Assembly: GCF_023913515.1 (NCBI RefSeq)
Contig: NZ_CP099391.1
Location: 992,001-1,056,000, forward strand
Direction of reading: 5' to 3'
DNA from: Natronococcus sp. CG52
Lineage (GTDB): Archaea; Halobacteriota; Halobacteria; Halobacteriales; Natrialbaceae
Length of the DNA: 64,000 nucleotides
Shown: piece by piece, positions 1 to 64,000 of the stretch
Position numbering within the stretch: position 1 is the first letter of the stretch
Layout: each line of letters opens with the position of its first letter
Position numbers and translations under genes: made by a program
The notes under the pieces: model-generated
What the model saw: only the letters and a program-made list of their open reading frames with translations
The model's database searches: none
Told to the model about the DNA's origin: nothing

Positions 1-705
1 ACCCTCGCACAGAGGCATCGCCGTCGTCCGCAGAGAACCGCACGATAGCGTCCTCGAGTCCGGTCCGGTGAAAGATGTCCTCGTGGCTCCCCGCCCTCGC
101 CTCGGGACCGTCATTCGCTCCATCGACGCGCCCCGCTCGTCGCCCGCGACGACGCTTCCGCGGCGGGAACCGAAGCCGACGACGGCGACGTCTGTCCCGT
201 CCTCGCGGGCGAGCTGGCCCAGGTTCAGCTTGCCGCGTCGACCGTGTCGTCGCGGGAGCGTCGCCGACGTGGGTGCTGTGCGCCCAGACAATTCCCGGGC
301 CGTCGTGGAACTCGAGCAGCCGTTCCAGAGTCTCGCTCGTGTGCCGGTCGCGCACGTTCCCGGACGTCCCCCGTCGCGGGCCATCTCGCGGTAGTAGGAT
401 TCGGCGTTCTCGGCGACGAGGGCGTTCTGGTCCCCCGCGAACGACTCGAGCGGGGAGCGGAGCCGCGAGCCACGACGGCGACGACCCGCTCGATCCGAGG
501 ACGAACGGACTGAGTCCTCGCGCAGCGTCCGGAGCACCTCGAGCGCGACGAACGAGAAGTCGCGATTCGCGAGCAGTCGGGCCGACAGTCGGGCCCGCGG
601 GCGGTAACACTCCGAGGTTCCGTGGGAAGCTTCGCCAAACAGGACGACGTCCGCGTCGGAAACGTCTGCGACGAGGTCGTCGATCCCCGTCGTGACGAAC
701 TGCCG
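1..705 (-). pseudogene. Erythromycin esterase-like pseudogene, multiply frameshifted, open at window edge
   Basis: No single frame is open, but translating the minus strand while switching frame gives a recognisable erythromycin-esterase family protein. It starts near 705 with DDLVADVSDADVVLFGEASH and GTSE, continues as NRDFSFVALEV, then NALVAENAESYYREMAR, then (new frame) ERLLEFHDGPGIVWAHSTH, then (new frame) DGTDVAVVGFGSRRGSVVAG, and finally SHEDIFHRTGLEDAIVRF. GEASHGTSE and WAHSTHVGD are the family's active-site blocks. At least four frame changes are needed over about 700 bases, so this is a decayed gene rather than one sequencing error. The 3' end runs off the left edge. The family hydrolyses esters such as macrolide lactones, but many haloarchaeal members have unknown substrates. 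Confidence 0.85.
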
Positions 706-760
706 GCAGATTCCTCGGGATTGCGACGCGTTTTTGGTGCGTCTTGTCGACTCCGAACCT

Positions 761-1222
761 ATGGTGGGATTGTACTACGAGGAGTTCGAAGTCGGCGAAC
801 CGATCGAACACGAACGTCGCCGAACGATTTCAGAGAGCGATAATCAACGATTCTGTGACATGACGATGAATCAGCAGCCGCTTCATCTGGACGAGGAGTT
901 CGCTGCCGACACGCAGTTCGAGGAACGACTGGTCAACGGGCTCTACACGATGTCGCTCGCGGTGGGAATCTCGATTCCAGAGACGACCGACGGAACGATC
1001 GTCGCGAACCTCTCCTACGACGACGTCGAGCACCCGAACCCGGTCTTTCACGGCGACACCATTCGCGTCCGGTCGACGGTGGCCGACAAGCGCGAGACCA
1101 GCGACGGCGAGCGCGGCATCGTCACCATGCACGTCGAGGTCTTCAACCAGGACGACGACCTCGTCTGCGAGTTCGACCGCACCGTGCTCTCGCTGAAACG
1201 CGAGCACGCGGAGGACGCGTAA
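761..1222 (+). CDS. MaoC family (hot-dog fold) hydratase
   Basis: The 153-residue protein matches the MaoC/R-hydratase hot-dog family, which hydrates enoyl-CoA or mesaconyl-CoA type thioesters. The fold signature is the N-terminal YYEEFEVGE, the hydratase-2 region with QQPLHLDEEFA (Asp and His where the family has its catalytic pair), LVNGLYTMSLAVG and the C-terminal ANLSYDDVEHPNPVFHGDT strand. The ATG at 761 is preferred over an in-frame ATG at 692 because homology begins at MVGLYYEEF and the upstream part overlaps the decayed esterase gene. It ends 2 bases before the PH-domain gene pair, so it may be co-transcribed with it. The exact acyl-CoA substrate cannot be read from sequence. Confidence 0.85.
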   Translation: MVGLYYEEFEVGEPIEHERRRTISESDNQRFCDMTMNQQPLHLDEEFAADTQFEERLVNGLYTMSLAVGISIPETTDGTIVANLSYDDVEHPNPVFHGDTIRVRSTVADKRETSDGERGIVTMHVEVFNQDDDLVCEFDRTVLSLKREHAEDA

Positions 1223-1224
1223 CG

Positions 1225-1977
1225 ATGGCGGCCTCGAGGGAACGAAGCGACGAGCGCGACCTCGAGTGGCTCTCGCTCGACGACGGCGAGGAGATCGTCT
1301 GGACCGACGGGCCCGACCGTCGAACGCTCATCCCGGCGTTCGCGATCGGCATCCCCCTCTCGATCGTCCTGATCGGGGTGTTCATCATCGTCGGGGAGTA
1401 CCTCCGGGTGACGAACACCCACTACGTCGTCACGGATAACGCGGTGTACAAGAAAACGGGGATCCTCTCACGCGACGTCAAACGGATCGAACACGAGAAG
1501 GTCCAGGACATCTCCTACAGTCAGTCCGCGCTCGGCGCGTTCTTCGGCTACGGGACCGTCGAACTCACGACGGCGGGCGGCTCCGGCGTCGAAATGGCGT
1601 TCAAGGCGGTGCTCGATCCGCGGACGGTCCAGCAGCGGATCAGTGAACAGCTCAAGCGGCACCGTAGTCCGAGCGAGACCGGGGCGAACGACGACGTGCT
1701 CGAGGAGATCCTCGCCGAACTGCGGGCGATTCGATCGGCCGTCGACGCGCACGATTCCGGCGGGGTTGCCGAAACCCCCGATTCCGACGTGACCGACGCC
1801 TCCGGTTCCGATGGGGCGGAAGGAATCCGCTCCGTTCCCGAGGGGAGCTCCATCCCCGGCGCCCCCGCCGATAGCGACCCTGTCCGCGACGACGGCCGGG
1901 ACGGCTCCCGCGACCCGAACGCGACGCGTGACGAGGTCCAGGCGCCACCCGGGGACGGTGACGGCTCCCGACGATGA
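1225..1977 (+). CDS. PH-domain (bPH2/YdbS-like) membrane protein with long acidic tail
   Basis: The 250-residue protein starts with the block LEWLSLDDGEEIVW, followed by a hydrophobic segment at about residues 35-57 (IPAFAIGIPLSIVLIGVFII) and a bacterial PH-like beta domain at about 60-142 containing YVVTDNAVYKKTGILSRDV and GYGTVELTTAGG, the usual bPH2 landmarks. Residues 145-250 are low-complexity and rich in Asp, Gly, Ser and Pro, most likely a disordered cytoplasmic tail. The gene overlaps the next one by 4 bases (ATGA), so the two are translationally coupled. bPH2 proteins are membrane-associated and their haloarchaeal role is unknown. The paired arrangement recalls bacterial ydbS-ydbT. 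Confidence 0.85.
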   Translation: MAASRERSDERDLEWLSLDDGEEIVWTDGPDRRTLIPAFAIGIPLSIVLIGVFIIVGEYLRVTNTHYVVTDNAVYKKTGILSRDVKRIEHEKVQDISYSQSALGAFFGYGTVELTTAGGSGVEMAFKAVLDPRTVQQRISEQLKRHRSPSETGANDDVLEEILAELRAIRSAVDAHDSGGVAETPDSDVTDASGSDGAEGIRSVPEGSSIPGAPADSDPVRDDGRDGSRDPNATRDEVQAPPGDGDGSRR

Positions 1978-2591
1978 GTACCGACGCCGCCGCTCCCGCC
2001 GATCGTCCCTTCGACGGCGCCGCTGGGACGACCGACCGACGTCTCTCGTGGCTGGCACTCGAGCCGGACGAGGAGATTCGCTGGCACGGACAGCCGCGGC
2101 TCCAGACCGTCTACTCGTGGCTCGTCCTCACCGCGTTCGGAATGATCGCCCTCAGCGCCCTGATCGTCTTCGACGTGCTCTCCGCCCGCGGATTGCTCTG
2201 GCTGCCGATACTCGCCGCGCTTCCGATGTGGCAGTACGCCCGGATCGCGAAGACGGTCTTCGTAATCACGGACCGACGGGTCGCGACCAGACGCGGCGTG
2301 TTCGGCGTTACCGTCAACACCGTCGCGCTCGACCGAGTGCAGAATACGACCGTCACGCAGGGTTCGATCGGCCGACTGGTCGGCTACGGGACCGTCGTCA
2401 TCGAGACCGCCAGCGGCTCCGATCTCGCGCTCTGGAACGTCGACGGGCCGCTCGCGGTCCGGGCCGAACTCGAGCACTCCGCCGATCGTCTCGAGAGCGG
2501 GGGCGTTCCCGGAACGCCGGAGCAGTGGCGGGCCGTCCTCGAGGAGGTGCGCGGCTGGCGACGCGCGATAGTGACCAGCGAGGGCGACTGA
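1974..2591 (+). CDS. PH-domain (bPH2) membrane protein, partner of the upstream gene
   Basis: This 205-residue protein is a diverged relative of its upstream neighbour. LSWLALEPDEEIRWHGQP corresponds to LEWLSLDDGEEIVW of the first. There are two hydrophobic stretches at about residues 47-65 and 72-88, then a PH-like domain at about 92-165 with VFVITDRRVATRRGVFG, TVALDRVQNTTVTQGSIGR and GYGTVVIETASG. The last 35 residues are helical and charged. The start codon overlaps the previous stop (ATGA), indicating coupled translation and probably a membrane complex of the two proteins. There is no enzymatic motif. Confidence 0.85.
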   Translation: MSTDAAAPADRPFDGAAGTTDRRLSWLALEPDEEIRWHGQPRLQTVYSWLVLTAFGMIALSALIVFDVLSARGLLWLPILAALPMWQYARIAKTVFVITDRRVATRRGVFGVTVNTVALDRVQNTTVTQGSIGRLVGYGTVVIETASGSDLALWNVDGPLAVRAELEHSADRLESGGVPGTPEQWRAVLEEVRGWRRAIVTSEGD

Positions 2592-2687
2592 GTGGAGCGA
2601 CGTCGCCCTCGAGAATGCGAGCGGGGAACGAACGCGACCCGTGAGCGAGCGCAACGGTCCGAATAATTCCCACCGATTTGACGCCCG

Positions 2688-3038
2688 TCAGATGACCGTC
2701 GAGATCATGTAGGCGTTGACGAAGACGGCGATCGTCCACGGGAGGGCGAGGCCGGCCGGAACGATCGCCCGATACGCCCGGGGGAGCATGGGTCGACAGA
2801 CGAGTCCGACGCCGATCGCGAGCGCCTTCAGGACGATCATTCCTCCCAGCCCGTAGCTGTAGATCGCGCTCCGGGCGACCGGGTTCGACTCGGCGAGGCC
2901 GAGGTGAAGTCCGACGAACGTCGTAACGATGTCACCGACCAGCGAGAGGCCGACGAGGATCCAGAGAGCGCGCTCGAGCGCGACCGGCGTCACCTCGACG
3001 GGCAACCAGCGGCGGGCGTGTGCACCATCGAAACTCAT
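2688..3038 (-). CDS. DUF5658-type small membrane protein
   Basis: The 116-residue protein has about three to four hydrophobic helices: ALWILVGLSLVGDIVTTFVG (about 23-45), YGLGGMIVLKALAIGVGLVC (about 63-82) and a C-terminal segment from about 92. The sequence GDIVTTFVGLHLGLAESNPVAR, with its conserved D-T and E-NP, is typical of the haloarchaeal DUF5658 family as I recall it. Function is unknown. It is convergent with the PH-domain pair. Its upstream region carries a T-arm-like hairpin at 3048-3066. Confidence 0.75.
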   Translation of the reverse strand: MSFDGAHARRWLPVEVTPVALERALWILVGLSLVGDIVTTFVGLHLGLAESNPVARSAIYSYGLGGMIVLKALAIGVGLVCRPMLPRAYRAIVPAGLALPWTIAVFVNAYMISTVI

Positions 3039-3242
3039 GAGACTCCCAACCGGAGTCGAACCGGTTTCGTACCACGGGGAGCGTGCGGCCGACCCACACG
3101 CCTCCTTTCATCACTCGGGGTATTGTTATGGCAGGCATAGAACGGGATAGGCGGCTGTTAAACGGTCGTACGCGGCTGAATTGCGGCAACGAAGGCTGGT
3201 GATCGGAGTGAGAGCGCGAGATCGAGAAGGGCGGCCGATCGC

Positions 3243-5018
3243 CTACAGAATAGTGCCGTGTTTCTTGTCAGGAAGCTCCTTTTCGACGTCCTCGTAGAAT
3301 GCGAAGCGTGCCGCGAGCTCCTCGCGAAGCGTGCTCGGCGGGACGATCTCGTCGATGACGACCTCGCTGGCCATCCGGTGGACGTCGATGTCCTCGCGGT
3401 ACTCCTCGCGGAGTTCCCGCTCCCGGCGTTCGCGTTCATCGGGATCGTCGATCTCGGAGAGCTTGCGGGCGTAGACCGCGTTGATCGCGGCCTCGGGGCC
3501 CATGATGGCGATCTCGCCCGACGGCAGTCCGATAACCCCCTCCGGATCGTAGGCCGGGCCGCCCATCGCGTAGATGCCCGCGCCGTAGGCCTTGCGGACG
3601 ACGACGGTCTGTTTCGGGACCGTCGCCGAAGAGGTCGCGTAGATCATCTTCTTGCCCTGCTCGAGGATACCCTCCTTTTCGACCTGCGATCCGGCCATAA
3701 AGCCGGGCGTATCGCAGAGGTAGAGCAGCGGGATGTTGAACGCGTCCGACTTCCAGATGAACTCCGCGGCCTTCTCGGCGGCGTCGGGGAAGATGGCGCC
3801 GGCACGGTGGGCCGGCTGGTTCGCGACGATGCCGACGGGACGGCCGTCGATTCGGGCGTAGGCGGTGACGATCTCCTCGCCGTAGCCGGGCCGTAACTCG
3901 AAGTAGGACCCCTCGTCGACGACGCGATCGATGACGTCGGTCATGTCGTAGCCCTTGTTGGGCTCCTGGGGAACGATCGAGTCGATCCCGTCGGGCGAGG
4001 CAGCCGGCGGTTTCGGCTCCTGTCGGGGCGGGTTTTCGTCGGCGTTGTCCGGCAGGTAGGTGATCAACTGGGCGACGAGTTCGCGGGCGTGCTCCTCGTC
4101 GGTCGCGACCAGATCCGCGCTTCCCGACTCGCGGGCGTGGACGTCGGGGCCGCCGAGTTCTTGCATGCTGATGTCCTCGCCGGTGACCATCCGGACCATC
4201 CGCGGGGAGGCGATGGCCATCGCGGACATCTTCTCGACCATGATGGTGAAGTCGGCGAACACCGGCGTGTACGCCGCACCGGCGATACAGGGGCCGTAGA
4301 GCACGCAGACCTGTGGGACGCGCCCCGAGAGCATCGAGTGGTTGTAGTAGTACTTCCCGATCCCCTCGCGGTTGGCGAAGAAGCCGGTCTGCTGGTCGAT
4401 CCGGCCGCCGGAGGAGTCCATCAGGTAGAACACCGGCTGGCCGGTCTTCAGCGCCCGCTGTTGCATCCGGAGGAACTTCTCGACGCCTTTCCCGGCCATA
4501 CTGCCGCGTTTGACCGTGTAGTCGTTGGCCATGAAGTGGACGTTTCGCCCCTCGAACTCGGCTGCGCCCGTGATCAGGCCGTCCGCCGGGAGTCGATCGT
4601 CGGTATCCTCGTCGGTGTCGGCACCGCGCGGGTGCCAGTCGTCGAAGGCCGCGAACTTGCCGTCCTCGAAGAGCAAGTCGTCGTTCTCGCCATCGAACCA
4701 GAGGTCGAGTCGGTCGCGGACGAACAGCTTCCCCTCCTCCGGGAGCTGTTCCTTGTACTTCTCCGGACCGCCCTCGAGAATGTCCTCGATCTCCTCCCAC
4801 AGCAACGCCTCGCGTTCGGTCGGGCCGAGATCCTCGTCTCGACCGTCGTCGCTCGCCGAAGGCGTCTCCTCCGGCGCCGAGTCGACCTCGCGGGTCGCGG
4901 TCGGTTCGTCGTCGTTACCGACGTACACTTCGACGGTAGCACCGACGTGTTCGGCCAACGCGGCTGCGATCGCCGATGCTTCGTCGTCGGACGCCCCTGC
5001 AGCGATACGAACGTTCAT
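3243..5018 (-). CDS. pccB: Acyl-CoA (propionyl-CoA) carboxylase carboxyltransferase subunit with N-terminal extension
   Basis: The beta subunit of acyl-CoA carboxylase transfers a carboxyl group from biotin to propionyl-CoA (or acetyl-CoA), making methylmalonyl-CoA. The 591-residue protein has the two crotonase-like halves: N-terminal with MDSSGGRID and the oxyanion loop GPCIAGAAY (about 230-240), C-terminal with LCDTPGFMAGSQVE and YGAGIYAMGG (about 458-468). It ends with a charged helix (DPDERERRERELREEYRE) as in family members. Usual length is near 515-520; the extra 70-80 residues are N-terminal: a compact start MNVRIAAGASDDEASAIAAA resembling epsilon/PccX-type subunits, then an acidic linker. 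The ATG at 5018 is chosen over 5117 because the added part is basic and unlike the protein. No biotin carboxylase gene lies nearby. Confidence 0.9.
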   Translation of the reverse strand: MNVRIAAGASDDEASAIAAALAEHVGATVEVYVGNDDEPTATREVDSAPEETPSASDDGRDEDLGPTEREALLWEEIEDILEGGPEKYKEQLPEEGKLFVRDRLDLWFDGENDDLLFEDGKFAAFDDWHPRGADTDEDTDDRLPADGLITGAAEFEGRNVHFMANDYTVKRGSMAGKGVEKFLRMQQRALKTGQPVFYLMDSSGGRIDQQTGFFANREGIGKYYYNHSMLSGRVPQVCVLYGPCIAGAAYTPVFADFTIMVEKMSAMAIASPRMVRMVTGEDISMQELGGPDVHARESGSADLVATDEEHARELVAQLITYLPDNADENPPRQEPKPPAASPDGIDSIVPQEPNKGYDMTDVIDRVVDEGSYFELRPGYGEEIVTAYARIDGRPVGIVANQPAHRAGAIFPDAAEKAAEFIWKSDAFNIPLLYLCDTPGFMAGSQVEKEGILEQGKKMIYATSSATVPKQTVVVRKAYGAGIYAMGGPAYDPEGVIGLPSGEIAIMGPEAAINAVYARKLSEIDDPDERERRERELREEYREDIDVHRMASEVVIDEIVPPSTLREELAARFAFYEDVEKELPDKKHGTIL

Positions 5019-5341
5019 GGCAAGTGTTGCGTCGGGGGGCGCTAAAATCGTTTTCCCTCGCTGTCGGCGGGTTCGGTGCTGAATCACGAAATCGCAGGAT
5101 ATCGGGTTCCCTGACACACTCCCGAGAAACGAACAGCACCTGCAGGCACAACTGGTATCCTCAAATTCGGCTAGTTTCCCAGTAGCGACCGACTCTCTGG
5201 GTGTACGTGAAGATTAGCTATGACGACCCGGAGCAAACGCCGAACGAGTGCAGTCCCAACGGCCTCGCAGGTGTATCTGGAGTGAAGAGAGAACGTCTCG
5301 TCCGTCGGCTCGCAACGATCCGCGACCGACTGAACAGTGAG
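5019..5341. other. Intergenic region between divergent carboxyltransferase and protease genes
   Basis: About 320 bases with promoters presumably facing both ways. Reading right, an in-frame GTG at 5282 could extend the protease upstream by 20 residues (KRERLVRRLATIRDRLN). Apart from that I see no gene, RNA or strong repeat here. Confidence 0.5.
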
Positions 5342-6445
5342 ATGGACCGCCGTGAATTCGTCCGAACCCTCGTTACCGGCGGGTACGCAGTCGGAATGGC
5401 ACACCTGCTCGGCGTCGAGGACTTTCTCGCAGCCGACGACGGCCAGGTGCCCGTCGTCACCGCGCTCGTCCGGTCGGATCCGGACGACCCCTGGTCACTC
5501 GAGGAGCGAGTCCGGGACGTTCCCGCCGAGTGGTACGCCGCGGTCGAGAAGGCGATCGAACTGAACGACCGCCTCTCCAGGACCGCGTTTACAGGGTATC
5601 TCGGCAGTGCGGTCGTCCCGGGTTCGTACGGCTCCGGGAGCGCGACGGTCTCCATCGGCGTCTCGAAGGACGCGGGCTCGATTCGAGACGCGATCGGCGA
5701 CCTCGCGGCTGGGGTCTCGCTCGACGTCCAGACGATCGTCGACGTCGAGGAGGTCGAGGACGGCGCCGACTTCTACCAGCCGCGGATGATCGAGTCGCTC
5801 TCCGACGATCGGGTTCCGGCCGGGGTCGCCTGCGAGACGCCGTCGAGTCTGGCGACGCTCGGTCCCGCGTTGTTCCATCCGGACGAACGACAGCAGTACT
5901 TCGTGACGGCCGAGCACGCGTTCGAGGGTGAGACCGGCGCCAACGGCGTCCCGCTATCGCTGCCGCTCTCGACGGACGATCCCGTCGAACTGGGTGCGGT
6001 TGCGTACGATCACCCGATCGAGGACGTCGCCGCCGTCGAACCCGAGGGCGAACTCGTCCCCTCGACGTGGATCGACGCACCGGAGCCGGTCCAGGTTCGC
6101 GGCCAGCTTACCCGCTGGGGGCTCGCCGACCTCATCGCTCGAGACGAACGACTCGAGAAGGTCGGTGCCCTGACCGGCCACACGTCCGGCCGAGTCCAGG
6201 GGCTGGACGCGGTGACCTGCTTCACCGACGAGTTCTGTCGCCGCGGCCAGATCCGCTGGGGCGGCGAGATGGATCTGACCGACGGCGACAGCGGCTCGGT
6301 GAGCTACCACGCCGACCCCGAAGGAGACGGCGATGACGTGCTCGTCGCGGGATTCAACAACGCCCGCACCTGGTGGCCGGGCCAGAGCTACGTCTGGGGT
6401 GTCGCCGCCTACCGGATCACCGAACAGTACGGCTACCACTTCTGA
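5342..6445 (+). CDS. Trypsin/chymotrypsin-fold serine protease-like protein with Tat-type N-terminus
   Basis: From the ATG at 5342 the protein has 367 residues and begins MDRREFVRTLVTGGYAVGMA, which fits a twin-arginine signal (RREF plus a hydrophobic stretch). The body carries a plausible S1-type triad in order: His in YFVTAEHAFEG, Asp in YDHPIEDVAAVEP and Ser in TDGDSGSVSYH (GDSGS in place of GDSGG). This suggests an exported chymotrypsin-fold hydrolase. Two Cys pairs (CETPSS, CFTDEFC) could form disulfides outside the cell. A GTG at 5282 would give 20 more residues (an amphipathic, basic helix) and cannot be excluded. Substrate unknown. It is monocistronic and divergent from the carboxyltransferase gene. 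Confidence 0.75.
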   Translation: MDRREFVRTLVTGGYAVGMAHLLGVEDFLAADDGQVPVVTALVRSDPDDPWSLEERVRDVPAEWYAAVEKAIELNDRLSRTAFTGYLGSAVVPGSYGSGSATVSIGVSKDAGSIRDAIGDLAAGVSLDVQTIVDVEEVEDGADFYQPRMIESLSDDRVPAGVACETPSSLATLGPALFHPDERQQYFVTAEHAFEGETGANGVPLSLPLSTDDPVELGAVAYDHPIEDVAAVEPEGELVPSTWIDAPEPVQVRGQLTRWGLADLIARDERLEKVGALTGHTSGRVQGLDAVTCFTDEFCRRGQIRWGGEMDLTDGDSGSVSYHADPEGDGDDVLVAGFNNARTWWPGQSYVWGVAAYRITEQYGYHF

Positions 6446-6487
6446 ACGCACGGCTCAGCAACGATAGACCCAGACCACCGATACCCG

Positions 6488-6730
6488 ATGACCAACGAAC
6501 ACACTGCGCGGTCGACTCGTTCCGGATCCACTCTCTTCGCGATCGTCAGCGCCGTCGGTCGTCTCGTCGTTGACGCGCTCGTAATCGGACTCTGGGTCCT
6601 CTTTCTGACGCTCCTGTTTCTTTCGACCGGCTGGCCCTGGTGGGCGTTCTACGTCCTGTTGCTGGTCGGTGTCGGGCTCTACGTGCAGTTCACCGCCGGC
6701 TGGCAGCGATCGTCCGAGACGGAATCCTGA
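6488..6730 (+). CDS. Small haloarchaeal membrane protein
   Basis: The 80-residue protein has a polar N-terminus rich in Thr, Ser and Arg, two hydrophobic helices (LVVDALVIGLWVLFLTLLFL at about 27-46 and WWAFYVLLLVGVGLYVQF at about 50-68) and a short hydrophilic end. It resembles small two-helix proteins common in haloarchaeal genomes; I cannot assign a function. It follows the protease gene by about 40 bases on the same strand and converges with the fructose-bisphosphatase gene. Confidence 0.7.
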   Translation: MTNEHTARSTRSGSTLFAIVSAVGRLVVDALVIGLWVLFLTLLFLSTGWPWWAFYVLLLVGVGLYVQFTAGWQRSSETES

Positions 6731-6751
6731 CCGAGACCGAGAAGAAGCGTG

Positions 6752-7627
6752 CTAGGACTCGAGCGTCGACTCGAGTCGATCGATCAGCGCGGTGCTGCCG
6801 ACGTGGACGGGAGTGCGCTGGTGGAGGTCGTCGGCTTCGACGGACAGCAGCGAGCCGTCGCCGTCCGAGGATTGGCCACCGGCTTGCTCGACGACGTAGC
6901 CGATGGGATTCCCCTCGAACTGGAGGCGGAGTTTTCCCTCCGGGCGGGACTCGAGTCCGGGGTAGCTGAAGATCCCGCCGTAGGTGAGCACCTGATTGAC
7001 GTCGCCGATCATCGCGCCGCCGTACCGGAGTTTGAGTTCGTTCTCGATCTCGCGTGCGTACTCGCGAAAGTCGGGGGTCCAGTTAGGAACGCGGCCGCCG
7101 AAGCCGTAGACGGTCGGCTCGTCGGGGAGCGCGAGGTCGCGCTCGAGGACGGTCCGGTCGCCGTCGGCGAGTTCGTACTCGGTGACGGTCTTCCCGGTCG
7201 CGACGATCATCGTCGTGATCGGGCCGTAAAGGACGTAGCCGGCGGCGACGAGCGTCTCGCCGCGCGCCGGCAACGCGGCGTCGTAGACGCCGAAGATCGT
7301 CCCCATCGCGTTGTTCGACCGCAGGTTCGACGAGCCGTCGAGGGGATCGACGGCGACGGCGTAGCTGCTCGAGTCCGATCCGGGATCGGTCCCGCAGTCG
7401 AGCGGTTGCGGCCGCTCCTCGCTCGCGTACTGGCCGATCCCGTCGATCGCGGAGAGCCGCTCCGCGAGCAGGTCGTCGGCCCAGACGTCGGCTTCCATCT
7501 GGGTTTCGCCGCTGGGGTTCTCCCCGTCCGCCGCGCCGCGGCGACCGACGAGTCCCTGTCTGATCTCCGTCGCCGACTGACTGATCGTCGTGACGACTTC
7601 CTCGACGACTGGATCGGACACCGTCAT
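6752..7627 (-). CDS. fbp: Class I fructose-1,6-bisphosphatase
   Basis: The 291-residue protein hydrolyses fructose 1,6-bisphosphate to fructose 6-phosphate, the irreversible step of gluconeogenesis. It carries the class I motif VDPLDGSSN (about residues 93-101), an upstream acidic metal-binding ASEE, the substrate block [21 protein letters not shown] and [10 protein letters not shown] near the C-terminus. Its start overlaps the stop of the aldolase gene by 4 bases (both minus strand), so the two enzymes of gluconeogenesis are translationally coupled, aldolase first. Confidence 0.95.
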
Positions 7628-8412
7628 TCCTCGAGTGCGGCGTCTGCGGTCTCCTCCTCGTAGATGACTCGCTCGAGGCCGTCGAGGATCTTGGTCGAGT
7701 CCTCGCGCTGCCAGACGTTGCGTCCGACGGCGAGACCCTTACAGCCGGCGTTGACGGCAGCTTCGACCGTCGAGAGGAACTCGTAGTCCGAGGTCTTCGA
7801 GCCGCCGCTCATGACGACCTTCATGTCGCCGGCGGCCCTGCAGGCGTGTTCCATCGCTTCGGGGTCGCCGGGGTACTTGACCTTCGCGATGTCGGCCCCG
7901 GCCTCGAGGGCGACCCGCGTCGCGTACGAGATCGTACTGGGCTTGGTGTCGTTCTTCAGACCCTGTCCGCGCGGGTACGACCACATGACGACGGGTAGAT
8001 CGTACTCCCGAGCCTTCTCCTGAATGTCGCGGAACTCCTCGAACATCTCGACCTCGTGGTTCGAGCCGCTGTAGACGGTGAAACCGACGGCGTCGGCGCC
8101 GATTTCGGCGGCGTAGTCGACCGAGCAGTTGACCGCCGAATCGGGTTCGCCCATCCACATGTTCGACGTGCCGTTGAGCTTCAACAGGAGGTTGACGTCG
8201 TCCTCGTAGCTGGGGTAGTAGCCCTCGGCGATCCCCTTCTGGACGGCCATCGTGGTGACGGCGTCGTGAGTCGCCGTCTCGAACACCGTCGACGGGTCGA
8301 GCTTCTCCGGGACCTCTTCGAAGTCGACCGGCCCGTGTTCGAGACCGTGGTCCATCGCGAGAATCAGTGACTTACCGTCGCGTACGATCGGAGAGTCGTC
8401 GATCGGAAGCAT
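7624..8412 (-). CDS. DhnA-type class I fructose-bisphosphate aldolase
   Basis: The 262-residue protein belongs to the archaeal class I (DhnA/FbaB) aldolase family, which joins dihydroxyacetone phosphate and glyceraldehyde 3-phosphate. Visible landmarks are [11 protein letters not shown] (about 18-28), MWSYPRGQG, the Schiff-base lysine in IAKVKYPGD, and the phosphate loops [12 protein letters not shown] and [10 protein letters not shown]. Related proteins act in archaeal aromatic amino-acid synthesis (ADH synthase), but the overlap with fructose-bisphosphatase argues for a gluconeogenic aldolase. A TATA-like box lies 24-30 bases upstream of the ATG, so the message is probably leaderless. Confidence 0.92.
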
Positions 8413-8435
8413 CTGATAGATGGTCCGACAAGCGA

Positions 8436-8442
8436 GTATAAA
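8436..8442 (-). promoter_or_regulatory. TATA-like box of the aldolase-phosphatase operon
   Basis: On the minus strand the sequence TTTATAC is centred about 27 bases upstream of the aldolase ATG at 8412. This spacing places the transcription start at or next to the ATG, the usual leaderless arrangement in haloarchaea. A second AT-rich patch (ATTTAAAT) lies further upstream at about 8460-8467. Confidence 0.55.
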
Positions 8443-8578
8443 TCTCTGGTGGTCTACCCGATTTAAATTACTTACAGGCGTAGTAATACACGGTCGAACA
8501 CGACGATTGTCCGCCGCAGTAGAAAAACCTGAAATAGTTTGAAATTACTCCGGTATCCTCCCGAGAACGCGAACCGAA

Positions 8579-9262
8579 CTACTCGACGAGTTCACGCGCG
8601 TTGTAGCGCCAGGTTCGAACGTGCAACACGTCGAAGTCGAGCAGGTTCGCGACCGTCGCGGCGTCGATCGTCGCCAGGCGCTCGGCCGAGACGATCCCGG
8701 CCTCGGCCAGGACGGCAGCGTCGTCGGCGCTGACGCCGGTGACGGCGGTGATCGGCGTCGGCTTCGACCACGGCCGCTCGTCGGGACCGTCGTTTCTCGC
8801 CGCGAGCTGTTCGGTGTGGTCGTACTCGAACGTCTGCCAATCCTCTTCCCCGCTTTTGGCGATCCACTCGCGTTCCGCGTCGCCGAGTCCCCGGACTTCG
8901 CTCGAGCGGCGGTCCAGATCGTCGTCGCTCTCGAACGACCAGGGCAGCGAGAACCGTCGGCGAAGTGCGGCCGCGACTCCCTCGTCGACCCCCGCGTCCA
9001 GCAGCATGCGGTAGGAGTGCTCCTTGTCCGCGACGGATTCGGGGTCGACCTCGGCCGACGTGAGCGCCGCCCGCTCGTCGGCGTCGATCCTCGAGTCCGC
9101 GGTCGACTCGATCGACGGTCCGGACGCGCCGCTGAACAGCGATTCGATTGCGGTCTCGAGCGGCGCCTGATCGCCCGCCTCGAACGTGACACGTTGCTCG
9201 GAACCCTCTACGGTGTCCGTTTCCAGTTCGGTGACGACACACTCGTTGCTCACGCGATTCAC
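8579..9262 (-). CDS. Haloarchaeal protein with helix-hairpin-helix C-terminus (DUF7409-like)
   Basis: The 227-residue acidic protein has a variable N-terminal half and a C-terminal helix-hairpin-helix-like repeat: TPITAVTGVSADDAAVLAEA followed by GIVSAERLATIDAATVANLL (about 165-208), the pattern of nucleic-acid-binding HhH units in which a Gly-Val turn joins two helices. The middle contains conserved-looking W residues (LPWSFESDDDL, EEDWQTFEYDHTEQ). Start is GTG at 9262 or the next GTG at 9253. Family naming is from memory. A DNA- or RNA-binding role is an inference from the HhH pattern. Confidence 0.75.
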   Translation of the reverse strand: MNRVSNECVVTELETDTVEGSEQRVTFEAGDQAPLETAIESLFSGASGPSIESTADSRIDADERAALTSAEVDPESVADKEHSYRMLLDAGVDEGVAAALRRRFSLPWSFESDDDLDRRSSEVRGLGDAEREWIAKSGEEDWQTFEYDHTEQLAARNDGPDERPWSKPTPITAVTGVSADDAAVLAEAGIVSAERLATIDAATVANLLDFDVLHVRTWRYNARELVE

Positions 9263-9399
9263 CGGCTACCCGTATCTCACACCCACCCATCTTGAATATT
9301 TTCACTCGCTGAGAGGACGGGAAGCGCTCTTTAGAAAGACCTGTTCGAAGGCGAACACCTATCGGCATATTTACGGGAGCGATCGGAGAACTCGCTCGT

Positions 9400-10254
9400 A
9401 TGGTACGGGATCAGATCGATCGAATCGGCGTCGTCGGCGCGGGGACGATGGGCAGCGGTATCGCACAGGTCGCCGCCACCGAGGGCTACGACGTCGTGCT
9501 CCGCGACATCGAACGGGAGTTCGTCGAGAACGGGTTCGACACCATCGACGACAGCCTCGGCCGACTCGAGAGCCGCGACGCGCTCGAGGAGGACCCCGAG
9601 ACGATCCGCGGTCGGATCGAGGGAACGACGGTTATCGACGATCTCGCAGACTGCGATCTCGTGGTCGAGGCCGCACTCGAGGAGATGGACGTCAAGCGGG
9701 GCATCTTCGCGGACCTCGAGCGTGCCTGTGCGGAGGACGTGGTGCTCGCGACGAATACGAGCACGCTCTCGATCACGTCGATCGCCTCGGACCTCGAACA
9801 CCCCGAGCGCGTAATCGGCCTGCACTTCATGAACCCAGTTCCGATCATGGAAGGCGTCGAGATCGTCGTCGGCGAGAAGACGACCGACGACGTGACGGAA
9901 CTGGCCCGCGACCTCGCCGAAGACCTCGGAAAGACGACCTGGGAGTCCGACGACAAGCCCGGCTTCGTCACGAACCGCATCCTGATGCCCTGGATCAACG
10001 AGGGAATTCGCGCCTTCGACGAGGGCGTCGCCACGAAGGAGGATATCGACGCGGGGATGGAACTCGGGACGAACGTGCCGATGGGCCCGCTCACCCTGGC
10101 GGACCACATCGGCCTCGACATCTGTCTGCACGCCTCCGAGACCCTCCACGAGGAACTCGGCGACCGCTACAGGCCGGCCTACCTCCTCAAACGAAAGGTC
10201 GAGGCGGGCGACCTCGGCAAGAAGACCGGTGAGGGGTTCTACGAGTACGACTGA
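9400..10254 (+). CDS. 3-hydroxyacyl-CoA dehydrogenase (single-function, NAD-dependent)
   Basis: The 284-residue enzyme oxidises (S)-3-hydroxyacyl-CoA to 3-ketoacyl-CoA in beta-oxidation, or works in reverse on acetoacetyl-CoA. The Rossmann motif GVVGAGTMGSGIA lies at residues about 10-22. The catalytic His is in GLHFMNPVP and the partner Glu in VVEAALEEMDVK. The C-terminal dimerisation domain has DKPGFVTNRILMPWINEG and GTNVPMGPLTLADHIGLD. A TATA-like stretch (CATATTTACG) ends about 26 bases before the ATG. The acyl-CoA dehydrogenase of the same pathway is 1.7 kb downstream but separated by other genes. Confidence 0.93.
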   Translation: MVRDQIDRIGVVGAGTMGSGIAQVAATEGYDVVLRDIEREFVENGFDTIDDSLGRLESRDALEEDPETIRGRIEGTTVIDDLADCDLVVEAALEEMDVKRGIFADLERACAEDVVLATNTSTLSITSIASDLEHPERVIGLHFMNPVPIMEGVEIVVGEKTTDDVTELARDLAEDLGKTTWESDDKPGFVTNRILMPWINEGIRAFDEGVATKEDIDAGMELGTNVPMGPLTLADHIGLDICLHASETLHEELGDRYRPAYLLKRKVEAGDLGKKTGEGFYEYD

Positions 10255-10305
10255 TCGATCGTCGCGCTCGGCACTTTTATCTCAACGGGCGTGAACGTAC
10301 GCCCG

Positions 10306-10755
10306 ATGCCCTCCGGATACAGCCGCCGCCAACTCGTCGGTACGGCGCTCGGCGGTGCCAGTGCCGTGCTCGCGGGTGGATACACGTGGAACCAGTACGC
10401 GACGCGACGGCACCTCCGGTTCCGCCCGCTCGAGGCCGTCAACGAGTCTCCCGACTCCGTCACGCTCGAGATCACGGTCGAAGGCGACGGACGCGAGTCG
10501 CCGCGAACGGTTCGGCTGGAAGCCGTGGATGACGGGGACGGGGACACGAGCCACTTGCCGGGTCGCTGGATAAAACAGGCCAAAGAGTGGGCGATTCGGG
10601 CGGAACACGGCGACCAGCGCCTCGAACTCGGGGCCGCGACGATCACCGACCGACTCGAGGACTCCGGGTGGGGGCCAGACTGTGCGCACGTCGCGATCGT
10701 CGTAACGGCGGCCGGTGACCTCGAGAGTCGGGTCGCGCCCTCGGAGACCTGCTGA
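10306..10755 (+). CDS. Hypothetical haloarchaeal protein with N-terminal Tat-like/anchor segment
   Basis: The 149-residue protein begins MPSGYSRRQLVGTALGGASA and continues VLAGGYTW. This matches a twin-arginine signal or a single membrane anchor, with SRRQLVG as the Tat-like motif. The rest is a mixed-charge domain with no recognised motif. The ATG at 10306 is preferred over the GTG at 10291 because the signal then starts properly. It converges with the squalene/phytoene synthase-like gene. Function unknown. Confidence 0.65.
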   Translation: MPSGYSRRQLVGTALGGASAVLAGGYTWNQYATRRHLRFRPLEAVNESPDSVTLEITVEGDGRESPRTVRLEAVDDGDGDTSHLPGRWIKQAKEWAIRAEHGDQRLELGAATITDRLEDSGWGPDCAHVAIVVTAAGDLESRVAPSETC

Positions 10756-10765
10756 GGTCGCGGGG

Positions 10766-11812
10766 TCAGCGGTGTAGCGGCTTCTCGGACATCTCGCGGC
10801 GGAGATCGCGCAGGCGCGAGCGGGAGACGCCGTCCTCGAACTGCTGGATGACGGCGAACACTTCCGCACGGCAGATCTTCACGTCGCCCTCGCGAACGAC
10901 GTCCTCGGGCCGCTCGCGGAGTTCGCGCATCGTTCCGACGGCGAGCAGGTACGGAATCGCCCACGCCGAGAGCCGGTTGCCGTGGCGCTCCGGGACGACC
11001 TCGAGATACCGATGAGCGTCGTCGAGGTAGTTCTCCGCACGGCCGGTAACCCGCCGGATGACGTTGGTGACGCCGCTCCGGTTGGCCTCCGCGGTCACCG
11101 CTTCGACGTCGACGTTCTCCTCCGCGAGCCACTCCGCGGGAAGGTAGACGTTGTTCTCATCGTGGTAGTCGCTCTCGACGTCCTTGGCGATGTTGACCAG
11201 CTGCAAGAGGAGGGCGAACGAGCGGGCGTTCTGGCGCATCTCTTCGGCCCGCTCGGGTGAGGCACTGCGAGCGACCAGCCCGGTGATGAGCGTCCCGACG
11301 GTGCCGGCGGCGTACCAGCAGTACTCCTCGAGTTCCTCGAGGGTCTGGAGGCGCAGTCCGCCCTCGTCGGCGTAGCGATCGGTAAACATCGCCATCCCGT
11401 CGACGAGTTCGCGGACGGGATCGCGCATGATCTCCCGGGGTTCCTCGTCGAGGGACTCGAACGTCCGCAGGACGCGCGGCGTCTCCGCGACGACCGTCCA
11501 GTCCTCGTCCGGGTCGGCGGGGATCCAGGGTTCGACGTCGTCCATGAAGGCTTCGACCGTAAGCGGATCGTCCGGATCGAGGAGGCGGTCGTACGCGGTC
11601 AGCAGTTCGGTCTGTGCCTCCGGCGGAATGTGGCCCGCGTCCTCGATCGTGTCCGCGACCCGACAGAGGAGATAGCCGAGACAGATATGTCTCGACATCG
11701 GTTCCTCGAGCCGATCGATAGTGATCGAGAAGGTCCGCGAGACCCCGTGAACCGCCTCGTAACACCACTCGAGGTCGGCGTCGATGTCTGTTTCGGGCTG
11801 GCCCGTTGTCAT
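10766..11812 (-). CDS. Squalene/phytoene synthase family protein
   Basis: The 348-residue enzyme belongs to the head-to-head prenyltransferase family. It has the first aspartate-rich site CRVADTIEDAGH (about 51-62), SRTFSITI at the N-terminus, YCWYAAGTVGTLITGL, and the second site QLVNIAKDVESDYHDEN (about 210-226), with conserved Asp residues for magnesium-diphosphate binding. Substrate would be two farnesyl diphosphates (squalene) or two geranylgeranyl diphosphates (phytoene). The motifs look slightly more like squalene synthases of haloarchaea, but sequence alone does not decide. No carotenoid gene is adjacent. Confidence 0.88.
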   Translation of the reverse strand: MTTGQPETDIDADLEWCYEAVHGVSRTFSITIDRLEEPMSRHICLGYLLCRVADTIEDAGHIPPEAQTELLTAYDRLLDPDDPLTVEAFMDDVEPWIPADPDEDWTVVAETPRVLRTFESLDEEPREIMRDPVRELVDGMAMFTDRYADEGGLRLQTLEELEEYCWYAAGTVGTLITGLVARSASPERAEEMRQNARSFALLLQLVNIAKDVESDYHDENNVYLPAEWLAEENVDVEAVTAEANRSGVTNVIRRVTGRAENYLDDAHRYLEVVPERHGNRLSAWAIPYLLAVGTMRELRERPEDVVREGDVKICRAEVFAVIQQFEDGVSRSRLRDLRREMSEKPLHR

Positions 11813-11948
11813 CTACTCGATATCGTTTCGTCCCCATCCCGGAAAAACACCGCGGTCGCGGCGGCATGTTCCGATCGACGAGGGTCACGCGAGAAAACGG
11901 GAATTCCGTTGCAATAACAATAAAGAACCGACCGACGAATACCGCGGT

Positions 11949-13094
11949 ATGGAGTTCGCACTCTCGGCCGAGCAACAGCAGATACGGGACATGGTTTCCG
12001 AGTTCGTCGACGAGGAGGTCGTCCCCGTCGCGAGCGAGATCGATCACGACGACGAGTTCCCCCGCGACCTCGTCGACGAGATGGGCGATCTGGGGTTGAT
12101 GGGGATGCCCTTCCCCGAGGAGTACGGCGGCGCGGGACTGGACTACCACTCCTACGCGATCGGACTCGAGGAGATCTCGCGGGGTTCCGGCGGCCTCGGG
12201 ACGATCGTCGCCGCCCACACCTCGCTCGCGGGCAACATGCTCTACGAGTTCGGCGACGAGGACCAGAAGGAAGAGTACCTGACGCCGCTGGCGGAGGGAA
12301 CCGATATCGGCGCGTTCGCGCTCTCGGAGGCTGGCGCGGGCAGCGACGTTCCGGCGATGGAGACGACCGCGAAACGAGAGGGCGGAGAGTACGTCCTGAA
12401 CGGGGGGAAGCTCTGGATTTCGAACGGCTCGGTCGCGGAGACGGTCACCGTCTTCGCGAAGACGGATCCCGAGGCGGGCAACAAGGGAATCTCCTCGTTC
12501 GTCGTCCGGCCCGAGGAGGACGACGGCTTCCACGTCGAAGGTACCGAGGAGAAACTCGGCGACAAGGGCTGTCCGACGGCTGAGCTTCGCTTCGACGACC
12601 TCCGGATTCCCGAGGATCGCCTGCTGGGTGAGGAGGGCGAGGGATTCGTCCAGGCGCTGAAGACGTTGAACGGCGGCCGCATCACCATCGCGGCTCGCGG
12701 CGTCGGCATCGCCCGCGCGGCGCTCGACGAGGCCCGCGACTACGCCAACGAGCGCGAACAGTTCGGCCAGTCGATCGGCGAGTTCCAGGCGATCAAACAC
12801 AAGCTCGCGGACATGGACACGAAGATTCAGGCCGCGAAGCTGCTGATGCACAAGGCCGCCGACAAAAAGATCCGCGGCGAGGACTACATCAAGGCGTCCG
12901 CCCAGGCCAAGCTCTACGCCTCCGAGGTGAGCCGCGAGGTCGCCAACGAGGGGATCCAGATCCACGGCGGCTACGGCTACACCAAGGACTTCCCGGCCGA
13001 GCGGTTCTACCGGGACGCAAAACTCAACGAGATCTACGAAGGGACGAGCGAGGTGCTCCGGAACACGATCGGCGACCAGGTGCTCGACGAGTAG
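11949..13094 (+). CDS. Acyl-CoA dehydrogenase
   Basis: The 381-residue flavoprotein catalyses the first step of acyl-CoA beta-oxidation. Landmarks: FALSAEQQQIRDMV at the N-terminus, GAFALSEAGAGSD (FAD/substrate site), KLWISNGSVAET, REQFGQSIGEFQAIKHKLADM, and the C-terminal HGGYGYTKDFPAERFYRD followed by IYEGTSEVLRN with the catalytic Glu. Length is the family norm (380-390). The ATG at 11949 is chosen because upstream in-frame sequence is not conserved and an AT-rich promoter-like stretch (AATAACAATAAAG) precedes it. It stands alone, divergent from the squalene/phytoene synthase gene. Confidence 0.95.
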   Translation: MEFALSAEQQQIRDMVSEFVDEEVVPVASEIDHDDEFPRDLVDEMGDLGLMGMPFPEEYGGAGLDYHSYAIGLEEISRGSGGLGTIVAAHTSLAGNMLYEFGDEDQKEEYLTPLAEGTDIGAFALSEAGAGSDVPAMETTAKREGGEYVLNGGKLWISNGSVAETVTVFAKTDPEAGNKGISSFVVRPEEDDGFHVEGTEEKLGDKGCPTAELRFDDLRIPEDRLLGEEGEGFVQALKTLNGGRITIAARGVGIARAALDEARDYANEREQFGQSIGEFQAIKHKLADMDTKIQAAKLLMHKAADKKIRGEDYIKASAQAKLYASEVSREVANEGIQIHGGYGYTKDFPAERFYRDAKLNEIYEGTSEVLRNTIGDQVLDE

Positions 13095-13100
13095 GGCAGT

Positions 13101-13403
13101 TCATTCGGCTTTCTCGTCGGCCCCCGCCGCCTCGAGACAGTTCCGAACCCACGACCCGTGCTCGCGCACCCGCCGCTCTCCGGCCGCCGTGAGCGCGTGA
13201 ACGTCGTGAATCCCCTCGGTTCGCTTCTCGACGAATCCCGCGTCGACCAGCGCCGAGAGCGAGCCGTAGAACGACTTCGGCTCGAGTCGGTCGTCGTAGT
13301 GGGACTCGAGGCGCGACTTGAGTTGCTGGCTGCGCATCTCGCCGTTGGCTGCGAGCAGGAAACAGATGTCTCGGCGACGGCCGCTCTGGAGCCACTTCGT
13401 CAT
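13101..13403 (-). CDS. PadR-like winged-helix regulator, short haloarchaeal type
   Basis: The 100-residue protein starts MTKWLQSGRRRDICFLLAAN and continues as a winged helix: GEMRSQQLKSRLESHYDDRL (helices 2-3), EPKSFYGSLSALVDAGFVEK (recognition helix and start of wing) and VHALTAAGERRVREH (wing). This layout is the PadR-type haloarchaeal family. The ATG at 13403 begins exactly at the conserved MTKW. An upstream in-frame ATG at 13481 would overlap the peptidase gene. Target genes unknown. It lies immediately downstream of the acyl-CoA dehydrogenase in convergent orientation. Confidence 0.8.
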   Translation of the reverse strand: MTKWLQSGRRRDICFLLAANGEMRSQQLKSRLESHYDDRLEPKSFYGSLSALVDAGFVEKRTEGIHDVHALTAAGERRVREHGSWVRNCLEAAGADEKAE

Positions 13404-13435
13404 ACGAGCCACTTGTTCGGGGGGTCGCTCGAACG

Positions 13436-14449
13436 TTACGATCCGCCCGTTTCCGAGTACCACGTCGTAAAGAGCGCCCACGTGACGCCGCCGCCGAGTG
13501 CGATCCCGGCGAGAAGCCGGCCCCCGATCTCGAGCACGGCCGTTCCGTCGGCGCGGAGTTCGTGCCGGAGGAGGATCCAGCCGTTGGGCTCGAGAACGAG
13601 GGATCCGCTTCCGAACGCGAGCGACTGAAAGACGAGGCCGACCAGAACCGTCGTACTCGCCGCGAGCGTGCCGACGGTGCCGGTGACGGTCGTCGAGAGG
13701 AGGGCGGCACCCGGCAGTCGCTCGACGGACGTTCCGCCCGGGCCGTAGACGGCGAATCCCTGCGTGTCCGCGCGAGGAAGTTCGCCGACGCGCACGCCCG
13801 ACGGGTACTGACAGAGCACGCCCGCCATCCAGAGATCGCCGATCGAGCCGGCGGCGTTCGCCGCCAGCGGGACGATCAGCAGCGGCGACGGGTACCAGAC
13901 CATCGCAGTGAGACCGAGAGTGGTGATGACCGTGACCGGTGCGAGCAACACGACGAGCATCTGATTCCGGGTGTAGCTCGCACCTCGCGTCTCGGCGTAG
14001 GCGTACGGCAGCACGAAGTGGGAGACGCCGACGCCGTAGGAGGGCGAGTCACCGTAGCGCGCCATAAAGACGCCGTGGAGGAGTTCGTGGGGAACGACCA
14101 CGAGAACGAGCAAGCCCAGCGCGCCGAGCAGCCAGCGGCCGCCGTCCGGCAGTGCCGTCCCCGTGACGACGATCGGCTCGAGCGACGTCCCGCGGACCAC
14201 GGCGAGGACGATCCCGAAGCAGTAGGCGAGCGCGAAGAACCCGACCACCGAGGCGAGTACCCACTGGATCGCGACCGACCGGGTGAGCCGGAACGTCGCG
14301 ATCGGGTCCCCGGAATCGGACGTGTCTGGCACCGAGGCTGGCACGCTCCCAACTCTCGAGGGTACCGAAAAAGGAATGTCGGTGTTCGCCGACCCCGGCG
14401 CGGCGGAAACCGACAGGTTCCCGGTGGTCGATTCCGCAGTATCGAGCAT
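13436..14449 (-). CDS. DUF3267-type membrane zinc metallopeptidase-like protein
   Basis: The 337-residue protein has about six to seven hydrophobic helices and an HEXXH zinc motif, VVVPHELLHGVFMARYG (His121, Glu122, His125), at the end of a membrane helix, as in DUF3267/intramembrane-protease-like families. Other hydrophobic blocks are LASVVGFFALAYCFGIVLAV, LVVLLAPVTVITTLGLTAMV and STTVTGTVGTLAASTTVLVG. Residues 1-50 are low-complexity Ser/Ala/Pro and may not be translated: the annotated ATG overlaps the ATG of the divergent gene at a CATG. A later start is therefore possible. Substrate unknown. Confidence 0.75.
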   Translation of the reverse strand: MLDTAESTTGNLSVSAAPGSANTDIPFSVPSRVGSVPASVPDTSDSGDPIATFRLTRSVAIQWVLASVVGFFALAYCFGIVLAVVRGTSLEPIVVTGTALPDGGRWLLGALGLLVLVVVPHELLHGVFMARYGDSPSYGVGVSHFVLPYAYAETRGASYTRNQMLVVLLAPVTVITTLGLTAMVWYPSPLLIVPLAANAAGSIGDLWMAGVLCQYPSGVRVGELPRADTQGFAVYGPGGTSVERLPGAALLSTTVTGTVGTLAASTTVLVGLVFQSLAFGSGSLVLEPNGWILLRHELRADGTAVLEIGGRLLAGIALGGGVTWALFTTWYSETGGS

Positions 14450-14753
14450 GACTGACGGCGATCGAACTGCCGAAGCCAGCGGAATCAGGGCCAGCTACGA
14501 CGAAACCGAGGCGGAACGTCTCCTCGCGTTCGAAGTGACCGACGCGAGCGCGGGCGGACGGACCGGTGGGACCGCCGCTATCGCCCAGAACCTCGAGGGG
14601 TACGCGATGTTGAAGGTGCGGCCGACGGCTGACGGCGACGAACTCGAGCGCTACTACGGCCTCGACATGGCGCTCGACCACGTCGGGGAACTGCTCGGCG
14701 TCTCACCGCACGACCTGCCGATTCCGGAGGCGGCCAAGGACATGGGGATGTGA
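14448..14753 (+). CDS. Conserved small haloarchaeal protein
   Basis: The 101-residue protein starts MTDGDRTAEASGIRASYDET and contains the well-structured stretch AIAQNLEGYAMLKVRPTADG followed by YYGLDMALDHVGELLGV and the C-terminus HDLPIPEAAKDMGM. It looks like a haloarchaea-restricted family (one of the DUF71xx group, I think), with no enzymatic motif. Its ATG overlaps that of the divergent metallopeptidase gene. Its promoter must lie inside the opposite coding region if both starts are right. Confidence 0.75.
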   Translation: MTDGDRTAEASGIRASYDETEAERLLAFEVTDASAGGRTGGTAAIAQNLEGYAMLKVRPTADGDELERYYGLDMALDHVGELLGVSPHDLPIPEAAKDMGM

Positions 14754-14915
14754 CCGGCTGGCGACGGCTGCCGGCGAGCGAACCCGTACGGGCGCCGTTG
14801 AAACCCTCCGAAACTGGCGGAAGAACGTCTATCACGGCCGACAAATAGCTTTCCAGTCGTGTTCCGTACCGGTCGAACAGTTCGTAATCTGATCGGCAAC
14901 GAGTGTTAGCGAAAA

Positions 14916-15157
14916 GGTGAGGACGGCGTAAAAGAGGGTTCGAACCCCGCCGAGGATCGGCGTCCGGCCGACGGACGCGTCGACGTCCTCGCGGGCAGCG
15001 GTGACGAGTGCTTCGTCGCCGCCCAGCGAGAATCCCCGGACGCCGATCCGGTCACCGTTGACGCCACCGATCGTGCGCGCGAAGCCGGCCGCCGCACGCC
15101 AGTCGGCGACCACAGCGTGCTGATGAGGGAGACTGTCCGCGACGCGGTATCCAGTCT
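14916..15157 (-). pseudogene. Alpha/beta hydrolase fragment
   Basis: On the minus strand a stretch of about 70 codons reads VADWRAAAGFARTIGGVNGD then RIGVRGFSLGGDEALVTAA, the strand-turn-helix around the nucleophile of an alpha/beta hydrolase (GFSLGG matches G-x-S-x-G), then ILGGVRTLFYA before homology stops. There is a TAG stop upstream (about 15158) and no N-terminal strands or downstream Asp/His. This is therefore the central piece of a dienelactone-hydrolase-like gene, not an intact one. An ORF in this frame starting with GTG at 15113 could still be expressed but would lack most of the fold. Confidence 0.6.
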
Positions 15158-15218
15158 ATTTCGATAGCTGGTATCCAGCGCGGCCGTGAAAACCCGTGTC
15201 GAAAAATGAAGGGTCCGT

Positions 15219-15683
15219 TCAGGCCTCCGCCTTCGTGAGATCCGTCGACGAGGGTAGGATCCCGAGTTGCTGGAGGAATTCCAGACTGTCGGATTCCTCC
15301 CGACGTTCGACGATCTTGCCGTCTTCGAGCCGCATGAGGATCATGTTCGACCCCGTGACCCGTTTGCCCGTGGGTTCGAACCCGGCGAACGGTCCGTCGT
15401 TCGTTCCCTCGAACGTAAACCGAACCAGGACTTTGTCGTTCTCCGCGATCATCTCCTCGATCGTCACCGTCGCGTCGGAAAACGCCTCGCGCGCGCTTTC
15501 GACGTGACGAACGAACCCGTCGAATCCCCTCGCTTCCTCGGGAGCGAGCGTCTCGTCCGATACGGGATCGTGATTGACTACGTTCTCTGCGATCAGTTCC
15601 TCGAGCAGCTCGGTGCGCCCCTCGTTGAAGGCGTCTTCGTAGTATCGCCGCACGACTTCCTTGTTCTCGTCTGGTGTCGTCAT
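15219..15683 (-). CDS. SnoaL-like ester cyclase family protein
   Basis: The 154-residue protein fits the SnoaL/ester cyclase cone fold. NKEVVRRYYEDAFNEG, LLEELIAENVVNHDP, GFDGFVRHVESAREAFSD, EEMIAENDKVLVRFTFEGTN, then KRVTGSNMILMRLEDGKIVE are the standard blocks, with the His-Asp pair NHDP. Members act on small polyketide-like or unknown substrates. In haloarchaea they are usually annotated only as ester cyclase. It is probably transcribed alone, with a TATA-like TTTATG about 35-40 bases upstream on the minus strand. Confidence 0.88.
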   Translation of the reverse strand: MTTPDENKEVVRRYYEDAFNEGRTELLEELIAENVVNHDPVSDETLAPEEARGFDGFVRHVESAREAFSDATVTIEEMIAENDKVLVRFTFEGTNDGPFAGFEPTGKRVTGSNMILMRLEDGKIVERREESDSLEFLQQLGILPSSTDLTKAEA

Positions 15684-15976
15684 GGGGACTCACCACATTA
15701 CGTACGCTTCATAGCAGCATAAACCAGTCTGAAATAGCCGTAGTCAGACCACCGGTTCAGACCGTCTCGGAGATCGGTACCGTTCGGTACCGACCGGAAC
15801 GAGACGTGCGTCTCCGCACTGAGCGCTCGTTCTCCGCTCCAAATCCGCCGTAGTCCGTGCTGCGTTCGCACCTCGTCTTCAGCACGACCCTCCCGACGCA
15901 CGTGTAACAGCCGTTTCGGGTATCGTCACCGCTGAACAATGCGATTTCGACGAGGGCGCGATTTGGACAGGGCCGT

Positions 15977-16375
15977 TCAGGTGACGAACGCGTACAGAAA
16001 CAGCATCACGAAGTAGACCAGGACGAGCGTCCCGAGCGCGTAGAGCCGGAACCGGCGAATTTCTGCATCCTCCTCGAGGTAGGCGCGCTCGAAGGCGGCA
16101 CGCTCGCGGTCGGAGAGGCGATCGGGGTGCTCGAGACCGCAGTGTAACGTCCGTAGCCGTCGCTCGTGAAACGGCACTCCACAGTACGGGCAACGGACGG
16201 TCGGCTCGCCGCCGCGAACCGCCACAGGCGGCGAGTCGGCGGAGCCGGGCGTGCCGGTGGCTCCGTTCGCCCCGCCGCGTGGGTCATCGACGTCTGGTGT
16301 CGCCACAGTAGGCTGACCTACACCCTCCTCGACGGTAGATGTTCGCCTCCGTCGGCCGTGCGCGCCCGGTTGCAC
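15977..16375 (-). CDS. Zinc-binding single-pass membrane protein (DUF7410-like)
   Basis: The 132-residue protein has a low-complexity N-terminal 55 residues, then a treble-clef-like zinc site (VRCPYCGVPFHERRLRTLHC followed by GLEHPDRLSD: CxxC, H, C and H available as ligands), an amphipathic helix (RAAFERAYLEEDAEIRRFRL) and a C-terminal membrane helix (LGTLVLVYFVMLFLYAFV). It is divergent from the heme O synthase fusion gene, and homologues are often seen there, which suggests a link to cytochrome oxidase biogenesis. That link is inference. The ATG at 16375 is the only good start. Confidence 0.75.
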   Translation of the reverse strand: MQPGAHGRRRRTSTVEEGVGQPTVATPDVDDPRGGANGATGTPGSADSPPVAVRGGEPTVRCPYCGVPFHERRLRTLHCGLEHPDRLSDRERAAFERAYLEEDAEIRRFRLYALGTLVLVYFVMLFLYAFVT

Positions 16376-16441
16376 CGAGAAATGGCGATAAAAGCGGGAA
16401 CCCTAAATACGCAGAGTCGAACGGTGTAGACGAGAATAGCC

Positions 16442-17875
16442 GTGGCAACCGAGTCGTTTCCCCGCCCGATCGGTACGCGACGTCGTTTCACTGGACTGCT
16501 CACAGCGACTGCACTCGGCGTCTACCTCCTGTTGATTATCGGTGCGACGACCTCGCTCACGGACGCGGCCGCCGCGTGTTCGACGTGGCCGACCTGCCAC
16601 GCACCGGCCGATCCCCTGAGTCAAACGGGTCTGGCGATCGCCTGGGGACACCGCCTCGCCGCCGTTTTCGTCGGCCTGTTCGTCGCAGCGAGTGCGGTCG
16701 CCGCAACGCTCGGCGACGCCTCGAGTCGCGTCCGGGCCGTCCTGCTCGTCGGCGTCGTGCTGTACGCCGTCCAGATCGGCGTCGGCGCCGCCACCGCCAC
16801 GCTCGGACCCGCTGCGATCGTTCCCGGGCTTCACCTCGCGCTCGGCCTCGTGATCTTCACGGCCGTCGTCCTCGCGCTCGCCTGGGATCTCGAACTCGCG
16901 ACCGGACGCGAGAACGACGTCATCGAGTCGCCGGAGCCGCTCGAGGTCGATCCCGCCGCGACGGATGACCGATCGCTACCCTCGGGTGGACTCGCTCGCG
17001 CCCGACTCACCGCGTTCGCGTACTTCAAAATGATGAAGCCGCGGCTGATGTGGCTGCTCTGTCTCGTCGCCGCCGCGGGGATGGCCCTCGCCGCCGGCCC
17101 GACGATCGACCGATACGTCATCGTCGCCACGCTCAGCGGCGGCGTCCTCGCGATCGGCGCCTCGGGGACGTTCAACCACGTCCTCGAGCGCGACGTCGAC
17201 CAGCGGATGTCCCGGACGGCCGACCGGCCGCTGGCGACGGAGCTGATTCCGGTCCGGAACGCGCTGCTCTTCGGCTTCTTCCTGTCGGGGGCGTCGATGG
17301 CCGTCTTCCTGACGATTAACCCCCTCGCGGCCGCGCTCGGACTCGCCGCGATCCTGTTTTACAGCGTCGTCTACACGCTGTTGCTCAAACCGAACACGGT
17401 TCAGAACACGGTCATCGGCGGACTCGCAGGTGCGCTGCCGGCGCTGATCGGCTGGGCGGCCGTCACCAACGAGATCGGCCTTCCCGCGCTCGCGCTCGCG
17501 GGCGTCATCTTCCTCTGGACGCCGGCGCACTTCTACAACCTCGCGCTCGCGTACAAGGACGACTACGCCCGCGGCGGGTTCCCGATGATGCCCGTCGTCC
17601 GCGGCGAGACGACCACGCGAAAGCACATCCTCTACTACCTCGCCGCGACCCTCGTCGGAACGGTCGGACTCGCCTGGATCACGGATCTCGGCGCGCTCTA
17701 CGCGACGACGGTCGTCGTCTTCGGTGGCATTTTCCTCTGGACCGCCGTCGCCCTCCACTTCGAGCAGACCGAATCCGCGGCGTTCCGCTCGTTCCACGCC
17801 TCGAACGCGTTCCTCGGCGCCGTTCTCGTCGCGATTCTCGTCGACGCGCTCGTGCTCACCACGTCGCTGTTCTGA
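16442..17875 (+). CDS. ctaB: Heme O synthase (protoheme IX farnesyltransferase) fused to a CtaA-like half
   Basis: This 477-residue membrane enzyme attaches a farnesyl tail to protoheme IX to give heme O for terminal oxidases. Residues about 15-160 form four helices with the heme A synthase (COX15/CtaA) landmarks CSTWPTCHAP and AWGHRLAAVFVG plus LHLALGLVIF. This corresponds to one four-helix bundle instead of the two in bacterial CtaA. Residues about 190-477 are CtaB: KMMKPRLMWLLCLVAAAG, the prenyl-diphosphate site NHVLERDVDQRMSRTADRPL and the second site YKDDYARGGFPMMPV. Start is GTG at 16442, about 30 bases after CCTAAATAC. Similar fusions are known in haloarchaea. Confidence 0.92.
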   Translation: MATESFPRPIGTRRRFTGLLTATALGVYLLLIIGATTSLTDAAAACSTWPTCHAPADPLSQTGLAIAWGHRLAAVFVGLFVAASAVAATLGDASSRVRAVLLVGVVLYAVQIGVGAATATLGPAAIVPGLHLALGLVIFTAVVLALAWDLELATGRENDVIESPEPLEVDPAATDDRSLPSGGLARARLTAFAYFKMMKPRLMWLLCLVAAAGMALAAGPTIDRYVIVATLSGGVLAIGASGTFNHVLERDVDQRMSRTADRPLATELIPVRNALLFGFFLSGASMAVFLTINPLAAALGLAAILFYSVVYTLLLKPNTVQNTVIGGLAGALPALIGWAAVTNEIGLPALALAGVIFLWTPAHFYNLALAYKDDYARGGFPMMPVVRGETTTRKHILYYLAATLVGTVGLAWITDLGALYATTVVVFGGIFLWTAVALHFEQTESAAFRSFHASNAFLGAVLVAILVDALVLTTSLF

Positions 17876-17951
17876 TTTTTCGCTCTCTGTTCCCCGGGCA
17901 CGTGCAGGCGATACCGTCACTGTCGGTCATCACCGAGTGCAGTCGACGCGT

Positions 17952-18299
17952 ATGGTATTCGCCACCACCTTCGTCATCAGTCTCGTGACCGGCGGGCTGG
18001 GAGTGTACCTCGGCGCACGACTCGTCCTCGGGTCGGACGACCGCATCAACGCGCTCGTCACGGGGTTGCTCGGGGCCGTCGTCCTGGTCGGGGGTGGACT
18101 GCTCTTCGGCTGGGTGCCGGTACTGGGCCAGCTCTTGCTGTTTCTCGCCTACGTCGCGATGATCCGCCACCGCTACTCGGCCGACTGGATCGACGCGGCG
18201 AAGGTTTCGGGTATCGCCTGGCTCACGGTCGTCGTCGTGCTGGCGCTGCTCGCGGTCGCCGGCGTCGTGACGCTCGAGGTCGTCGGAATTCCCGGCTGA
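17952..18299 (+). CDS. Small haloarchaeal membrane protein, four helices
   Basis: The 115-residue protein is almost entirely hydrophobic: TTFVISLVTGGLGVYLGARL, then ALVTGLLGAVVLVGGGLLFG, LGQLLLFLAYVAMI and IAWLTVVVVLALLAVAGVVT. HRYSADWIDAAKVSG is a loop before the last helix. It follows the heme O synthase gene by about 75 bases on the same strand and could be co-transcribed. Family is common in haloarchaea, function unknown. The ATG at 17952 is the first that starts the hydrophobic protein. Confidence 0.75.
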   Translation: MVFATTFVISLVTGGLGVYLGARLVLGSDDRINALVTGLLGAVVLVGGGLLFGWVPVLGQLLLFLAYVAMIRHRYSADWIDAAKVSGIAWLTVVVVLALLAVAGVVTLEVVGIPG

Positions 18300-18410
18300 C
18301 CGGCCGCGTTCCGGGTCGCGTCGACCGTCGGCTCTGGAACCAGCGTTAGTGCGCGGCCGACCGCGCGGAAACGGTATCCATAACACCCCCCACCCCATAG
18401 CGATTGTCGA

Positions 18411-19058
18411 ATGAACCGCCGTTCGTTTCTCACACTGACTGCCGGAGTCGGCACGTCGCTGGCGCTCGCAGGCTGTACGGCGTTGTTCGACGCCTCGCTT
18501 CCCGACGACCTCGAGGACGTCGAACCCGACGCCGATCAGCTTCCGACCCCGACTGTCGGTGGGGGCGACGTCACCGTCGACGTCTACGAAGACTTCGCCT
18601 GTCCGACCTGCCAGGAGTTTCAGGCCGACGTGTTTCCCGAACTCGAGCAGCGCCTCCTCGAGGAGGACGAGGCGACGTACCGTCACTACGACTTTCCGTT
18701 GCCGGTGGAGGACGAGTCGATCCCGATGGCGAACGCCGCCCGAACCGTCCAGGCCGCGACGGGTACCGGCGACGAGCCGGCCGGCCAGTTTTTCAAATAC
18801 AAGCGGACGGTGATGGACGCCGACGACTGGAGCGACGAGCGCCTGGCGGACCTCGCGGAAGCCGAGATCGGCATCGACCGGGGTATCGTCATCGACGGCC
18901 TCGAGGAGGAAACCTACTACCCGACGCTCGCCGCCGACTGGAACCGGGGCGACGAGAACGGTGTCGACCGCACGCCGACCGTACTGGTCGACGGCGAGGC
19001 AGTCGACGATCCGCTCGACGCCGACGAGATCGTCTCGATGGTCGACGGCTCCGCGTGA
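18411..19058 (+). CDS. DsbA-like thioredoxin-fold lipoprotein
   Basis: The 215-residue protein has a Tat-type N-terminus MNRRSFLTLTAGVG and a lipobox LALAGC (lipidation at Cys22), so it is probably tethered outside the membrane. The thioredoxin-fold domain has the active-site CPTC at residues 64-67 in VYEDFACPTCQEF, and a late cis-Pro loop in RTPTVLVDGEAV. A helical insertion around 105-170 is typical of DsbA/DSBA-like thiol oxidoreductases. It could catalyse disulfide exchange in exported proteins, including oxidase subunits made by nearby genes; that link is only positional. Confidence 0.88.
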   Translation: MNRRSFLTLTAGVGTSLALAGCTALFDASLPDDLEDVEPDADQLPTPTVGGGDVTVDVYEDFACPTCQEFQADVFPELEQRLLEEDEATYRHYDFPLPVEDESIPMANAARTVQAATGTGDEPAGQFFKYKRTVMDADDWSDERLADLAEAEIGIDRGIVIDGLEEETYYPTLAADWNRGDENGVDRTPTVLVDGEAVDDPLDADEIVSMVDGSA

Positions 19059-19188
19059 CGGCGGTTTTACGGGAGTTCGAACGCGAGATTGGCGGTTCTA
19101 ACCTGCGATACTGATTCGGGTACCGATCGGTCGTTTCGAAAACGACGGTTCGATGGCGACGGTTCGTCCGACCGTCGGATCGAGTTCG

Positions 19189-20187
19189 TTACTCGCCGCT
19201 GCCACGAGCCGAATCGATCCGCTCGAACTGCTCGTCGCTGAGGTCCAGTTCGACCGCGCCGACGTTCTCCTCGAGCTGGTCGGTCGACCGCGCACCGACG
19301 ATCGGCACGCAGGTAAAGCGGTCCTGCTGCACGAGCCACCGCAGGGAGACCTGTGCGGGCGAGGCGTCGACCTCGTCGGCGACGGACTCGACGGCCTCGA
19401 GGACGTCCCAGGCCCGGTCCGTCGCGTACCGGTCCTCGAACATGCCGTCGAAGTCGCCACGCGAGCCGTCCGGCGCCTCGACGCTTCCGTCCTCGGCGCG
19501 ATCGTACTTGCCGGTCAGGAAGCCGCCCGCGAGCGGGGAGTACGGACAGACCGCGAGGTTCTGGTCGGCGCAGACGTCGAGATAGTCGCCGACGGCGTCG
19601 TAGTGGGCCGCGTTGACCATCGGCTGGGTGACGTCGAATCGCTCGAGTCCCTCGACGTCGCTGGTCCAGAGCGCCTTCGTGAGCTTCCAGGCGGCCATCG
19701 TCGAGGCGCCGAGGTAGTTGACCTTCCCCTCGCGGACGAGTTCCGTCAGCACCGACATGGTCTCCTCGATCGGGGTGTCCTCGTCCCAGCGGTGGATGTA
19801 ATAGAGGTCGAGGTAGTCGGTCCCCAATCGCTCGAGGGTGCCCTCGATCTGTGCTCGGATGTGCTTGCGTCCCAGTCCGGAGTCGTTCGGTCCGGGTTCA
19901 CCCCAGCCGTCGAACGGGAAGTAGACCTTCGACGCGATGACGAAGTCCTCGCGGTCGCGGTCCTCGAGCCACTCGCCGATCCACTCCTCGCTGGTGCCGT
20001 CCGGGTCGCCGTAGACGTTGGCGGTGTCGATGAAGTTGATGCCGCTGTCCCAGGCCGCGTCCAGCAGTTCGTGGGCCTCCTCGCGGTCGGTCTCGAGTTC
20101 GCCGTCGCTTTGCTTGCCGAATCGCCAGGTGCCAAAGCAGAGCTTCGAGACGGTCGTCCCCGTGTTGCCGAGCGTGGTGTACTCCAT
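19189..20187 (-). CDS. Aldo/keto reductase
   Basis: The 332-residue TIM-barrel oxidoreductase starts MEYTTLGNTGTTVSKLCFGT, the family opening. The catalytic tetrad is visible: Asp and Tyr in NFIDTANVYGDPDG, Lys in FVIASKVYFP and His in LDLYYIHRWDEDTP. The NADP-binding C-terminus has VCPYSPLAGGFLTGKY and VGARSTDQLEEN. The ATG at 20187 is chosen because an upstream in-frame ATG (20214) adds only residues outside the barrel. It belongs to the YajO/YccK-like group judging from the HRWDEDTPIEETM segment. Substrate unknown. Confidence 0.92.
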   Translation of the reverse strand: MEYTTLGNTGTTVSKLCFGTWRFGKQSDGELETDREEAHELLDAAWDSGINFIDTANVYGDPDGTSEEWIGEWLEDRDREDFVIASKVYFPFDGWGEPGPNDSGLGRKHIRAQIEGTLERLGTDYLDLYYIHRWDEDTPIEETMSVLTELVREGKVNYLGASTMAAWKLTKALWTSDVEGLERFDVTQPMVNAAHYDAVGDYLDVCADQNLAVCPYSPLAGGFLTGKYDRAEDGSVEAPDGSRGDFDGMFEDRYATDRAWDVLEAVESVADEVDASPAQVSLRWLVQQDRFTCVPIVGARSTDQLEENVGAVELDLSDEQFERIDSARGSGE

Positions 20188-20250
20188 GTTCGACGGTTCG
20201 GCGGCGAGGACCAAAACGGGTCGGGAAGCGGTAGTCGCCCCGCGCGATCG

Positions 20251-21519
20251 CTAATCGTCGCCGACGACGGCGTCCGTCGACCGTGCGGGTTCCGATGACG
20301 AATCGAGTAGCAGCTTACCTGCGACGCCGGCACCGAGCAGCGCGATCACCGAGAGCGACGCGAAGAACGCGCCCGTCGAGACGCGATCCAGTAGGACGCC
20401 GCCGACGGAGATGCTCGCCGCTCCGAGGCCGAACATTCCGAGGTACGTGTATCCGTACGCGAGTCCGCGCGTCTCGGCGGACGTGTAGACGGCGACGGCC
20501 TCCTGGTAGAACGGTTCGATCGCGAACAACGAGAAGCCGAGCGCACCGCAGAACAGCAGGATCGGACCGACGCCCGTCGACGACACGGGAACGAACGCGA
20601 GCGCGAGGAGCGCGAGGAGCGCGAATACGACGACGAGCCCGCGCGCTACGGGGACGCGGCTGGTCAGTTTCCCTGCCGCGTACTGCCCCGCCATTCCGGC
20701 TACGAGCAGCCAGACGTAGACGTAGTCACCGAGCGCGAACTCCTCGAAGCCGGCCGGCGCCTCGACCCCGCTCATCGCCGGCAACCCGTTCAGGATCTCC
20801 GGCAGGTACGTCAACGCGCCGCGGTAGTAGAGGCCGACGAGCGTGACGACGGCGAACACGAGGAGGAACGCGCCGCCGAACAGTGTTCGCGACGTCTCGA
20901 CGAGGTCGGACGCCGACTGCGACCGACCGGCGGCGTCGGCCGCGCTGTCGTCGAGCGCGGCGGTCGGGTCGAACCGCACCCGGAGGCCGTACGCGGTCGC
21001 GAGCAGTCCCGGGGCGGCGAGCGCGACGGCGACGAGGCGCCACTCGAAGAGCACCAGCAGCGTCGCAGTGGCGAACGGGCCGAGCGCAATTCCGACGTTG
21101 CCGGCGATACCGTGCCACGCGAAGACGGTCCCGCGATCTTCGACGCCGGTGCTGATGAGCGCGAGCCCCGCCGGATGGTAGACGCTCGCGGTGACGCCCC
21201 AGAGCAGCAGGCTGGCCGCGACGGCGACGATCGAACTCGCGAACGCGAGCGAGACGAAGGCGACGCTCATACCGGCGAGACACACCAGAACGAGGGGTTT
21301 CGGCCCGTATCGATCGGTCAGCATCCCGGCGGGTAACGCGCCGATACCGAACGGCGCGTATCCGAGGGCGACGATGAGGCCGATGAGGGCGACCGATACC
21401 TCGAACTCCGCGATCCAGACGACCAGCAGGATCGGAATCGCCAGTTCGAACCAGTGGACGATTCCGTGGGCGGTCATCGTGAAGAGTGCGATCGATCTGT
21501 CGTTGTCGGTGAGCGTCAT
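20251..21519 (-). CDS. Major facilitator superfamily transporter
   Basis: The 422-residue protein has about 12 hydrophobic helices and the MFS loop 2-3 signature in GALPAGMLTDRYGPKPLVLV (G-x-x-x-D-R-x-G-x-K/R). First helix region is FTMTAHGIVHWFELAIPILL. It resembles nitrate/nitrite or multidrug type haloarchaeal MFS proteins only generally, so the cargo is unknown. The ATG at 21519 is chosen over far-upstream starts because the upstream extension is arginine-rich, non-hydrophobic and antisense to the oxidoreductase gene. It lies 65 bases downstream of the aldo/keto reductase start on the same strand. Confidence 0.9.
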   Translation of the reverse strand: MTLTDNDRSIALFTMTAHGIVHWFELAIPILLVVWIAEFEVSVALIGLIVALGYAPFGIGALPAGMLTDRYGPKPLVLVCLAGMSVAFVSLAFASSIVAVAASLLLWGVTASVYHPAGLALISTGVEDRGTVFAWHGIAGNVGIALGPFATATLLVLFEWRLVAVALAAPGLLATAYGLRVRFDPTAALDDSAADAAGRSQSASDLVETSRTLFGGAFLLVFAVVTLVGLYYRGALTYLPEILNGLPAMSGVEAPAGFEEFALGDYVYVWLLVAGMAGQYAAGKLTSRVPVARGLVVVFALLALLALAFVPVSSTGVGPILLFCGALGFSLFAIEPFYQEAVAVYTSAETRGLAYGYTYLGMFGLGAASISVGGVLLDRVSTGAFFASLSVIALLGAGVAGKLLLDSSSEPARSTDAVVGDD

Positions 21520-21626
21520 TCGTTGCGGAACCGATACCCGTACGGCGCCGGTCCGCCCACTTAGCGGTTCGGAAACGACTCCCGTGTCGCCGGATACGCT
21601 TCCCTGACAAACGAGGACGACCGCGC

Positions 21627-22583
21627 TCAGTCGAACGACGGCAGCACTTCCTCCTCGTAGAACTCGAGCGCCTCTTCCTGTTCCGGGCCGACCTGGTGGA
21701 AGTAGACGTGGTCGTAGCCGGCGTCGACGGCCTGCTCGATGCTGTCGATGTGGTCCTGCGGGTCCGGACTGGTCGTGGTGCCGGCCTCGGCGACGTCCTC
21801 TTTCTCGACCATCTGGGCGGCCTGTTCGAAGTGCGCCGGCGTCGGCAGCTCCTGGCCGAGTTCGCCCGGGATCGAGCCGTTCGGCCAGTACTCGTAGACC
21901 GTCTCGACCGCTTCTTCCTCGCTCTCGGCGTAACAGCCGTGCAGTTGGGTGTACTTCGGGCCGTCGCCGCCGGCGTCCTCGTAGGCCTCGACCGGCTCTT
22001 CCTTCGGTCCGGAGCACCAGAGCCCGTCGGTGTTCTCGGCGACCCACTCGGCGGTCTGGGGACCGAACGCGCTCCCGATCGTCGTCGGCTGTTCGTCGGG
22101 GCAGGTGTAGAGGCGCGCGTTCTCGACCGTGTAGTGCTCGCCGCGGTGACTCGTCGTCTGGCCCGTCCAGAGTTTGCGCATGACGTCCATCGCTTCGTCC
22201 AGCATCTCGAGGCGGACGTCGTGTTCGGGCCAGCGCTCGCCCGTGACGTGCTCGTTCAGGTTCTCGCCGGTACCGACGCCGAAGGTGAACCGGTCGCCGA
22301 ACATCTCGTCGACGGTGGCGACGGCGTGGGCGACGTTGACCGGATGGATCCGGATCGTCGGACAGGTGACGCCGACGCCGACTTCGATCTCGTCGGTCGC
22401 GTTCGCGATAGCGCCGAGCGTCGACCAGACGAACGGCGATTCACCCTGCGCGGAGACCCACGGGTGGAAGTGGTCCGAGATCGAGAGAAAGTCGAATCCC
22501 GCCCGCTCCGCTCGTTCGGCGATGTCGACGAGTTCGTTCGGTCCGTGCTCCTCGCTCGAGAGGGTGTATCCGAGTCGTGCCAT
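21627..22583 (-). CDS. F420-dependent LLM-class oxidoreductase (TIGR03557-type)
   Basis: The 318-residue TIM-barrel protein is luciferase-like. Landmarks: RLGYTLSSEEHGPNELVDIA at the start, SISDHFHPWVSAQGESPFVW (His residues near the deazaflavin), GVGVTCPTIRIHPVNVAHAV, FTFGVGTGENLNEHVTGERW, and DHVYFHQVGPEQ near the C-terminus. These blocks are those of TIGR03557, the F420-dependent glucose-6-phosphate-dehydrogenase-like group. Haloarchaea make F420, so hydride transfer to or from F420 is likely, with substrate unknown. The start ATG at 22583 is unambiguous. Confidence 0.9.
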   Translation of the reverse strand: MARLGYTLSSEEHGPNELVDIAERAERAGFDFLSISDHFHPWVSAQGESPFVWSTLGAIANATDEIEVGVGVTCPTIRIHPVNVAHAVATVDEMFGDRFTFGVGTGENLNEHVTGERWPEHDVRLEMLDEAMDVMRKLWTGQTTSHRGEHYTVENARLYTCPDEQPTTIGSAFGPQTAEWVAENTDGLWCSGPKEEPVEAYEDAGGDGPKYTQLHGCYAESEEEAVETVYEYWPNGSIPGELGQELPTPAHFEQAAQMVEKEDVAEAGTTTSPDPQDHIDSIEQAVDAGYDHVYFHQVGPEQEEALEFYEEEVLPSFD

Positions 22584-22873
22584 CGACGCAGTGCTACCAC
22601 AACCGTGCGTCTAACGGTTCACCCTGCGAAAGCAAGAGCGCGGCCGAGGAGCGGTCCGCCGTACTGCCGAAGGAGAGGCAACTCTCGACGGGGCTCTGGA
22701 GGCGTAGTAGATGATCGCCACCGACGGCGGGGACGGAATCGCGAACGCCACGAACTCGGCTCACGCTGTCCCGTACTCGTCCGCCGCGAGCGCGTACAGT
22801 TCGACCGAGCGCACGTACTACCCGTCGGTCGGGAATCGAACGGCTTACGCCGGCCGCGCCGATAGCGGCCCGT

Positions 22874-23815
22874 ATGGATACCCCGGTCGTCGCAGAGGGG
22901 CTGGAAAAGCGCTACGGCGAGACGGTTGCGCTGTCTGGTGTGACACTGTCGGTCGAACGGGGCGAGGTCTTCGCACTCATCGGCCCGAACGGCGCGGGCA
23001 AGACGACGCTCGTCCGCGCGCTCACGGGCACGACGGAGCCCGATTCGGGCAGCGCACGGGTCCTCGACGAGGAGCCGGCGGCCGTCGACCGCGATCGACT
23101 CGGCGTCCTTCCGCAGGCGTTCTCGCCGCCGGACCGGCTCACCGCCCGCGAACTGCTCGCCTACTACGCCGGACTCTACGCCGAGCACCGCGACCCCGAG
23201 GACGTGTTGGCCGACGTCGGTCTCGTAGACGCGGGTGAGACGTGGTACGAGGATCTCTCGGGCGGCCAGCAGCGCCGAGTCTGCGTCGGGACGACGCTGG
23301 TGAACGACCCGACCGTGCTCTTTCTCGACGAGCCGACGACCGGCATCGACCCCGCCGGCCGCCGAACCGTCTGGCGGCTGATCGAGGACCTCGCCGAGGC
23401 CGGGACGACGGTCTTTCTGACGACACACGACATGGCCGAGGCCGAGCGCCTCGCCGACCGCGTCGGCCTGTTAGCCGACGGCGACCTCGTCGCACGAGGG
23501 ACGCCCGCCGACCTCGTCGCCGAACACGCCGGCTCGAGCCGCCTGACGGTCGAGACGGCCGCCGCTCCGGAGGCGTTCGACGACCTTTCGTTCCCGGTCG
23601 CCGCTCGAGACGGCGAGATCGTCGTACGCGACGTCTCGCCCACCGATATCGGGACCGTCGTCGACTACCTCGACGACCGCGAGGTCGCGTACTCCGGCCT
23701 GTCCTGGTCCGAACCCGACCTGGAGGACGTCTACCTCGCGCTGGCCGACGAGACAGAACTCGAGCGAACCGACCGGACCGGCGAGACGCTCGCTCGTACG
23801 GGTGAGACGGCATGA
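22874..23815 (+). CDS. ABC transporter ATP-binding protein
   Basis: The 313-residue protein is a complete ABC ATPase: Walker A GPNGAGKTT (residues 37-45), Q-loop in LGVLPQAFSPPDR, signature LSGGQQRR, Walker B VLFLDEPTTGID and the switch histidine TTHD. The C-terminal 90 residues form an extra domain as in drug or antibiotic export ATPases (DrrA-like). Its stop overlaps the start of the permease gene by 4 bases, so they form an ABC-2 exporter operon. Cargo not indicated by context. Confidence 0.94.
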   Translation: MDTPVVAEGLEKRYGETVALSGVTLSVERGEVFALIGPNGAGKTTLVRALTGTTEPDSGSARVLDEEPAAVDRDRLGVLPQAFSPPDRLTARELLAYYAGLYAEHRDPEDVLADVGLVDAGETWYEDLSGGQQRRVCVGTTLVNDPTVLFLDEPTTGIDPAGRRTVWRLIEDLAEAGTTVFLTTHDMAEAERLADRVGLLADGDLVARGTPADLVAEHAGSSRLTVETAAAPEAFDDLSFPVAARDGEIVVRDVSPTDIGTVVDYLDDREVAYSGLSWSEPDLEDVYLALADETELERTDRTGETLARTGETA

Positions 23816-24585
23816 GTGCGGTCGACCGCGTTCGTGCGGAGACCGGCGCCGGCTGGCGATCGTTCGTCCGCCGGCGGACCGCGGTCTTCTTCACGTTCTT
23901 TTTCCCGGTGATCCTGATCGTCATCTTCGGTGCGCTGGTGCGGACGGACCCGACCGGCGAGGGGCTGTTCACGGAACCGCCGGCGTACTACGTGCCGGGT
24001 TATCTCGCGGTCGTCGTCCTCTTTACGCCGCTGTCGCGCCTGGGGAGCGAGGTCGCTCGTCACCGCGAGGGCAACCGCTTCGAGAAACTCGCGACGACGC
24101 CGCTGACCCGCGGCGAGTGGCTGCTCGCCCAGACCGCCGTCAACGCCGTCATCATCGGCCTGGCGAGTCTGCTCATCCTCGCGCTCGTGGTCGTCCTCAC
24201 GGGCGCCGAGATCGTCTTCTCGCCGCTGCTGGTGCCGTACGTGCTCGTCGGCGTCGTCTGCTTCTGCGGGATCGGGACGATGCTCGGCAGCTACACCGAC
24301 TCCCGGGACGGCGCGGTCGCCGCCAGCAACGCCATCGGACTGCCGCTGCTCTTTCTCTCCGAGACGTTCGTCTCGCTCGAGCAACTTCCCGGCTGGTTCG
24401 AACCGCTCGTCAATCTCTCGCCGCTGACGTACTTCGCCCGTGGCGTGCGGGCGACGACGTATCCGGACGCCGGACCGCAGACCGTCGCCGGGATCGACCC
24501 CGCGCTAGCGAACCTGGGGATTCTCGCGGCGATCGCCGTGATTTTCTTCGCGCTCGGCGCCCGGTCGATTCCGCGAACGGACTGA
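23812..24585 (+). CDS. ABC-2 type transporter permease
   Basis: The 257-residue protein has about six membrane helices with the ABC-2 arrangement: an N-terminal amphipathic segment and first helix (TAVFFTFFFPVILIVIFGAL), then LAVVVLFTPLSRLGSEVARH, REGNRFEKLATTPLTRGEWL (coupling region conserved in ABC-2 permeases), further helices, and LSPLTYFARGVRATTYPDAG before the last helix. It is translationally coupled to the ATPase gene and both subunits probably form a homodimeric-pair exporter. Confidence 0.93.
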   Translation: MSAVDRVRAETGAGWRSFVRRRTAVFFTFFFPVILIVIFGALVRTDPTGEGLFTEPPAYYVPGYLAVVVLFTPLSRLGSEVARHREGNRFEKLATTPLTRGEWLLAQTAVNAVIIGLASLLILALVVVLTGAEIVFSPLLVPYVLVGVVCFCGIGTMLGSYTDSRDGAVAASNAIGLPLLFLSETFVSLEQLPGWFEPLVNLSPLTYFARGVRATTYPDAGPQTVAGIDPALANLGILAAIAVIFFALGARSIPRTD

Positions 24586-24752
24586 GTGAAACCGTCACTC
24601 GAGTCCGTCTTGCTGGCGTTCGCGACGGACTCGCCGATTCCACTCCGATCAACGAGGTTTCGGATCGAATACGAGTTCGTCCGTAGTGCCTGTAATAAAG
24701 TGCAGTACCTTTCGATATATATCTTCAGCTCCATTTCAATAACGTCAATCCA

Positions 24753-24778
24753 CGACTATTATTTTATAGCGATAGTCG
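24753..24778 (+). promoter_or_regulatory. Promoter with inverted repeat flanking a TATA box, upstream of the LVIVD gene
   Basis: A TATA-like TTTTATA lies at 24762-24768, 26-32 bases upstream of the ATG at 24794, the leaderless spacing. It is bracketed by a perfect 7-base inverted repeat, CGACTAT at 24753-24759 and ATAGTCG at 24772-24778. A protein binding this palindrome would cover the TATA box, so it is a candidate operator. The surroundings (24700-24790) are markedly AT-rich compared with the genome. Confidence 0.55.
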
Positions 24779-24793
24779 TACTGTTCGCCCGTT

Positions 24794-26068
24794 ATGTCTC
24801 GAGAACAGGAGCAAACGGCTCGGCGAACGGTGCTGAAGGGGTATGCTGCGACCGCTGTCGGGATCGGCGCGCTGAGCGGAACCGGCGCGGCGCAGGGAAG
24901 CGGTGACGAGAACCGCAGTCCGCGGCTGGAACTGGTCGGTCACTCTACCCTGGGTGCTCCGGACGGCAACATCACGAACATGGACGTCCGCGAAGATTTA
25001 GGCCTCGCAGCGACGGGATCGTTCGTGTTCGGCGATACCGACGTTCATATCGCCGACGTCTCCGACCTCCAGAACCCGGAACACGTCGCCACCACCTCGG
25101 CCGGCATCGGCTACGTGAACGACGTGTTCTTCCATCCCGAGGAGCCGTGGATCTTCACCGCCAACGAGGGCGGCGGAGACGCGGGCTGGGCCGTCGTAGA
25201 CGTCGACGATCCTGCAGAACCCGAACTGTACGGCCCGTTCACCGTCGACGACGGCGCGGGCGTTCACACCGTCATCGCCTTCGACGAGGAGCACGTCATC
25301 GTCTCGGGGACGGGCCGCGGAATCGTGATCTACGACGTTACCGATCCCGAGAACCCGAGGGAAGTCGGCGAGTTTCAGGCGACGGATCATTCGGTCGAGT
25401 CGTTGTCCCCCGACGATCCGGGCCACACCCATCCCAGCGGATACGTCCACGATACGCAGGTCCGTGGCGACTACGCCTATCTCGCCCACTGGGATCACGG
25501 TCTCTACATCGTCGATCTGAGCGATCCGGCGAATCCCGTCGAAGCCGCTTCGTTCGACTATCAGGAAGAGACGGCGGACGTCCCACTCCGGAACGCCCAC
25601 CACGCGTTCCCGCACCCGGAAGACGACATCTGCCTCGTCGGTGAAGAGGTCGGCTCCGGTAATCCAGGGTACAAACACGTGATCGAGTTCGATCTCGACA
25701 CCGGTAAGACCGAACTCCTCTCATCGTTCCGTCCGCCGCAGGGAAGCGCCCAGCAACCCACCGGTCAGCAGGGGTTCTGGTGGACCGGCCACTTCTCCGA
25801 CTGGGGCGTCGGCGACCAGCAGGACGTCCTGTTCAGCGGCGACTACAAGGCCGGCGTCCAGACGTTCGATCTCTCCGATCCGGCGAACCCGGAGCGGATC
25901 GACCAGTACGTGACCACCGACGGGGCCGACGAGGTCCGCCGAAAGGATCCAGCGAGGGCGATCGACGACATCCCGATGGTCTGGGGTGCCAACACGAAAG
26001 ACAGCGAGTACGTGTACGTCTCGGACGCCAGTACGGGGCTGTTCGTGTTCACGCTCGAGGGGTACTGA
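24794..26068 (+). CDS. Tat-exported LVIVD-repeat beta-propeller protein
   Basis: The 424-residue protein begins with a twin-arginine signal (QTARRTVLKGYAATAVGIGA) ending around residue 35. The rest is built from LVIVD-type repeats, each a short strand ending in D-P-x-N/E-P: HIADVSDLQNPEHV, AVVDVDDPAEPELY, VIYDVTDPENPREV, YIVDLSDPANPVEA and QTFDLSDPANPERI, at intervals of 40-80 residues. Such repeats fold into a beta-propeller, usually outside the cell, with carbohydrate- or protein-binding roles proposed but unproven. His-rich loops (HTHPSGYVHD, NAHHAFPHPEDD) could bind metal. It is monocistronic with its own regulated-looking promoter. Confidence 0.88.
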   Translation: MSREQEQTARRTVLKGYAATAVGIGALSGTGAAQGSGDENRSPRLELVGHSTLGAPDGNITNMDVREDLGLAATGSFVFGDTDVHIADVSDLQNPEHVATTSAGIGYVNDVFFHPEEPWIFTANEGGGDAGWAVVDVDDPAEPELYGPFTVDDGAGVHTVIAFDEEHVIVSGTGRGIVIYDVTDPENPREVGEFQATDHSVESLSPDDPGHTHPSGYVHDTQVRGDYAYLAHWDHGLYIVDLSDPANPVEAASFDYQEETADVPLRNAHHAFPHPEDDICLVGEEVGSGNPGYKHVIEFDLDTGKTELLSSFRPPQGSAQQPTGQQGFWWTGHFSDWGVGDQQDVLFSGDYKAGVQTFDLSDPANPERIDQYVTTDGADEVRRKDPARAIDDIPMVWGANTKDSEYVYVSDASTGLFVFTLEGY

Positions 26069-26371
26069 CTGCCCCGGTCGTCACCTCGTCGCGTTCTTCG
26101 CGCGGGAGGTTCCGCCCCGACTCCGCCCCGATGAGCTATCGCTCGAGAGGCCCCGAAGGACCGCCGTTTCCGCGTCCGGATCGATCGACGCGGGCCGCAG
26201 CCCCAGTCCCCAGCGTACGGCGGCTCGGTCGTCGATTTCTCTGATGTGACTTCCGAATGCTCCGATCCGGGAGGATCGTCGTGTCTCGAGAACGGCCGTG
26301 ATCTCGTTCCGAGAGCGGGTGCCGCGAATATCCACACCGGCAGTACTCGGCCAGCCCGATCAAACCGTTCG
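26069..26371. other. Intergenic region, nothing recognised
   Basis: About 300 bases between the convergent LVIVD and HtrA genes. Open frames here are arginine-rich and unlike haloarchaeal proteins. I see no RNA gene, repeat or remnant. Confidence 0.5.
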
Positions 26372-27418
26372 TCAGCGAACCTCGATTCGGTTGGGGGTCG
26401 ACCCGGTCGGTCCGTCACGGGACGCCAGGGTCACCGTCTCCCGGCTCACCCCCGCGGGTCGACGCACCGTCAGCGTCACCGCGTCCCCGGGCCGCGTCTC
26501 CGTGAGCAGGTGGCTGGTCAACTCCTCCGTCGAGCGCAGCTCGCGGCCGTCGATACCGACGAGAACGTCACCGCCGACGGGGACGGACCGGCCGCGAACT
26601 CGTCGCGTCGAGTGACAGCCGCCCAGAACGCCGCTCGCCGGCCCGTCTCGAACGTCGACGACCAGCACCCCGCCGGATTCCTCGAGCCCGTTCGCCTCCG
26701 CGACCGTCGGCGAGACGTCGAGCGTCGAGACGTGAAGGGTCGCGTGGTCGCACCGGCCCGCGTCGATCAGGTCGGGGACGACGCGAGTGGTTACGGTCGG
26801 CGAGATGGCGAATCCGATGTTGTCCCCGCTTCGCGCTCGGTTGACGCCGACGATCTCGGGCGTTTCCTCGTCCGTGAGCGCAACCAGGGGACCGCCGCTG
26901 TTCCCAGGATTGATCGGCGCGTCGGTCTGGACGACGTCGGGGATCGTGAACCCGCCGCCGACGGGCATGGTCCGCGAGACGCCGCTGACGATTCCGGTGG
27001 TGATCGTCCCGTCGAGTCCCATCGGATTGCCGAACGCCGCGACCGGCGTTCCGGGCTCCGGATTCGCCGCAGCGATCGACAGCGCCGGAGCGTAGTCGGG
27101 AAGGGAATCGACGGCGACGACCGCGAGGTCCGTATAGGGATCGGTGCCGACCAGTCGACCGACGCGCCAGTCGCCCTCGCTAAAGCGGACCTTGAGGCGC
27201 GTCGCGTCGTCGGAACCGGTCGGCGGACGTTCCGCCCGGTCCGCTCGAGTGAGGTCGGCAACCACGTGGTAGTTAGTGACGATGTGCCCCGCCCGATCGT
27301 AGACGAAGCCGGAGCCGGCGCCGGCGGCTCGCGGAGTGTCAGTGGCCAGATAGAGCGAGACCACGGACGGAGCGACGTCAGCGTACAGGCCGGTATAGTT
27401 CGGGTTGTGCGTTTGCAT
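26372..27418 (-). CDS. HtrA/DegP-type trypsin-like serine protease with PDZ domain
   Basis: The 348-residue protein is a HtrA-family protease. The triad is His51 in HIVTNYHVV, Asp97 in GTDPYTDLAVVAV and Ser174 in NPGNSGGPL. A PDZ domain follows from about residue 245 (SGGVLVVDVRDGPASGVLGG, GDVLVGIDGRELRSTEEL). The ATG at 27418 begins MQTHNPNYTGLYADVAPSVV with no signal, and a TATA-like TTACTTACG lies about 26 bases upstream. An in-frame ATG at 27520 would add 34 residues with a hydrophobic LLPRALLLSAPYLGLL segment, which could be a signal peptide. Location (cytoplasmic or exported) depends on that choice. Confidence 0.88.
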   Translation of the reverse strand: MQTHNPNYTGLYADVAPSVVSLYLATDTPRAAGAGSGFVYDRAGHIVTNYHVVADLTRADRAERPPTGSDDATRLKVRFSEGDWRVGRLVGTDPYTDLAVVAVDSLPDYAPALSIAAANPEPGTPVAAFGNPMGLDGTITTGIVSGVSRTMPVGGGFTIPDVVQTDAPINPGNSGGPLVALTDEETPEIVGVNRARSGDNIGFAISPTVTTRVVPDLIDAGRCDHATLHVSTLDVSPTVAEANGLEESGGVLVVDVRDGPASGVLGGCHSTRRVRGRSVPVGGDVLVGIDGRELRSTEELTSHLLTETRPGDAVTLTVRRPAGVSRETVTLASRDGPTGSTPNRIEVR

Positions 27419-27601
27419 CGAATCGTAACGGCCGGTATCGGCCGTAAGTAACCCGAGGTAAGGGGCGCTCAGCAATAACGCGCGTGGTAAGAGATGCCAC
27501 GACAATTGTCGGAACGACACTCGAGGAGCCCACGGCGATCGGGGATTCGCGCTACTGCGAGTTCGAGAGAAACCGCGACTGGCGATGCGCGGCGTCCGCG
27601 A

Positions 27602-28204
27602 TCAGAAAAGTGGAACGAGCATCGACGCGAACTCGTAGCCGTAGACGTGGTTGAGCATCAGGTAGGTAACGATCCCGAGGACGAGACTCAGAATCCACGA
27701 CCCTGCGGCGATGCGCCCGATTCTAGCGTGGGCGGTGTCGCGCAGCTCCGTCGGCGTGTGGGTGAGTCCGAGGATCAGCGCGTAGAGCACGATGGGGACG
27801 GCGACGATCGAGAGGATGATGTGGATCGCCAGCATCGCGAGGTAGAGTCCGTACACCAGGGACGGACCGACGAACTCCTTCGTCCCGCCGCCGCCGACCC
27901 TGATCAGGTAGACGACGAGAAACAGGATGATCGTCGCGAACGCACCCGTCATCGCGAGGCGGTGTTTTTCGATCTCTCCGGCGCGAATCCAGTACCAGCC
28001 CAGCACCAGCAGAACCGTCGTCACCGTATTGATCGCTGCGATCGCGTGCGTAAACGCGTTTACCTGGGCGTTCGTGAGATCGGGATAGATCGGGATGTCG
28101 GCGACGAACGTCCCGATAACCAGCGCGTAGCCGACGATCGTGAACACGATCGTCACGCCGATCGATCGTTCCCGGAGCCGTCGTCTCGCGTTCGCCGTTG
28201 CCAT
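27602..28204 (-). CDS. DUF420 family membrane protein (CtaM-like)
   Basis: The 200-residue protein has five to six membrane helices and conserved His residues within them: FTHAIAAINTVTTVLLVLGW, EIEKHRLAMTGAFATIILFL, LYLAMLAIHIILSIVAVPIV, ALILGLTHTPTELRDTAHAR and the last helix LSLVLGIVTYLMLNHVYGY. DUF420 proteins in Bacillus (YozB/CtaM) are needed for cytochrome aa3 oxidase assembly, and haloarchaeal members usually accompany oxidase genes. Here no oxidase gene is adjacent. Role in oxidase biogenesis is therefore inferred from family only. Confidence 0.9.
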   Translation of the reverse strand: MATANARRRLRERSIGVTIVFTIVGYALVIGTFVADIPIYPDLTNAQVNAFTHAIAAINTVTTVLLVLGWYWIRAGEIEKHRLAMTGAFATIILFLVVYLIRVGGGGTKEFVGPSLVYGLYLAMLAIHIILSIVAVPIVLYALILGLTHTPTELRDTAHARIGRIAAGSWILSLVLGIVTYLMLNHVYGYEFASMLVPLF

Positions 28205-28282
28205 TATCCGACGTTAGGAGAGACTCCGTATCTGTCTTGCTGTTCCGGAACGCAGACGGGACGGAGCCGAACCTGATCGGGG

Positions 28283-28555
28283 CTACTCGAGGGTAACCGC
28301 TCCGTGTCGATCGATCGTCACGCGATAGTCACAGTACCGAAACGAAACCTCTCCACCGAATCGCGGAGTACCGACGGCCTTCGGCCCGAAGAGTTTGTCG
28401 AGTGCCTCGGGATCGATGACCGCGTGCAGGGGCTCGTACTCCGGCGGACACAGGTGGTCCGGTCGAACGCCTTCCGCATCGGCTACGGCCTCGACGACCG
28501 CCAGACTCGGCGCGCTCCAGCCAGTTTTGTCAGCATCGTCGCTACCGCCGTTCAT
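28283..28555 (-). CDS. HalOD1 output-domain protein
   Basis: The 90-residue protein consists of one HalOD1 domain, a haloarchaeal output module: SLAVVEAVADAEGVRPDHLC then YEPLHAVIDPEALDKLFG and VSFRYCDYRVTIDRHGAVTL. The start ATG at 28555 (MNGGSDDADKTGW) is the family start; an upstream in-frame ATG at 28684 precedes non-conserved sequence. HalOD1 proteins are thought to act in signal transduction, often stand-alone, mechanism unknown. Confidence 0.85.
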   Translation of the reverse strand: MNGGSDDADKTGWSAPSLAVVEAVADAEGVRPDHLCPPEYEPLHAVIDPEALDKLFGPKAVGTPRFGGEVSFRYCDYRVTIDRHGAVTLE

Positions 28556-29066
28556 CGTTACTCGCCCTTTCAGACACGGTTGAATAAAGCTGTCCTTCAC
28601 GATTGATTCCTGACCGCGCTGCGGCTTTGATATCGAAGGTTCGGCGCTCGAGGAGCCCTTTTGATACGTGTTCCCGACGGGCATGTGCCCGCATCAGGTG
28701 TTCCGTCGATCGGTTTGCTCGTCGACTCGTGAGCAGAGAGGACCGGGAGTAGAGGTCCGTATTCGATCGGAAGAAGACTCGTGTCGAAGTGGACTTCATA
28801 CGAGACGGTTCGGACTTCTCACGCGGCATCCCCGCATCCCGAAACGCGACAGCGGGAACGAAAACCATGGCGACCGCGAACGCGATGAAGACGAACCAGC
28901 GGGAGGATCCCTCGAGCGCGTGCCCGACCGCGAGCACGCGGAGTCCGACCAGTCAGTAGTCATCCGAGCGCCGCGTTCCGGTGGGTCTCGTCGAGTTGCC
29001 CGCCGTGTCGGTCGTCTTCTATCGCCGGTTCCGACGATTCCGTCCCGTTAAACGGATCCCCACGCG
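28556..29066. other. Long gene-poor region with a possible membrane-protein remnant
   Basis: About 510 bases separate the HalOD1 gene from the subtilases. On the minus strand, from a GTG at 28937, a frame reads VLAVGHALEGSSRWFVFIAF followed by AVAMVFVPAVAFRDAGMP, one clear membrane helix, then a basic stretch. In-frame stop codons lie just upstream, so it may be the remnant of a larger membrane protein. Otherwise I see nothing. Confidence 0.35.
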
Positions 29067-31247
29067 TCAGGTTTCCTCACCGACCACGGCGTTGTCGTCG
29101 GATTCTCCGAACGCGACCCAGCCGTCGTCGGTTTTGGCTGCGTTCGCCTCGGACGGACCGAACGCGTACGTACCAGTCTCCGCCGGCGCCTCCGGGAAGT
29201 AGGTGAACGTGTGCGCCTCGTCCGGAACCGCGGTCCCGAAGTACACGTACTGAACGTCGCCCGCCTCCTCGACGCGCTCGACGTCGCCGTACGCTTCGTC
29301 GACCGACCACCCGTCGGGGACGACGTCTCGAACCGTCGCCTCGTGCGATACCGATTCGACTGTCACGTCGACGCGGTTGGTCTGGCCGGCGGTGAACGCC
29401 GAGCCGTCGTCCTCGCGAGAGCCCGTCACTTCGAGCGCCTCGGGCGTATCGGAATTGACCAGGTCGACTTCGTCGTGCGTCGCGAAGTCGCCGGTCTCAG
29501 CTCGCCGCACGGCCGCCGCGGCATCGACGAAGCCGGCGCCGGCATTCCACGGGGTGGAGGCGGTGTGAACGTCTTCGGCCTCCGCCTCGATCGTATCGAT
29601 GATCTTCACGGGCGTCCAGTCGTGGCCGTTTTTGCGCGCGGCGTCGACCAGCAGCGCGCAGACGCCCGCCGCGGCCGGACAGGCCATGCTCGTCCCCGTC
29701 ATCGGCGTGTAGTAGGGTTCCTCGTCGGGCTCGAGCGCGTCCAGCGGGTCGGTCGGTCCGACGGTGCTCATCACGGAGTTGCCCGGCGTCGCGACGCCGG
29801 GACGGTAGAGGCCGACCGGACGGTACCGGTGGGGCTCGCCCACCTGCTCGAACGCCTCGAGGTCGATCTCGTAGGTGACCGCGACGTTGGTCGCGGGCTC
29901 GACCTCGATCCAGTAGGTTTCGCCGCCCTCGACGTCGGTGGTCAGGGTCGTGTGCTGGTACACCGGTTCCTCGCCGAGTTTGGCGGTCTCTTCGCCATCC
30001 TTCGAGCCGCGGCGGACGATCAGCGTGATCTGCTCGCCGTCGGGGGTCAGCGAGAGGTCGAGTTCGAGGACGTCGGCGTTGTTCGGTGCGCCCCACTCGT
30101 AATAGTCGCTGCCGGTGCCGGTGGGACCGAGCTCGCCCGTCCACTCCTCGACGTCGACGACGTACCGGTCGTCGGTCATCGCGGCGTGGAACTTCTCGAG
30201 ATTGTTCAGCGCCTTCCGGCGGTCGTAGTTGGTTTCGCGGCCCTCCTCGGGCGTTCGTCCGCGAGCGGAGAAGTCCGTAACGTGCTCGTCGTCGCGAGTG
30301 GCCGCCGCGCCGATGACGTGGGGCGCCTTCGCGAACCGCGAGAGCGTATCCGGGTCGGGGCCGTCGTTGCCCGCCGCGAAGACGGGTACGATATCTCGCC
30401 GGAACGCCTCCCAGGAGGCGACGTTGACGGGATCGTTCGGATTGTACCGCATGTCGCGGGCGACGCCGTAAGAGTTCGACACCACGTCGGGGTCGAACTC
30501 GTCGTCGGGATCGTCCGCGCGGGCGAGCACGTGATCCCACGCACCGACGACGAACGGGAGGTAGACGGCCTCATTGGTCGAGTACACCGAAACGCGCGCC
30601 TCGGGTGCCATCCCGCGGTACCGTTCGTCGCTCGCCGACCCGTCGCCGGCGACGATGCCGGCGCAGTGGGTGCCGTGGCCGAGGTCGTCGGTGTCCCCTT
30701 CGGGGCCGAGGTCGATCCACTCCAGATCGCGTTCGCCCAGCGGGGTATCGACCCACTGCCAGTTCGACTCGAGTCGCCCGTCGAAGTCCGGATGCGGACC
30801 CGAGAAGCCCGAGTCGATGACGACCGCGTCGACCGACGACCCGTCGTAGCCGAGATCGGACTGGACCGCGGAGACGCCCGTCGCCTCGCGGGAGTCATCG
30901 TTATAGAACCCGAGTTCGACGGCCTTGCGGACCCGTCGAACGGAGTCCCAGTCGGCGACGCTCGAGAGCTGGTCGCCGGTTAGTGCGGTGTAGGCCATCG
31001 GCAGCACCTCGTACTCGACGAGGCCCTCCCGCAGGTCGAGGTCCGCGAGGCGGCCGACCGATTCGGCGGCGTCGAAGACGACGATCACCTCCTGGACCTC
31101 GTCTGTCGAGGCGTCGAGTTGGTCGTCGAGCACCGACGTGTCGGCCGTGGACGTTCCCGAGAACGGGAGCAGCGACGCCGCGCCGACGGCGCCGGCGGTC
31201 GAGAGTACTGTGCGTCGATCTACGAGTCGCGGCGTATCCTCTGACAT
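29067..31247 (-). CDS. Tat-exported subtilisin-like (S8) protease with internal beta-sandwich insertion, 726 aa
   Basis: N-terminal Tat signal (VDRRTVLSTAGAVGAASLLP), then an inhibitor-I9-like propeptide (about 50-110), then the subtilase domain with Asp145 (AVVIDSGFSG), His191 (GHGTHCAGI), oxyanion Asn294 (FAAGNDGP) and Ser520 (MTGTSMACP). Between Asn294 and Ser520 an extra segment (about 340-470) reads like a PPC-type beta sandwich (YEWGAPNNADVLELDLSL, ITLIVRRGS, GGETYWIEVEP, TYEIDLEAFEQ). Residues about 605-726 form a tail shared with the next subtilase (VERVEEAGDVQYVYFGTA, TYAFGPSEANAA, NAVVGEET). It lies 94 bases downstream of that subtilase on the same strand. Presumed secreted, salt-dependent. 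Confidence 0.92.
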   Translation of the reverse strand: MSEDTPRLVDRRTVLSTAGAVGAASLLPFSGTSTADTSVLDDQLDASTDEVQEVIVVFDAAESVGRLADLDLREGLVEYEVLPMAYTALTGDQLSSVADWDSVRRVRKAVELGFYNDDSREATGVSAVQSDLGYDGSSVDAVVIDSGFSGPHPDFDGRLESNWQWVDTPLGERDLEWIDLGPEGDTDDLGHGTHCAGIVAGDGSASDERYRGMAPEARVSVYSTNEAVYLPFVVGAWDHVLARADDPDDEFDPDVVSNSYGVARDMRYNPNDPVNVASWEAFRRDIVPVFAAGNDGPDPDTLSRFAKAPHVIGAAATRDDEHVTDFSARGRTPEEGRETNYDRRKALNNLEKFHAAMTDDRYVVDVEEWTGELGPTGTGSDYYEWGAPNNADVLELDLSLTPDGEQITLIVRRGSKDGEETAKLGEEPVYQHTTLTTDVEGGETYWIEVEPATNVAVTYEIDLEAFEQVGEPHRYRPVGLYRPGVATPGNSVMSTVGPTDPLDALEPDEEPYYTPMTGTSMACPAAAGVCALLVDAARKNGHDWTPVKIIDTIEAEAEDVHTASTPWNAGAGFVDAAAAVRRAETGDFATHDEVDLVNSDTPEALEVTGSREDDGSAFTAGQTNRVDVTVESVSHEATVRDVVPDGWSVDEAYGDVERVEEAGDVQYVYFGTAVPDEAHTFTYFPEAPAETGTYAFGPSEANAAKTDDGWVAFGESDDNAVVGEET

Positions 31248-31341
31248 CGTGGGTGTGAGTTCGTATCGTGGGTAGCGCGCTTCGGTACGCGAGTCACAAA
31301 CTCGAGTTCGAGACCTGAGTTTCGAGCCGTCGAATCGGTTT

Positions 31342-34146
31342 CTAAGTGCTCCGGCCGACGACGACGTTGGAGCCGCTGGTTCCCGAAATCGCGACCCAGC
31401 CGTCGCCCGCGTTCACCTCGGCCGGGCCGAAGGCGTAGGCGTCGCTCATCAGCAGTTCGTCGGGCGCCTCCGCGAAGTACTCGACCGAGGTTTCGACGTC
31501 GGCGGCGGCCGTTCCGAAGTAGACGTACTGGACGCCCTCGCCTTCCTCGACGCGCTCGACGTCGTCGGAGTACTCGATCAAGACGTCCCACTCGGCCGGG
31601 ACGACGTCCCGAAGCTCGGCGTCCTCGCTCGGGTTCGCGGTCAGTTCGACGTGGTTGGTCTGCCCACCTGTGAAGACGCTGGCGTCGTCCTCGCGGGTGC
31701 CGTCGACGAAGAAGCCGTCCTCGACGTCGACCGAACAGTCGAGGTGTACCTGAACGTCGTCACCGTTGACGCAGCCAGGCACGTTCACCAGCTTCGCGAC
31801 GACAAACGCCGTCCGATCGTCGCTGTCACGGCCGAACGAGACGGACGCTTCGGCGGTTCCGTCGAGCCCCTGCGTCCGTCCGAGCACGTTCGGTTCGCCG
31901 TTGTCGGCGGGGTTCTCGGCGTCGTAGACGAACAGATCGACGTGAGGATCGCCTTTGGCCGCCCCCTTATCGCCGCCCGAGAGGTGGCTGACCTCGACGC
32001 TGGCGGCGACCGTTCCCGGACCCGCCTGCACGTAGCCCGCCGCGGCGCGCTCGTCTTCGGGGACGTTCAGGCCGACGGCCTCGCTCGAGGTGCCCGACAG
32101 TTCCCGCGTCACCGCGTCGATCGCCGTGCCCGGGTTCACTCGGCCGAAGCCTTCGTAGGGGTCGCGGCCGCCGAAGTCGTAGCTGGGCGTTTTCGCACGG
32201 TGGTGCGGTGCTGCGGTGAGCGCCGTCTCCGTCGCCGTGGCGAGCAACACCTGTTTGAGGCGCACCACGTCGTCGAACGCAGTCTCTGCGGGCTCGGGGA
32301 GCGCGATGCTCGACGGAGCGTCCTCTTCCATCGCTTGTGCGACGAGGCCGGCGGTGCCGCAGGCGTACGGCGAGGCCATCGAGGTGCCGGCCTTGCCGGT
32401 GTAGCCCCGGATCGGGGGCTGCTCGTCCTCGGGTTCGTCCGCGACGCCCGTGTCCGCGGCGTTCGCGAGGTCCGTAATGTACCCGCCCGGCGCGGTGACG
32501 TCGGGCTTCATGTACGTGTCGTAGTCCTCCTCGTCGATCCCGCCGATGCCGCCGCTGGAGTAGCCGGAGATGCCGTCGAGCGGGCCCGTCGCAACAACCG
32601 AAATCGCTTCGTCGGCCACGGCCGGCGAGCCGTTCCCGTTCGCCGGCGTCGCGGCGTTGCCCGCCGCCGCGACCGTCAGCACGCCCGCGTCGGCGATCTC
32701 CTTGATGCGGGCGGGGATGCGATCGAGCGTGCCTGCGGCCGCGCCGAGCGGGAGGCCGCCGACGTAGCCCCACGACATGTTGACGGCGCGCATGTTGAAC
32801 AGGTCGGCGAACTCCTCGGCGTGCCGGCCCAGGTCCTCGGTCGGCCCTGAGAGTCCCTGAAGGCAGACGAGACTCTCGTTAGGCGCGATACCCGAGTGGA
32901 AGCCGTCGGCCTCGCCGGTGCGGTCGGCCGCGGTCGCGTCGGGGTCGCGGAACGCCCCGACGGCGACCGAGTCGACGTACGCGGACGTCGCCAGTTCGCC
33001 CTCGGCCGTCCGGACGTAGACCGTGTAAGTGCCGGATCGTTCGGTCGGAGCCACCGCGGTCACGTTGTCCTGGACGCCCTCGTCGGTGTCGAGCGTGGTG
33101 CGCTCGAGCGTGCGCCCGTCGGGGCCCTCGACGACGACCTCGAGGAGTTCGCCGAAGGCGGAGCCGAAGACGCCCGTGCCGGCGTCGGCCTCGACCTCGT
33201 AGGCGAGGTAGTTGCCGGTCACCGCCGAGAGCGCGGTACGAGGTTCGTCCGTCCGGACTGTATCCGGGTCGAGGGCGCTCGCCCGGCCGCTCCCGCCCAT
33301 GATGGACGCGCAGTGGGTCCCGTGACCGTTCTCGTCGCGAGGCCGGTCGTAGAAGCCGTAGCGGGACCCGGCGTCGTACCAGCCGACCGTCTTGGGCGTG
33401 TCGGCCGTCGGGGTGCCGTCGGCCCCCTCGAAGACGACGCTCGCGTCGTAGGTCGTCCGCTCGCCCTCGTACGCGAAGTAGGTCCCCGAGATTTCGTACT
33501 CGCAAGTCGTGTTGATGTACGCCTCGATGACGAACCGGTACCGCCGGTCGGGCGCGACCGATGCCCGAATCGTTTCGGGCATATCCGCCGAGGCTGCTCG
33601 GGCAGCGGTCTCCCACTGACCGTCGACGTACTCGTCCAGTCGGAGTTCGAGGTCGTTAGTGTTATCCACGTACGGCGACCACGAGAGCGAGGCGTCCAGT
33701 TCCTCCGCGTCGCTCGGCGTCGTGAACTCGTGGTACTTCTCATCGCCGGTGGCGAACGTCCCCGGCCCCATCGTGCTGGAGACGGACTTGGTATCGCCGG
33801 TTTCGACGCGCTCGAGGTCATTCTCGTCGGGCTTGGTGAGTTTTACCCGGTCGTCCTCGACGAACGCCCGTACTCCGTTCCACGGTCCGAGATCCGGGTG
33901 GCGGGAGTCCAGCCCCGAATCGGTCAGCGCGATCGTTCGATCGGATCTGCCGCGATACCCCCGGTCCCAGGCGTGGCGCGCCTCGAGCGCCCGCCAATTG
34001 AGGTATCGTCGGTCGACGTCGTCGGCTGCCACGGCGGTGTTCGCTCCGCCGAACAGGCCAGCTCCGAGGGCGACCCCGGTCGCTTTGACGAACGTTCGAC
34101 GCGAGAAGCCGGTTCTTCCCTTCTGACTCCTATTATTCTCTGTCAT
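31342..34146 (-). CDS. Tat-exported subtilisin-like (S8) protease with two insertions in the catalytic domain, 934 aa
   Basis: Tat signal FSRRTFVKATGVALGAGLFG. The triad is Asp76 (TIALTDSGLDSRHPD), His275 (ENGHGTHCAS) and Ser589 (KAGTSMASPYA), with oxyanion Asn497 (AAAGNAAT). Asp and His are 199 residues apart instead of the usual 30-50: a PPC-like beta sandwich (about 125-228, ELDASLSWSPYVDNTNDLEL, YRFVIEAYINTTCEYEIS) is inserted there. A second beta insertion (about 303-398, YLAYEVEADAGTGVFGS, GTYTVYVRTAEGE) follows the His. There is no I9 propeptide. Residues about 690-805 are another beta domain, and 811-931 match the C-terminal module of the downstream subtilase. Likely secreted. Confidence 0.92.
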   Translation of the reverse strand: MTENNRSQKGRTGFSRRTFVKATGVALGAGLFGGANTAVAADDVDRRYLNWRALEARHAWDRGYRGRSDRTIALTDSGLDSRHPDLGPWNGVRAFVEDDRVKLTKPDENDLERVETGDTKSVSSTMGPGTFATGDEKYHEFTTPSDAEELDASLSWSPYVDNTNDLELRLDEYVDGQWETAARAASADMPETIRASVAPDRRYRFVIEAYINTTCEYEISGTYFAYEGERTTYDASVVFEGADGTPTADTPKTVGWYDAGSRYGFYDRPRDENGHGTHCASIMGGSGRASALDPDTVRTDEPRTALSAVTGNYLAYEVEADAGTGVFGSAFGELLEVVVEGPDGRTLERTTLDTDEGVQDNVTAVAPTERSGTYTVYVRTAEGELATSAYVDSVAVGAFRDPDATAADRTGEADGFHSGIAPNESLVCLQGLSGPTEDLGRHAEEFADLFNMRAVNMSWGYVGGLPLGAAAGTLDRIPARIKEIADAGVLTVAAAGNAATPANGNGSPAVADEAISVVATGPLDGISGYSSGGIGGIDEEDYDTYMKPDVTAPGGYITDLANAADTGVADEPEDEQPPIRGYTGKAGTSMASPYACGTAGLVAQAMEEDAPSSIALPEPAETAFDDVVRLKQVLLATATETALTAAPHHRAKTPSYDFGGRDPYEGFGRVNPGTAIDAVTRELSGTSSEAVGLNVPEDERAAAGYVQAGPGTVAASVEVSHLSGGDKGAAKGDPHVDLFVYDAENPADNGEPNVLGRTQGLDGTAEASVSFGRDSDDRTAFVVAKLVNVPGCVNGDDVQVHLDCSVDVEDGFFVDGTREDDASVFTGGQTNHVELTANPSEDAELRDVVPAEWDVLIEYSDDVERVEEGEGVQYVYFGTAAADVETSVEYFAEAPDELLMSDAYAFGPAEVNAGDGWVAISGTSGSNVVVGRST

Positions 34147-34743
34147 GAGACGCGGTCACGTATTTCATCGAGACTAATACAATAATGGATTGTGACAATC
34201 CGGTACAAATGACGTTGCAATATTTCATAATACCGTTACGGCTGGTGAGAACGTTCGTTCGGATGTCGTTTCGACGACCGTCCGAGACTCGGACCGCGCA
34301 CTCGCCACCTACGACGCCGTCGGCCGGGTACCGACCGGTGAGACGATCGAGGACGCACTGTGTCAGACAGAGTGAAACCGAATCCAAACGGATTCCAGCA
34401 GGACGTCGAGGACCCGTCCGGTCGGCGACTCTCCGAAGGCACCGACGACTCTCGCCAGCAGGGTTGGCGACGTAACTGAACTCCGGCGGCACGAAAACTC
34501 CGTTCACTCGAACGAGACGGCGTCTCCGTCGGTGCCAAACCTTCAGGCCGATTTTCCGGCCGGTAGTCGTCCAAATCGAGTGCCTGCTGTACACCTCCGC
34601 AGTGCATCATCACGTGCCACTCGAGCGTCACATGACGTGTGCACGAGACACAGGTAACTGGACGTCGCGAGGAACTCGAGGATTTAGACCGTCAACACGA
34701 GGTAAACCCTTCAAAACCGGATCAGACTGCTACTTCTGATTCA
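34147..34743. other. Long gap upstream of the subtilase pair with a short coding-like remnant
   Basis: About 600 bases. The first 90 (34147-34240) are AT-rich and probably hold the subtilase promoter. On the plus strand, 34187-34375 reads in one frame DVAIFHNTVTAGENVRSD, VVSTTVRDSDRALATYDAVG and RVPTGETIEDALCQTE before a stop. This has haloarchaeal protein composition but no start codon, so it may be the end of a lost gene. I cannot name its family. The remainder (34376-34743) shows nothing clear. Confidence 0.4.
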
Positions 34744-34846
34744 TAGTCCCGGGCGGATTCGAACCGCCGTCATGGGCTTGCTTCCGTGACGGACTGAACC
34801 GAACACGTCCAAAGGCCCATATGATTGGCCACTACACCACGGGACT
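34744..34846 (-). tRNA. tRNA-Gln (TTG anticodon) with a 30-nt intron
   Basis: Reading the minus strand, the 5' acceptor AGTCCCG (34846-34840) pairs perfectly with CGGGACT (34751-34745), discriminator A at 34744. The T-arm is GGCGG-TTCGAAT-CCGCC. The anticodon stem TGGGC (34819-34815) pairs with GCCCA (34777-34773), with loop CTTTGG...A, anticodon TTG at 34812-34810. Thirty bases (34808-34779) interrupt the loop between positions 37 and 38, the standard archaeal intron site. Haloferax tRNA-Gln has an intron of nearly the same size. No CCA is encoded. Mature length is 73. Confidence 0.93.
34779..34808 (-). other. tRNA-Gln intron
   Basis: Thirty bases between anticodon-loop positions 37 and 38, to be removed by the archaeal tRNA splicing endonuclease. 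The flanking stems can form a bulge-helix-bulge type structure with the anticodon arm (for example CCGTCACGG inside the intron is self-complementary). Confidence 0.75.
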
Positions 34847-34881
34847 TCATTCGCTGGATAGGCCGCCGCCGCACAATAGTG

Positions 34882-35631
34882 TTACTTTTCGTGACGAGCC
34901 GTTACTGATATCGCTCCCGCTTCTGCACGCCGGTGACAGCTCCAACAGAGCGTAACAACGTTGTCAATCGTGTGCGCGTCTTCGACCCGATCGAACGACC
35001 GAACCGGCCGAATATGGTGGACGTCTGGGTTCCGATCGAGTTCCTCGGCGTCCGTTCCGCAATGCCGGCACTCGTACCCGTCTCGCTCGAGCGCTCGCCG
35101 CCGGATCCGCCACCATCGTTGACCGTATTCGATCGGTCCGCCTTCCCACTGATGGTGGTCCAGACCGACGACGTTCTCGGAGAGCCATTCGCCGTAGCAC
35201 TCGAGCGTGCAGAACACGCCGCGCTTTCGCTTCTCGATGCGAGCGGGACGAACCTCGAGGTCGGTACCGCACGATCGACACGCAACCGTGAGCCGCTCTC
35301 CCGTCTCAGCGGGGTTCTCCGGAAGCAAGCCGTCTGCCGCCGTAACGCACTCCGAACAGTAGGTACCCTGTTTGTTGGACGGGTAAAACGAGAAGGTCGT
35401 TCCACAGGATTCGCACGACGCGACTTCGATCGCATCCTTCCAGTTCCCGTTGTGTTCTCCCGCGTTCGGGTTACAGTTCTCGCAGAACGATCGGCGAGCC
35501 TTCGGATCGTAGAAGTCGGTCTGGCAACCGCTGCAGGTCCGGTTCGGGAGCGGCGCTCCGTGAACCTTTGTGTGGTGTTGTCGCATTCCCTGCTTAGTTC
35601 GGAGCGATTTGTCGCACGTGGGGCAGTCCAT
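34882..35631 (-). CDS. HNH endonuclease with N-terminal zinc fingers
   Basis: The 249-residue protein is a string of zinc modules ending in an HNH nuclease: a C2H2 finger (CPTCDKSLRTKQGMRQHHTK), three Cys4 ribbons (CSGCQTDFYDPKARRSFCEN, CESCGTTFSFYPSNKQGTYC, CRSCGTDLEVRP...CTLEC), then RRALERDGYECRHCGTDAEE and DVHHIRPVRSF...LCWSCH. HH, the later Asn (IDNVVTL) and CH are the HNH metal and catalytic residues, braced by two CxxC pairs. It is 35 bases from tRNA-Gln on the same strand. Such stand-alone HNH proteins are common in haloarchaea; target and role (mobile, repair or defence) unknown. Confidence 0.85.
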   Translation of the reverse strand: MDCPTCDKSLRTKQGMRQHHTKVHGAPLPNRTCSGCQTDFYDPKARRSFCENCNPNAGEHNGNWKDAIEVASCESCGTTFSFYPSNKQGTYCSECVTAADGLLPENPAETGERLTVACRSCGTDLEVRPARIEKRKRGVFCTLECYGEWLSENVVGLDHHQWEGGPIEYGQRWWRIRRRALERDGYECRHCGTDAEELDRNPDVHHIRPVRSFDRVEDAHTIDNVVTLCWSCHRRAEAGAISVTARHEK

Positions 35632-35755
35632 CGCCCGGTTTCGCCCCGCTATCGCATATCAAATCGCGGTCGCTACGCGCTCGAGAGAACGGTGAGACGG
35701 TTCGAGTCGACTCCGACTCGAGCCTCGCCTCGAGAAACGGAACTCGCTCCGGAGC

Positions 35756-36904
35756 CTACAGGTAGCCTTCGTCGGCCAGCCGCTCGATCCCCTCGCGGAG
35801 TCGCTCCTCGCTCGCCGCGTAGGAGATGCGAGCGTAGCCGGGCGTCCCGAACGCGCTGCCGGGAACCGTCGCAACGTGGGCGTCCTCGAGCGCGCCCTCA
35901 CACCATTCCTGATCGTCGTCGTCGACGGGCAGCATCATGTAGAACGCGCCCTCCGGGACGGCGACGTCGACCCCGTGATCCTCGAGCAGGTCGACGACCA
36001 GGTCGCGGCGCTCGCTGAACGCCTGGACCATCTGGTCGACGGCGGTGTCGGTGTTCTCGAGCGCCTCGATGCCGGCGTGCTGGACGAAATTGACGGCCGA
36101 CGAAACGGAGTGGCTGTGGAGCTTGCCGGCCTGGTCGATCAGTTCCTCGGGGCCGGCGAAGTAGCCCAGCCGCCAGCCGGTCATCGAGTACGCCTTCGAG
36201 AAGCCGTTGACCGTGATCGTCCGGTCGGCCATCCCCTCGAGCGTGCCCAGACTCGTCGGTTCGACGCCGTACGTGATCTCCTTGTAGATCTCGTCGGAGA
36301 TGACGGTCACGTCGTGTTCGACGGCGAGGTCGCGGACGCCCTCGAGCGCCTCGTCGGAGTAGACGGCGCCCGTCGGGTTCGACGGGGAGTTGACGATCAG
36401 CAGGTCGGTCTCGTCGGAGACCGCAGCCTCGAGGTCGTCGAGCGCGGGCTCGAGCTGGAAGTCGGAGTCGGAGAGATCGACGCGCGTGAGGTCGCCGCCG
36501 GCCATCTTGACCATCGCCTCGTAGGAGACCCACGCGGGATCCAAGAGAACCACTTCGTCGCCGTCCTGGACGAGCGAACTGACGATCTCGTACAGCGCTT
36601 GCTTCGCGCCGGGCGTGACGATGATCTCGTCCGTGCTGTGATCGAGACCGTCGTCGGCCAGCTTGTCGGCGATCGCCTCGCGCAGTTCGATGATGCCGGC
36701 GGAGGTCGTGTAGCCGGTGTGGCCGGCGTCCATCGCGTCCTTCCCAGCCTGAACGACGTTCTCGGGCGTCGGGAAGTCGGGTTCGCCGACGGAAAGGTCG
36801 ACGACGTCGACGCCGTCGTTCTCGAGTTCGGTCGCGAGCGCGGAGATGGCAAGCGTTGCGGACGGTTCGACTCGGGTTACGCGGTCGGTGAATTCCATCG
36901 TCAT
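35756..36904 (-). CDS. Pyridoxal-phosphate aminotransferase (aspartate aminotransferase family)
   Basis: The 382-residue fold-type I aminotransferase transfers an amino group between an amino acid and a 2-oxo acid. Landmarks: DLSVGEPDFPTPENV (substrate arm), GYTTSAGIIELREAI, NSPSNPTGAVYS, ISDEIYKEITYG, the PLP lysine in VNGFSKAYSMTGWRLGYFAG, and the Arg near the C-terminus in YARISYAAS. Aspartate is the likely amino donor, but aromatic specificity is possible. Its start overlaps the stop of ribH by 4 bases, an operon with riboflavin synthesis, which may be fortuitous metabolically. Confidence 0.93.
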   Translation of the reverse strand: MTMEFTDRVTRVEPSATLAISALATELENDGVDVVDLSVGEPDFPTPENVVQAGKDAMDAGHTGYTTSAGIIELREAIADKLADDGLDHSTDEIIVTPGAKQALYEIVSSLVQDGDEVVLLDPAWVSYEAMVKMAGGDLTRVDLSDSDFQLEPALDDLEAAVSDETDLLIVNSPSNPTGAVYSDEALEGVRDLAVEHDVTVISDEIYKEITYGVEPTSLGTLEGMADRTITVNGFSKAYSMTGWRLGYFAGPEELIDQAGKLHSHSVSSAVNFVQHAGIEALENTDTAVDQMVQAFSERRDLVVDLLEDHGVDVAVPEGAFYMMLPVDDDDQEWCEGALEDAHVATVPGSAFGTPGYARISYAASEERLREGIERLADEGYL

Positions 36905-37323
36905 TGTTGTGAATCGGGATCCGGAAGTTCGGCGACGAGATCGAGCGCGCCGTCGACGGCCGTCGCCGCGTTTTCGACGCGTTCGCGCGCTTCGGCGGCG
37001 GACATGCCGGGGCCCGTCACGCCGAGCGTCACGGGAGTGTCACGCTCGAGACTGACGTCGGAGAGCCGCTGTGCGGCGGCGTCGGTGATCACCTGATCGT
37101 GGTTGGTGTCGCCCGTGATGACCGTGCCGATGACGGCCACCGCGTCGACGTCCTCGAGGCGAGCGAGCCGGTCGGCCGCGAGCGGCGCGTCGTACGCGCC
37201 GGGGACGTGGACCGTCTCGTACACCTCGGCGCCGGCGTCGCTGGCGGCCTCGAGGGCGACGTCTTCCATCTGCTCGGTGATCGATCGGTTGAACTCCGCA
37301 ACCACCAGTCCGAGCGCGGTCAT
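36901..37323 (-). CDS. ribH: 6,7-dimethyl-8-ribityllumazine synthase
   Basis: The 140-residue enzyme condenses 5-amino-6-ribitylamino-uracil with dihydroxybutanone phosphate in riboflavin synthesis. Family blocks are visible: GLVVAEFNRSITEQM at the start, VHVPGAYDAPLAADRLA, DAVAVIGTVITGDTNHDQVI (the conserved G-x-V-I-x-G-x-T-x-H-x region) and VTLGVTGPGMSAAEA. Archaeal members are this short. It is first in an operon with the aminotransferase gene. Riboflavin also feeds F420/FAD enzymes in this window. Confidence 0.92.
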   Translation of the reverse strand: MTALGLVVAEFNRSITEQMEDVALEAASDAGAEVYETVHVPGAYDAPLAADRLARLEDVDAVAVIGTVITGDTNHDQVITDAAAQRLSDVSLERDTPVTLGVTGPGMSAAEARERVENAATAVDGALDLVAELPDPDSQQ

Positions 37324-37446
37324 ACGCGAGCCGTGGTCTGGGTGAGTAAAAGAGGTACCGTTCTCACGTGACCGATCCGGTAGCTGATTCCGGTCGTGCT
37401 GCGATCGATCGTAGCCGGATACGACACGTGGGCACCGAGATCACCA

Positions 37447-37467
37447 CGAAAGCCCCTGACTTTCGTA
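37447..37467. repeat. Hairpin in the ribH-purK intergenic region
   Basis: Inverted repeat ACGAAAG - CCCCTGA - CTTTCGT: perfect 7-base arms with a 7-base loop, midway between the divergent ribH and purK genes. It could be an operator for purine genes or a transcript hairpin; sequence alone does not tell. Confidence 0.4.
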
Positions 37468-37572
37468 GTGTTCTCGATTGTGCTCAAATTCAAACCACCG
37501 GTTCCAGATAGTGAGCACGATCGTGACGTAAAGTGAGAACCCTTAAACGAGCCCGAGGCGAACGAGCGCGCA

Positions 37573-38736
37573 ATGACGACGTTGCAGACGCCAGGACCGA
37601 CGCTCGGCGTAGTCGGCGGAGGACAGCTGGGACGGATGGTCGCCGAGGCGGCGGCGCCGCTCGGTGTCGAGATAGTCGTGCTCGACCCGACGCCGGACTG
37701 CCCGGCCGCACCCGTCGCTCGCGACCAGATAGTCGCGGACTTCGACGACGAGGCCGGCATTCGAGAACTCGCCGCGCGGGCCGACGCGCTCACCTTCGAG
37801 ATCGAACTGGCCGACCAGGACGTCCTCGAGCGCGTCAGTGAGGACTCGGGGACGCCGGTTCACCCCGATCCGTCGACGCTCCAGACGATCCACGACAAAC
37901 TCGTCCAGAAGCGGGCGCTCGAGGACGCCGGCGTCCCGGTACCGCCGTTCCGTGCGGTCGAGGACGCCGACGACGTCCGGGAGGCGATCGACGACTACGG
38001 CGCGCCGGTGATGCTCAAGGCTCGCACCGGCGGCTACGACGGGCGCGGGAATGTCCCCGTCGAGTCGGTCGACGACGCCGAGGACGCCCTCGAGTCGGTC
38101 GCCGGCCCCGCGATGGTCGAATCGTTCGTCGACTTCGAGCGCGAGGTGTCGGTGATCGCGGTGAAGGGCTACGGCGAGACTGCCACGTTTCCGATCGGCG
38201 AGAACGTCCACGAGGACGAGATCCTGCGGGAGACGATCGTTCCCGCGGGCTCGAGCGAGGCCGTCGAAGAACGTGCACGGGGGGTCGCGAGCGACGTGCT
38301 CGAGGTGATGAACGGCCGCGGAGTCTACGGCATCGAACTCTTCGAAACGCCGGGCGGTGACGTACTGCTCAACGAGATCGCGCCGCGGCCGCACAACTCC
38401 GGCCACTGGACGATCGAGGGCGCACACAGCTCCCAGTTCGAACAGCACGTTCGAGCGGTTCTGGGGTGGCCGCTCGCCTCGACGGAACTCCGCTCGCCGA
38501 CCGTGTCGGTGAACCTGCTCGGCGACGTCGAGGAGACCCAGAAGGCAGCGCTCCGGGATATCGACCGAATCCTCGAGACGCCCGCCGCCCACCTCCACTG
38601 GTACGGAAAGCGGCAGGTGCGCCCCTTGCGGAAGATGGGGCACGTCACGCTGTCGGCCCGCGACGGTGAGACGACCGACGAACTGCTCGAGGCCGCCCGC
38701 GATCTTGAGCGGTCCGTCACGTTCACGTCGGAGTGA
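37573..38736 (+). CDS. purK: 5-(carboxyamino)imidazole ribonucleotide synthase
   Basis: The 387-residue ATP-grasp enzyme carboxylates AIR to N5-CAIR in purine synthesis. Landmarks: LGVVGGGQLGRMVAEAAAPL, then LTFEIELADQDVL, IHDKLVQKRALEDAGVPVPP, the grasp region LKARTGGYDGRGNVPVES, and VLLNEIAPRPHNSGHWTIEG with SQFEQHVRAVLGWPL. A TATA-like CCTTAAAC lies about 27 bases upstream of the ATG. purE follows 15 bases later, forming the usual purK-purE pair. Confidence 0.94.
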   Translation: MTTLQTPGPTLGVVGGGQLGRMVAEAAAPLGVEIVVLDPTPDCPAAPVARDQIVADFDDEAGIRELAARADALTFEIELADQDVLERVSEDSGTPVHPDPSTLQTIHDKLVQKRALEDAGVPVPPFRAVEDADDVREAIDDYGAPVMLKARTGGYDGRGNVPVESVDDAEDALESVAGPAMVESFVDFEREVSVIAVKGYGETATFPIGENVHEDEILRETIVPAGSSEAVEERARGVASDVLEVMNGRGVYGIELFETPGGDVLLNEIAPRPHNSGHWTIEGAHSSQFEQHVRAVLGWPLASTELRSPTVSVNLLGDVEETQKAALRDIDRILETPAAHLHWYGKRQVRPLRKMGHVTLSARDGETTDELLEAARDLERSVTFTSE

Positions 38737-38751
38737 GATCGACTGACTACT

Positions 38752-39384
38752 ATGAGTGACAGCGTGTCAGACCTGATCGACCGATTGCACCGCGAGGCCG
38801 AGCAGGACCGACCCGACGCGGAGACCCCCGACGTGGGCATCGTGATGGGCAGCGACTCGGATCTCGAGACCATGTCCACCGGCGGCCGTCGCCCCGGCGC
38901 CTACGACGCGTTCGTCGACGAACTCGGTTTCGAGGAACAGACCGAGTACGAGAATCCGCCCGAATCCCGGTTCACCTTCGAGACCTACGTCACCTCGGCC
39001 CACCGGACGCCGGACCTGATGACGGCGTACGCCGAGACGGCGGAGGAGCGCGGACTCGAGGTGATTATCGCCGGCGCCGGCGGCAAGTCCGCGGACCTGC
39101 CGAACATGACGGCCTCGATCGCCTACCCGCTCCCGGTGATCGGCGTCCCCGTCCAGGAGAAGTCCGTCGACAGCGTCATCGGGATGCCGACCGGCGCGCC
39201 GCTGGTCGCCGTCGACGCGGGCAAGTCGTTCAACGCGGCGCTCTCCGCGGCCCAGATCCTCGCCCGACAGCACGAGGCCGTCCGAGAGCGACTCCTCGAG
39301 TACCACGAGGGGCTGCAGGAGGAAGTCGGCCGGGTCTCTCGAGCGCTCCACGACGAGGGAACGCCGTCGTTCTCGAGCGAGTGA
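38752..39384 (+). CDS. purE: N5-carboxyaminoimidazole ribonucleotide mutase
   Basis: PurE converts N5-CAIR to CAIR. Conserved blocks: GIVMGSDSDLETMSTG (phosphate loop), YVTSAHRTPDLMTAYAETAE (catalytic His), EVIIAGAGGKSADLPNMTAS, VIGVPVQ and SVIGMPTGAPLVAVDAGKSF. At 210 residues it is longer than the bacterial 160-170: about 30 N-terminal residues, an insertion of roughly 25 residues after GSDSD (RRPGAYDAFVDELGFEEQTE and following), and a 25-residue tail. The insertion interrupts the helix that follows the phosphate loop. Similar insertions are, as far as I recall, a haloarchaeal trait. It is co-transcribed with purK. Confidence 0.93.
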   Translation: MSDSVSDLIDRLHREAEQDRPDAETPDVGIVMGSDSDLETMSTGGRRPGAYDAFVDELGFEEQTEYENPPESRFTFETYVTSAHRTPDLMTAYAETAEERGLEVIIAGAGGKSADLPNMTASIAYPLPVIGVPVQEKSVDSVIGMPTGAPLVAVDAGKSFNAALSAAQILARQHEAVRERLLEYHEGLQEEVGRVSRALHDEGTPSFSSE

Positions 39385-39425
39385 GAGTCGGGGATGCGGA
39401 CCGGTCATCTCGTGTACAGCGATGA

Positions 39426-39461
39426 TTCGAACGGTGAACGGTCTTCGAATCGTGAACGGTC
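39426..39461. repeat. Tandem 18-base direct repeat between purE and the nuo operon
   Basis: Two adjacent 18-base units, TTCGAACGGTGAACGGTC (39426-39443) and TTCGAATCGTGAACGGTC (39444-39461), differ at 2 positions. Each also contains GTGAACGGT. The pair lies about 250 bases upstream of nuoA in an otherwise empty 325-base gap (39385-39709). It may be a regulator-binding array or a chance duplication. Nothing else was seen in the gap except a TATA-like box near nuoA. Confidence 0.45.
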
Positions 39462-39670
39462 ACGCGAGCGATCGGTGGTCGGCCGTCAACGGGCTGTATC
39501 CCGATTCCTGCCGTCCGTTCGCCGGATTCTGACCGGAGCGTAACTGAACGGTAACCCGTTCTTTACGGACAGATCGGCCAGCGATAGCCGTCCGAGATCA
39601 TTCGACCAGGATCTACGGCTACGAAAACGGACGCTGATGCTCCTATCGGCCGAAACTCGAAGAATCAACC

Positions 39671-39677
39671 CTTATAT
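39671..39677 (+). promoter_or_regulatory. TATA-like box of the complex I operon
   Basis: CTTATAT lies 33-39 bases upstream of the chosen nuoA ATG at 39710, giving a transcription start just before the gene with a leader of about ten bases. No other promoter-like sequence is close to the start. Confidence 0.5.
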
Positions 39678-39709
39678 GGATGCGGTTTGAACCACCGAAC
39701 GTTACGGAG

Positions 39710-40123
39710 ATGAATGATTGGATCGCTATCGGAGCGCTCGCGCTCGTGGGATTGTTGATACCGCTCGGGATGATGGCGGTATCGTACCTCCTGCGTCCGA
39801 GCGTCCCCGAAACGAGCAAACGTGCCACCTACGAGAGTGGCGAAGTTCCGACCGGCGGAACGCGCATCCGGTTCAATATCCAGTACTACATGGTTGCGCT
39901 TCTGTTCCTCGTCTTCGACATCGAGACCGTCCTGCTGTTTCCGTGGGCGGTCGTCTACCAGGATGCGCTCGCCGCGGAGGAGTACGGCCTGATCCACGCG
40001 CTCGGGCCGATGCTGCTGTTCGTCGCAATCCTGCTGGTCGGACTCGCCTGGGCGTGGCGCAACGGTGCAGTAGAGTGGGCCCAGACGCCGCGGCAGGTCG
40101 ACGCCGGAGCTGATCGACCATGA
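39710..40123 (+). CDS. nuoA: NADH-quinone oxidoreductase-like complex I, subunit A
   Basis: The 137-residue membrane subunit has three helices: WIAIGALALVGLLIPLGMMA, ALLFLVFDIETVLLFPWAVV and MLLFVAILLVGLAWAW. The loop KRATYESGEVPTGGTRIRFN carries the conserved E-S/C-G motif and FDIE is invariant in NuoA. The ATG at 39710 is preferred to the upstream ATG at 39680 because homology starts there. First gene of the operon; its stop overlaps the nuoB start by 4 bases. Confidence 0.94.
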   Translation: MNDWIAIGALALVGLLIPLGMMAVSYLLRPSVPETSKRATYESGEVPTGGTRIRFNIQYYMVALLFLVFDIETVLLFPWAVVYQDALAAEEYGLIHALGPMLLFVAILLVGLAWAWRNGAVEWAQTPRQVDAGADRP

Positions 40124-40827
40124 GTAGTGACAAACCACGGCAAGATATCTACGAGAGTACAGCCCCGTCGACCGGTACCCGGGAATCGCGGATGGGTGCC
40201 GGCCCCGACGACCGTTTCAACTCGAAACTTCGCGAGGCGTTCGGCTCGTCGCCGTTCATTCTCACGAAGTTCGACAAGTTCATGAACTGGGTGCGGGGGA
40301 ACTCGATGTTCATGCTGCAGTTCGGGATCGCCTGCTGCAGCATCGAGATGATCCACACCTACGCGATCAAACACGACCTGGACCGCTTCGGCGCGGGCGT
40401 CCCGCGCGCGTCGCCGCGACAGGCTGACGTGATGATCGTTCCCGGAACGATCGTTTCGAAGTTCGGACCCCGAATGAAGCGCGTCTACGACCAGATGCCC
40501 GAACCGAAGTTCGTCGTCGGGATGGGATCGTGTACGATCTCCGGCGGCCCGTTCCAGGAAGGGTACAACGTCGTCAAGGGCGCCGAGGAGATCATCCCGA
40601 TCGACATCCACGTCCCCGGCTGCCCGCCGCGACCGGAGGCGCTCATCTACGGCGTCGCCAAACTGCAAGAGCGGATCCGAAACGGCGAGACCTCTCCCGT
40701 CGTGGTCAAACCCTACGAACTCGAGCAGTTCGGCGACCTCCCGAAGGACGAACTCGTGCAGAAACTCGCGAACGACATCGACGAGGACGACCTCGTCATG
40801 CGCTACAACTGGGCTGATTCACCATGA
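40120..40827 (+). CDS. nuoB: Complex I subunit B
   Basis: The 235-residue subunit holds cluster N2, the last iron-sulfur centre before quinone. The four Cys ligands are seen in [11 protein letters not shown] (adjacent pair), [11 protein letters not shown] and [15 protein letters not shown]. The N-terminal 50 residues ([19 protein letters not shown]) are a haloarchaeal extension. Membrane-attachment region [17 protein letters not shown] is normal. Overlaps nuoA and nuoCD by 4 bases each. Confidence 0.95.
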
Positions 40828-42482
40828 GCACGGGACTCGAAGAACAGGTTCCACGGACCGAGGTCACGGAGGACGAACTCGAGGCGCTGATCGGCGATCG
40901 AGCGCTCAGACGCGACGATCACCTCAACGCGCCCGGCTTCGTTATTCGGCCGGACGACGTTCAGGACGTCCTCTTCGACCTGCGAGACCGGGCGGGGTTC
41001 GACCACCTCTCCTGTCTCACCGCACAGCAGTACGAGGACCGCTACGAGTCGATCTACCACCTGAAGAAGTACAAGGACCCGACCCAGGAGGTGTCGATCG
41101 TCGTCCCGACGTCGACCGCCGACCCGGTTAGCCAGACGGCAGAGCCGGTGTTCCGGACGGCCGACTGGCACGAGCGCGAGGCGTTCGACCTGGTCGGCAT
41201 CGACTACGAGGGCCACCCCGATCCGCGGCGGATTCTCCTGCCCGAGACGTGGCAGGGCCACCCGCTCTCGCTCGACTACGACCAGGAGAAACCCCAGATC
41301 GTCACGCTCTCGGAGCACGCTAACCCGATCCAGCCCGACCACCACGACGAGGAGTCGGACACGATGTTCCTGAACGTCGGGCCGCACCACCCGGCGACCC
41401 ACGGCGTGCTCCACGTCAAGACCGTCCTCGACGGTGAGACGGTCGTCGACGTCGATCCCGACATCGGCTACCTCCACCGCTGCGAGGAGCAGATGTGCCA
41501 GCAGGGCACTTACCGCCACCAGATCATGCCCTACCCGGACCGCTGGGACTACGTTTCGGCGGGGCTGCTGAACGAGTGGGCCTACGCCCGCGCGGCCGAG
41601 GACCTCGCGGACATCGAGGTCCCGGAGTACGCCCAGATCGTCCGGACGATGGGCGCCGAACTGTGTCGGATCGCCTCCCACATGCTCGCACTCGGGACGT
41701 TCTGTCTCGACGTCTACGGCGACTTCACCGCGGTCTTCCAGTACGCGTTCCGGGACCGCGAGGTCGTCCAGGACATCCTCGAGGACCTGACGGGCCAGCG
41801 GCTGATGTTCAACTACTTCCGGCTCGGCGGGGTCGCCTGGGACCTGCCCGAACCCCGCGAGGAGTTCATCGAGAAGACGCGGGACTTCCTCGACGAACTG
41901 CCGGCGAAGATCGACGAGTACAACGACCTCGTCACCGGCAACGAGATCTTCCAGGTGCGCTGTACGGACACGGGCGTACTCGAGCCGGAAGTCGCCAAAT
42001 CCTACGGCTGTACGGGACCGGTCGCCCGCGCCTCGGGCGTCGACTACGACCTCCGCCGGGACGACCCCTACGGCTACTACGAGAACCTGGAGTGGGACGT
42101 CGTCACCCGAGACGGCTGCGACAACTACGCTCGCGTGCTCTGTCGGATGCAGGAAGTCGAGGAGTCCGCGAAGATCATCGAGCAGTGTCTCGACCTGCTC
42201 GAGGAGTGGCCCGAGGACGAGCGAACCGTCCAGGCCAACGTTCCGCGGACGCTCAAACCGGACGCCGACACGGAAGTCTACCGCGCCGTCGAAGGGGCGA
42301 AGGGCGAACTCGGGATTTACATTCGCTCGGACGGCACCGACAAACCCGGCCGGTTCAAGATCCGCAGTCCGTGTTACCACAACCTCTCGGCGCTCGAGGT
42401 GATGAGCGAGGGTGAGTACATCCCCGACCTGATCGCCTCGCTCGGTAGCCTCGACATCGTGCTCGGAGAGGTGGATCGATGA
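40824..42482 (+). CDS. nuoCD: Complex I fused subunit C/D
   Basis: The 552-residue peripheral subunit is a fusion. NuoC part (about 1-165): [41 protein letters not shown], then [17 protein letters not shown]. NuoD part (about 175-552): [65 protein letters not shown]-region replaced by [13 protein letters not shown], and [14 protein letters not shown], forming the quinone-binding surface. The nickel-binding Cys of ancestral hydrogenases are absent, as in all complex I. Fused CD is common in archaea and enterobacteria. Confidence 0.94.
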
Positions 42483-43561
42483 TCGAGGTGCCACTGCAGA
42501 CCAGCGACACCGTCTTGCTCCCCGAGCGGATCGGCGAGCTAACCGGGCTGGATCAGTTCGGTATGGCCGGCGAACTGCTCGCGACGTTTCTCGCCGCGTT
42601 CGTCGTCGGAAACCTGATGCTGGCGATGACCGGCGTCGCCGGCCCGTGGGCGAAACGGAAGATCACCGCCGCGTTCACGGACCGAATCGCGGTCAACCGA
42701 CTCGGGCCGGCCGGCCTGCTGATCATCGTCGCCGACTCGGTTCGACTGCTCTCCAAGGAGATCATCATCCCCGAGAACGCCGACCGACCGGCCTACGACC
42801 TCGCGCCGATCGTCGTCGCGTCGTCGGCGCTGCTCGGCTTCGCCGTTATCCCCATGGGCAGCGGAATCCACCTCGCCGATCCCGAGGTCGGCCTGGCGTT
42901 CGTCTTCGCCGTCGCCGGCATCGCGAGTATCGGCCTGGTGATGGCCGGCTACGCCTCCGCGAACAAGTACTCGATGCTCGGCGGGCTGCGGGCGGTCGCA
43001 CAGAACATCGCCTACGAGATTCCGCTCGTCATCACGGGGATGTCGGTCGTCATCTTCGCCGGCTCCCTGCGGATGAGCGAGATCGTCGCCGTACAGAACC
43101 AGACGCTCGTCGACCTCGGACTCGTGACGATCCCGGCGTGGTTCGCGATCGTCAACCCGTTCGCGTTCGTGCTGTTCCTGCTGGCGAACTTCGCGGAGGT
43201 CGGCCGGAACCCCTTCGACACGCCCGAGGCGCCGACCGAGATCATCGCGGGCTACCAGACCGAGTACTCGAGCGTCTACTTCGTGTTGATCTACCTCGGC
43301 GAGTTCCTGCACATTTTCCTCGGCGGGGCGATCATCGCGACGATCTTCCTCGGCGGCCCGGCCGGCCCGGGTCCGGCGGAGATCGGCATCGTCTGGTTCC
43401 TCGTCAAGATCTGGGGCGTATTCTTGCTGACCCAGTGGCTCCGCTCGGCGGTGCCCCGGGTCCGCATCGATCAGCTGATCGAGATCGGCTGGAAGGGACT
43501 GCTCGTCCTCGCGTTCGCGAACCTCATCCTGACCGCAGTAATCGTGGGGGTAATAGCATGA
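42479..43561 (+). CDS. nuoH: Complex I subunit H
   Basis: The 360-residue membrane subunit links the hydrophilic arm and proton pumps and lines the quinone channel. It has about eight helices and the family signatures [60 protein letters not shown] and [20 protein letters not shown]. Overlaps both neighbours by 4 bases. Confidence 0.95.
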
Positions 43562-44019
43562 TCGGACTACTCAAATCGATGGCAACGACGATGAAACACG
43601 CGCTGGACGGCTCGACGTTCACCGTCGAGTACCCCGAAACCGCTCCGGACGTCTCCCCGCGGTTCCGGGGCGTCCACAAGTTCAGCCAGGAGCGGTGTAT
43701 CTGGTGTCGCCAGTGCGAGAACGTCTGTCCGAACGACACGATCCAGATCGTGATGGACGACCAGCGAAACGGCGAGCAGTACAACCTCCACATCGGACAG
43801 TGCATCTACTGTCGACTCTGCGAGGAGGTCTGTCCCGTCGACGCGATCCTGCTCACCCAGAACTTCGAGTTCACGGGCGACACCAAACACGACCTGGTGT
43901 ACAACAAGGAGCAGCTGAAGGCGGTACCGTGGTACAAGGACATCGACCCGCTCGAGTCGCGCGAACCCGACCGGGGCGCGTGGATCGGCGAGGGTGAGGG
44001 AGAGGTCGATTACCAGTAA
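43558..44019 (+). CDS. nuoI: Complex I subunit I, two [4Fe-4S] clusters
   Basis: The 153-residue ferredoxin-like subunit has two CxxCxxCxxxCP motifs: CIWCRQCENVCP and CIYCRLCEEVCP (clusters N6a and N6b), plus the family tail TKHDLVYNKEQLKAVPWYK. It is the entry point of electrons on the hydrophilic arm left in this operon because nuoE, F and G are absent, so the partner donor must dock near it. Confidence 0.95.
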   Translation: MIGLLKSMATTMKHALDGSTFTVEYPETAPDVSPRFRGVHKFSQERCIWCRQCENVCPNDTIQIVMDDQRNGEQYNLHIGQCIYCRLCEEVCPVDAILLTQNFEFTGDTKHDLVYNKEQLKAVPWYKDIDPLESREPDRGAWIGEGEGEVDYQ

Positions 44020-44060
44020 CCGGGTCGCCCGTCCCCGAGAACGGGCAGTTTAACACAACA

Positions 44061-44333
44061 ATGACATACGAGCTGATCGCGTTCGCGCTGTTTGCGTTCG
44101 TCACGCTCACCAGTGCGCTCGGCGTCGTGCTCCTGGCCGACCCGTGGCACTCGGCGCTGATGCTTGGCGTAACGCTGGTCAGCGTCGCGGTTTACTACGT
44201 GATGCTGGCGGCCGAGTTCGTCGCCATGATGCAGATTCTCGTCTACGTGGGCGGGGTCCTCATCCTCATCACGTTCGCCGTGATGCTCACCCAGCGCGAC
44301 GAAACCGAGACGAGCGAGGTGGCACAGACATGA
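44061..44333 (+). CDS. nuoJ1: Complex I subunit J, first half
   Basis: The 90-residue protein has three helices (ELIAFALFAFVTLTSALGVV, SALMLGVTLVSVAVYYVML, ILVYVGGVLILITFAVMLTQ) and the NuoJ motif AEFVAMMQILVYVGGVLIL. It corresponds to the N-terminal half of bacterial NuoJ. The second half is the next gene, overlapping by 4 bases: the subunit is split, as is usual in haloarchaea. Confidence 0.92.
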   Translation: MTYELIAFALFAFVTLTSALGVVLLADPWHSALMLGVTLVSVAVYYVMLAAEFVAMMQILVYVGGVLILITFAVMLTQRDETETSEVAQT

Positions 44334-44800
44334 CGACCGGTCCGAAACTCCGACTCGGCGAATCACTGCTTCCCGGCGTGCTCGCCGTCGCGCTCTTCGG
44401 CGTGATGGCCCTGGTCGTGCTGAACACGTCCTTTACGACAGCGATGGCCGACGCCGGCTATCCGGAGGGGATTTCGATCACCTCCGAGATCGGCTACGCG
44501 ATGCTCGATCTCGCCGCCCTGCAGTCGACCGAGGGGAACGTCGCCAACACCGAACCGTTCCTCGCCGCGTTCCTCCTGATCGCGGTCGTGCTCGACGCCG
44601 CACTCGACGCCTCGCTCGTGCTCGCAAAGCGCGAGACGGAAGGGGAACCGGTCGCGGCTCTCTCGAGCGTCTCCAGCCCGAGCAACACCGACCGCAGTCA
44701 GGTGGCCTCGACGGACGGCGGCCTCAGGGACGAGGCCGGAACGGACACCGTCCGCGAGGACGCCGACGGCGGAACGGAGACGGGAGGTGAGGACCGATGA
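44330..44800 (+). CDS. nuoJ2: Complex I subunit J, second half
   Basis: The 156-residue protein has two to three helices (LLPGVLAVALFGVMALVVLN, NTEPFLAAFLLIAVVLDAAL) and an acidic, low-complexity C-terminal 60 residues (EGEPVAALSSVSSPSN to the end) without hydrophobic content, likely cytoplasmic. It occupies the place of the C-terminal half of NuoJ. The acidic tail has no counterpart in bacteria. Confidence 0.88.
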   Translation: MTTGPKLRLGESLLPGVLAVALFGVMALVVLNTSFTTAMADAGYPEGISITSEIGYAMLDLAALQSTEGNVANTEPFLAAFLLIAVVLDAALDASLVLAKRETEGEPVAALSSVSSPSNTDRSQVASTDGGLRDEAGTDTVREDADGGTETGGEDR

Positions 44801-45102
44801 GCGTCGCCATCGAGTACTACGTGCTGCTGTCGATGGCGCTGTTCTGCATCGGCCTCTTCGGGGTTCTGACGCGCCGAAACGCACTGATGTTCCTGATGTC
44901 CGTCGAGATCATGCTGAACGCGGCGAACATCAACCTGATCGCGTTCGCGTTCTACCACGGCAACCTCACGGGGCAGGTCTTCGCGCTGTTCACGATGGCG
45001 CTGGCCGCCGCCGAGGTCGCCGTCGGACTCGGGATCATCCTGGTGCTGTACCGCAACTTCCGTGACGTCGACGTCACGGTACCGACGACGATGAGGTGGT
45101 AA
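44797..45102 (+). CDS. nuoK: Complex I subunit K
   Basis: The 101-residue protein has three helices with the conserved membrane glutamates in MSVEIMLNAANINLIAF and MALAAAEVAVGLGIILVLY, essential for proton translocation in the family. The start overlaps the nuoJ2 stop. Confidence 0.95.
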   Translation: MSVAIEYYVLLSMALFCIGLFGVLTRRNALMFLMSVEIMLNAANINLIAFAFYHGNLTGQVFALFTMALAAAEVAVGLGIILVLYRNFRDVDVTVPTTMRW

Positions 45103-45103
45103 G

Positions 45104-47146
45104 ATGGAAGGGCTATTCGACTACGCTCCGGCGATCGCGTTGTTCCCGCTTGCGGCGTTCGTCATCGCCCTCACCTTCGGCAACTATCTGCCGAAGAAGG
45201 GGGCGATCCCGGGTATCGTCGCGACGGGCGGCTCGCTGCTGCTCTCGCTTACGATGCTCGCGGCCGTCGCAGGTGGTGAGGAAGGATACTATCACGAGAC
45301 GCTGTACACGTGGGCGGCCGGTGACGCCGCCAGCGAGGTCGGCCCCGAAGGGATCGAGTTCACGTTCGGGATCCTGATCGATCCGCTCGCGGCGCTGATG
45401 CTGGTGATCGTCTCGCTGATCGCGTTCCTCGTCCACATCTTCAGTCTCGGCTACATGAACGACGAGGGTGAGACCGGGCTGCCGCGGTACTACGCCGGTC
45501 TCGGACTCTTCACCTTCAGCATGCTCGCGTTCGTCTACGCGGACAACCTGCTGATGGCGTTCATGTTCTTCGAACTGGTAGGTCTGTGTTCGTTCCTGCT
45601 GATCGGCTTCTGGTTCCGCACCCGCTCGGCCCCGTCGGCCGCGAAGAAGGCGTTCCTGGTCACCCGCTTCGGAGACTACTTCTTCCTGATCGGGGTCATC
45701 GCCATCGCGGCGACGTTCGGAACGCTCCAGTTCGCGGGTAACGACTCGTTCGTCGCGGCCGCCGAAGCCGCCATCGACGGCAACGAGCAGCTGTTCGGCT
45801 TCGGTGCCGAGACCTGGGTGACGATCACCGCGCTGCTGGTACTGGGCGGCGTCATCGGCAAGTCCGCGCAGTTCCCGCTGCACACGTGGCTCCCCGACGC
45901 CATGGAGGGGCCGACCACCGTCTCCGCGCTCATTCACGCGGCGACGATGGTCGCGGCCGGGGTCTACCTGGTCGCCCGGATGTTCGGCTACTACGCACTC
46001 AGTCCGACGGCACTCGCGATCATCGCGTTCGTCGGCGGCTTCACGGCCCTGTTCGCGGCGACGATGGGCTGTGTCAAAGACGACGTCAAGCAGGTGCTGG
46101 CGTACTCGACGATCAGTCAGTACGGCTACATGATGCTCGGACTGGGCGTCGGCGGCTACGTCGCCGGGGTCTTCCACCTCATGAACCACGCCTTCTTCAA
46201 GGCGCTGCTGTTCCTCGGCGCCGGTGCCGTCATCATCCTGATGCACCACGAGCAGAACATGTGGAAGATGGGCGGTCTCAAGGATAAGGCGCCCGTCACC
46301 TACTACACGTTCCTCGCCGGTGCGCTCGCGCTCGCGGGGATCGTCCCGTTCTCGGGCTTCTGGTCGAAAGACGAAGTCCTCTACGACGCCCTGATCGTCG
46401 GGCTCGAGCAGCCGCTGATTCTCGCGGCCTACGCGATGGGGCTCGTCGCCGTCTTCTTCACCGGCTTCTACACCTTCCGGATGGTATTCCTGACCTTCCA
46501 CGGTGAACCTCGAACGGAGACGGCCGAGGATCCGCACTCGGTCGGGTGGTCGATCAAGGTGCCCCTCCTCGTCCTCGGCGTCCTCGCGACGGCGGCCGGC
46601 CTCGCGAACCTCGCCCCGATCGCCAAGCTCACCGGAGCCGAGATCACGTTTCTCGAGTTCTGGCTCGACGGCGAGTACGGTGGCCTCGAGGGACTGACCT
46701 ACCACGACTACCACGAGACGGTTCCGTTCGAGGAGGGGTACGTCGGATCCGATACGGCCACCATGCTGCTCGGCGCGGCGCTCTCGCTCGGACTGGCGCT
46801 CGCCGGGGCGTTCGCGGCACACACGCTCTACAACGTCCCCGAGCCCGTGCGCCACACCGAGAAGCTCGGCGGCGCCTACGACGTCCTGCGAAGCAACTAC
46901 TACCAGGACGAGTATCAGGTCTGGCTCGCCGAGGGACTGACGCTGCCGCTGGCTCGAGCGGCCGACCGCTTCGACCAGACCGTCATCGACGGCTCGGTCA
47001 ACGGCGTCTCGACGGCCAGTCTGTTCGGCAGCGATCGAGTCAAGCGGATCCAGACGGGTATCGTAACCAACTACGCGGCGTTACTGGTGACCGGGTTCAT
47101 CGTCTTGCTGATCGTGCTCGGGATCCTCGGAGGGTGGTTCGTATGA
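45104..47146 (+). CDS. nuoL: Complex I subunit L (antiporter-like)
   Basis: The 680-residue proton-pumping subunit has about 15-16 helices, the central block KSAQFPLHTWLPDAMEGPTT, SALIHAATMVAAGVYLVARM (conserved His/Lys), CVKDDVKQVLAYSTISQYGY and HAFFKALLFLGAGAVIILMH, and the C-terminal lateral helix region ending FIVLLIVLGILGGWFV. It follows nuoK by one base and overlaps nuoM by 4 bases. Confidence 0.95.
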   Translation: MEGLFDYAPAIALFPLAAFVIALTFGNYLPKKGAIPGIVATGGSLLLSLTMLAAVAGGEEGYYHETLYTWAAGDAASEVGPEGIEFTFGILIDPLAALMLVIVSLIAFLVHIFSLGYMNDEGETGLPRYYAGLGLFTFSMLAFVYADNLLMAFMFFELVGLCSFLLIGFWFRTRSAPSAAKKAFLVTRFGDYFFLIGVIAIAATFGTLQFAGNDSFVAAAEAAIDGNEQLFGFGAETWVTITALLVLGGVIGKSAQFPLHTWLPDAMEGPTTVSALIHAATMVAAGVYLVARMFGYYALSPTALAIIAFVGGFTALFAATMGCVKDDVKQVLAYSTISQYGYMMLGLGVGGYVAGVFHLMNHAFFKALLFLGAGAVIILMHHEQNMWKMGGLKDKAPVTYYTFLAGALALAGIVPFSGFWSKDEVLYDALIVGLEQPLILAAYAMGLVAVFFTGFYTFRMVFLTFHGEPRTETAEDPHSVGWSIKVPLLVLGVLATAAGLANLAPIAKLTGAEITFLEFWLDGEYGGLEGLTYHDYHETVPFEEGYVGSDTATMLLGAALSLGLALAGAFAAHTLYNVPEPVRHTEKLGGAYDVLRSNYYQDEYQVWLAEGLTLPLARAADRFDQTVIDGSVNGVSTASLFGSDRVKRIQTGIVTNYAALLVTGFIVLLIVLGILGGWFV

Positions 47147-48672
47147 TAATCGAAGCGCTAATCGCGGTCGCACTGGTGGGCGCGCTGGTGACGGTCATCG
47201 CGCCGAATCGTATCGCTGGCAAACTGGCGTTCGCCATCAGTCTGATCCCCGCGGCGCTCAGCCTGTGGATGTTCACGGCGTTCGACGGCAGCGGGAACGC
47301 CTTACTCGACGGCGAACTCGCCTTCGAGTCCCGTACGGAGTGGATCCAGCTCGGCGACTACGCGATCTCGTGGTTCGTCGGACTCGACGGGATCAGTCTC
47401 CCGCTGGTCGTTCTGACGACGGTGCTCACGACGCTCGCGATCATGAGTTCGTGGACGCCGATCGACGAGCGCGAGTCGCAGTTCTACGGCCTTCTGCTGT
47501 TCATCGAGGCGAACCTGATCGGCGTCTTCACGGCGCTCGATTTCTTCGTCTGGTTCATCTTCTGGGAGGCCGTTCTGATCCCGATGTACCTGCTGATCGG
47601 CGTCTGGGGCGGCCCGCGCCGGAAGTACGCGGCGATCAAGTTCTTCGTCTACACGAACGTGGCGTCGCTGCTGATGTTCGGTGCGTTCATCACGCTCGTG
47701 TTCGGTCTCGGCGACGCCGTCACGAGCTTCGCGCTGCCCGAAATCGCGACGGCGATGACCGAGGGCGGCCCGGAAGGCTTCGTGGGCCTCGGCGGCTCGA
47801 CGCTCGCCTCGCTCGTGTTCGTCGCGATGTTCATCGGGTTCGCGGTGAAGGTTCCCGTGGTTCCGTTCCACACCTGGCTGCCCGACGCTCACGTCGAGGC
47901 GCCGACGCCGGCGTCGGTGCTACTGGCGGGCGTCCTGCTGAAGATGGGGACCTACGCCCTGCTCCGGTTCAACTTCACGATGTTCCCGGAGCAGGTCGCG
48001 ACCTACGCGGTACCGATCGCGGCCATCGCCGTGATCAGCGTCATCTACGGCGCGATGCTCGCGCTCGCCCAGACGGACCTGAAGCGGATCGTCGCCTACT
48101 CCTCCGTGTCGTCGATGGGGTACGTCATCCTCGGGCTGATCGCCTACACCCAGTTCGGGGTCGGCGGCGCGACCTTCCAGATGGTCAGCCACGGGCTGAT
48201 CTCCGGGCTGATGTTCATGGCCGTCGGCGTCATCTACAACGCGACTCACACCCGGATGGTCACGGACATGTCCGGGATGGCGGACCGGATGCCGGTCGCG
48301 GTCGGCATCCTCGTCGCCGGCGCGTTCGGCTACATGGGGCTGCCGCTGATGAGCGGCTTCTTCGGCGAGTTCACGATCTTCTTCGGGGCCTTCGGCGCCG
48401 AACAGCTCCCGTACTCGCAGGTGTTCACGCCGCTGGCGATGTTCGGAATCGTCGTCGTCGCGGGCTACCTGCTGTTCGCGCTCCAGCGCACCGTCTTCGG
48501 ACCGTACCACCTGGAAACCGACTACGAAGTGGGCCGCGCGCCGCTGCACGACGTCGCGCCGATGTTCGTGCTGCTGGGCATCATCATCGTCCTCGGCGTG
48601 GCGCCCGAACTGATCTTCGAGATGATTACCGACGCAGTCGATCCGATCCTCGAGAACGGAGGTGAACTGTAA
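47143..48672 (+). CDS. nuoM: Complex I subunit M (antiporter-like)
   Basis: The 509-residue pump subunit has about 14 helices and family blocks FWEAVLIPMYLLIGVWGG, KVPVVPFHTWLPDAHVEAPT, GVLLKMGTYALLRFN and LAQTDLKRIVAYSSVSSMGY followed by VSHGLISGLMFMAVGVIY. The Glu in FWEAVLIP and Lys in KVPVVPFH are the expected proton-path residues. The start at 47143 overlaps the nuoL stop; its own TAA overlaps the nuoN ATG by one base. Confidence 0.95.
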   Translation: MIIEALIAVALVGALVTVIAPNRIAGKLAFAISLIPAALSLWMFTAFDGSGNALLDGELAFESRTEWIQLGDYAISWFVGLDGISLPLVVLTTVLTTLAIMSSWTPIDERESQFYGLLLFIEANLIGVFTALDFFVWFIFWEAVLIPMYLLIGVWGGPRRKYAAIKFFVYTNVASLLMFGAFITLVFGLGDAVTSFALPEIATAMTEGGPEGFVGLGGSTLASLVFVAMFIGFAVKVPVVPFHTWLPDAHVEAPTPASVLLAGVLLKMGTYALLRFNFTMFPEQVATYAVPIAAIAVISVIYGAMLALAQTDLKRIVAYSSVSSMGYVILGLIAYTQFGVGGATFQMVSHGLISGLMFMAVGVIYNATHTRMVTDMSGMADRMPVAVGILVAGAFGYMGLPLMSGFFGEFTIFFGAFGAEQLPYSQVFTPLAMFGIVVVAGYLLFALQRTVFGPYHLETDYEVGRAPLHDVAPMFVLLGIIIVLGVAPELIFEMITDAVDPILENGGEL

Positions 48673-50186
48673 TGGCGGTGTTCGAACTGCCCGAGTGGAC
48701 CGCACTCGCGCCGGCGTTGATCCTCGTCGCGACCGCGCTGGTGCTGTTCGCCTTCGACAGCATCAACCCGCGGACGACCAACCGGTCGCTGCTGGCGGGG
48801 ACGTCGGCGATCGGCTCGCTGACCGCCCTCGGCGTCGCCGTCTGGTTCATGCTGGCCGGCGTCGGCACGCCGTCCGTCGACGGCGGGCGCGGCGTCGTCG
48901 AACTGTTCGACGGCCAGTTCGTCGTCGATCAGATGGCGCTGTTCTTCATGATCGTCGTCGCCGTGGTCACCGCGCTCGTCGCGGTGGCGAGCTACGACTA
49001 CATGGCGGACCACGCCTACCAGGCCGAGTACTACTCGCTGGTTATGCTGGCGGCGACGGGGATGGCCACGATGGCCGCCGCCAACAGTTTGGTAACGATC
49101 TTCATCGCGCTCGAGCTGGCCAGCCTTCCGTCCTACGCGCTCGTCTCGATCCTGAAGGACAACCGCGGCAGCGTCGAGGCCGGTCTGAAGTACTTCCTGA
49201 TCGGCGCGCTGTCGTCGGCGATCTTCGTCTACGGCATCTCGCTGGTCTACGGCGCGACCGGTCACCTGCAACTCGACGCTATCGCCGAGAACCTCGAGGG
49301 CGCCGAGGCCTACGGCGGCCTGCTCGGACTCGGCATCCTGATGCTGATCGGCGGCTTCGCGTTCAAGACCGCGAGCGTTCCGTTCCACTTCTGGGCACCC
49401 GAGGCCTACGAGGGCGCGCCGGCGCCGATCTCGGCGTTCCTCTCCTCGGCCTCGAAGGCCGCCGGCTTCGTGATCGCGTTCCGCGTGTTCACGACGGCGT
49501 TCCCGATCGAGGCGACGACCGCCGTGATCGGCATCGACTGGTCGCTCGCGTTCGTCATCCTCGCGATCGTCACGATGACGCTCGGCAACTTCGCCGCGGC
49601 GACCCAGGACAACGTCAAGCGGATGCTCGCGTACTCGTCGATCGGTCACGCGGGCTACGCGCTGATCGGACTCGCCGGGCTCTCCGCCGACGGCGGCGAA
49701 CTCGTGATGGGCGCGGCGATGATGCACCTGCTGGTCTACGGCTTCATGAACACGGGTGCGTTCCTGTTCGTCGCGCTCGCGGAGTACTGGGGCGTCGGCC
49801 GAACGTTCGAGGACTACAACGGGCTCGCGAAACAGGCCCCGGTGGCCTGTTTTGCACTCGGGATCTTCATGTTCAGTCTCGCCGGCATTCCGCCGCTGGG
49901 CGGCTTCTTCAGCAAGTACTTCCTGTTCGTCGGCGCGATCGAAGCCGGAATGCTCGTCGTCGCCGCGGCGCTGGTCGTCAACAGCGCGCTCTCGCTGTAC
50001 TACTACTCGCGGCTGGTGAAGGCAGTCTGGATCGAAGAGCCCGTCGCCGAGCGCGACACGCTCGCACAGCCGACGGGACTGTACGCGGCGATCGTCTTTG
50101 CAGCCGTCCTGACCGTCATCGCACTCCCGGTCTTCGGACCGATCGCGGACGCCGCCCTCGAGGCGGCGACCGTGGTCGTGAATTGA
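48672..50186 (+). CDS. nuoN: Complex I subunit N (antiporter-like)
   Basis: The 504-residue pump subunit has about 14 helices. Blocks: SLVTIFIALELASLPSYALV (Glu), KTASVPFHFWAPEAYEGAPA, SSASKAAGFVIAFRVF, TQDNVKRMLAYSSIGHAGYA and LAGIPPLGGFFSKYFLFVGA. It is the last gene of the nuo operon; the gap to the next gene is 129 bases. Confidence 0.95.
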   Translation: MAVFELPEWTALAPALILVATALVLFAFDSINPRTTNRSLLAGTSAIGSLTALGVAVWFMLAGVGTPSVDGGRGVVELFDGQFVVDQMALFFMIVVAVVTALVAVASYDYMADHAYQAEYYSLVMLAATGMATMAAANSLVTIFIALELASLPSYALVSILKDNRGSVEAGLKYFLIGALSSAIFVYGISLVYGATGHLQLDAIAENLEGAEAYGGLLGLGILMLIGGFAFKTASVPFHFWAPEAYEGAPAPISAFLSSASKAAGFVIAFRVFTTAFPIEATTAVIGIDWSLAFVILAIVTMTLGNFAAATQDNVKRMLAYSSIGHAGYALIGLAGLSADGGELVMGAAMMHLLVYGFMNTGAFLFVALAEYWGVGRTFEDYNGLAKQAPVACFALGIFMFSLAGIPPLGGFFSKYFLFVGAIEAGMLVVAAALVVNSALSLYYYSRLVKAVWIEEPVAERDTLAQPTGLYAAIVFAAVLTVIALPVFGPIADAALEAATVVVN

Positions 50187-50314
50187 GACGGTCGAGCGGA
50201 CCGGGTTCGGATTTTCGACCGCTCGTTCGGTGAACAGCCGTCGACGAGCGACGCCGGCCGTACGGACCGACCAAGCCGGTAGTTTTTACCCGTCGGGGTT
50301 GCAAGCCGCGGTAT

Positions 50315-51805
50315 ATGGTTTTCCGGCTCGTACTCGGGTGCGGAACCGTCGGTCGGCAGATCGCCGAGCAGCTTCCCGAGTACGACGGACGATTGCTGGT
50401 CATCACGGAGAACGAGAACAACGTCGAGACGCTTCGCGACGAGAGCATCCCGGCTCGCCACGCCGATCCGACGGATCTCGCGGTACTCGAGAGCGTCGAG
50501 ACGCCGGACGTCATCCTCGTCGCCAGTGACCGAACCGACCGCAACCGTCTCGTGCTCGAGCGCGCCCGAACGCGGTTCCCGGCCGCGTCGATCGTCGCGT
50601 ATCTCGGCGGAAACCCGTCGCCGGGCGACCGCGAGGCGTTCGACGAACTCGCGGATCACGTCGTCGACGCCGAGCAGGCGATGGTCGACGGCGTCCTCGC
50701 GGAGACGACGAGTCCGGCGGCCGAGTCCGCGATCGAACTGCGACGGCACCTGCTCGGGATCGACGGCCGGCTCGCGGTCGTGATGCACGACAACCCCGAT
50801 CCCGACGCCATCGCGAGCGCCGTCGCCCTGGCCGACATCGCGGCTTCGGTGGGCGTCTCGGCGGACGCCTGCTACTTCGGCGACATCTCACACCAGGAGA
50901 ACCGGGCGATGGTCAACCTGCTCGAACTCGACTTGCGCAATCTCGACCCCGGCGACTCGCTCTCGGAGTACGCGGCGTTCGCGCTGGTCGATCACTCTCG
51001 GCCGGGGGTCAACGACCAGCTACCCGACGACCTCCGCGTCGATATCGTCATCGACCACCACCCGCCGCGCGGGCCGGTGGCGAGCGCCTACGTCGATCTG
51101 CGCGAGCGGGCGGGCGCGACCAGTACCGTTCTCACCGAGTACGCCGAGCAGTTCGAGACGTTCGATCGGGCGACCTCGACGGCGTTGCTCTACGGCATCC
51201 GGGTCGACACGAACGAGTTCAGGCGGGAGCTCTCGGCGGCCGACTTCGAGGCCGCGTCGACGCTCTGGCCGCACGTCGACACGGACGTGCTCCGGCAGAT
51301 CGAGCAGCCGTCGCTCGAGGGTGACACCCTGGAGACGATCGCACGGGCGATCAAGAACCGGGAACAGCGCGGCTCGGTCGCGGTCGCGAGCGTCGGCCAG
51401 ATTGGCGACCGCGACGCCCTCCCGCAGGCGGCCGACCGCCTGCTCACGATGGAGGGCGTCGGGACGACGCTCGTCTTCGGCTTCATGGACGAGATGGTGT
51501 TCGTCTCCGCCCGCTCGCGGTCGAACGACGTCGATCTCGGCGAGACGCTGCGGGACGCCTTCGACCAGATCGGCAGCGCGGGCGGTCACGCCGACATGGC
51601 GGGCGCACAGCTCGAGATCGGCATTCTCGCCAGCGCGGACGACGAGGAGGAGGTCGAATCGATCGTCAGCGTCGTCGAGGAGGTGATCACGAACCGGTTC
51701 TTCGAGGCGATCGAGACGCAACCGGGGACGCCGGTCGGCACCTACGTCCGAACCAGCGAGTGGCTGTTCACGCCGGACAGTGTCGGTTCCGGCGAGTCCA
51801 CCTGA
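50315..51805 (+). CDS. TrkA-N / DHH family phosphoesterase fusion
   Basis: The 496-residue protein joins an N-terminal Rossmann (TrkA-N/RCK) domain, GCGTVGRQIAEQLPEYDGRL...VILVASDRTDRN (residues 8-110), to a DHH/DHHA1 phosphoesterase: MHDNPDPDAIASAVALADIA (motif I), YFGDISHQENRAM, LVDHSRPG, VIDHHPPRGPVAS (motif III DHH) and the C-terminal GSAGGHADMAGAQ (DHHA1). Archaeal DHH enzymes degrade nanoRNA or c-di-AMP, and c-di-AMP controls potassium channels through RCK domains in other organisms. A potassium/c-di-AMP link is therefore plausible but unproven. It starts its own transcription unit after the nuo operon. Confidence 0.9.
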   Translation: MVFRLVLGCGTVGRQIAEQLPEYDGRLLVITENENNVETLRDESIPARHADPTDLAVLESVETPDVILVASDRTDRNRLVLERARTRFPAASIVAYLGGNPSPGDREAFDELADHVVDAEQAMVDGVLAETTSPAAESAIELRRHLLGIDGRLAVVMHDNPDPDAIASAVALADIAASVGVSADACYFGDISHQENRAMVNLLELDLRNLDPGDSLSEYAAFALVDHSRPGVNDQLPDDLRVDIVIDHHPPRGPVASAYVDLRERAGATSTVLTEYAEQFETFDRATSTALLYGIRVDTNEFRRELSAADFEAASTLWPHVDTDVLRQIEQPSLEGDTLETIARAIKNREQRGSVAVASVGQIGDRDALPQAADRLLTMEGVGTTLVFGFMDEMVFVSARSRSNDVDLGETLRDAFDQIGSAGGHADMAGAQLEIGILASADDEEEVESIVSVVEEVITNRFFEAIETQPGTPVGTYVRTSEWLFTPDSVGSGEST

Positions 51806-51871
51806 ACACGGCCGACAGCGAACGCCAGCGCGGCGACAGCGCTTTTGCACTGGGGTCCCGTGTGGCTCCGT

Positions 51872-52678
51872 ATGGAGATTGCGTCGGACAGGAGCAAACC
51901 CCAGGTCGAGGACTACATGACCCGCGACGTGGTGACGGTCTCGCCGGACACGACGGTCGGCAAAGTCGCGAGCCGAATCGCGGAGAGCGACAACCACAGC
52001 GGGTTCCCGGTCTGTGAGCGTCGCCGCGTAGAGGGGTTCATCAGCGCCCGCGATCTTCTGGTGGCAGAGGAGGACGACCCGATCTTCAAGGTGATGACGA
52101 CGGATCTGCTCGTCGCACATCCGGAGATGAAGGTGACCGATGCGGCCCGGGTCATCCTGCGATCCGGCATTCAGAAACTTCCCGTCGTCGACGACGCGGG
52201 AAACCTCGTCGGCATCATCTCGAACGCCGACGTGATCCGGAGCCAGATCGAACGCGCCACGCCCGAGAAGGTCGGGAAACTCGTCCGCACGCTCGAGCAG
52301 ATCCACGACATCGAACTGCGCCAGGAGCGACGGACGGTCCCGCTCGGCGATCTCACGCCGACCCAAGGACGGGTGTACGCCGACGAACTCGAGGGGCGGC
52401 GCTACGAACTCGAGCACGGACTGGCCGAACCGCTGGTCGTGATCGACAACGGTGGGGCGCTGTTGCTGGCCGACGGCCACCACCGGGTGCTCGCGGCCGA
52501 CCGACTGTCGATCGACGAGATGGACGCGTACGTGATCGTCATCGATCACCCGATCGATCTCGGGATGGCCCGAACGGCGGCAAAGGAGGGGCTGGAGTCG
52601 ATCGACGACATCGAGGTCGTCGACTACGCGCGCCACCCGCTGGTCCAGACGACGAAGCGGCTCCAGTCCGAGGACTGA
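51872..52678 (+). CDS. CBS-domain pair fused to a ParB-like nuclease domain
   Basis: The 268-residue protein has two CBS repeats (VEDYMTRDVVTVSPDTTVGK ... FKVMTTDLLVAHPEMKVTDA ... KLPVVDDAGNLVGIISNADV, about 12-130) that bind adenosyl ligands, a linker helix, then a ParB/sulfiredoxin-like domain (about 165-240): RTVPLGDLTPTQGRVYADEL, AEPLVVIDNGGALLLADGHH, then RVLAADRL, where the GHHR motif is the nucleotide-binding site. The fusion suggests nucleotide-sensing control of a ParB-fold activity, not chromosome segregation. The ATG at 51872 follows TATA-like sequence poorly, but homology starts here. Separate from the DHH gene by 66 bases. Confidence 0.88.
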   Translation: MEIASDRSKPQVEDYMTRDVVTVSPDTTVGKVASRIAESDNHSGFPVCERRRVEGFISARDLLVAEEDDPIFKVMTTDLLVAHPEMKVTDAARVILRSGIQKLPVVDDAGNLVGIISNADVIRSQIERATPEKVGKLVRTLEQIHDIELRQERRTVPLGDLTPTQGRVYADELEGRRYELEHGLAEPLVVIDNGGALLLADGHHRVLAADRLSIDEMDAYVIVIDHPIDLGMARTAAKEGLESIDDIEVVDYARHPLVQTTKRLQSED

Positions 52679-52748
52679 CGCGACGCGAGATACTCCGTCC
52701 GGCTGACCACTGGTGAGGGTTTTCTACCTCGGGCGAGTACCCCGTTCG

Positions 52749-53486
52749 ATGACCGATGAGACTTCAGACCGCGTCCTCGTTGCGGGCGCAAGCGGCGACA
52801 CGGGGACCGAACTGTTAGCCGTGTTGCGACCGACGGATCTTCTCGTTCGCGCGGCGACGCGGTCCTACGCGAACGTCGAACAACTCGAGCGGCTCGGCGC
52901 CGACGAGGTCGTCGTGGCCGACTTCTTCGAACCGGCCGACGCGGTCACGGCCGTCGAGGACTGTGATATCGTCTACTGCGCGCTCGGGACGCCGCCGAGC
53001 TACCGCCACACCCTCGGTGGAAAGCTGGTCGACCGAACCGGCGTCAGCAACCTGCTGACGGCGGCGGTGAGCGAGGATATTGCTCACTTCGTCCACCTGA
53101 GCGCGATCGGCGTCGGAAGCTCTAAGGCCGGTCTTCCGCTCCCGGCCAGACTGCTCATCCGGGGATCGTTGCGGGCCAAGCGGGACGCCGAGACCGCGAT
53201 CCGTCGGTCGGGGATCGACTACACGATCCTCAGACCCGGCAAACTCACGAACGAACCGCCGAACGGCGGGGTCGTCGTCGGCGAGGGTGGCAAATCCGTC
53301 TCGGGGTCGATTTCTCGAGCCGACGCGGCGCGGGTTATGGCTGCGGCCCCGTTCACGCCGGACGCACGCAACCACACGTTCGAGATCGTGAACCGCGGCG
53401 GGCTCTCCGGATCGCCGAAGCGGACGGTCGACGTCGACTGGGCGTTCGATCGAATCAACGCCGATCCGGACCGGATGCGTCTGTAG
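52749..53486 (+). CDS. NAD(P)-binding, NmrA/SDR-like protein
   Basis: The 245-residue Rossmann protein has VLVAGASGDTGTELLAVLRP at the N-terminus (atypical SDR GxSGxTG pattern), NVEQLERLGADEVVVADFFE, DIVYCALGTPPSY, then VHLSAIGVGSSKAGLPLPAR, KRDAETAIRRSGIDYTILRP and a C-terminal substrate lobe ending IVNRGGLSGS. This is the NAD(P)H-binding epimerase/NmrA group; the catalytic YxxxK is absent, so it may sense redox state rather than catalyse. The ATG at 52749 is chosen over 52713 because GASGDTG homology begins after it. Confidence 0.88.
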   Translation: MTDETSDRVLVAGASGDTGTELLAVLRPTDLLVRAATRSYANVEQLERLGADEVVVADFFEPADAVTAVEDCDIVYCALGTPPSYRHTLGGKLVDRTGVSNLLTAAVSEDIAHFVHLSAIGVGSSKAGLPLPARLLIRGSLRAKRDAETAIRRSGIDYTILRPGKLTNEPPNGGVVVGEGGKSVSGSISRADAARVMAAAPFTPDARNHTFEIVNRGGLSGSPKRTVDVDWAFDRINADPDRMRL

Positions 53487-53532
53487 GCTCGCACCCGGAA
53501 TCCTTAATGGATCGTCCGGCAAAAATTACGTC

Positions 53533-55233
53533 ATGTACGACGATGAGGATCTCGAGTCCATTCGCCAGGCAACCGAGAAGTGGGAGGACGAGACGCTCGA
53601 GCCGACGCTAGACGCACACGGCGAACGCCAGGACCGGTTCGCGACCGTTTCGAACCTCGAGGTGGACCGGCTCTACACGCCCGAGGACGTCGCCGATCTG
53701 GACTACCTCGAGGATCTCGGCTTCCCGGGCGAGGAGCCCTACACTCGCGGCCCGTATCCGACGATGTATCGCGGGCGCACGTGGACGATGCGCCAGTTCG
53801 CCGGCTTCGGAACGGCCGAAGAAACCAACGAGCGGTTTCACTACCTGATCGACCAGGGCCAGACCGGGCTCTCGACGGCGTTCGACATGCCGACGCTGAT
53901 GGGGCTGGACTCGGACGATCCGATGAGCGAGGGCGAGATCGGGAAGGAGGGCGTCGCGGTCGACACCCTCCGGGACATGGAGATCCTCTTCGACGGGATC
54001 GACCTCGAGAAGATCTCGACGAGTTTCACGATCAACCCCTCCGCGCCGGTGATCTACGCGATGTACATCGCGCTGGCCGACCAGCAGGGCGTCTCGCGAG
54101 AGAACGTCCGTGGAACCCTCCAGAACGACATGTTCAAGGAGTTCATCGCGCAGAAGGAGTGGGTGATCCCGCCCGAGCCCTCCCTGGATCTGGTGACCGA
54201 CACGATCGAGTTCTCGACCGAGCAGACGCCGAAGTTCCACCCGGTCTCGATCTCGGGCTATCACATCCGCGAAGCGGGGTCGACGGCCGTCCAGGAACTC
54301 GCCTTCACGCTCGCCGACGGCTTCGGCTACGTCGAGGACGCGATCGAGCGCGGTCTCGACGTCGACGAGTTCGCGCCTCGGCTCTCCTTTTTCTTCAACT
54401 GCCACAACTCCTTTTTCGAGGAGATCGCGAAGTACCGCGCGGCGCGACGAATCTACGCCCGCGTGATGGACGAGTGGTACGACGCCGAGAAGGCCGAATC
54501 CAAACGGCTCAAGTTCCACACCCAGACGGCGGGCCAGTCGCTGACGGCCCAGCAGCCGCTGAACAACGTCGCTCGCGTGACGATCCAGGCCCTGGCCGGC
54601 GTTCTCGGGGGCACGCAGTCGCTGCACACCAACAGCTTCGACGAGGCGCTCGCGCTGCCGGGCGAGAAGGCCGTTCGCGTCGCGCTGCGAACCCAGCAGA
54701 TCATCGCCGATGAGTCAGGTGCCGCGGACATCGTCGATCCGCTGGGCGGGAGCTTCGCCGTCGAATCCCTCACCAACGAGACCGAGGAGCGCGCGATGCG
54801 CTACATCGAGGAGATCCGCGACAAGGGCGACGGCTCGGTTCGCGACGGGATCCTCCAGGGGATCGAGGAGGGCTACTTCCTTCGGGAGATTCAGGAGGCC
54901 TCCTACGAGTACCAGGAACGGGTCGAACGCGGCGAAGAGGTCGTCGTCGGCGTCAACGAGTACACGATCGAGGAGGACACCAGCCCCGACATCCTCCAGG
55001 TCGACGAGACCACGACCGAGCGACAGCTCGGGCGCCTCGAGGACGTCAAGGCCGAACGCGACGACGCCGAGGTCGCGGCGACGCTCGAGGAACTCCAGGA
55101 GGCCGTCGACCGCGGCGAGAACACGATGCCGTACATCATCGACGCGGTGAAGGCCTACGCGACGATGGGCGAGATCATGCAGGTGTTCGAAGCCGAACAC
55201 GGCGCCTACAGCGAACAGATCGGACTCGCCTGA
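53533..55233 (+). CDS. mcmA1: Methylmalonyl-CoA mutase, large (substrate-binding) subunit
   Basis: The 566-residue barrel subunit rearranges methylmalonyl-CoA to succinyl-CoA with adenosylcobalamin. Blocks: PYTRGPYPTMYRGRTWTMRQ, GLSTAFDMPTLMGLDSDDP, ISTSFTINPSAPVIYAMYIA, PVSISGYHIREAGSTAVQEL, HTQTAGQSLTAQQPLNNVAR and GGTQSLHTNSFDEALALPGE. The C-terminal B12-binding domain is missing, as usual in archaea where it is a separate small subunit, not seen in this window. A TATA-like CCTTAATGG lies about 30 bases upstream. Confidence 0.95.
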   Translation: MYDDEDLESIRQATEKWEDETLEPTLDAHGERQDRFATVSNLEVDRLYTPEDVADLDYLEDLGFPGEEPYTRGPYPTMYRGRTWTMRQFAGFGTAEETNERFHYLIDQGQTGLSTAFDMPTLMGLDSDDPMSEGEIGKEGVAVDTLRDMEILFDGIDLEKISTSFTINPSAPVIYAMYIALADQQGVSRENVRGTLQNDMFKEFIAQKEWVIPPEPSLDLVTDTIEFSTEQTPKFHPVSISGYHIREAGSTAVQELAFTLADGFGYVEDAIERGLDVDEFAPRLSFFFNCHNSFFEEIAKYRAARRIYARVMDEWYDAEKAESKRLKFHTQTAGQSLTAQQPLNNVARVTIQALAGVLGGTQSLHTNSFDEALALPGEKAVRVALRTQQIIADESGAADIVDPLGGSFAVESLTNETEERAMRYIEEIRDKGDGSVRDGILQGIEEGYFLREIQEASYEYQERVERGEEVVVGVNEYTIEEDTSPDILQVDETTTERQLGRLEDVKAERDDAEVAATLEELQEAVDRGENTMPYIIDAVKAYATMGEIMQVFEAEHGAYSEQIGLA

Positions 55234-55310
55234 GACGCCGGCCCGTCTGACCGACGCGGAGCGCCTCGAGGGGAAGCGAGGACGTGCCGATTACGCGGGC
55301 GAGGTCCGGA

Positions 55311-55766
55311 CTACAGGGATTTCTTCATACAGGCGGCCGTCGCGGGGCAGAGCTCCTCGAACTCGGTGGTTTGCCGGATAGCGGCGGGAGCGTCGGTCCG
55401 TTTGATCGCCGCGTATCCGTGGGTAGCGAAGAACTCGGGAGCGGTCGTCGTGAGCAGGTAAAGCGTCTCGACGCCGCCGGCTCGAGCTTCCGCCTCCAGC
55501 GCGTCACACATCGTCGCTCCGAATCCCTTCCCCCGTTCCGATCGTTCGACGACGACCGATCGGAGGAGCCCGTCGGTTCCGTAAATTTCGACACCCCCGA
55601 TACCGACCCGGTCGTCGTCGCCGTCGTACCCGACGTAGAACCGCTCGGGCTTCGTCCGCACGTCCGCCGACGGTAAGCCGTTCTCCTCCAGCAGGGTTTC
55701 AACGTAAGAGAGCGCGGTATCGTCGGCTCGCTGGAGCGTGAGGGGCGATCCGCTCATGTTCTCCAC
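55311..55766 (-). CDS. GNAT acetyltransferase, ArsN2-like
   Basis: The 151-residue GNAT-fold protein (acetyl-CoA dependent N-acetyltransferase) has the motif A pattern LRSVVVERSERGKGFGATMC (R/Q-x-x-G-x-G/A) and ends with the arsenic-resistance ArsN2 signature TTEFEELCPATAACMKKSL, Cys pair included. ArsN2 proteins acetylate organoarsenicals in families where tested. The start may be the second Met (MSGSPL at 55757). No arsenic genes are adjacent. Confidence 0.88.
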   Translation of the reverse strand: MENMSGSPLTLQRADDTALSYVETLLEENGLPSADVRTKPERFYVGYDGDDDRVGIGGVEIYGTDGLLRSVVVERSERGKGFGATMCDALEAEARAGGVETLYLLTTTAPEFFATHGYAAIKRTDAPAAIRQTTEFEELCPATAACMKKSL

Positions 55767-55822
55767 GACGATTCGCCGCGGCTAATACCTTCTCCCGGGG
55801 CGTGTACGAGATCCGTGCCGGT

Positions 55823-56110
55823 TCACTCGAGCGCGTGCTCGTCGAACCGGGACACGCCCCTCACGACGAACAGAAGGGTCGCCAGAAAGGTGCCGACGGA
55901 CACGCCGCCGTAGAGGGCGAAGGTCGCCGGCGAGACGACGAACGTGATTCCGAGGACGGTAACCTCTTCGAGGCCGCTCTGGACGGGAAGCGCGTAGCCG
56001 AGGAGCGCCCCGAAGACGGCCGTCGCGAGGACGAGCGCGAGGCCGAGGGTGAGCACGATGCGCCGCCCCTCGAGCGTTCGACCGGCGTTTCGGTCGGCGT
56101 CGGTCGTCAC
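55823..56110 (-). CDS. Small membrane protein, DUF7520-like
   Basis: The 95-residue protein has a charged N-terminus, two membrane helices (VLTLGLALVLATAVFGALLG at about 19-38, and LYGGVSVGTFLATLLFVVRG at about 66-85) and a short acidic end. As I recall, this family often lies next to ba3-type oxidase genes in haloarchaea. It is divergent from the 28-residue peptide gene. Function unknown. Confidence 0.65.
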   Translation of the reverse strand: MTTDADRNAGRTLEGRRIVLTLGLALVLATAVFGALLGYALPVQSGLEEVTVLGITFVVSPATFALYGGVSVGTFLATLLFVVRGVSRFDEHALE

Positions 56111-56168
56111 GGTCGACGGTTCGCCGACGTGCTATAGACTTTTGTCGGTTTCTCGCGTCTACTCGGGT

Positions 56169-56255
56169 ATGGAGGAAAAGGAACTGTTCGGCATGCTGCT
56201 CGTCGGGATCGCCCTCATGATGGCGCTGGCCGGATTTGTCCTCATCGTCAACTGA
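56169..56255 (+). CDS. 28-residue single-helix membrane peptide
   Basis: The ORF MEEKELFGMLLVGIALMMAL then AGFVLIVN is a complete reading frame with a short charged N-terminus and one 22-residue membrane helix. A TATA-like TATAGAC lies about 30 bases upstream (56134). Such tiny single-helix proteins include small subunits of ba3-type oxidases (subunit IIa). Its placement beside a DUF7520-like gene agrees with that, but no oxidase gene is visible. It is too short for most gene finders. Confidence 0.55.
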   Translation: MEEKELFGMLLVGIALMMALAGFVLIVN

Positions 56256-56342
56256 TACTGTCGACCGGAAGCCGTTTTCGAGACAACCGCAAGACGGTTC
56301 GCGGTTGTCCCGGTAACCCGTTGCGGCCGACAGTGTGTGGCG

Positions 56343-56594
56343 TCACTGCGACTCCGGCGTCTCGCCCCGCGTGTGCTCGTCGCCCTCGATTACGCGCGCC
56401 GCGATGTAGGTCGCGAGCGTGAGTCCCCCGGCCATCGACAGCAGGATGGCGAACTGGATTCCCGATCGGAGGGGGTCGAATCCCCACGGGTTGAACGCGG
56501 CGAAGATCGCGACGAAGAAGAGCAGTATCGCTAACGGGATCAGGTTGACTGCGAGGTCGAGCGCGACTTCGGCGTCGAATGCGCTTCTGCTCAT
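56343..56594 (-). CDS. DUF6684-type small membrane protein
   Basis: The 83-residue protein has two helices (LDLAVNLIPLAILLFFVAIF at about 12-31, and IQFAILLSMAGGLTLATYIA at about 46-65) joined by the loop AAFNPWGFDPLRSG, the most conserved-looking piece. It overlaps the upstream DUF7541-like gene by 4 bases (ATGA). In haloarchaea this pair is typically found with heme-copper oxidase genes (from memory), hence a role in oxidase assembly or as accessory subunits. Confidence 0.75.
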   Translation of the reverse strand: MSRSAFDAEVALDLAVNLIPLAILLFFVAIFAAFNPWGFDPLRSGIQFAILLSMAGGLTLATYIAARVIEGDEHTRGETPESQ

Positions 56595-56992
56595 GGTTGA
56601 TCCGTGTGTCGGGCGTTTCGGTACCGCAAGACGATCGCGCCGACGATCGTGACGCCGCCGGCGACGGCGATCGCGACGCCGCGGGTTACGAGGCCGAACA
56701 GTTGCTCGCTGCCGGCGACGGTCACGAGTTCGGTTCCAACGGCGTACAGCAGCGAACCCAGCGCGACGAAGACGAGCCCCAGACCGATCGCGAGCGGCCA
56801 CGGACTCGAGACGTGTCCCGATTCGGCGACGAAGCCGGTGACGCTCGCCACGAAGAGCACGATTCCGACGACTGCAATCGGAAAGAGATCGACGAACACC
56901 CCGAGCTCGGAGAGAACGAGTCCGACGGCGACGAGGACGGGCCAGGGACTCGAGGTGGTCGCCCCGTCGGTAGCCGCCGAGTGGTCGGCCAT
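56591..56992 (-). CDS. DUF7541-type membrane protein
   Basis: The 133-residue protein has about four hydrophobic helices: SSPWPVLVAVGLVLSELGVF, LFPIAVVGIVLFVASVTGFV, SSPWPLAIGLGLVFVALGSL and VTRGVAIAVAGGVTIVGAIV. The first and third helices both follow SSPWP, an internal duplication of a two-helix unit. Translationally coupled to the DUF6684-like gene; see there for the probable oxidase link. No oxidase catalytic subunit is in the window. Confidence 0.75.
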   Translation of the reverse strand: MADHSAATDGATTSSPWPVLVAVGLVLSELGVFVDLFPIAVVGIVLFVASVTGFVAESGHVSSPWPLAIGLGLVFVALGSLLYAVGTELVTVAGSEQLFGLVTRGVAIAVAGGVTIVGAIVLRYRNARHTDQP

Positions 56993-57179
56993 ACCGGGCC
57001 TACGATCTCCAGGATGTAGTACCTAATCCTACTCGTCTGACAGAACGACAGTCGTAGAGTTGGATCAGTCACTCTCCGAACGCACGAGGTCCCTGTAACC
57101 GTTAGTAACAGCCGCTCGGTCTCGAGACTAATTCGGGGTGGATTATCCGTCGCGTGCAGCGTGTACACTGCGCGGAACT

Positions 57180-57186
57180 GTTATAC
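57180..57186 (+). promoter_or_regulatory. TATA-like box before a small two-helix protein gene
   Basis: TTATACT lies 23-29 bases upstream of a GTG at 57209. This spacing supports a leaderless transcript beginning with GTG for the small protein that follows. A second TATA-like stretch (TATATTG) lies inside at 57190. Confidence 0.45.
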
Positions 57187-57208
57187 TCGTATATTGGTCA
57201 CACTGACT

Positions 57209-57406
57209 GTGGTCTCGAGAGAGAATCGTGTGATCTCGATTGCAATCTTCGTACTCGTCCCCCTCTCACTTCTCGTGTTGAACAGACTCGGGCGGCGGTA
57301 CGACCTTCCGCTGTGGGCGGGTTCAGCAGTTCTTCTCAGTACCGGTGTACTCCTTCCGCAATTGTCTCTCCGGCAGACGGCCCGAAATGTGAGCCACACC
57401 GAGTGA
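57209..57406 (+). CDS. Putative 65-residue two-helix membrane protein
   Basis: From GTG at 57209 the frame reads VVSRENRVISIAIFVLVPLS then LLVLNRLGRR, a loop, and a second helix LPLWAGSAVLLSTGVLLPQL. The two hydrophobic segments and the TATA-like box at proper distance suggest a real gene. The third-position GC bias is weaker than in its neighbours. No family recognised. An ATG at 57161 in frame would add 16 residues (MYTARNCYTRILVTLT). Confidence 0.5.
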   Translation: MVSRENRVISIAIFVLVPLSLLVLNRLGRRYDLPLWAGSAVLLSTGVLLPQLSLRQTARNVSHTE

Positions 57407-57482
57407 TAGCTGAACTTCCGCTATCACGTTCTCTCCGCTCTGTGAAGGGGCGTTAGGTCCGGTGAAGCCTACTCGACTTCTG

Positions 57483-58547
57483 TCAGACGTCCCGGTCGAT
57501 GACGAACTCCGTGAACTCGTCGAGTTTGCGCGTGGTCTCCGGATCGAAGTCGAGGCCGTCGATCTCTCCCCGGGCCTCGGCGGCCAGTTCGAGCGCGCGT
57601 TCGCGGGCGTAGTCGATGCTGTCGGCCTCCTCGAGGATCGAGAGCGCCTCCAGGATCTCCTCGTCGGTGTTCTCGTCGTCCTCGAGGATCTCCTGGAGTC
57701 GGTGGGACGTCTCCGGGTCGGTCTCGTCGATGGCGTGGATCACGAGTAGCGTCTTCTTTCCCTCGCGGACGTCGTTACCGAACTCCTTGCCGAACTCGCC
57801 GGCGCGGCCGAGCGAATTCTCGACGTCCAGGATGTCGTCGCCGATCTGGAAGGCGACCGCGGTCAGTTCGGCGTAGCTGGCGACGGCCTCCTCGACGTCT
57901 GCCGGCTGGTCGGTGATGATCGCCGCCAGTCGCGCGACGATCCGTCCCAGACAGCCGGTCTTGCACGCGCACATCTCGAGGTACTGCTCGGGCGTGACCC
58001 GAACCTCGCGTTCGTTGTGCCAGCAGATGTCCATCCCCTGGCCGAGGTGGGTCCGGTTGAGTTCGTCCATCAGCATCTCGTAGGCGGCCAGCCGTCGGTC
58101 CGCCGGGAGATCGGCGTGGTCCCGGGTCAGGATCTTCAGCGGCAGGAAGTACATCGCGTTGCCGGCGTTCAGCGCGACGTCCTCGTCGAAGACGTGGTGC
58201 AGCGCCGGCCCCCCGCGGCGCATCGAGGCTTCGTCCTCGACGTCGTCGACGATGATCGTCCCGTTGTGCAGAATCTCCGGAATACAGGCGTACTGCAGGT
58301 AGTCGGCCGGCTCCTCTCCGAAGGCGTCGACGAAGACCAGAAAGAGTACCGCGCGCCAGCGTTTCCCGCCCCTGTCGAGCAGTTCCCAGAGGGGGTCCGC
58401 CAGCGCTCGCTGGATCCCCGCCGAGTCGTACTCGTAGGTCGGCTCGCCGAAGAACCCCTCGAGGTAGTCGGGGTCGACCTCGCGCGGAACGAGATCGGCG
58501 ATCGCCTCGTCGATAGCCGGCCGCCACTCGGCAAGCGTCTCCCGCAT
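57483..58547 (-). CDS. Polyprenyl (geranylgeranyl/farnesyl) diphosphate synthase
   Basis: The 354-residue trans-prenyltransferase elongates allylic diphosphates with isopentenyl diphosphate, supplying archaeal lipids. First Asp-rich motif: TIIVDDVEDEASMRRGGPAL (DDxxD with downstream RRG). Second: FQIGDDILDVENSLG. Substrate Lys/Arg region GGKRWRAVLFLV and EGKKTLLVIHA are normal. Chain length (C15/C20) cannot be fixed from sequence. About 30 residues longer than bacterial homologues due to C-terminal acidic helices. Confidence 0.93.
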   Translation of the reverse strand: MRETLAEWRPAIDEAIADLVPREVDPDYLEGFFGEPTYEYDSAGIQRALADPLWELLDRGGKRWRAVLFLVFVDAFGEEPADYLQYACIPEILHNGTIIVDDVEDEASMRRGGPALHHVFDEDVALNAGNAMYFLPLKILTRDHADLPADRRLAAYEMLMDELNRTHLGQGMDICWHNEREVRVTPEQYLEMCACKTGCLGRIVARLAAIITDQPADVEEAVASYAELTAVAFQIGDDILDVENSLGRAGEFGKEFGNDVREGKKTLLVIHAIDETDPETSHRLQEILEDDENTDEEILEALSILEEADSIDYARERALELAAEARGEIDGLDFDPETTRKLDEFTEFVIDRDV

Positions 58548-58705
58548 ACCACCCTCGAGTGGGAGCGGGGTAAAAAAGATTCAGTTATTCCTGTCTCTTC
58601 CGGGATCGCGAACCTCGCCCGATCGCTCGCCCCTTTCGCGCGGAACCGGGGCCGGGCGTCGACGAAGCCGATACTGTTACCCGACGGTAGATCCACGGTT
58701 CGCGC

Positions 58706-60016
58706 ATGTCCACGTGGATCGGTGAACTGTTCACCAGTACCGTCGGCTGGAATCACCTCGAGGGCCTGGTCGATATCGGCGACCGCATGGCCGGCAGCGA
58801 GGGCGAGCGCGAAGCTGCGGAGCTAACCCGCGACGCGCTCGAGGACGCCGGCGCCCGGAACGCCCGACTCGAGTCGTTCGACGTCCAGGGCTGGAGCCGC
58901 GGCGATAGCTCGATTCTCGCCGGCGAAACCAGCCAGGACTGCATCGCGCTGCCCCGAAGTCCCGCCGACCGCGTCGAGGCGCCGCTGATCGACCTCGGCT
59001 ACGGCCTGCCGGAGGAGTTCGAGGAGACCGACGTCGAGGGCGCGGTCGTCATGGTCCGCAGCGACATTCCGAACTACTACGATCGGTACGTCCACCGCCG
59101 GGAGAAGTACTACCACGCCGTCGACAACGGCGCCGTCGGCTTCGTCTACCGCAACCACGTCGAGGGCTGTCTGTCGCCGACCGGCAGCGTCGGAACTGAG
59201 GCGGACCCGATCGGTGACATTCCGGCCGTCGGCGTCTCGAGCGAGGTCGGGGCGCGCCTGGCCCGCCGGTTCGACGGCGAGGACGTCACGGTCTCGGTCG
59301 ACGCCGACGTCCACCCGGCCGAGAGCCAGAACGTCCACGCCGAACTCGGGCCCGACACCGACGAGCGCGTGCTCGTGACGAGCCACGTCGACGCCCACGA
59401 CATCGCAGAGGGCGCCCTCGACAACGGCGCGGGCACCGCGATGGTCGTCGAACTCGCGAACGCCCTCGCCGGCCGCGAGGACGACCTCGAGACGCGCGTC
59501 GAGTTCGTCGCCTACGGCGCCGAGGAGGTCGGGCTGGTCGGTTCGAACTATCACGCCGACGAGACCGATCACGACTCGATCGAGGCGATCGTCAACAACG
59601 ACGGCGTCGTCCGGGGTCGAACGCTCGAGTTCACCACGCACGGGTTCGACGACCTCGAGGACGCCGCCGACGAGGTCGCGGATCGGTACGGCCACCCGAT
59701 CGAAACCGTCCCCCGGCTCGGCCCGCACAGCGACCACTGGCCGTTCGTCCAGTGGGGCGTGCCGGGCTATCACGTCATGTCGACCTCCGACGAGGTCGGC
59801 CGCGGCTGGGGCCACACCGTCGCCGACACGCTCGACAAACTCGAGCAGCGCGACCTCCGCGAGCAGGCGATCCTCCTGACGGATCTCGTCGTCACGCTCG
59901 CGAGCCAGGAGACCGCTATCGAACGCCGCTCGCCCGAGGAGATCGTCGACGACCTCGAGGCCCAGGACCTCGCCGAGGGGATGCGGATCACCGGCGACTG
60001 GCCGTACGATACCTGA
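58706..60016 (+). CDS. M28 family zinc aminopeptidase-like protein
   Basis: The 436-residue protein has the M28 dinuclear zinc site. His in LVTSHVDAHD, Asp in GALDNGAGTAM, catalytic Glu pair in AYGAEEVGLVGS, Asp in IVNNDGVVRG and His in GRGWGHTVADT near the C-terminus. A PA-like insertion (about 90-175) carries VHRREKYYHAVDNGAVGFVY. There is no signal peptide, so it is probably cytoplasmic. Divergent from the polyprenyl synthase gene. Substrate unknown, presumably peptides. Confidence 0.93.
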   Translation: MSTWIGELFTSTVGWNHLEGLVDIGDRMAGSEGEREAAELTRDALEDAGARNARLESFDVQGWSRGDSSILAGETSQDCIALPRSPADRVEAPLIDLGYGLPEEFEETDVEGAVVMVRSDIPNYYDRYVHRREKYYHAVDNGAVGFVYRNHVEGCLSPTGSVGTEADPIGDIPAVGVSSEVGARLARRFDGEDVTVSVDADVHPAESQNVHAELGPDTDERVLVTSHVDAHDIAEGALDNGAGTAMVVELANALAGREDDLETRVEFVAYGAEEVGLVGSNYHADETDHDSIEAIVNNDGVVRGRTLEFTTHGFDDLEDAADEVADRYGHPIETVPRLGPHSDHWPFVQWGVPGYHVMSTSDEVGRGWGHTVADTLDKLEQRDLREQAILLTDLVVTLASQETAIERRSPEEIVDDLEAQDLAEGMRITGDWPYDT

Positions 60017-60071
60017 CGCCCCGCTCGCGAACAACCGTATCCTTTTGGACCGGCCGCGTGAACTGGCGAGC

Positions 60072-60860
60072 ATGGATGCCGCGTGGAGTCCGGGTGACGA
60101 CGGAGCTGTCGTCGGCGTCGTCGATCGCGAAACGGCGGCCAGCGAGACGCTCGCTGGCGCCGTCGACTCCCTCGAGGCCGGCCTCTCGGACGCCGACGCG
60201 ACGACCGTCAGCGGCTCGCTCGAGGGCGTCCTCGCCGCGGAGCCGTCGCTGCTGGTCGTAGCCGGCGAAGCGGCGCTGTCGGACGTCGCACGGAACGGAA
60301 CGGGAACGCCGGTCCTTCCCGTCGGCGACGTCGATGGACTCGAGTCGGTCCCCGTCGATCGACTTCCGGAGGCGCTCGAGGTCGCGCTCGCGGGAGACGC
60401 GCGGACGCGGGCCCGCCCCGTTCTCGGCGTCGAACTCGAGGGAGCGACGTACCGCGCCCTGTTCGACGCGACGCTGGTGACGGACGAACCTGCTCGAATC
60501 TCGGAGTACAGCGTCCGCAGCGGCGGCGATCCCGTCGACTCGTTTCGCGCGGACGGCGTCGTCGTCGCGACGCCCGCCGGAACGGAGGGCTACGCCAGTG
60601 CCGTCAACGCACCCTCGCTCTCGGCGTCAGTCGACGCCGTCGCCGTCGCCCCGATCGGGCCGTTCGCCACCCGAACGCAGCGGTGGGTACTCCCCGACGA
60701 CGCGGTCGAACTCGCGGTCGAACGCGACGAGGGGGCGGTGACGCTCGTCGTCGACGGCCGATCGGTCGGAACGGCTCCGGTGGGTTCGCCGGTCGGTATC
60801 GGCGTCGACGGAACGCTCGAGACGCTGGTCGCTCCGACGGCGTCGCTCGAGGAGCGGTGA
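60072..60860 (+). CDS. NAD kinase-like protein lacking the GGDGT motif
   Basis: The 262-residue protein has the C-terminal beta-sandwich of NAD kinases: VVATPAGTEGYASAVNAPSL (family: ATPTGSTAY..S.GGP) and AVAPIGPFATRTQRWVLPDD, then VDGRSVGTAPVG. The N-terminal domain should hold GGDGT; at that place it reads LLVVAGEAALSDVARNGTG, so the conserved Asp and Gly residues are gone. It is probably not an active kinase, or uses another mechanism. The ATG at 60072 is used because the in-frame ATG at 60045 adds only nine residues with no family match. Genes of this type seem to coexist with a normal NAD kinase elsewhere. Confidence 0.85.
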   Translation: MDAAWSPGDDGAVVGVVDRETAASETLAGAVDSLEAGLSDADATTVSGSLEGVLAAEPSLLVVAGEAALSDVARNGTGTPVLPVGDVDGLESVPVDRLPEALEVALAGDARTRARPVLGVELEGATYRALFDATLVTDEPARISEYSVRSGGDPVDSFRADGVVVATPAGTEGYASAVNAPSLSASVDAVAVAPIGPFATRTQRWVLPDDAVELAVERDEGAVTLVVDGRSVGTAPVGSPVGIGVDGTLETLVAPTASLEER

Positions 60861-60996
60861 CCACCGTGCTGTGACCTGCGTACGCGGACCTCAGAACTGA
60901 TTCTCGAGCGGAGTGAACGGCAAAAAACGGAGTCTGACCGGATTCCAGCCGGGTGAACGGGAGAGAGATGGTCGCTTCGGGCGTCGAACGAACTCG

Positions 60997-61242
60997 TTAG
61001 CCGTTGAACGGCTCTTCGTCCCGGTGATTATCCGGATTGACGTGCTCTCGAGCGTCGTCCTCCCGGTCGTCGGATTTGTGTTCGATGTCCTGTCGTCGCT
61101 GCTCCTCGTCCTGCCGCTCGCGGGCCTCTTTTTCCTCCTCCGTCAACTCCTGTTCTTCCTCGTCGGCGTCCGTGTCCTCGTGTGTCAGTTCGACGTCCCG
61201 ACCGTGCTCGTCCTTTCCGGTCTCGTCGCTGTTGTCGGACAT
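60997..61242 (-). CDS. Highly charged small protein, haloarchaeal type
   Basis: The 81-residue protein is almost wholly Glu, Asp, Arg, Lys, Gln and His, with the helical stretch EEEQELTEEEKEARERQDEE in its centre and no hydrophobic core. It reads as a charged helix or disordered acidic protein, typical of halophiles. Unusually it also has several Arg (RQDEEQRRQD). Function unknown. Its stop lies 137 bases from the NAD-kinase-like gene, convergent. Confidence 0.6.
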   Translation of the reverse strand: MSDNSDETGKDEHGRDVELTHEDTDADEEEQELTEEEKEARERQDEEQRRQDIEHKSDDREDDAREHVNPDNHRDEEPFNG

Positions 61243-61330
61243 GGTGATTCTAGCAGGGGATTCCGTCGGTTTCGGAAAAGGGATTTGGCTTGCAACGGAC
61301 GGCGACGAAACCTCGCGGGCGACGCGCCGG

Positions 61331-62014
61331 CTACCAGGGTTCGCCGGAGGCGAGGTCGATCTCGCTATCCCCCTTCTCGGAGGGACAGACGTCGGCGAGC
61401 ACGCACTCGCTACAGTCAGGGTTCCGGGCCGTACAGACCGCGCGCCCGTGGTCGATACAGAGGTGGGTGAACTGCTGCCAGTAGCCGTCGGGGACGAGTT
61501 CCATCAGCTCCCGTTCGATCGCCTCGGGTCGCTCCTCTTCGGCGATCCCGAGCCGTCGGGAGAGACGCTGGACGTGCGTGTCGACGACGATCCCCTCGAC
61601 GACGTCGTGGGCGTGCTGGAGCACGACGTTGGCCGTCTTCCGGCCGACGCCGGAGAGTTCGGTCAGTTCGTCCATCGTGTCGGGAACCTCGCCGTCGTGC
61701 TCCTCGAGGATCGTCTCGCAGGTGCTCTTGATGTAGCCCGCCTTGCTGTTGTAGTAGGTGATCGAGTTCAGATCCTCGGCGAGTTCCTCCTCCGGAACGG
61801 CCGCGTACTCCTCGGCTCCGTCGTACTTCTCGAAGAGGCGTTTCGTCTCCTGGTTGACGCGCTCGTCCGTACACTGCGCCGAGAGGATCACCGCGATCAG
61901 CAACTCGAGGCGATTCGAGTACCGCAGCGAGATGGTCGAGTCGGGGTACTCGGACTCGAGTCTGTCGACGACCTCCGCGGCCTGTTCCTCGCGGCTCTCG
62001 AGAGGGGTTCCCAT
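61331..62014 (-). CDS. nth: Endonuclease III
   Basis: The 227-residue glycosylase/AP lyase removes oxidised pyrimidines. It has the HhH motif with catalytic Lys: LILSAQCTDERVN region and ELSGVGRKTANVVLQHA, then VVDTHVQRLSRRLG (catalytic Asp), and the [4Fe-4S] cluster ligands CTARNPDCSECVLADVC (C-x6-C-x2-C-x5-C). The ATG at 62014 begins MGTPLESREEQAAEVVDRLE, the normal start. Divergent from the phosphomevalonate decarboxylase gene. Confidence 0.95.
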   Translation of the reverse strand: MGTPLESREEQAAEVVDRLESEYPDSTISLRYSNRLELLIAVILSAQCTDERVNQETKRLFEKYDGAEEYAAVPEEELAEDLNSITYYNSKAGYIKSTCETILEEHDGEVPDTMDELTELSGVGRKTANVVLQHAHDVVEGIVVDTHVQRLSRRLGIAEEERPEAIERELMELVPDGYWQQFTHLCIDHGRAVCTARNPDCSECVLADVCPSEKGDSEIDLASGEPW

Positions 62015-62153
62015 TACGCGTCCCTTTCGATGGCGTCCATTTCAGGTGTTCGGTTCGACGGGAAGACGGCGCGACACACCGGGATCGAACCGGCTAACCG
62101 ACGGGCACCCGGATGCCGTGAGTTTTAAGCGGCCCTCAGCCACCTATCAGGGT

Positions 62154-63137
62154 ATGAAAGCGACCGCGATCGCCCACCCGATCCAGGGACTCGTCAAGTA
62201 TCACGGGATGCGCGACGACATCGAGCGTCTCCCATACCACGACAGCATCAGCGTCTGTACGGCCCCGAGTCACACCCGGACGACCGTCGAGTTCTCGATG
62301 GAGTACGACGGGGACACCTACGTCGTCGACGGCGAGGAACTCGACGGTCGCGCCGCGGAGCGCGTCGACGCCGTCGTCGAGAAGGCGCGAGACCTCTCCG
62401 ACGCCGCCCACACGGTGTACCCGGTGCGCCTCGAGAGCGAGAACAGCTTTCCGACGAACGTCGGGCTGGGTTCCTCCTCGTCGGGCTTCGCCGCCGCGGC
62501 GATGGCCCTCGCGGAGGCGGCCGAACTCGACGCCGACCGGGGGACGATCTCGACGATCGCTCGCGTCGGCTCGGCCTCGGCCTCCCGCGCGGTGACCGGC
62601 GCCTTCTCGCAGCTTCACACCGGGCTGAACGACGACGACTGTCGATCGGAGCGCCTCTCCAGCGACCTTCACGAGGACCTGAAGATCGTCGTCGGTCTCG
62701 TTCCCTACCACAAGGAGACCGAGGACGCCCACGACGAGGCCGCCGACAGCCACATGTTTCAGGCCCGCAACGCCCACATCCACGGGCAGATCGCCGAGAT
62801 GCGCGACGCCCTCCGGAACGACGACTTCGAACGGGCGTTCGAACTCGCCGAACACGACTCGCTCTCGCTCGCCGCGACGACGATGACCGGCCCCGAGGGG
62901 TGGGTCTACTGGCAGCCGGCGACGCTCGCCATCTTCAACGCGGTGCGAAAGCTCCGCGAGGAGGAGGATATCCCGGTCTACTTCTCGACCGACACCGGCG
63001 CCAGCGTCTACGTCAACACGACCGAGGAGCACGTCGACCGGATCGAGGAGGAAGTCTCGGACTGCGGCGTCTCGACGACCGTCTGGGACGTCGGCGGTCC
63101 CGCACGGCTGCTCGACGAAGAGAAGCACCTGTTCTAA
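62154..63137 (+). CDS. mvaD: Phosphomevalonate decarboxylase (haloarchaeal mevalonate pathway)
   Basis: The 327-residue GHMP-family enzyme decarboxylates mevalonate 5-phosphate to isopentenyl phosphate in the modified archaeal mevalonate route. Blocks: ATAIAHPIQGLVKYHGMRDD (substrate loop), FPTNVGLGSSSSGFAAAAMA (ATP loop), SASASRAVTGAFSQLHTGLN (catalytic Asp is replaced or shifted relative to diphospho enzymes), and VYFSTDTGASVYVNT at the C-terminus. The Haloferax homologue was shown to act on the monophosphate. The ATG at 62154 follows a short AT-rich stretch (GTTTTAAG) 25 bases upstream. Confidence 0.93.
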   Translation: MKATAIAHPIQGLVKYHGMRDDIERLPYHDSISVCTAPSHTRTTVEFSMEYDGDTYVVDGEELDGRAAERVDAVVEKARDLSDAAHTVYPVRLESENSFPTNVGLGSSSSGFAAAAMALAEAAELDADRGTISTIARVGSASASRAVTGAFSQLHTGLNDDDCRSERLSSDLHEDLKIVVGLVPYHKETEDAHDEAADSHMFQARNAHIHGQIAEMRDALRNDDFERAFELAEHDSLSLAATTMTGPEGWVYWQPATLAIFNAVRKLREEEDIPVYFSTDTGASVYVNTTEEHVDRIEEEVSDCGVSTTVWDVGGPARLLDEEKHLF

Positions 63138-63268
63138 GCGATCGCGATCCGCTGCGACCGGGGTTTCTCGATCACTCCGCGGCCACTGCTGTCCGGGCGG
63201 ATTCGTCTCGTTCAAAAAATCGGGTGAGCTACGTCGAATCGGATCGCGTCGTGTCGGTTGCGTGTGAG

Positions 63269-63583
63269 TTACCAACGGGGTCGTGTGAGACTCATCGCTC
63301 GCAGTGCGGCGCCGACGACGATCAGTGCGATCACCGCCACCGCGAGCCACTGACCGGTGTGGGTCGCGAGCGCCTCCCCGATCATCCCGAGGAGGTCGGC
63401 GCCGACTGCCTGTCCGACGGCGAACAGCACGACTGCGAGGCCGACGAGTACGACGATCGTCTGAACGACTGTCGAGGCCATCCACGCTCCGGGGGCGAAC
63501 CGCCGACCGCGCGGCTCTTCTTCCGGCGGTCGACCGTCGTTCGGCTCGGTGCGGGAATTACCGCGTTCAGTCTGTTCGGACAT
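63269..63583 (-). CDS. Small two-helix membrane protein
   Basis: The 104-residue protein has a 40-residue polar, Arg/Glu/Pro-rich N-terminus and two helices (STVVQTIVVLVGLAVVLFAV at about 37-56, and WLAVAVIALIVVGAALRAMS at about 80-99). The start is the second Met (MSEQTERGNS); a Met two codons earlier is possible. A TATA-like ATAATAATCC lies about 35-40 bases upstream on the minus strand. Unknown haloarchaeal family. Confidence 0.65.
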   Translation of the reverse strand: MSEQTERGNSRTEPNDGRPPEEEPRGRRFAPGAWMASTVVQTIVVLVGLAVVLFAVGQAVGADLLGMIGEALATHTGQWLAVAVIALIVVGAALRAMSLTRPRW

Positions 63584-63844
63584 AGGCAATCACCCGATCA
63601 CGGCTATTTCCGATAGACGGATTATTATGCCCCGGATAACGTTTCGCGTCGATCGTCTGCTATCGCTTCCCGAACGGGAGGTGGATTTCTCACGGAAACC
63701 CCACCGTCGTAACCGTGGCGGTATGAAATGGCGTACCATGCAAGCGCGTTCGCTTTTGGCGTCTTTCCTCGAATCCGACTCGAGACGCATTTTACTACTG
63801 TTTGTCTGGTGAAACAGTGGGAGTGAGAGCGCTATCGCGACCAC

Positions 63845-64000
63845 TCACGTCCAGCGGTCCAACCCCGTCTGCGTAGCGTGCTCCTCGATCCGATCGAAGC
63901 TGCGCTCGACCTCGTCGGCGTGGACGCCCCACTCCTCGACGACGTACTCCCGCGCGGCCGCCAGGTCCGGGTCGATCGTCGGATCGAACTCGTAGTCGTC
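63845..64000 (-). CDS. fen: Flap endonuclease 1, C-terminal part (continues past window)
   Basis: Only the last 51 residues are in view: [40 protein letters not shown] and the end [11 protein letters not shown]. This is the C-terminus of archaeal FEN1, the structure-specific nuclease of Okazaki-fragment maturation and base excision repair. The terminal QTGLDRWT is the sliding-clamp (PCNA) interaction peptide; it ends in WT instead of the usual FF/WF. The catalytic domain lies outside the window. Confidence 0.88.

Follow-up and report, generated by a model that had tools for sequence, protein, structure and literature searches.

The archaeosortase PGF-CTERM signal is a haloarchaeal C-terminal device for surface retention, carried by unrelated exported proteins. 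In type IX secretion, a folded C-terminal domain is common to unrelated exported cargo, many of them proteases (PMC10202324). Among haloarchaeal subtilases, the C-terminal extension of halolysin SptA was modelled with a collagen-binding fold and helps stability, substrate binding and collagen binding (PMC3158780). CLIPPER is the name now given to the DUF11 domain (PF01345), for which a solved structure, 9ifr, is available (PMC12617251). The domain described here, which we call the tail, forms the C-terminus of two adjacent subtilases, A and B, encoded in a window of 64,000 nucleotides (the whole stretch of DNA that was analyzed) from Natronococcus sp. CG52. No paper describing this tail was found in the open-access literature.

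By the ORF calls, both genes lie on the minus strand with the longer gene, A, upstream and a 94-base gap between them (Table 1). Each protein scored 102.3 bits with the Peptidase_S8 profile against a cut-off of 21.8, and the Asp-His-Ser triad and the oxyanion Asn are complete in both, identifying them as S8 subtilases. The pro-Tk-SP structure was the nearest chain to the model of B, and on this basis a probable propeptide was assigned; A has no room for a propeptide of this type, since only about 35 residues separate its signal from the catalytic Asp (window 33900-34146). The gap has no obvious TATA box, which is consistent with a single transcript. The first-pass annotation had called the pair likely one operon, and this was strengthened by the recurrence of the A-to-B order in other genera, with gaps of 81-94 bases, and by the pair staying together in differing surroundings. 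Just beyond gene B, window positions 24794-26068 and 26372-27520 encode a tail-less Tat-exported LVIVD propeller and an HtrA-like trypsin/PDZ protease.

Table 1. Features of the subtilase pair, with coordinates as window positions.
Feature	Coordinates	Strand	Description	Basis
Gene A	31342..34146	-	Insert-rich secreted S8 subtilase, 934 aa	ORF; PF00082 E 4e-29; motif positions
Gene A catalytic residues			Asp76, His275, Asn497, Ser589	Located by motif positions
A twin-arginine signal	34024..34146	-	RRTFV, without lipobox	Translation; inferred from motif
A insert	33451..33813	-	PPC/collagen-binding-like, residues ~112-232, between Asp76 and His275	Absent in paralogue A2; homologous to B insert
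A tail domain	31345..31719	-	Residues 810-934	Profile match E 5e-45; 52% identical to B tail
A-B gap	31248..31341	-	94 bases, without obvious TATA box	Sequence
Gene B	29067..31247	-	Secreted S8 subtilase, 726 aa	ORF; PF00082 E 4e-29
Gene B catalytic residues			Asp145, His191, Asn294, Ser520	All four invariant in ten orthologues
B twin-arginine signal	31140..31247	-	RRTVL, without lipobox	Translation; weak PF10518 match E 0.016
B probable propeptide	30918..31100	-	Residues ~50-110	Stretch folded in model, confidence 80-90
B insert	29838..30164	-	PPC/collagen-binding-like, residues ~362-470, between Asn294 and Ser520	Absent in paralogues B2, B3; homologous to A insert
B tail domain	29070..29441	-	Residues 603-726	Profile match E 3e-39; AlphaFold2 all-beta sandwich

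BLAST aligned the two tails over 132 residues with 52% identity (E 4.8e-26), which establishes their homology. A common C-terminal module of about 120 residues, ending in VVG plus three residues, had been proposed from the sequence of the window, and the alignment bears it out: the similarity extends far beyond a few residues, and the proteins end in VVGRST (A) and VVGEET (B) with nothing behind either. Nor is the module an already named domain, as neither window tail has a significant Pfam or NCBIfam match. No membrane segment was found behind the tail in the window proteins.

Predicted on its own with AlphaFold2, a check that had been proposed at first pass, the tail folded confidently as an all-beta, Ig-like sandwich (pLDDT 94.7, pTM 0.87). 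The best Foldseek match was the CLIPPER structure 9ifr (E 1.9e-6, TM 0.63/0.65, rmsd 4.7), followed by archaeal cohesin and others. VIA-align placed integrin Ig-like domains at the top (Z 11.9, rmsd 3.2 over 124 residues, 10% identity), and PrgB, antigen I/II and pilin domains ranked only slightly lower; integrin, adhesin and α2-macroglobulin domains score at least as high as 9ifr against the tail. At the sequence level, PF01345 did not match the window tails and weakly matched 6 of 69 tails (best E 7e-5), and some tails showed weak matches to DUF11, NEW3, BatD and bMG10 domains. A profile-profile comparison with DUF11, for which only 16 units picked by motif were used, gave no significant link. 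An isopeptide cross-link within the tail was rejected for want of a conserved Lys: of 69 tails, 35, including that of A, contain no Lys at all, and no alignment column exceeds 10% Lys. Together, the models place the tail in a broad Ig-like group of extracellular interaction domains, and the fold by itself does not reveal function.

The first-pass annotation had described the two subtilases as otherwise very different, which is incomplete in that a second common module, a beta-sandwich inserted in the catalytic domain, was overlooked. Relative to their same-genome paralogues, A and B have about 110-120 extra residues, where A2, B2 and B3 have 12 to 24 residues over the aligned stretch. The A and B inserts aligned in hhalign with a probability of 99.3 (E 6.5e-21), and the matches were reciprocal, the A-insert HMM finding B at 3e-12 and the B-insert HMM finding A at 4e-15. 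Judged by these profile comparisons, the inserts are homologous modules placed at different points of the S8 core. Three inserts searched alone gave no Pfam match. The full-length model of B is of poor to moderate quality because just 10 sequences entered its alignment. Within it, the insert is predicted as all-beta, at a confidence that ranges from moderate to good, and the domain-sized Foldseek matches of the model include the collagen-binding domain of ColH, 3jqw (TM-target 0.64, rmsd 2.5, 97 columns). The insert module was also detected in 10 of the 28 tailed M14 carboxypeptidases, and 27 of the 29 genomes that encode it in the class search are also tail-positive. In a congener (G008, L048:8009-10188), the B orthologue is broken within the insert by one frameshift near residue 385, which reflects either gene decay or a sequencing error.

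To map the tail family, profile searches were carried out, revealing six tails in the window genome, tails in 9 of 41 related genomes, and tails in at least 38 of 391 Halobacteria genomes, a lower bound with 10 candidates scored per genome, spread over 20 of 86 genera. When about 85,000 species genomes were scanned for the tail motif with a five-tail alignment, 56 loci were returned, all haloarchaeal except one titled only 'Euryarchaeota archaeon'. Among 166 tail-bearing open frames, some of which come from overlapping source loci, the bodies were classified as subtilase A (58), propeller-like (35), M14 carboxypeptidase (28), subtilase B (23), S15 X-Pro dipeptidyl-peptidase type (12), metallophosphoesterase (5) and unclassified fragments (5). 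None of these proteins has two tails, and in 152 the protein ends within 8 residues of the tail. The first-pass view of an independently kept module is thus supported, since exported proteins of six or more kinds carry the tail, which folds confidently alone and belongs to no Pfam or NCBIfam family; the question whether it also occurs on non-protease exported proteins was answered by the tailed metallophosphatases and LVIVD propellers.

A Tat-type signal is recognizable in most complete carriers. A lipobox was found in none of 31 carriers, as against 7 of 24 other Tat-type proteins of the same loci (p 0.002), a small background that includes tail-less subtilase B paralogues. Judged by its sequences, the tail is a real, not yet named family of C-terminal domains on Tat-exported haloarchaeal proteins. 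M14 relatives are encoded in 82 genomes and tails in far fewer, which indicates that the tail is an added feature on M14. Some LVIVD-type propeller carriers (L086, L140, L144, L145, L147, L149, L150) have a short segment behind the tail that is Gly/Ala-rich and then Arg-rich. A membrane anchor in this position was considered and rejected, the Gly/Ala-rich helix of 9 of 25 propeller carriers being too polar for a clear span (17-residue mean 0.2-1.2).

The tail-bearing genes were found to be clustered: in the class search, 59 of 129 tails lie within 7 kb of another tail, against a mean of 1.9 and a maximum of 10 in 2000 trials of random placement. The clusters include the types A-B, A-M14, A-B-propeller and, in one case (L147), a four-gene A-B-propeller-M14 arrangement. 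A second cluster in the window genome (L009:3845-13234) comprises a tailed A2, a tail-less B2, a tailed M14 and a tail-less B3; the paralogues B2 and B3 have neither tail nor insert, yet adjoin tailed genes. Tails within a cluster exceed those of different clusters in likeness by a mean of about 7 points. General co-homogenization of tails inside clusters was accordingly rejected as no more than a weak effect, and strong pairwise matching of tails is not indicated. Bat-like regulators (PAS, GAF, BAT, HTH_10) adjoin tailed clusters in at least two genera (L043:4648-6657, L144:14626-17424), and it is possible that they control the secreted peptidases.

The window pair is a two-gene cassette of secreted subtilases, and we propose, with a probability of roughly 45%, that the tail serves for retention or docking after export. 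In each protein, a signal precedes an S8 core that is interrupted by a PPC/collagen-binding-like sandwich and followed by an Ig-like tail of predicted DUF11-like fold. Once exported by the Tat route, the enzymes have no lipid or membrane anchor, and the tail may provide a non-catalytic hold at the cell surface, in the extracellular matrix or on one another. S8 endopeptidases, M14 carboxypeptidases and S15 X-Pro dipeptidyl peptidases could in this way attack a common substrate close to the cell, with the insert perhaps aiding in gripping protein substrates. The proposal draws on the presence of a constant, interaction-type C-terminal domain on endo- and exopeptidases without an anchor. It is favored by the occurrence of one domain, in a single C-terminal copy, on six or more catalytic or binding bodies that are unrelated to one another and include non-peptidases, by fold neighbors (CLIPPER, integrin Ig-like, cohesin, PrgB, antigen I/II) that all serve in extracellular interactions, by Tat-type carriers without a lipobox, by the clustering of carrier genes and by a modelled insert fold related to the collagen-binding domain. 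It is weakened by the lack of strong pairwise tail matching, by the many carriers that are solitary in their genome and by the module-less B2 and B3 beside tailed genes.

The strongest rival, possible although somewhat unlikely, is that the tail acts as a cap for stability or folding, in the form of a rigid and acidic beta-sandwich that has no binding partner and shields the enzyme from autolysis and salt stress. Such a role would fit the SptA extension, which makes its enzyme more stable and more active in high salt (PMC3158780), the strong acidity of both window tails (Asp+Glu outnumber Lys+Arg by 28 to 4 in A and by 29 to 5 in B) and the fact that the carriers share little apart from export. 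However, subtilase B paralogues and M14 relatives without a tail are common, the conservation of the tail motifs GQT, RD-P-W and FGP exceeds what a generic cap would need, and the clustering of carrier genes is left unexplained. We regard as unlikely that the tail binds substrate and targets the enzyme to an insoluble protein or a cell-wall-like polymer: although Ig-like sandwiches and cohesin-like folds are often ligand binders, and substrate binding is common among accessory domains of secreted proteases (PMC3158780), the tail carriers comprise peptidases and phosphatases of different substrates as well as propellers, and the inserted PPC-like module is the better candidate for this task.

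Bolder readings give the tail a recognition partner. Quite doubtful, in our estimate, is that this folded domain works as an address tag in archaea, recognized by a scaffold or machinery at the surface, with A as the constant core, which would sort secreted hydrolases that are otherwise unrelated or assemble them into a single complex for extracellular degradation; if true, haloarchaea would have their own counterpart of the type IX sorting domains or of cellulosome docking. It is improbable that dedicated machinery, with subtilase A as part of it, reads the tail as a signal for sorting or processing, like that of type IX cargo. A folded C-terminal domain on unrelated cargo is indeed what type IX secretion uses (PMC10202324), and the extreme C-terminus of the tail is conserved (V-G at 99% and 86%, the last Thr at 88%). 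The subtilase A core was found in 36 of 391 genomes, every one tail-positive, and tails on other carriers co-occur with subtilase A in the genome except in two cases (G094 and G147). Yet haloarchaea have no outer membrane to cross, no candidate machinery was identified, and subtilase A may be just the evolutionary donor of tails, as Natronococcus-type M14 and S15 tails nest within those of subtilase A in the tail tree.

A tree was built from 142 tails. In it, the A tail of the window falls among its A orthologues and the B tail among its B orthologues, each set of five being supported at 100/99, which indicates that the two kinds of tail parted long ago and that the tail was on both genes before their spread. 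A recent local duplication or gene conversion between the neighbors, although suggested by the adjacency of the genes and the 52% identity of their tails, is therefore rejected, the window tails not being sisters and orthologous tailed pairs occurring in other genera. The tree requires 21 carrier changes, against a minimum of at least 6 and about 82 with shuffled labels; on this evidence, the tail mostly keeps to its carrier, yet has moved several times. Relatives of the pair at 84-90% identity were found elsewhere in the family, in a second genus and with other neighboring genes, and the closest of the congeners searched, whose aminotransferase is 98% identical, has the flanks but lacks the A-B pair. 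The A-B pair is an accessory cassette. Natronococcus genomes differ in the genes that lie next to the aminotransferase, on the side of the HalOD1 gene (L213-L219), as if insertions were frequent there.

Together, our results define a previously unnamed domain family by which a group of exported enzymes of haloarchaea, often encoded in clusters, can be recognized, along with a module inserted at differing points of the S8 core. The means by which haloarchaea keep their secreted enzymes close by when neither a lipid nor a sortase anchor is present are poorly known, and the tail offers a handle on this question. Among the described systems, DUF11/CLIPPER is likewise extracellular and provides the best Foldseek match, but it forms tandem stalk repeats, whereas the tail is a single C-terminal copy without a conserved isopeptide Lys. 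The SptA extension is also an accessory beta-domain on a haloarchaeal subtilase (PMC3158780), and the tail of A and B is another, Ig-like domain. The insert resembles, in its modelled fold, the ColH collagen-binding domain; in contrast to PPC/collagen-binding domains, it sits within the catalytic domain and lacks the two-Cys pair. With the type IX C-terminal domain the tail has in common that a folded C-terminal domain is found on unrelated exported cargo, many of them proteases. It differs in that none of the type IX families is listed among the Pfam and NCBIfam matches of the 69 tails and in that its hosts have no outer membrane; type IX structures are also absent from the 50 fold matches listed, which is not evidence of difference. 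The PGF-CTERM signal is, like the tail, a C-terminal element common to unrelated haloarchaeal exported proteins, but the translated C-termini of A and B have no PGF motif, transmembrane segment or basic end, and the tail is a whole folded domain.

Follow-up and report, generated by a model that had tools for sequence, protein, structure and literature searches.

Tat-type S8 subtilase of Natronococcus sp. CG52 with two predicted beta-sandwich domains nested in its catalytic domain and no propeptide

Accessory domains nested within the catalytic domain of subtilases are already known. The pyrolysin and TPP II subtilases carry a large insert between the catalytic Asp and His, and the four catalytic-domain inserts of pyrolysin reportedly add stability and activity, a finding ascribed to Gao et al. 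in 2017. In the PA-domain subtilases (P57, C5a peptidase, tomato SBT3 and AcpII) the nested accessory domain lies between His and Ser and is described as contributing to the binding or access of substrate (PMC5177683). Haloarchaea also produce extracellular S8 proteases, the halolysins SptA and HlyR4, of which SptA is extended at its C-terminus (PMC3158780, PMC6085418, PMC12893001). The prodomain requirement attributed to the calcium-A loop has so far been studied by engineered deletions: residues 75–83 of subtilisin BPN' carry calcium site A, BPN' minus 75–83 folds much faster and shows native-like activity after stabilising mutations, and Sbt-70 folds without its prodomain, as described in PMC4865297. 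The protein described here, P0001, has instead a domain of about 125 residues at that point, and its family would be a natural counterpart of the engineered variants.

P0001 is encoded in a window of 64,000 nucleotides (the whole stretch of DNA that was analysed) from contig NZ_CP099391.1 of Natronococcus sp. CG52, whose genome comprises 4.74 Mb in three contigs. The S8 peptidase profile PF00082 matches P0001 at 102.3 bits (cut-off 21.8), and the triad D76/H275/S589 and the oxyanion residue N497 line up with those of other subtilases. All four residues are kept in each of the 41 relatives that are complete over the Asp-His region; the 42nd row of the alignment (L045) is incomplete and was omitted from the triad and insert-1 counts. 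R16 and R17 of the Tat signal are kept in at least 90% of the 42 rows. Codon-position GC is coding-like throughout the gene and the orthologues are full-length, and a frame artefact was rejected. An AlphaFold2 model built from 42 sequences (mean pLDDT 83.8, pTM 0.85) places a subtilisin fold beneath the insertions: with these looped out, the core matches subtilisins at Z of about 30 and 2.2–2.5 Å over 257–268 residues, including Savinase (Z 30.2, 2.2 Å, 258 of 269 residues, model residues 48 to 677) and BPN' (1lw6; 268 residues, 2.4 Å). The best solved match of the core is Tk-SP from Thermococcus kodakarensis (3afg, 9ues; Z 32.8, 2.8 Å, 292 residues). From the signal, the triad and the predicted fold we infer that P0001 is probably an active, secreted, Tk-SP-like S8 subtilase. 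The features of P0001 and of its neighbour P0002 are collected in Table 1.

Table 1. Positions in the window of the features of P0001 and P0002.
Feature	Position	Strand	Remarks
P0001 gene	31342..34146	-	934-aa Tat-type S8 subtilase without propeptide
Tat signal	34024..34146	-	aa 1-41, SRRTF at 15-19; low-confidence/disordered in model
Core segment 1	33859..34011	-	aa 46-96; D76 (codon 33919-33921); from alignment and superposition
Insert 1	33397..33858	-	aa 97-250; predicted 8-stranded PPC-like beta-sandwich (strands 110-229)
Core segment 2	33283..33396	-	aa 251-288; H275 (codon 33322-33324); from alignment and superposition
Insert 2	32908..33282	-	aa 289-413; predicted beta-sandwich, eight short strands (298-399); in calcium-A loop equivalent
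Core segment 3	32104..32907	-	aa 414-681; N497 (32656-32658), S589 (32380-32382)
C-terminal beta domain J	31738..32091	-	aa 686-803; from model and structural alignment
C-terminal domain CT	31345..31737	-	aa 804-934; from profile comparison
P0002 gene	29067..31247	-	726-aa Tat-type S8 subtilase; co-directional, 94 nt downstream of P0001
P0002 propeptide	30894..31109	-	aa ~47-118; beta-alpha-beta-beta-alpha-beta in model (52-108)
P0002 insert	29847..30170	-	aa ~360-467; 8 strands (363-467), between oxyanion Asn and Ser
P0002 C-terminal domain CT2	29070..29462	-	homologous to P0001 CT

An earlier note, made from the DNA alone, had proposed that the catalytic domain of P0001 is interrupted twice and that Asp76 and His275 are 199 residues apart, and both statements are confirmed. 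Alignment to subtilases and to Tk-SP, together with the AlphaFold2 model, places both inserts outside the core. The Tk-SP alignment splits P0001 into three blocks, passing from residue 86 to 252 and from 290 to 414, and Tk-SP is practically gapless at both points, which makes each insert a clean addition. A catalytic Asp closer to His275 was considered and rejected, as the candidates found by regular expression, residues 132 and 249, fall inside insert 1 and the subtilisin superposition begins at model residues 46–48. Disorder of the inserts is likewise ruled out by the predicted strands and by the pLDDT of 10-residue blocks in the whole-chain model (72–92 over residues 111–230 of insert 1 and 62–96 over residues 301–400 of insert 2), so the segments are predicted to be folded, as the note had supposed. 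The note had put the second, beta-rich insertion at about 95 residues; its beta-rich character holds, as a predicted folded sandwich, and its length is corrected to about 125 residues. Domain J of P0001 probably corresponds to the beta-jelly roll of Tk-SP, the structural alignment with 3afg_B reaching model residue 809.

This arrangement sets P0001 apart from the other haloarchaeal S8 genes that were measured. A survey of Tat-type S8 genes in six haloarchaeal genomes found 43 genes, of which 35 were usable (two of the P0001 type, here P1-type, and 33 others); the remaining eight comprised four at locus edges and four without both motifs, and the P1-type gene L138 lies outside the 35. The 33 other genes, with measurable motifs, have an Asp-to-His distance of 35–53, a His-to-GxAP distance of 17–35 (more than 90 in both P1-type genes, 143–144 in P0001) and a prepropeptide-length N-terminus, with 111–290 residues from the twin Arg to the catalytic Asp as against 60 and 67 for the two genes of the P1 type. 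P0001 differs from them in all three respects. With pyrolysin and TPP II it shares the long Asp-His insert, and unlike them it carries a further insert, in the calcium-A segment. TPP II (3lxu) appears at rank 41 among the whole-chain Foldseek matches of P0001. The structure-search alignments of P0001 and P0002 are dominated by the subtilisin core and are uninformative on the insert folds alone, and a search of PDB chains with the insert-1 profile gave no TPP II match at E ≤1, so that a TPP II-like homology of insert 1 has no sequence support at that threshold. P0001 and P0002 also differ from the PA-domain subtilases, with no Pfam PA match in either at E 10.

The earlier note had described insert 1 as a nested, PPC-like beta-sandwich of a type normally found at the C-terminus, and this description is supported. 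The Pfam profile for PPC (PF04151) does not match insert 1 of P0001 itself; weak matches below cut-off occur in 3 of 36 insert copies (best E 0.0083), and the copy of the domain in an M14 carboxypeptidase scores 21.1 bits (cut-off 25.9). We conclude that insert 1 is a PPC-type module that borders the family under its formal threshold, for which "PPC-like" is a reasonable name. Against PDB sequences the insert profiles gave only weak matches of titin/fn3, antifreeze-protein, filamin and S-layer type. Profile comparison relates insert 1 to the insert of P0002 (hhalign 99.1%, 1.3e-18, 112 columns; the insert-1 profile was built without L047, which has a double-length insert), and its comparisons with J, CT, CT2, the core, the propeptide and insert 2 all gave less than 1%. 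The value for insert 2 was 0.7%, and the idea that the two inserts are copies of each other was discarded. The domain is thus nested in both P0001 and P0002. It also occurs in M14 zinc carboxypeptidases, partly from the same gene clusters, and only there does it lie outside the catalytic domain; in P0001 and P0002 it is not C-terminal to the peptidase domain. PPC-type domains, usually seen as C-terminal add-ons, can therefore be nested. A tree of the domain, which kept 41 of 57 domain matches and left out partial or duplicate copies, separates the P1, P2 and M14 copies largely from one another, with three changes against a minimum of two; the placement of the long rows in it is unsure.

Insert 1 comes and goes among the relatives of P0001. 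The Asp-His spacing is 190–230 in 27 of the 41 relatives, 65–77 in the 13 that lack the insert, and 364 in L047, where two tandem matches to the insert-1 domain profile (24.8 and 11.3 bits) suggest a doubling. On a tree of core columns (L045 omitted as incomplete), presence and absence of the insert change at least four times, and all four changes are forced by well-supported branches. The genome that contains the window also encodes a paralogue without insert 1 (L009:2845-5667), and the sister of this paralogue, L040 from another genome, has the insert. In two genes on Haladaptatus halobius plasmids (L107 and L108) the insert is absent and the Asp block runs on into the His block. L056, also without insert 1, keeps the whole triad, with 68% identity overall and 70% over the aligned core and C-terminus. 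Among P0002-type proteins the corresponding insert is similarly variable, being present in 9 of 19 aligned proteins and absent in 10. The insertion site of insert 1 lies just after the HPDL motif, which we take to be near BPN' 42/43. Small insertions at this loop point are described for other subtilisins (PMC9549277).

These observations bear on what the inserts do. Since triad-keeping orthologues dispense with insert 1, a catalytic role for it is argued against. The earlier note had suggested that the nested domains, being near the active site, could control the entry of substrate or respond to the environment, which here could mean salt or a ligand. In sequence, insert 1 is separated from the catalytic Asp by some 20 residues and from the His by some 25, and for AcpII and the C5a peptidase ScpA it is reported that nested PA domains limit entry to the active site (PMC5177683). 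Set against this are the loss of insert 1 in the triad-keeping L056 and the location of insert 2, which occupies the calcium-A loop segment (the equivalent of BPN' 75–83) outside the catalytic machinery, and we consider gating or sensing rather improbable. The view that the inserts are functionless and neutral, no more than domain-sized decorations of loops, would agree with the repeated gain or loss of insert 1, and is in our estimate very unlikely. Five orthologues were compared, and in the three nearest ones the omega of insert 1 is 0.11–0.22; this purifying selection argues against neutrality, as do the recognisable common domain across 36 insert copies and the fact that two enzyme families and two different loops have kept it. 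Between more divergent pairs the inserts change more quickly than the core, with an omega of 0.64–0.69 against L020, where dS is high. We favour the reading of insert 1 as a mobile module of the PPC type that would have been set into the Asp-His loop of P0001 and, separately, into the Asn-Ser loop of P0002. By analogy with nested PA domains, such as that of subtilase P57, which is described as binding collagen (PMC5177683), insert 1 would probably bind a polymeric substrate or a surface. The series of proteins with none, one and apparently two copies, and with the module in two different loops, offers ready comparisons of the effects of a nested domain and for domain-insertion engineering.

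Insert 2 behaves differently, being present in 41 of 41 relatives. It follows the His helix at the segment equivalent to the subtilisin calcium-A loop, a stretch that measures 18–22 residues from His helix to GxAP in the other S8 genes of the same genome where measured. Its profile gives weak matches to PPC (5 of 27), CBM_6 (11 of 27) and MG2 (12 of 27), and we regard it as loosely Ig/PPC/CBM-like by profile. As the insert is acid-rich, it may have calcium ligands of its own. Asp41 is presumably a calcium-A ligand, and both inserts would thus leave the core at the same site. We propose that insert 2 acts as a structural substitute for the calcium-A loop of classical subtilisins.

P0001 also lacks a propeptide, which Tk-SP has. 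In the model, residues 1–3 of mature subtilisin superpose on residues 46–48, directly after the signal, leaving no room for one. That insert 2 replaces the calcium-A loop and that the propeptide is missing together suggest folding independent of a prodomain: with the slow-folding loop gone, P0001 would fold unaided, the insert 2 sandwich taking the place of the loop. Several observations speak against this link. Within the P0001 family neither insert 2 nor the absence of the propeptide varies, so that a single lineage supports the link. It is also possible that the classical calcium-A site was lost before insert 2 arrived, because P0002 relatives and Tk-SP, with 21 residues from His to GMAP, have a segment of calcium-loop length that is non-classical. 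In addition, the archaeal pernisine and Tk-subtilisin are described as folding without their propeptide by way of calcium binding (PMC10580911), which counts against the loop-loss reading, as would calcium ligands in insert 2. Overall we give about an even chance to the explanation that both inserts are independently folded accessory sandwiches on insertion-tolerant loops, outside the catalytic machinery, with P0001 folding independently of a prodomain and insert 1 serving in binding. A bolder account is possible, though doubtful: a natural lineage would have exchanged the barrier posed by the calcium-A loop for a sandwich and then dropped its intramolecular chaperone, and the PPC-type module would hop between the loops of neighbouring proteases as a nested cassette, entering, leaving and duplicating.

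The neighbouring gene supplies the main rival to the loop-loss folding step, namely that the propeptide of P0002 acts in trans as a folding chaperone or inhibitor of P0001 and that the two genes are a maturation pair. P0002 has an I9-like propeptide and P0001 none. The P0002 model (mean pLDDT 74.3) aligns with ProN-Tk-SP from model residue 28 (Z 36.0, 371 residues) and with pro-Tk-subtilisin from residue 48 (Z 33.5, 348 residues). Among the 26 neighbourhoods compared, which comprise the window and 25 loci, 16 have a P0002-like gene near the P0001-like gene; the two adjoin in the two Haladaptatus halobius plasmids, and the spacing of 93–94 nt is kept in the window's genome and three close genomes. 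No such gene lies nearby in the other 10 neighbourhoods, where a propeptide could still act from elsewhere, and the two cores are distant, that of P0002 matching P0001 weakly. We think action in trans unlikely, and keep to prodomain-independent folding of P0001 as the preferred reading. P0001 adjoins a propeptide-bearing relative with a loop of normal length, which makes the pair a natural comparison.

The same neighbourhood could be read as a heteromer in which P0001 is a non-catalytic partner of P0002, like Clostridioides CspC-CspA. The two genes are adjacent, paralogous and share a C-terminal domain, and chain 9pr8_A of the CspC-CspA heterodimer (9pr8) ranks third among the Foldseek matches of the P0002 model. 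Unlike a pseudoprotease, P0001 has its triad and oxyanion Asn intact in 41 of 41 relatives, and we hold a non-catalytic role to be very unlikely; P0001 is better read as a probably active protease.

Of 125 genomes from the same taxonomic family, 18 have strong relatives of P0001 (E <1e-100). Relatives at E 1e-30 turned up in 36 of the 391 genomes examined from the class, and relatives at E 1e-15 in 7 of 392 phylum-drawn genomes, all of one order; there is overlap between the three genome draws. Scanning 84,980 species by pattern, a method that detects close relatives only, gave four loci, all haloarchaeal, and a plasmid search gave four haloarchaeal records. Within the pattern scan, the phylum draw and the plasmids, the architecture is confined to haloarchaea. 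No NCBIfam model covers the family, the mycosin model matching 2 of 42 members weakly (E ≤1e-5), and no description of the haloarchaeal architecture was found in the open-access literature, subscription papers being mostly outside that search. Two things are new relative to the nested domains already known: adjacent proteases carry the PPC-type module in different loops and it has been lost repeatedly, and in the P0001 family the calcium-A loop and the propeptide have been lost together.

The CT domain of P0001 matched no Pfam family in the search of this protein; it is homologous to the C-terminus of P0002 and, in relatives, to the C-termini of neighbouring M14 and LVIVD proteins. Related clusters carry, besides the subtilases, an M14 carboxypeptidase and an LVIVD-repeat protein sharing this domain, and the cluster looks like one for extracellular protein degradation by endo- and exopeptidases. 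The order is S8-S8-M14 in one Haladaptatus halobius plasmid and S8-S8 in the other, and Halocatena marina carries an M14-S8 gene pair.

The neighbouring Tat-type S8 subtilases P0001 and P0002 both end in a domain of ~130 aa (RxDDxSVFTGGQTN...), for which a Pfam match is absent in either protein. Within these clusters, M14 carboxypeptidases and LVIVD proteins share this domain with the subtilases; it could act as a surface or export tag. In other genomes (loci L072 and L074), the subtilase pair is adjoined by LVIVD proteins bearing the shared domain; the Tat-type product encoded near P0002 reads like an LVIVD-repeat protein. The ORF upstream of P0001 has CxxC motifs that we take to be zinc-finger-like, and its product is presumably HNH-nuclease-like.

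Features of the subtilase pair and its flanks
Feature	Position	Strand	Remark
C-terminal domain, P0001	31345-31737	minus	
C-terminal domain, P0002	29070-29462	minus	
ORF with CxxC motifs	34882-35631	minus	HHIRPV...CxxCH segment; upstream of P0001
Tat-type protein, 424 aa	24794-26068	opposite to P0002	3 kb from P0002

A paralogous branch, comprising L009:2845-5667 in the same genome and its relatives (L022-L032, L040), carries a third insertion of ~75 aa immediately ahead of the catalytic Ser loop; two of its members, L022 and L040, have all three insertions. The P0002 orthologue in a 96%-identical cluster (L067:4009-6188) is split into two overlapping frames of 399 and 562 aa, and is therefore broken or mis-sequenced in that genome; other loci have intact copies. 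The S8-S8 pair also occurs on two different Haladaptatus halobius plasmids (L107, L108), with the P0001-like gene lacking insert 1, the beta-sandwich between the catalytic Asp and His, in both copies.
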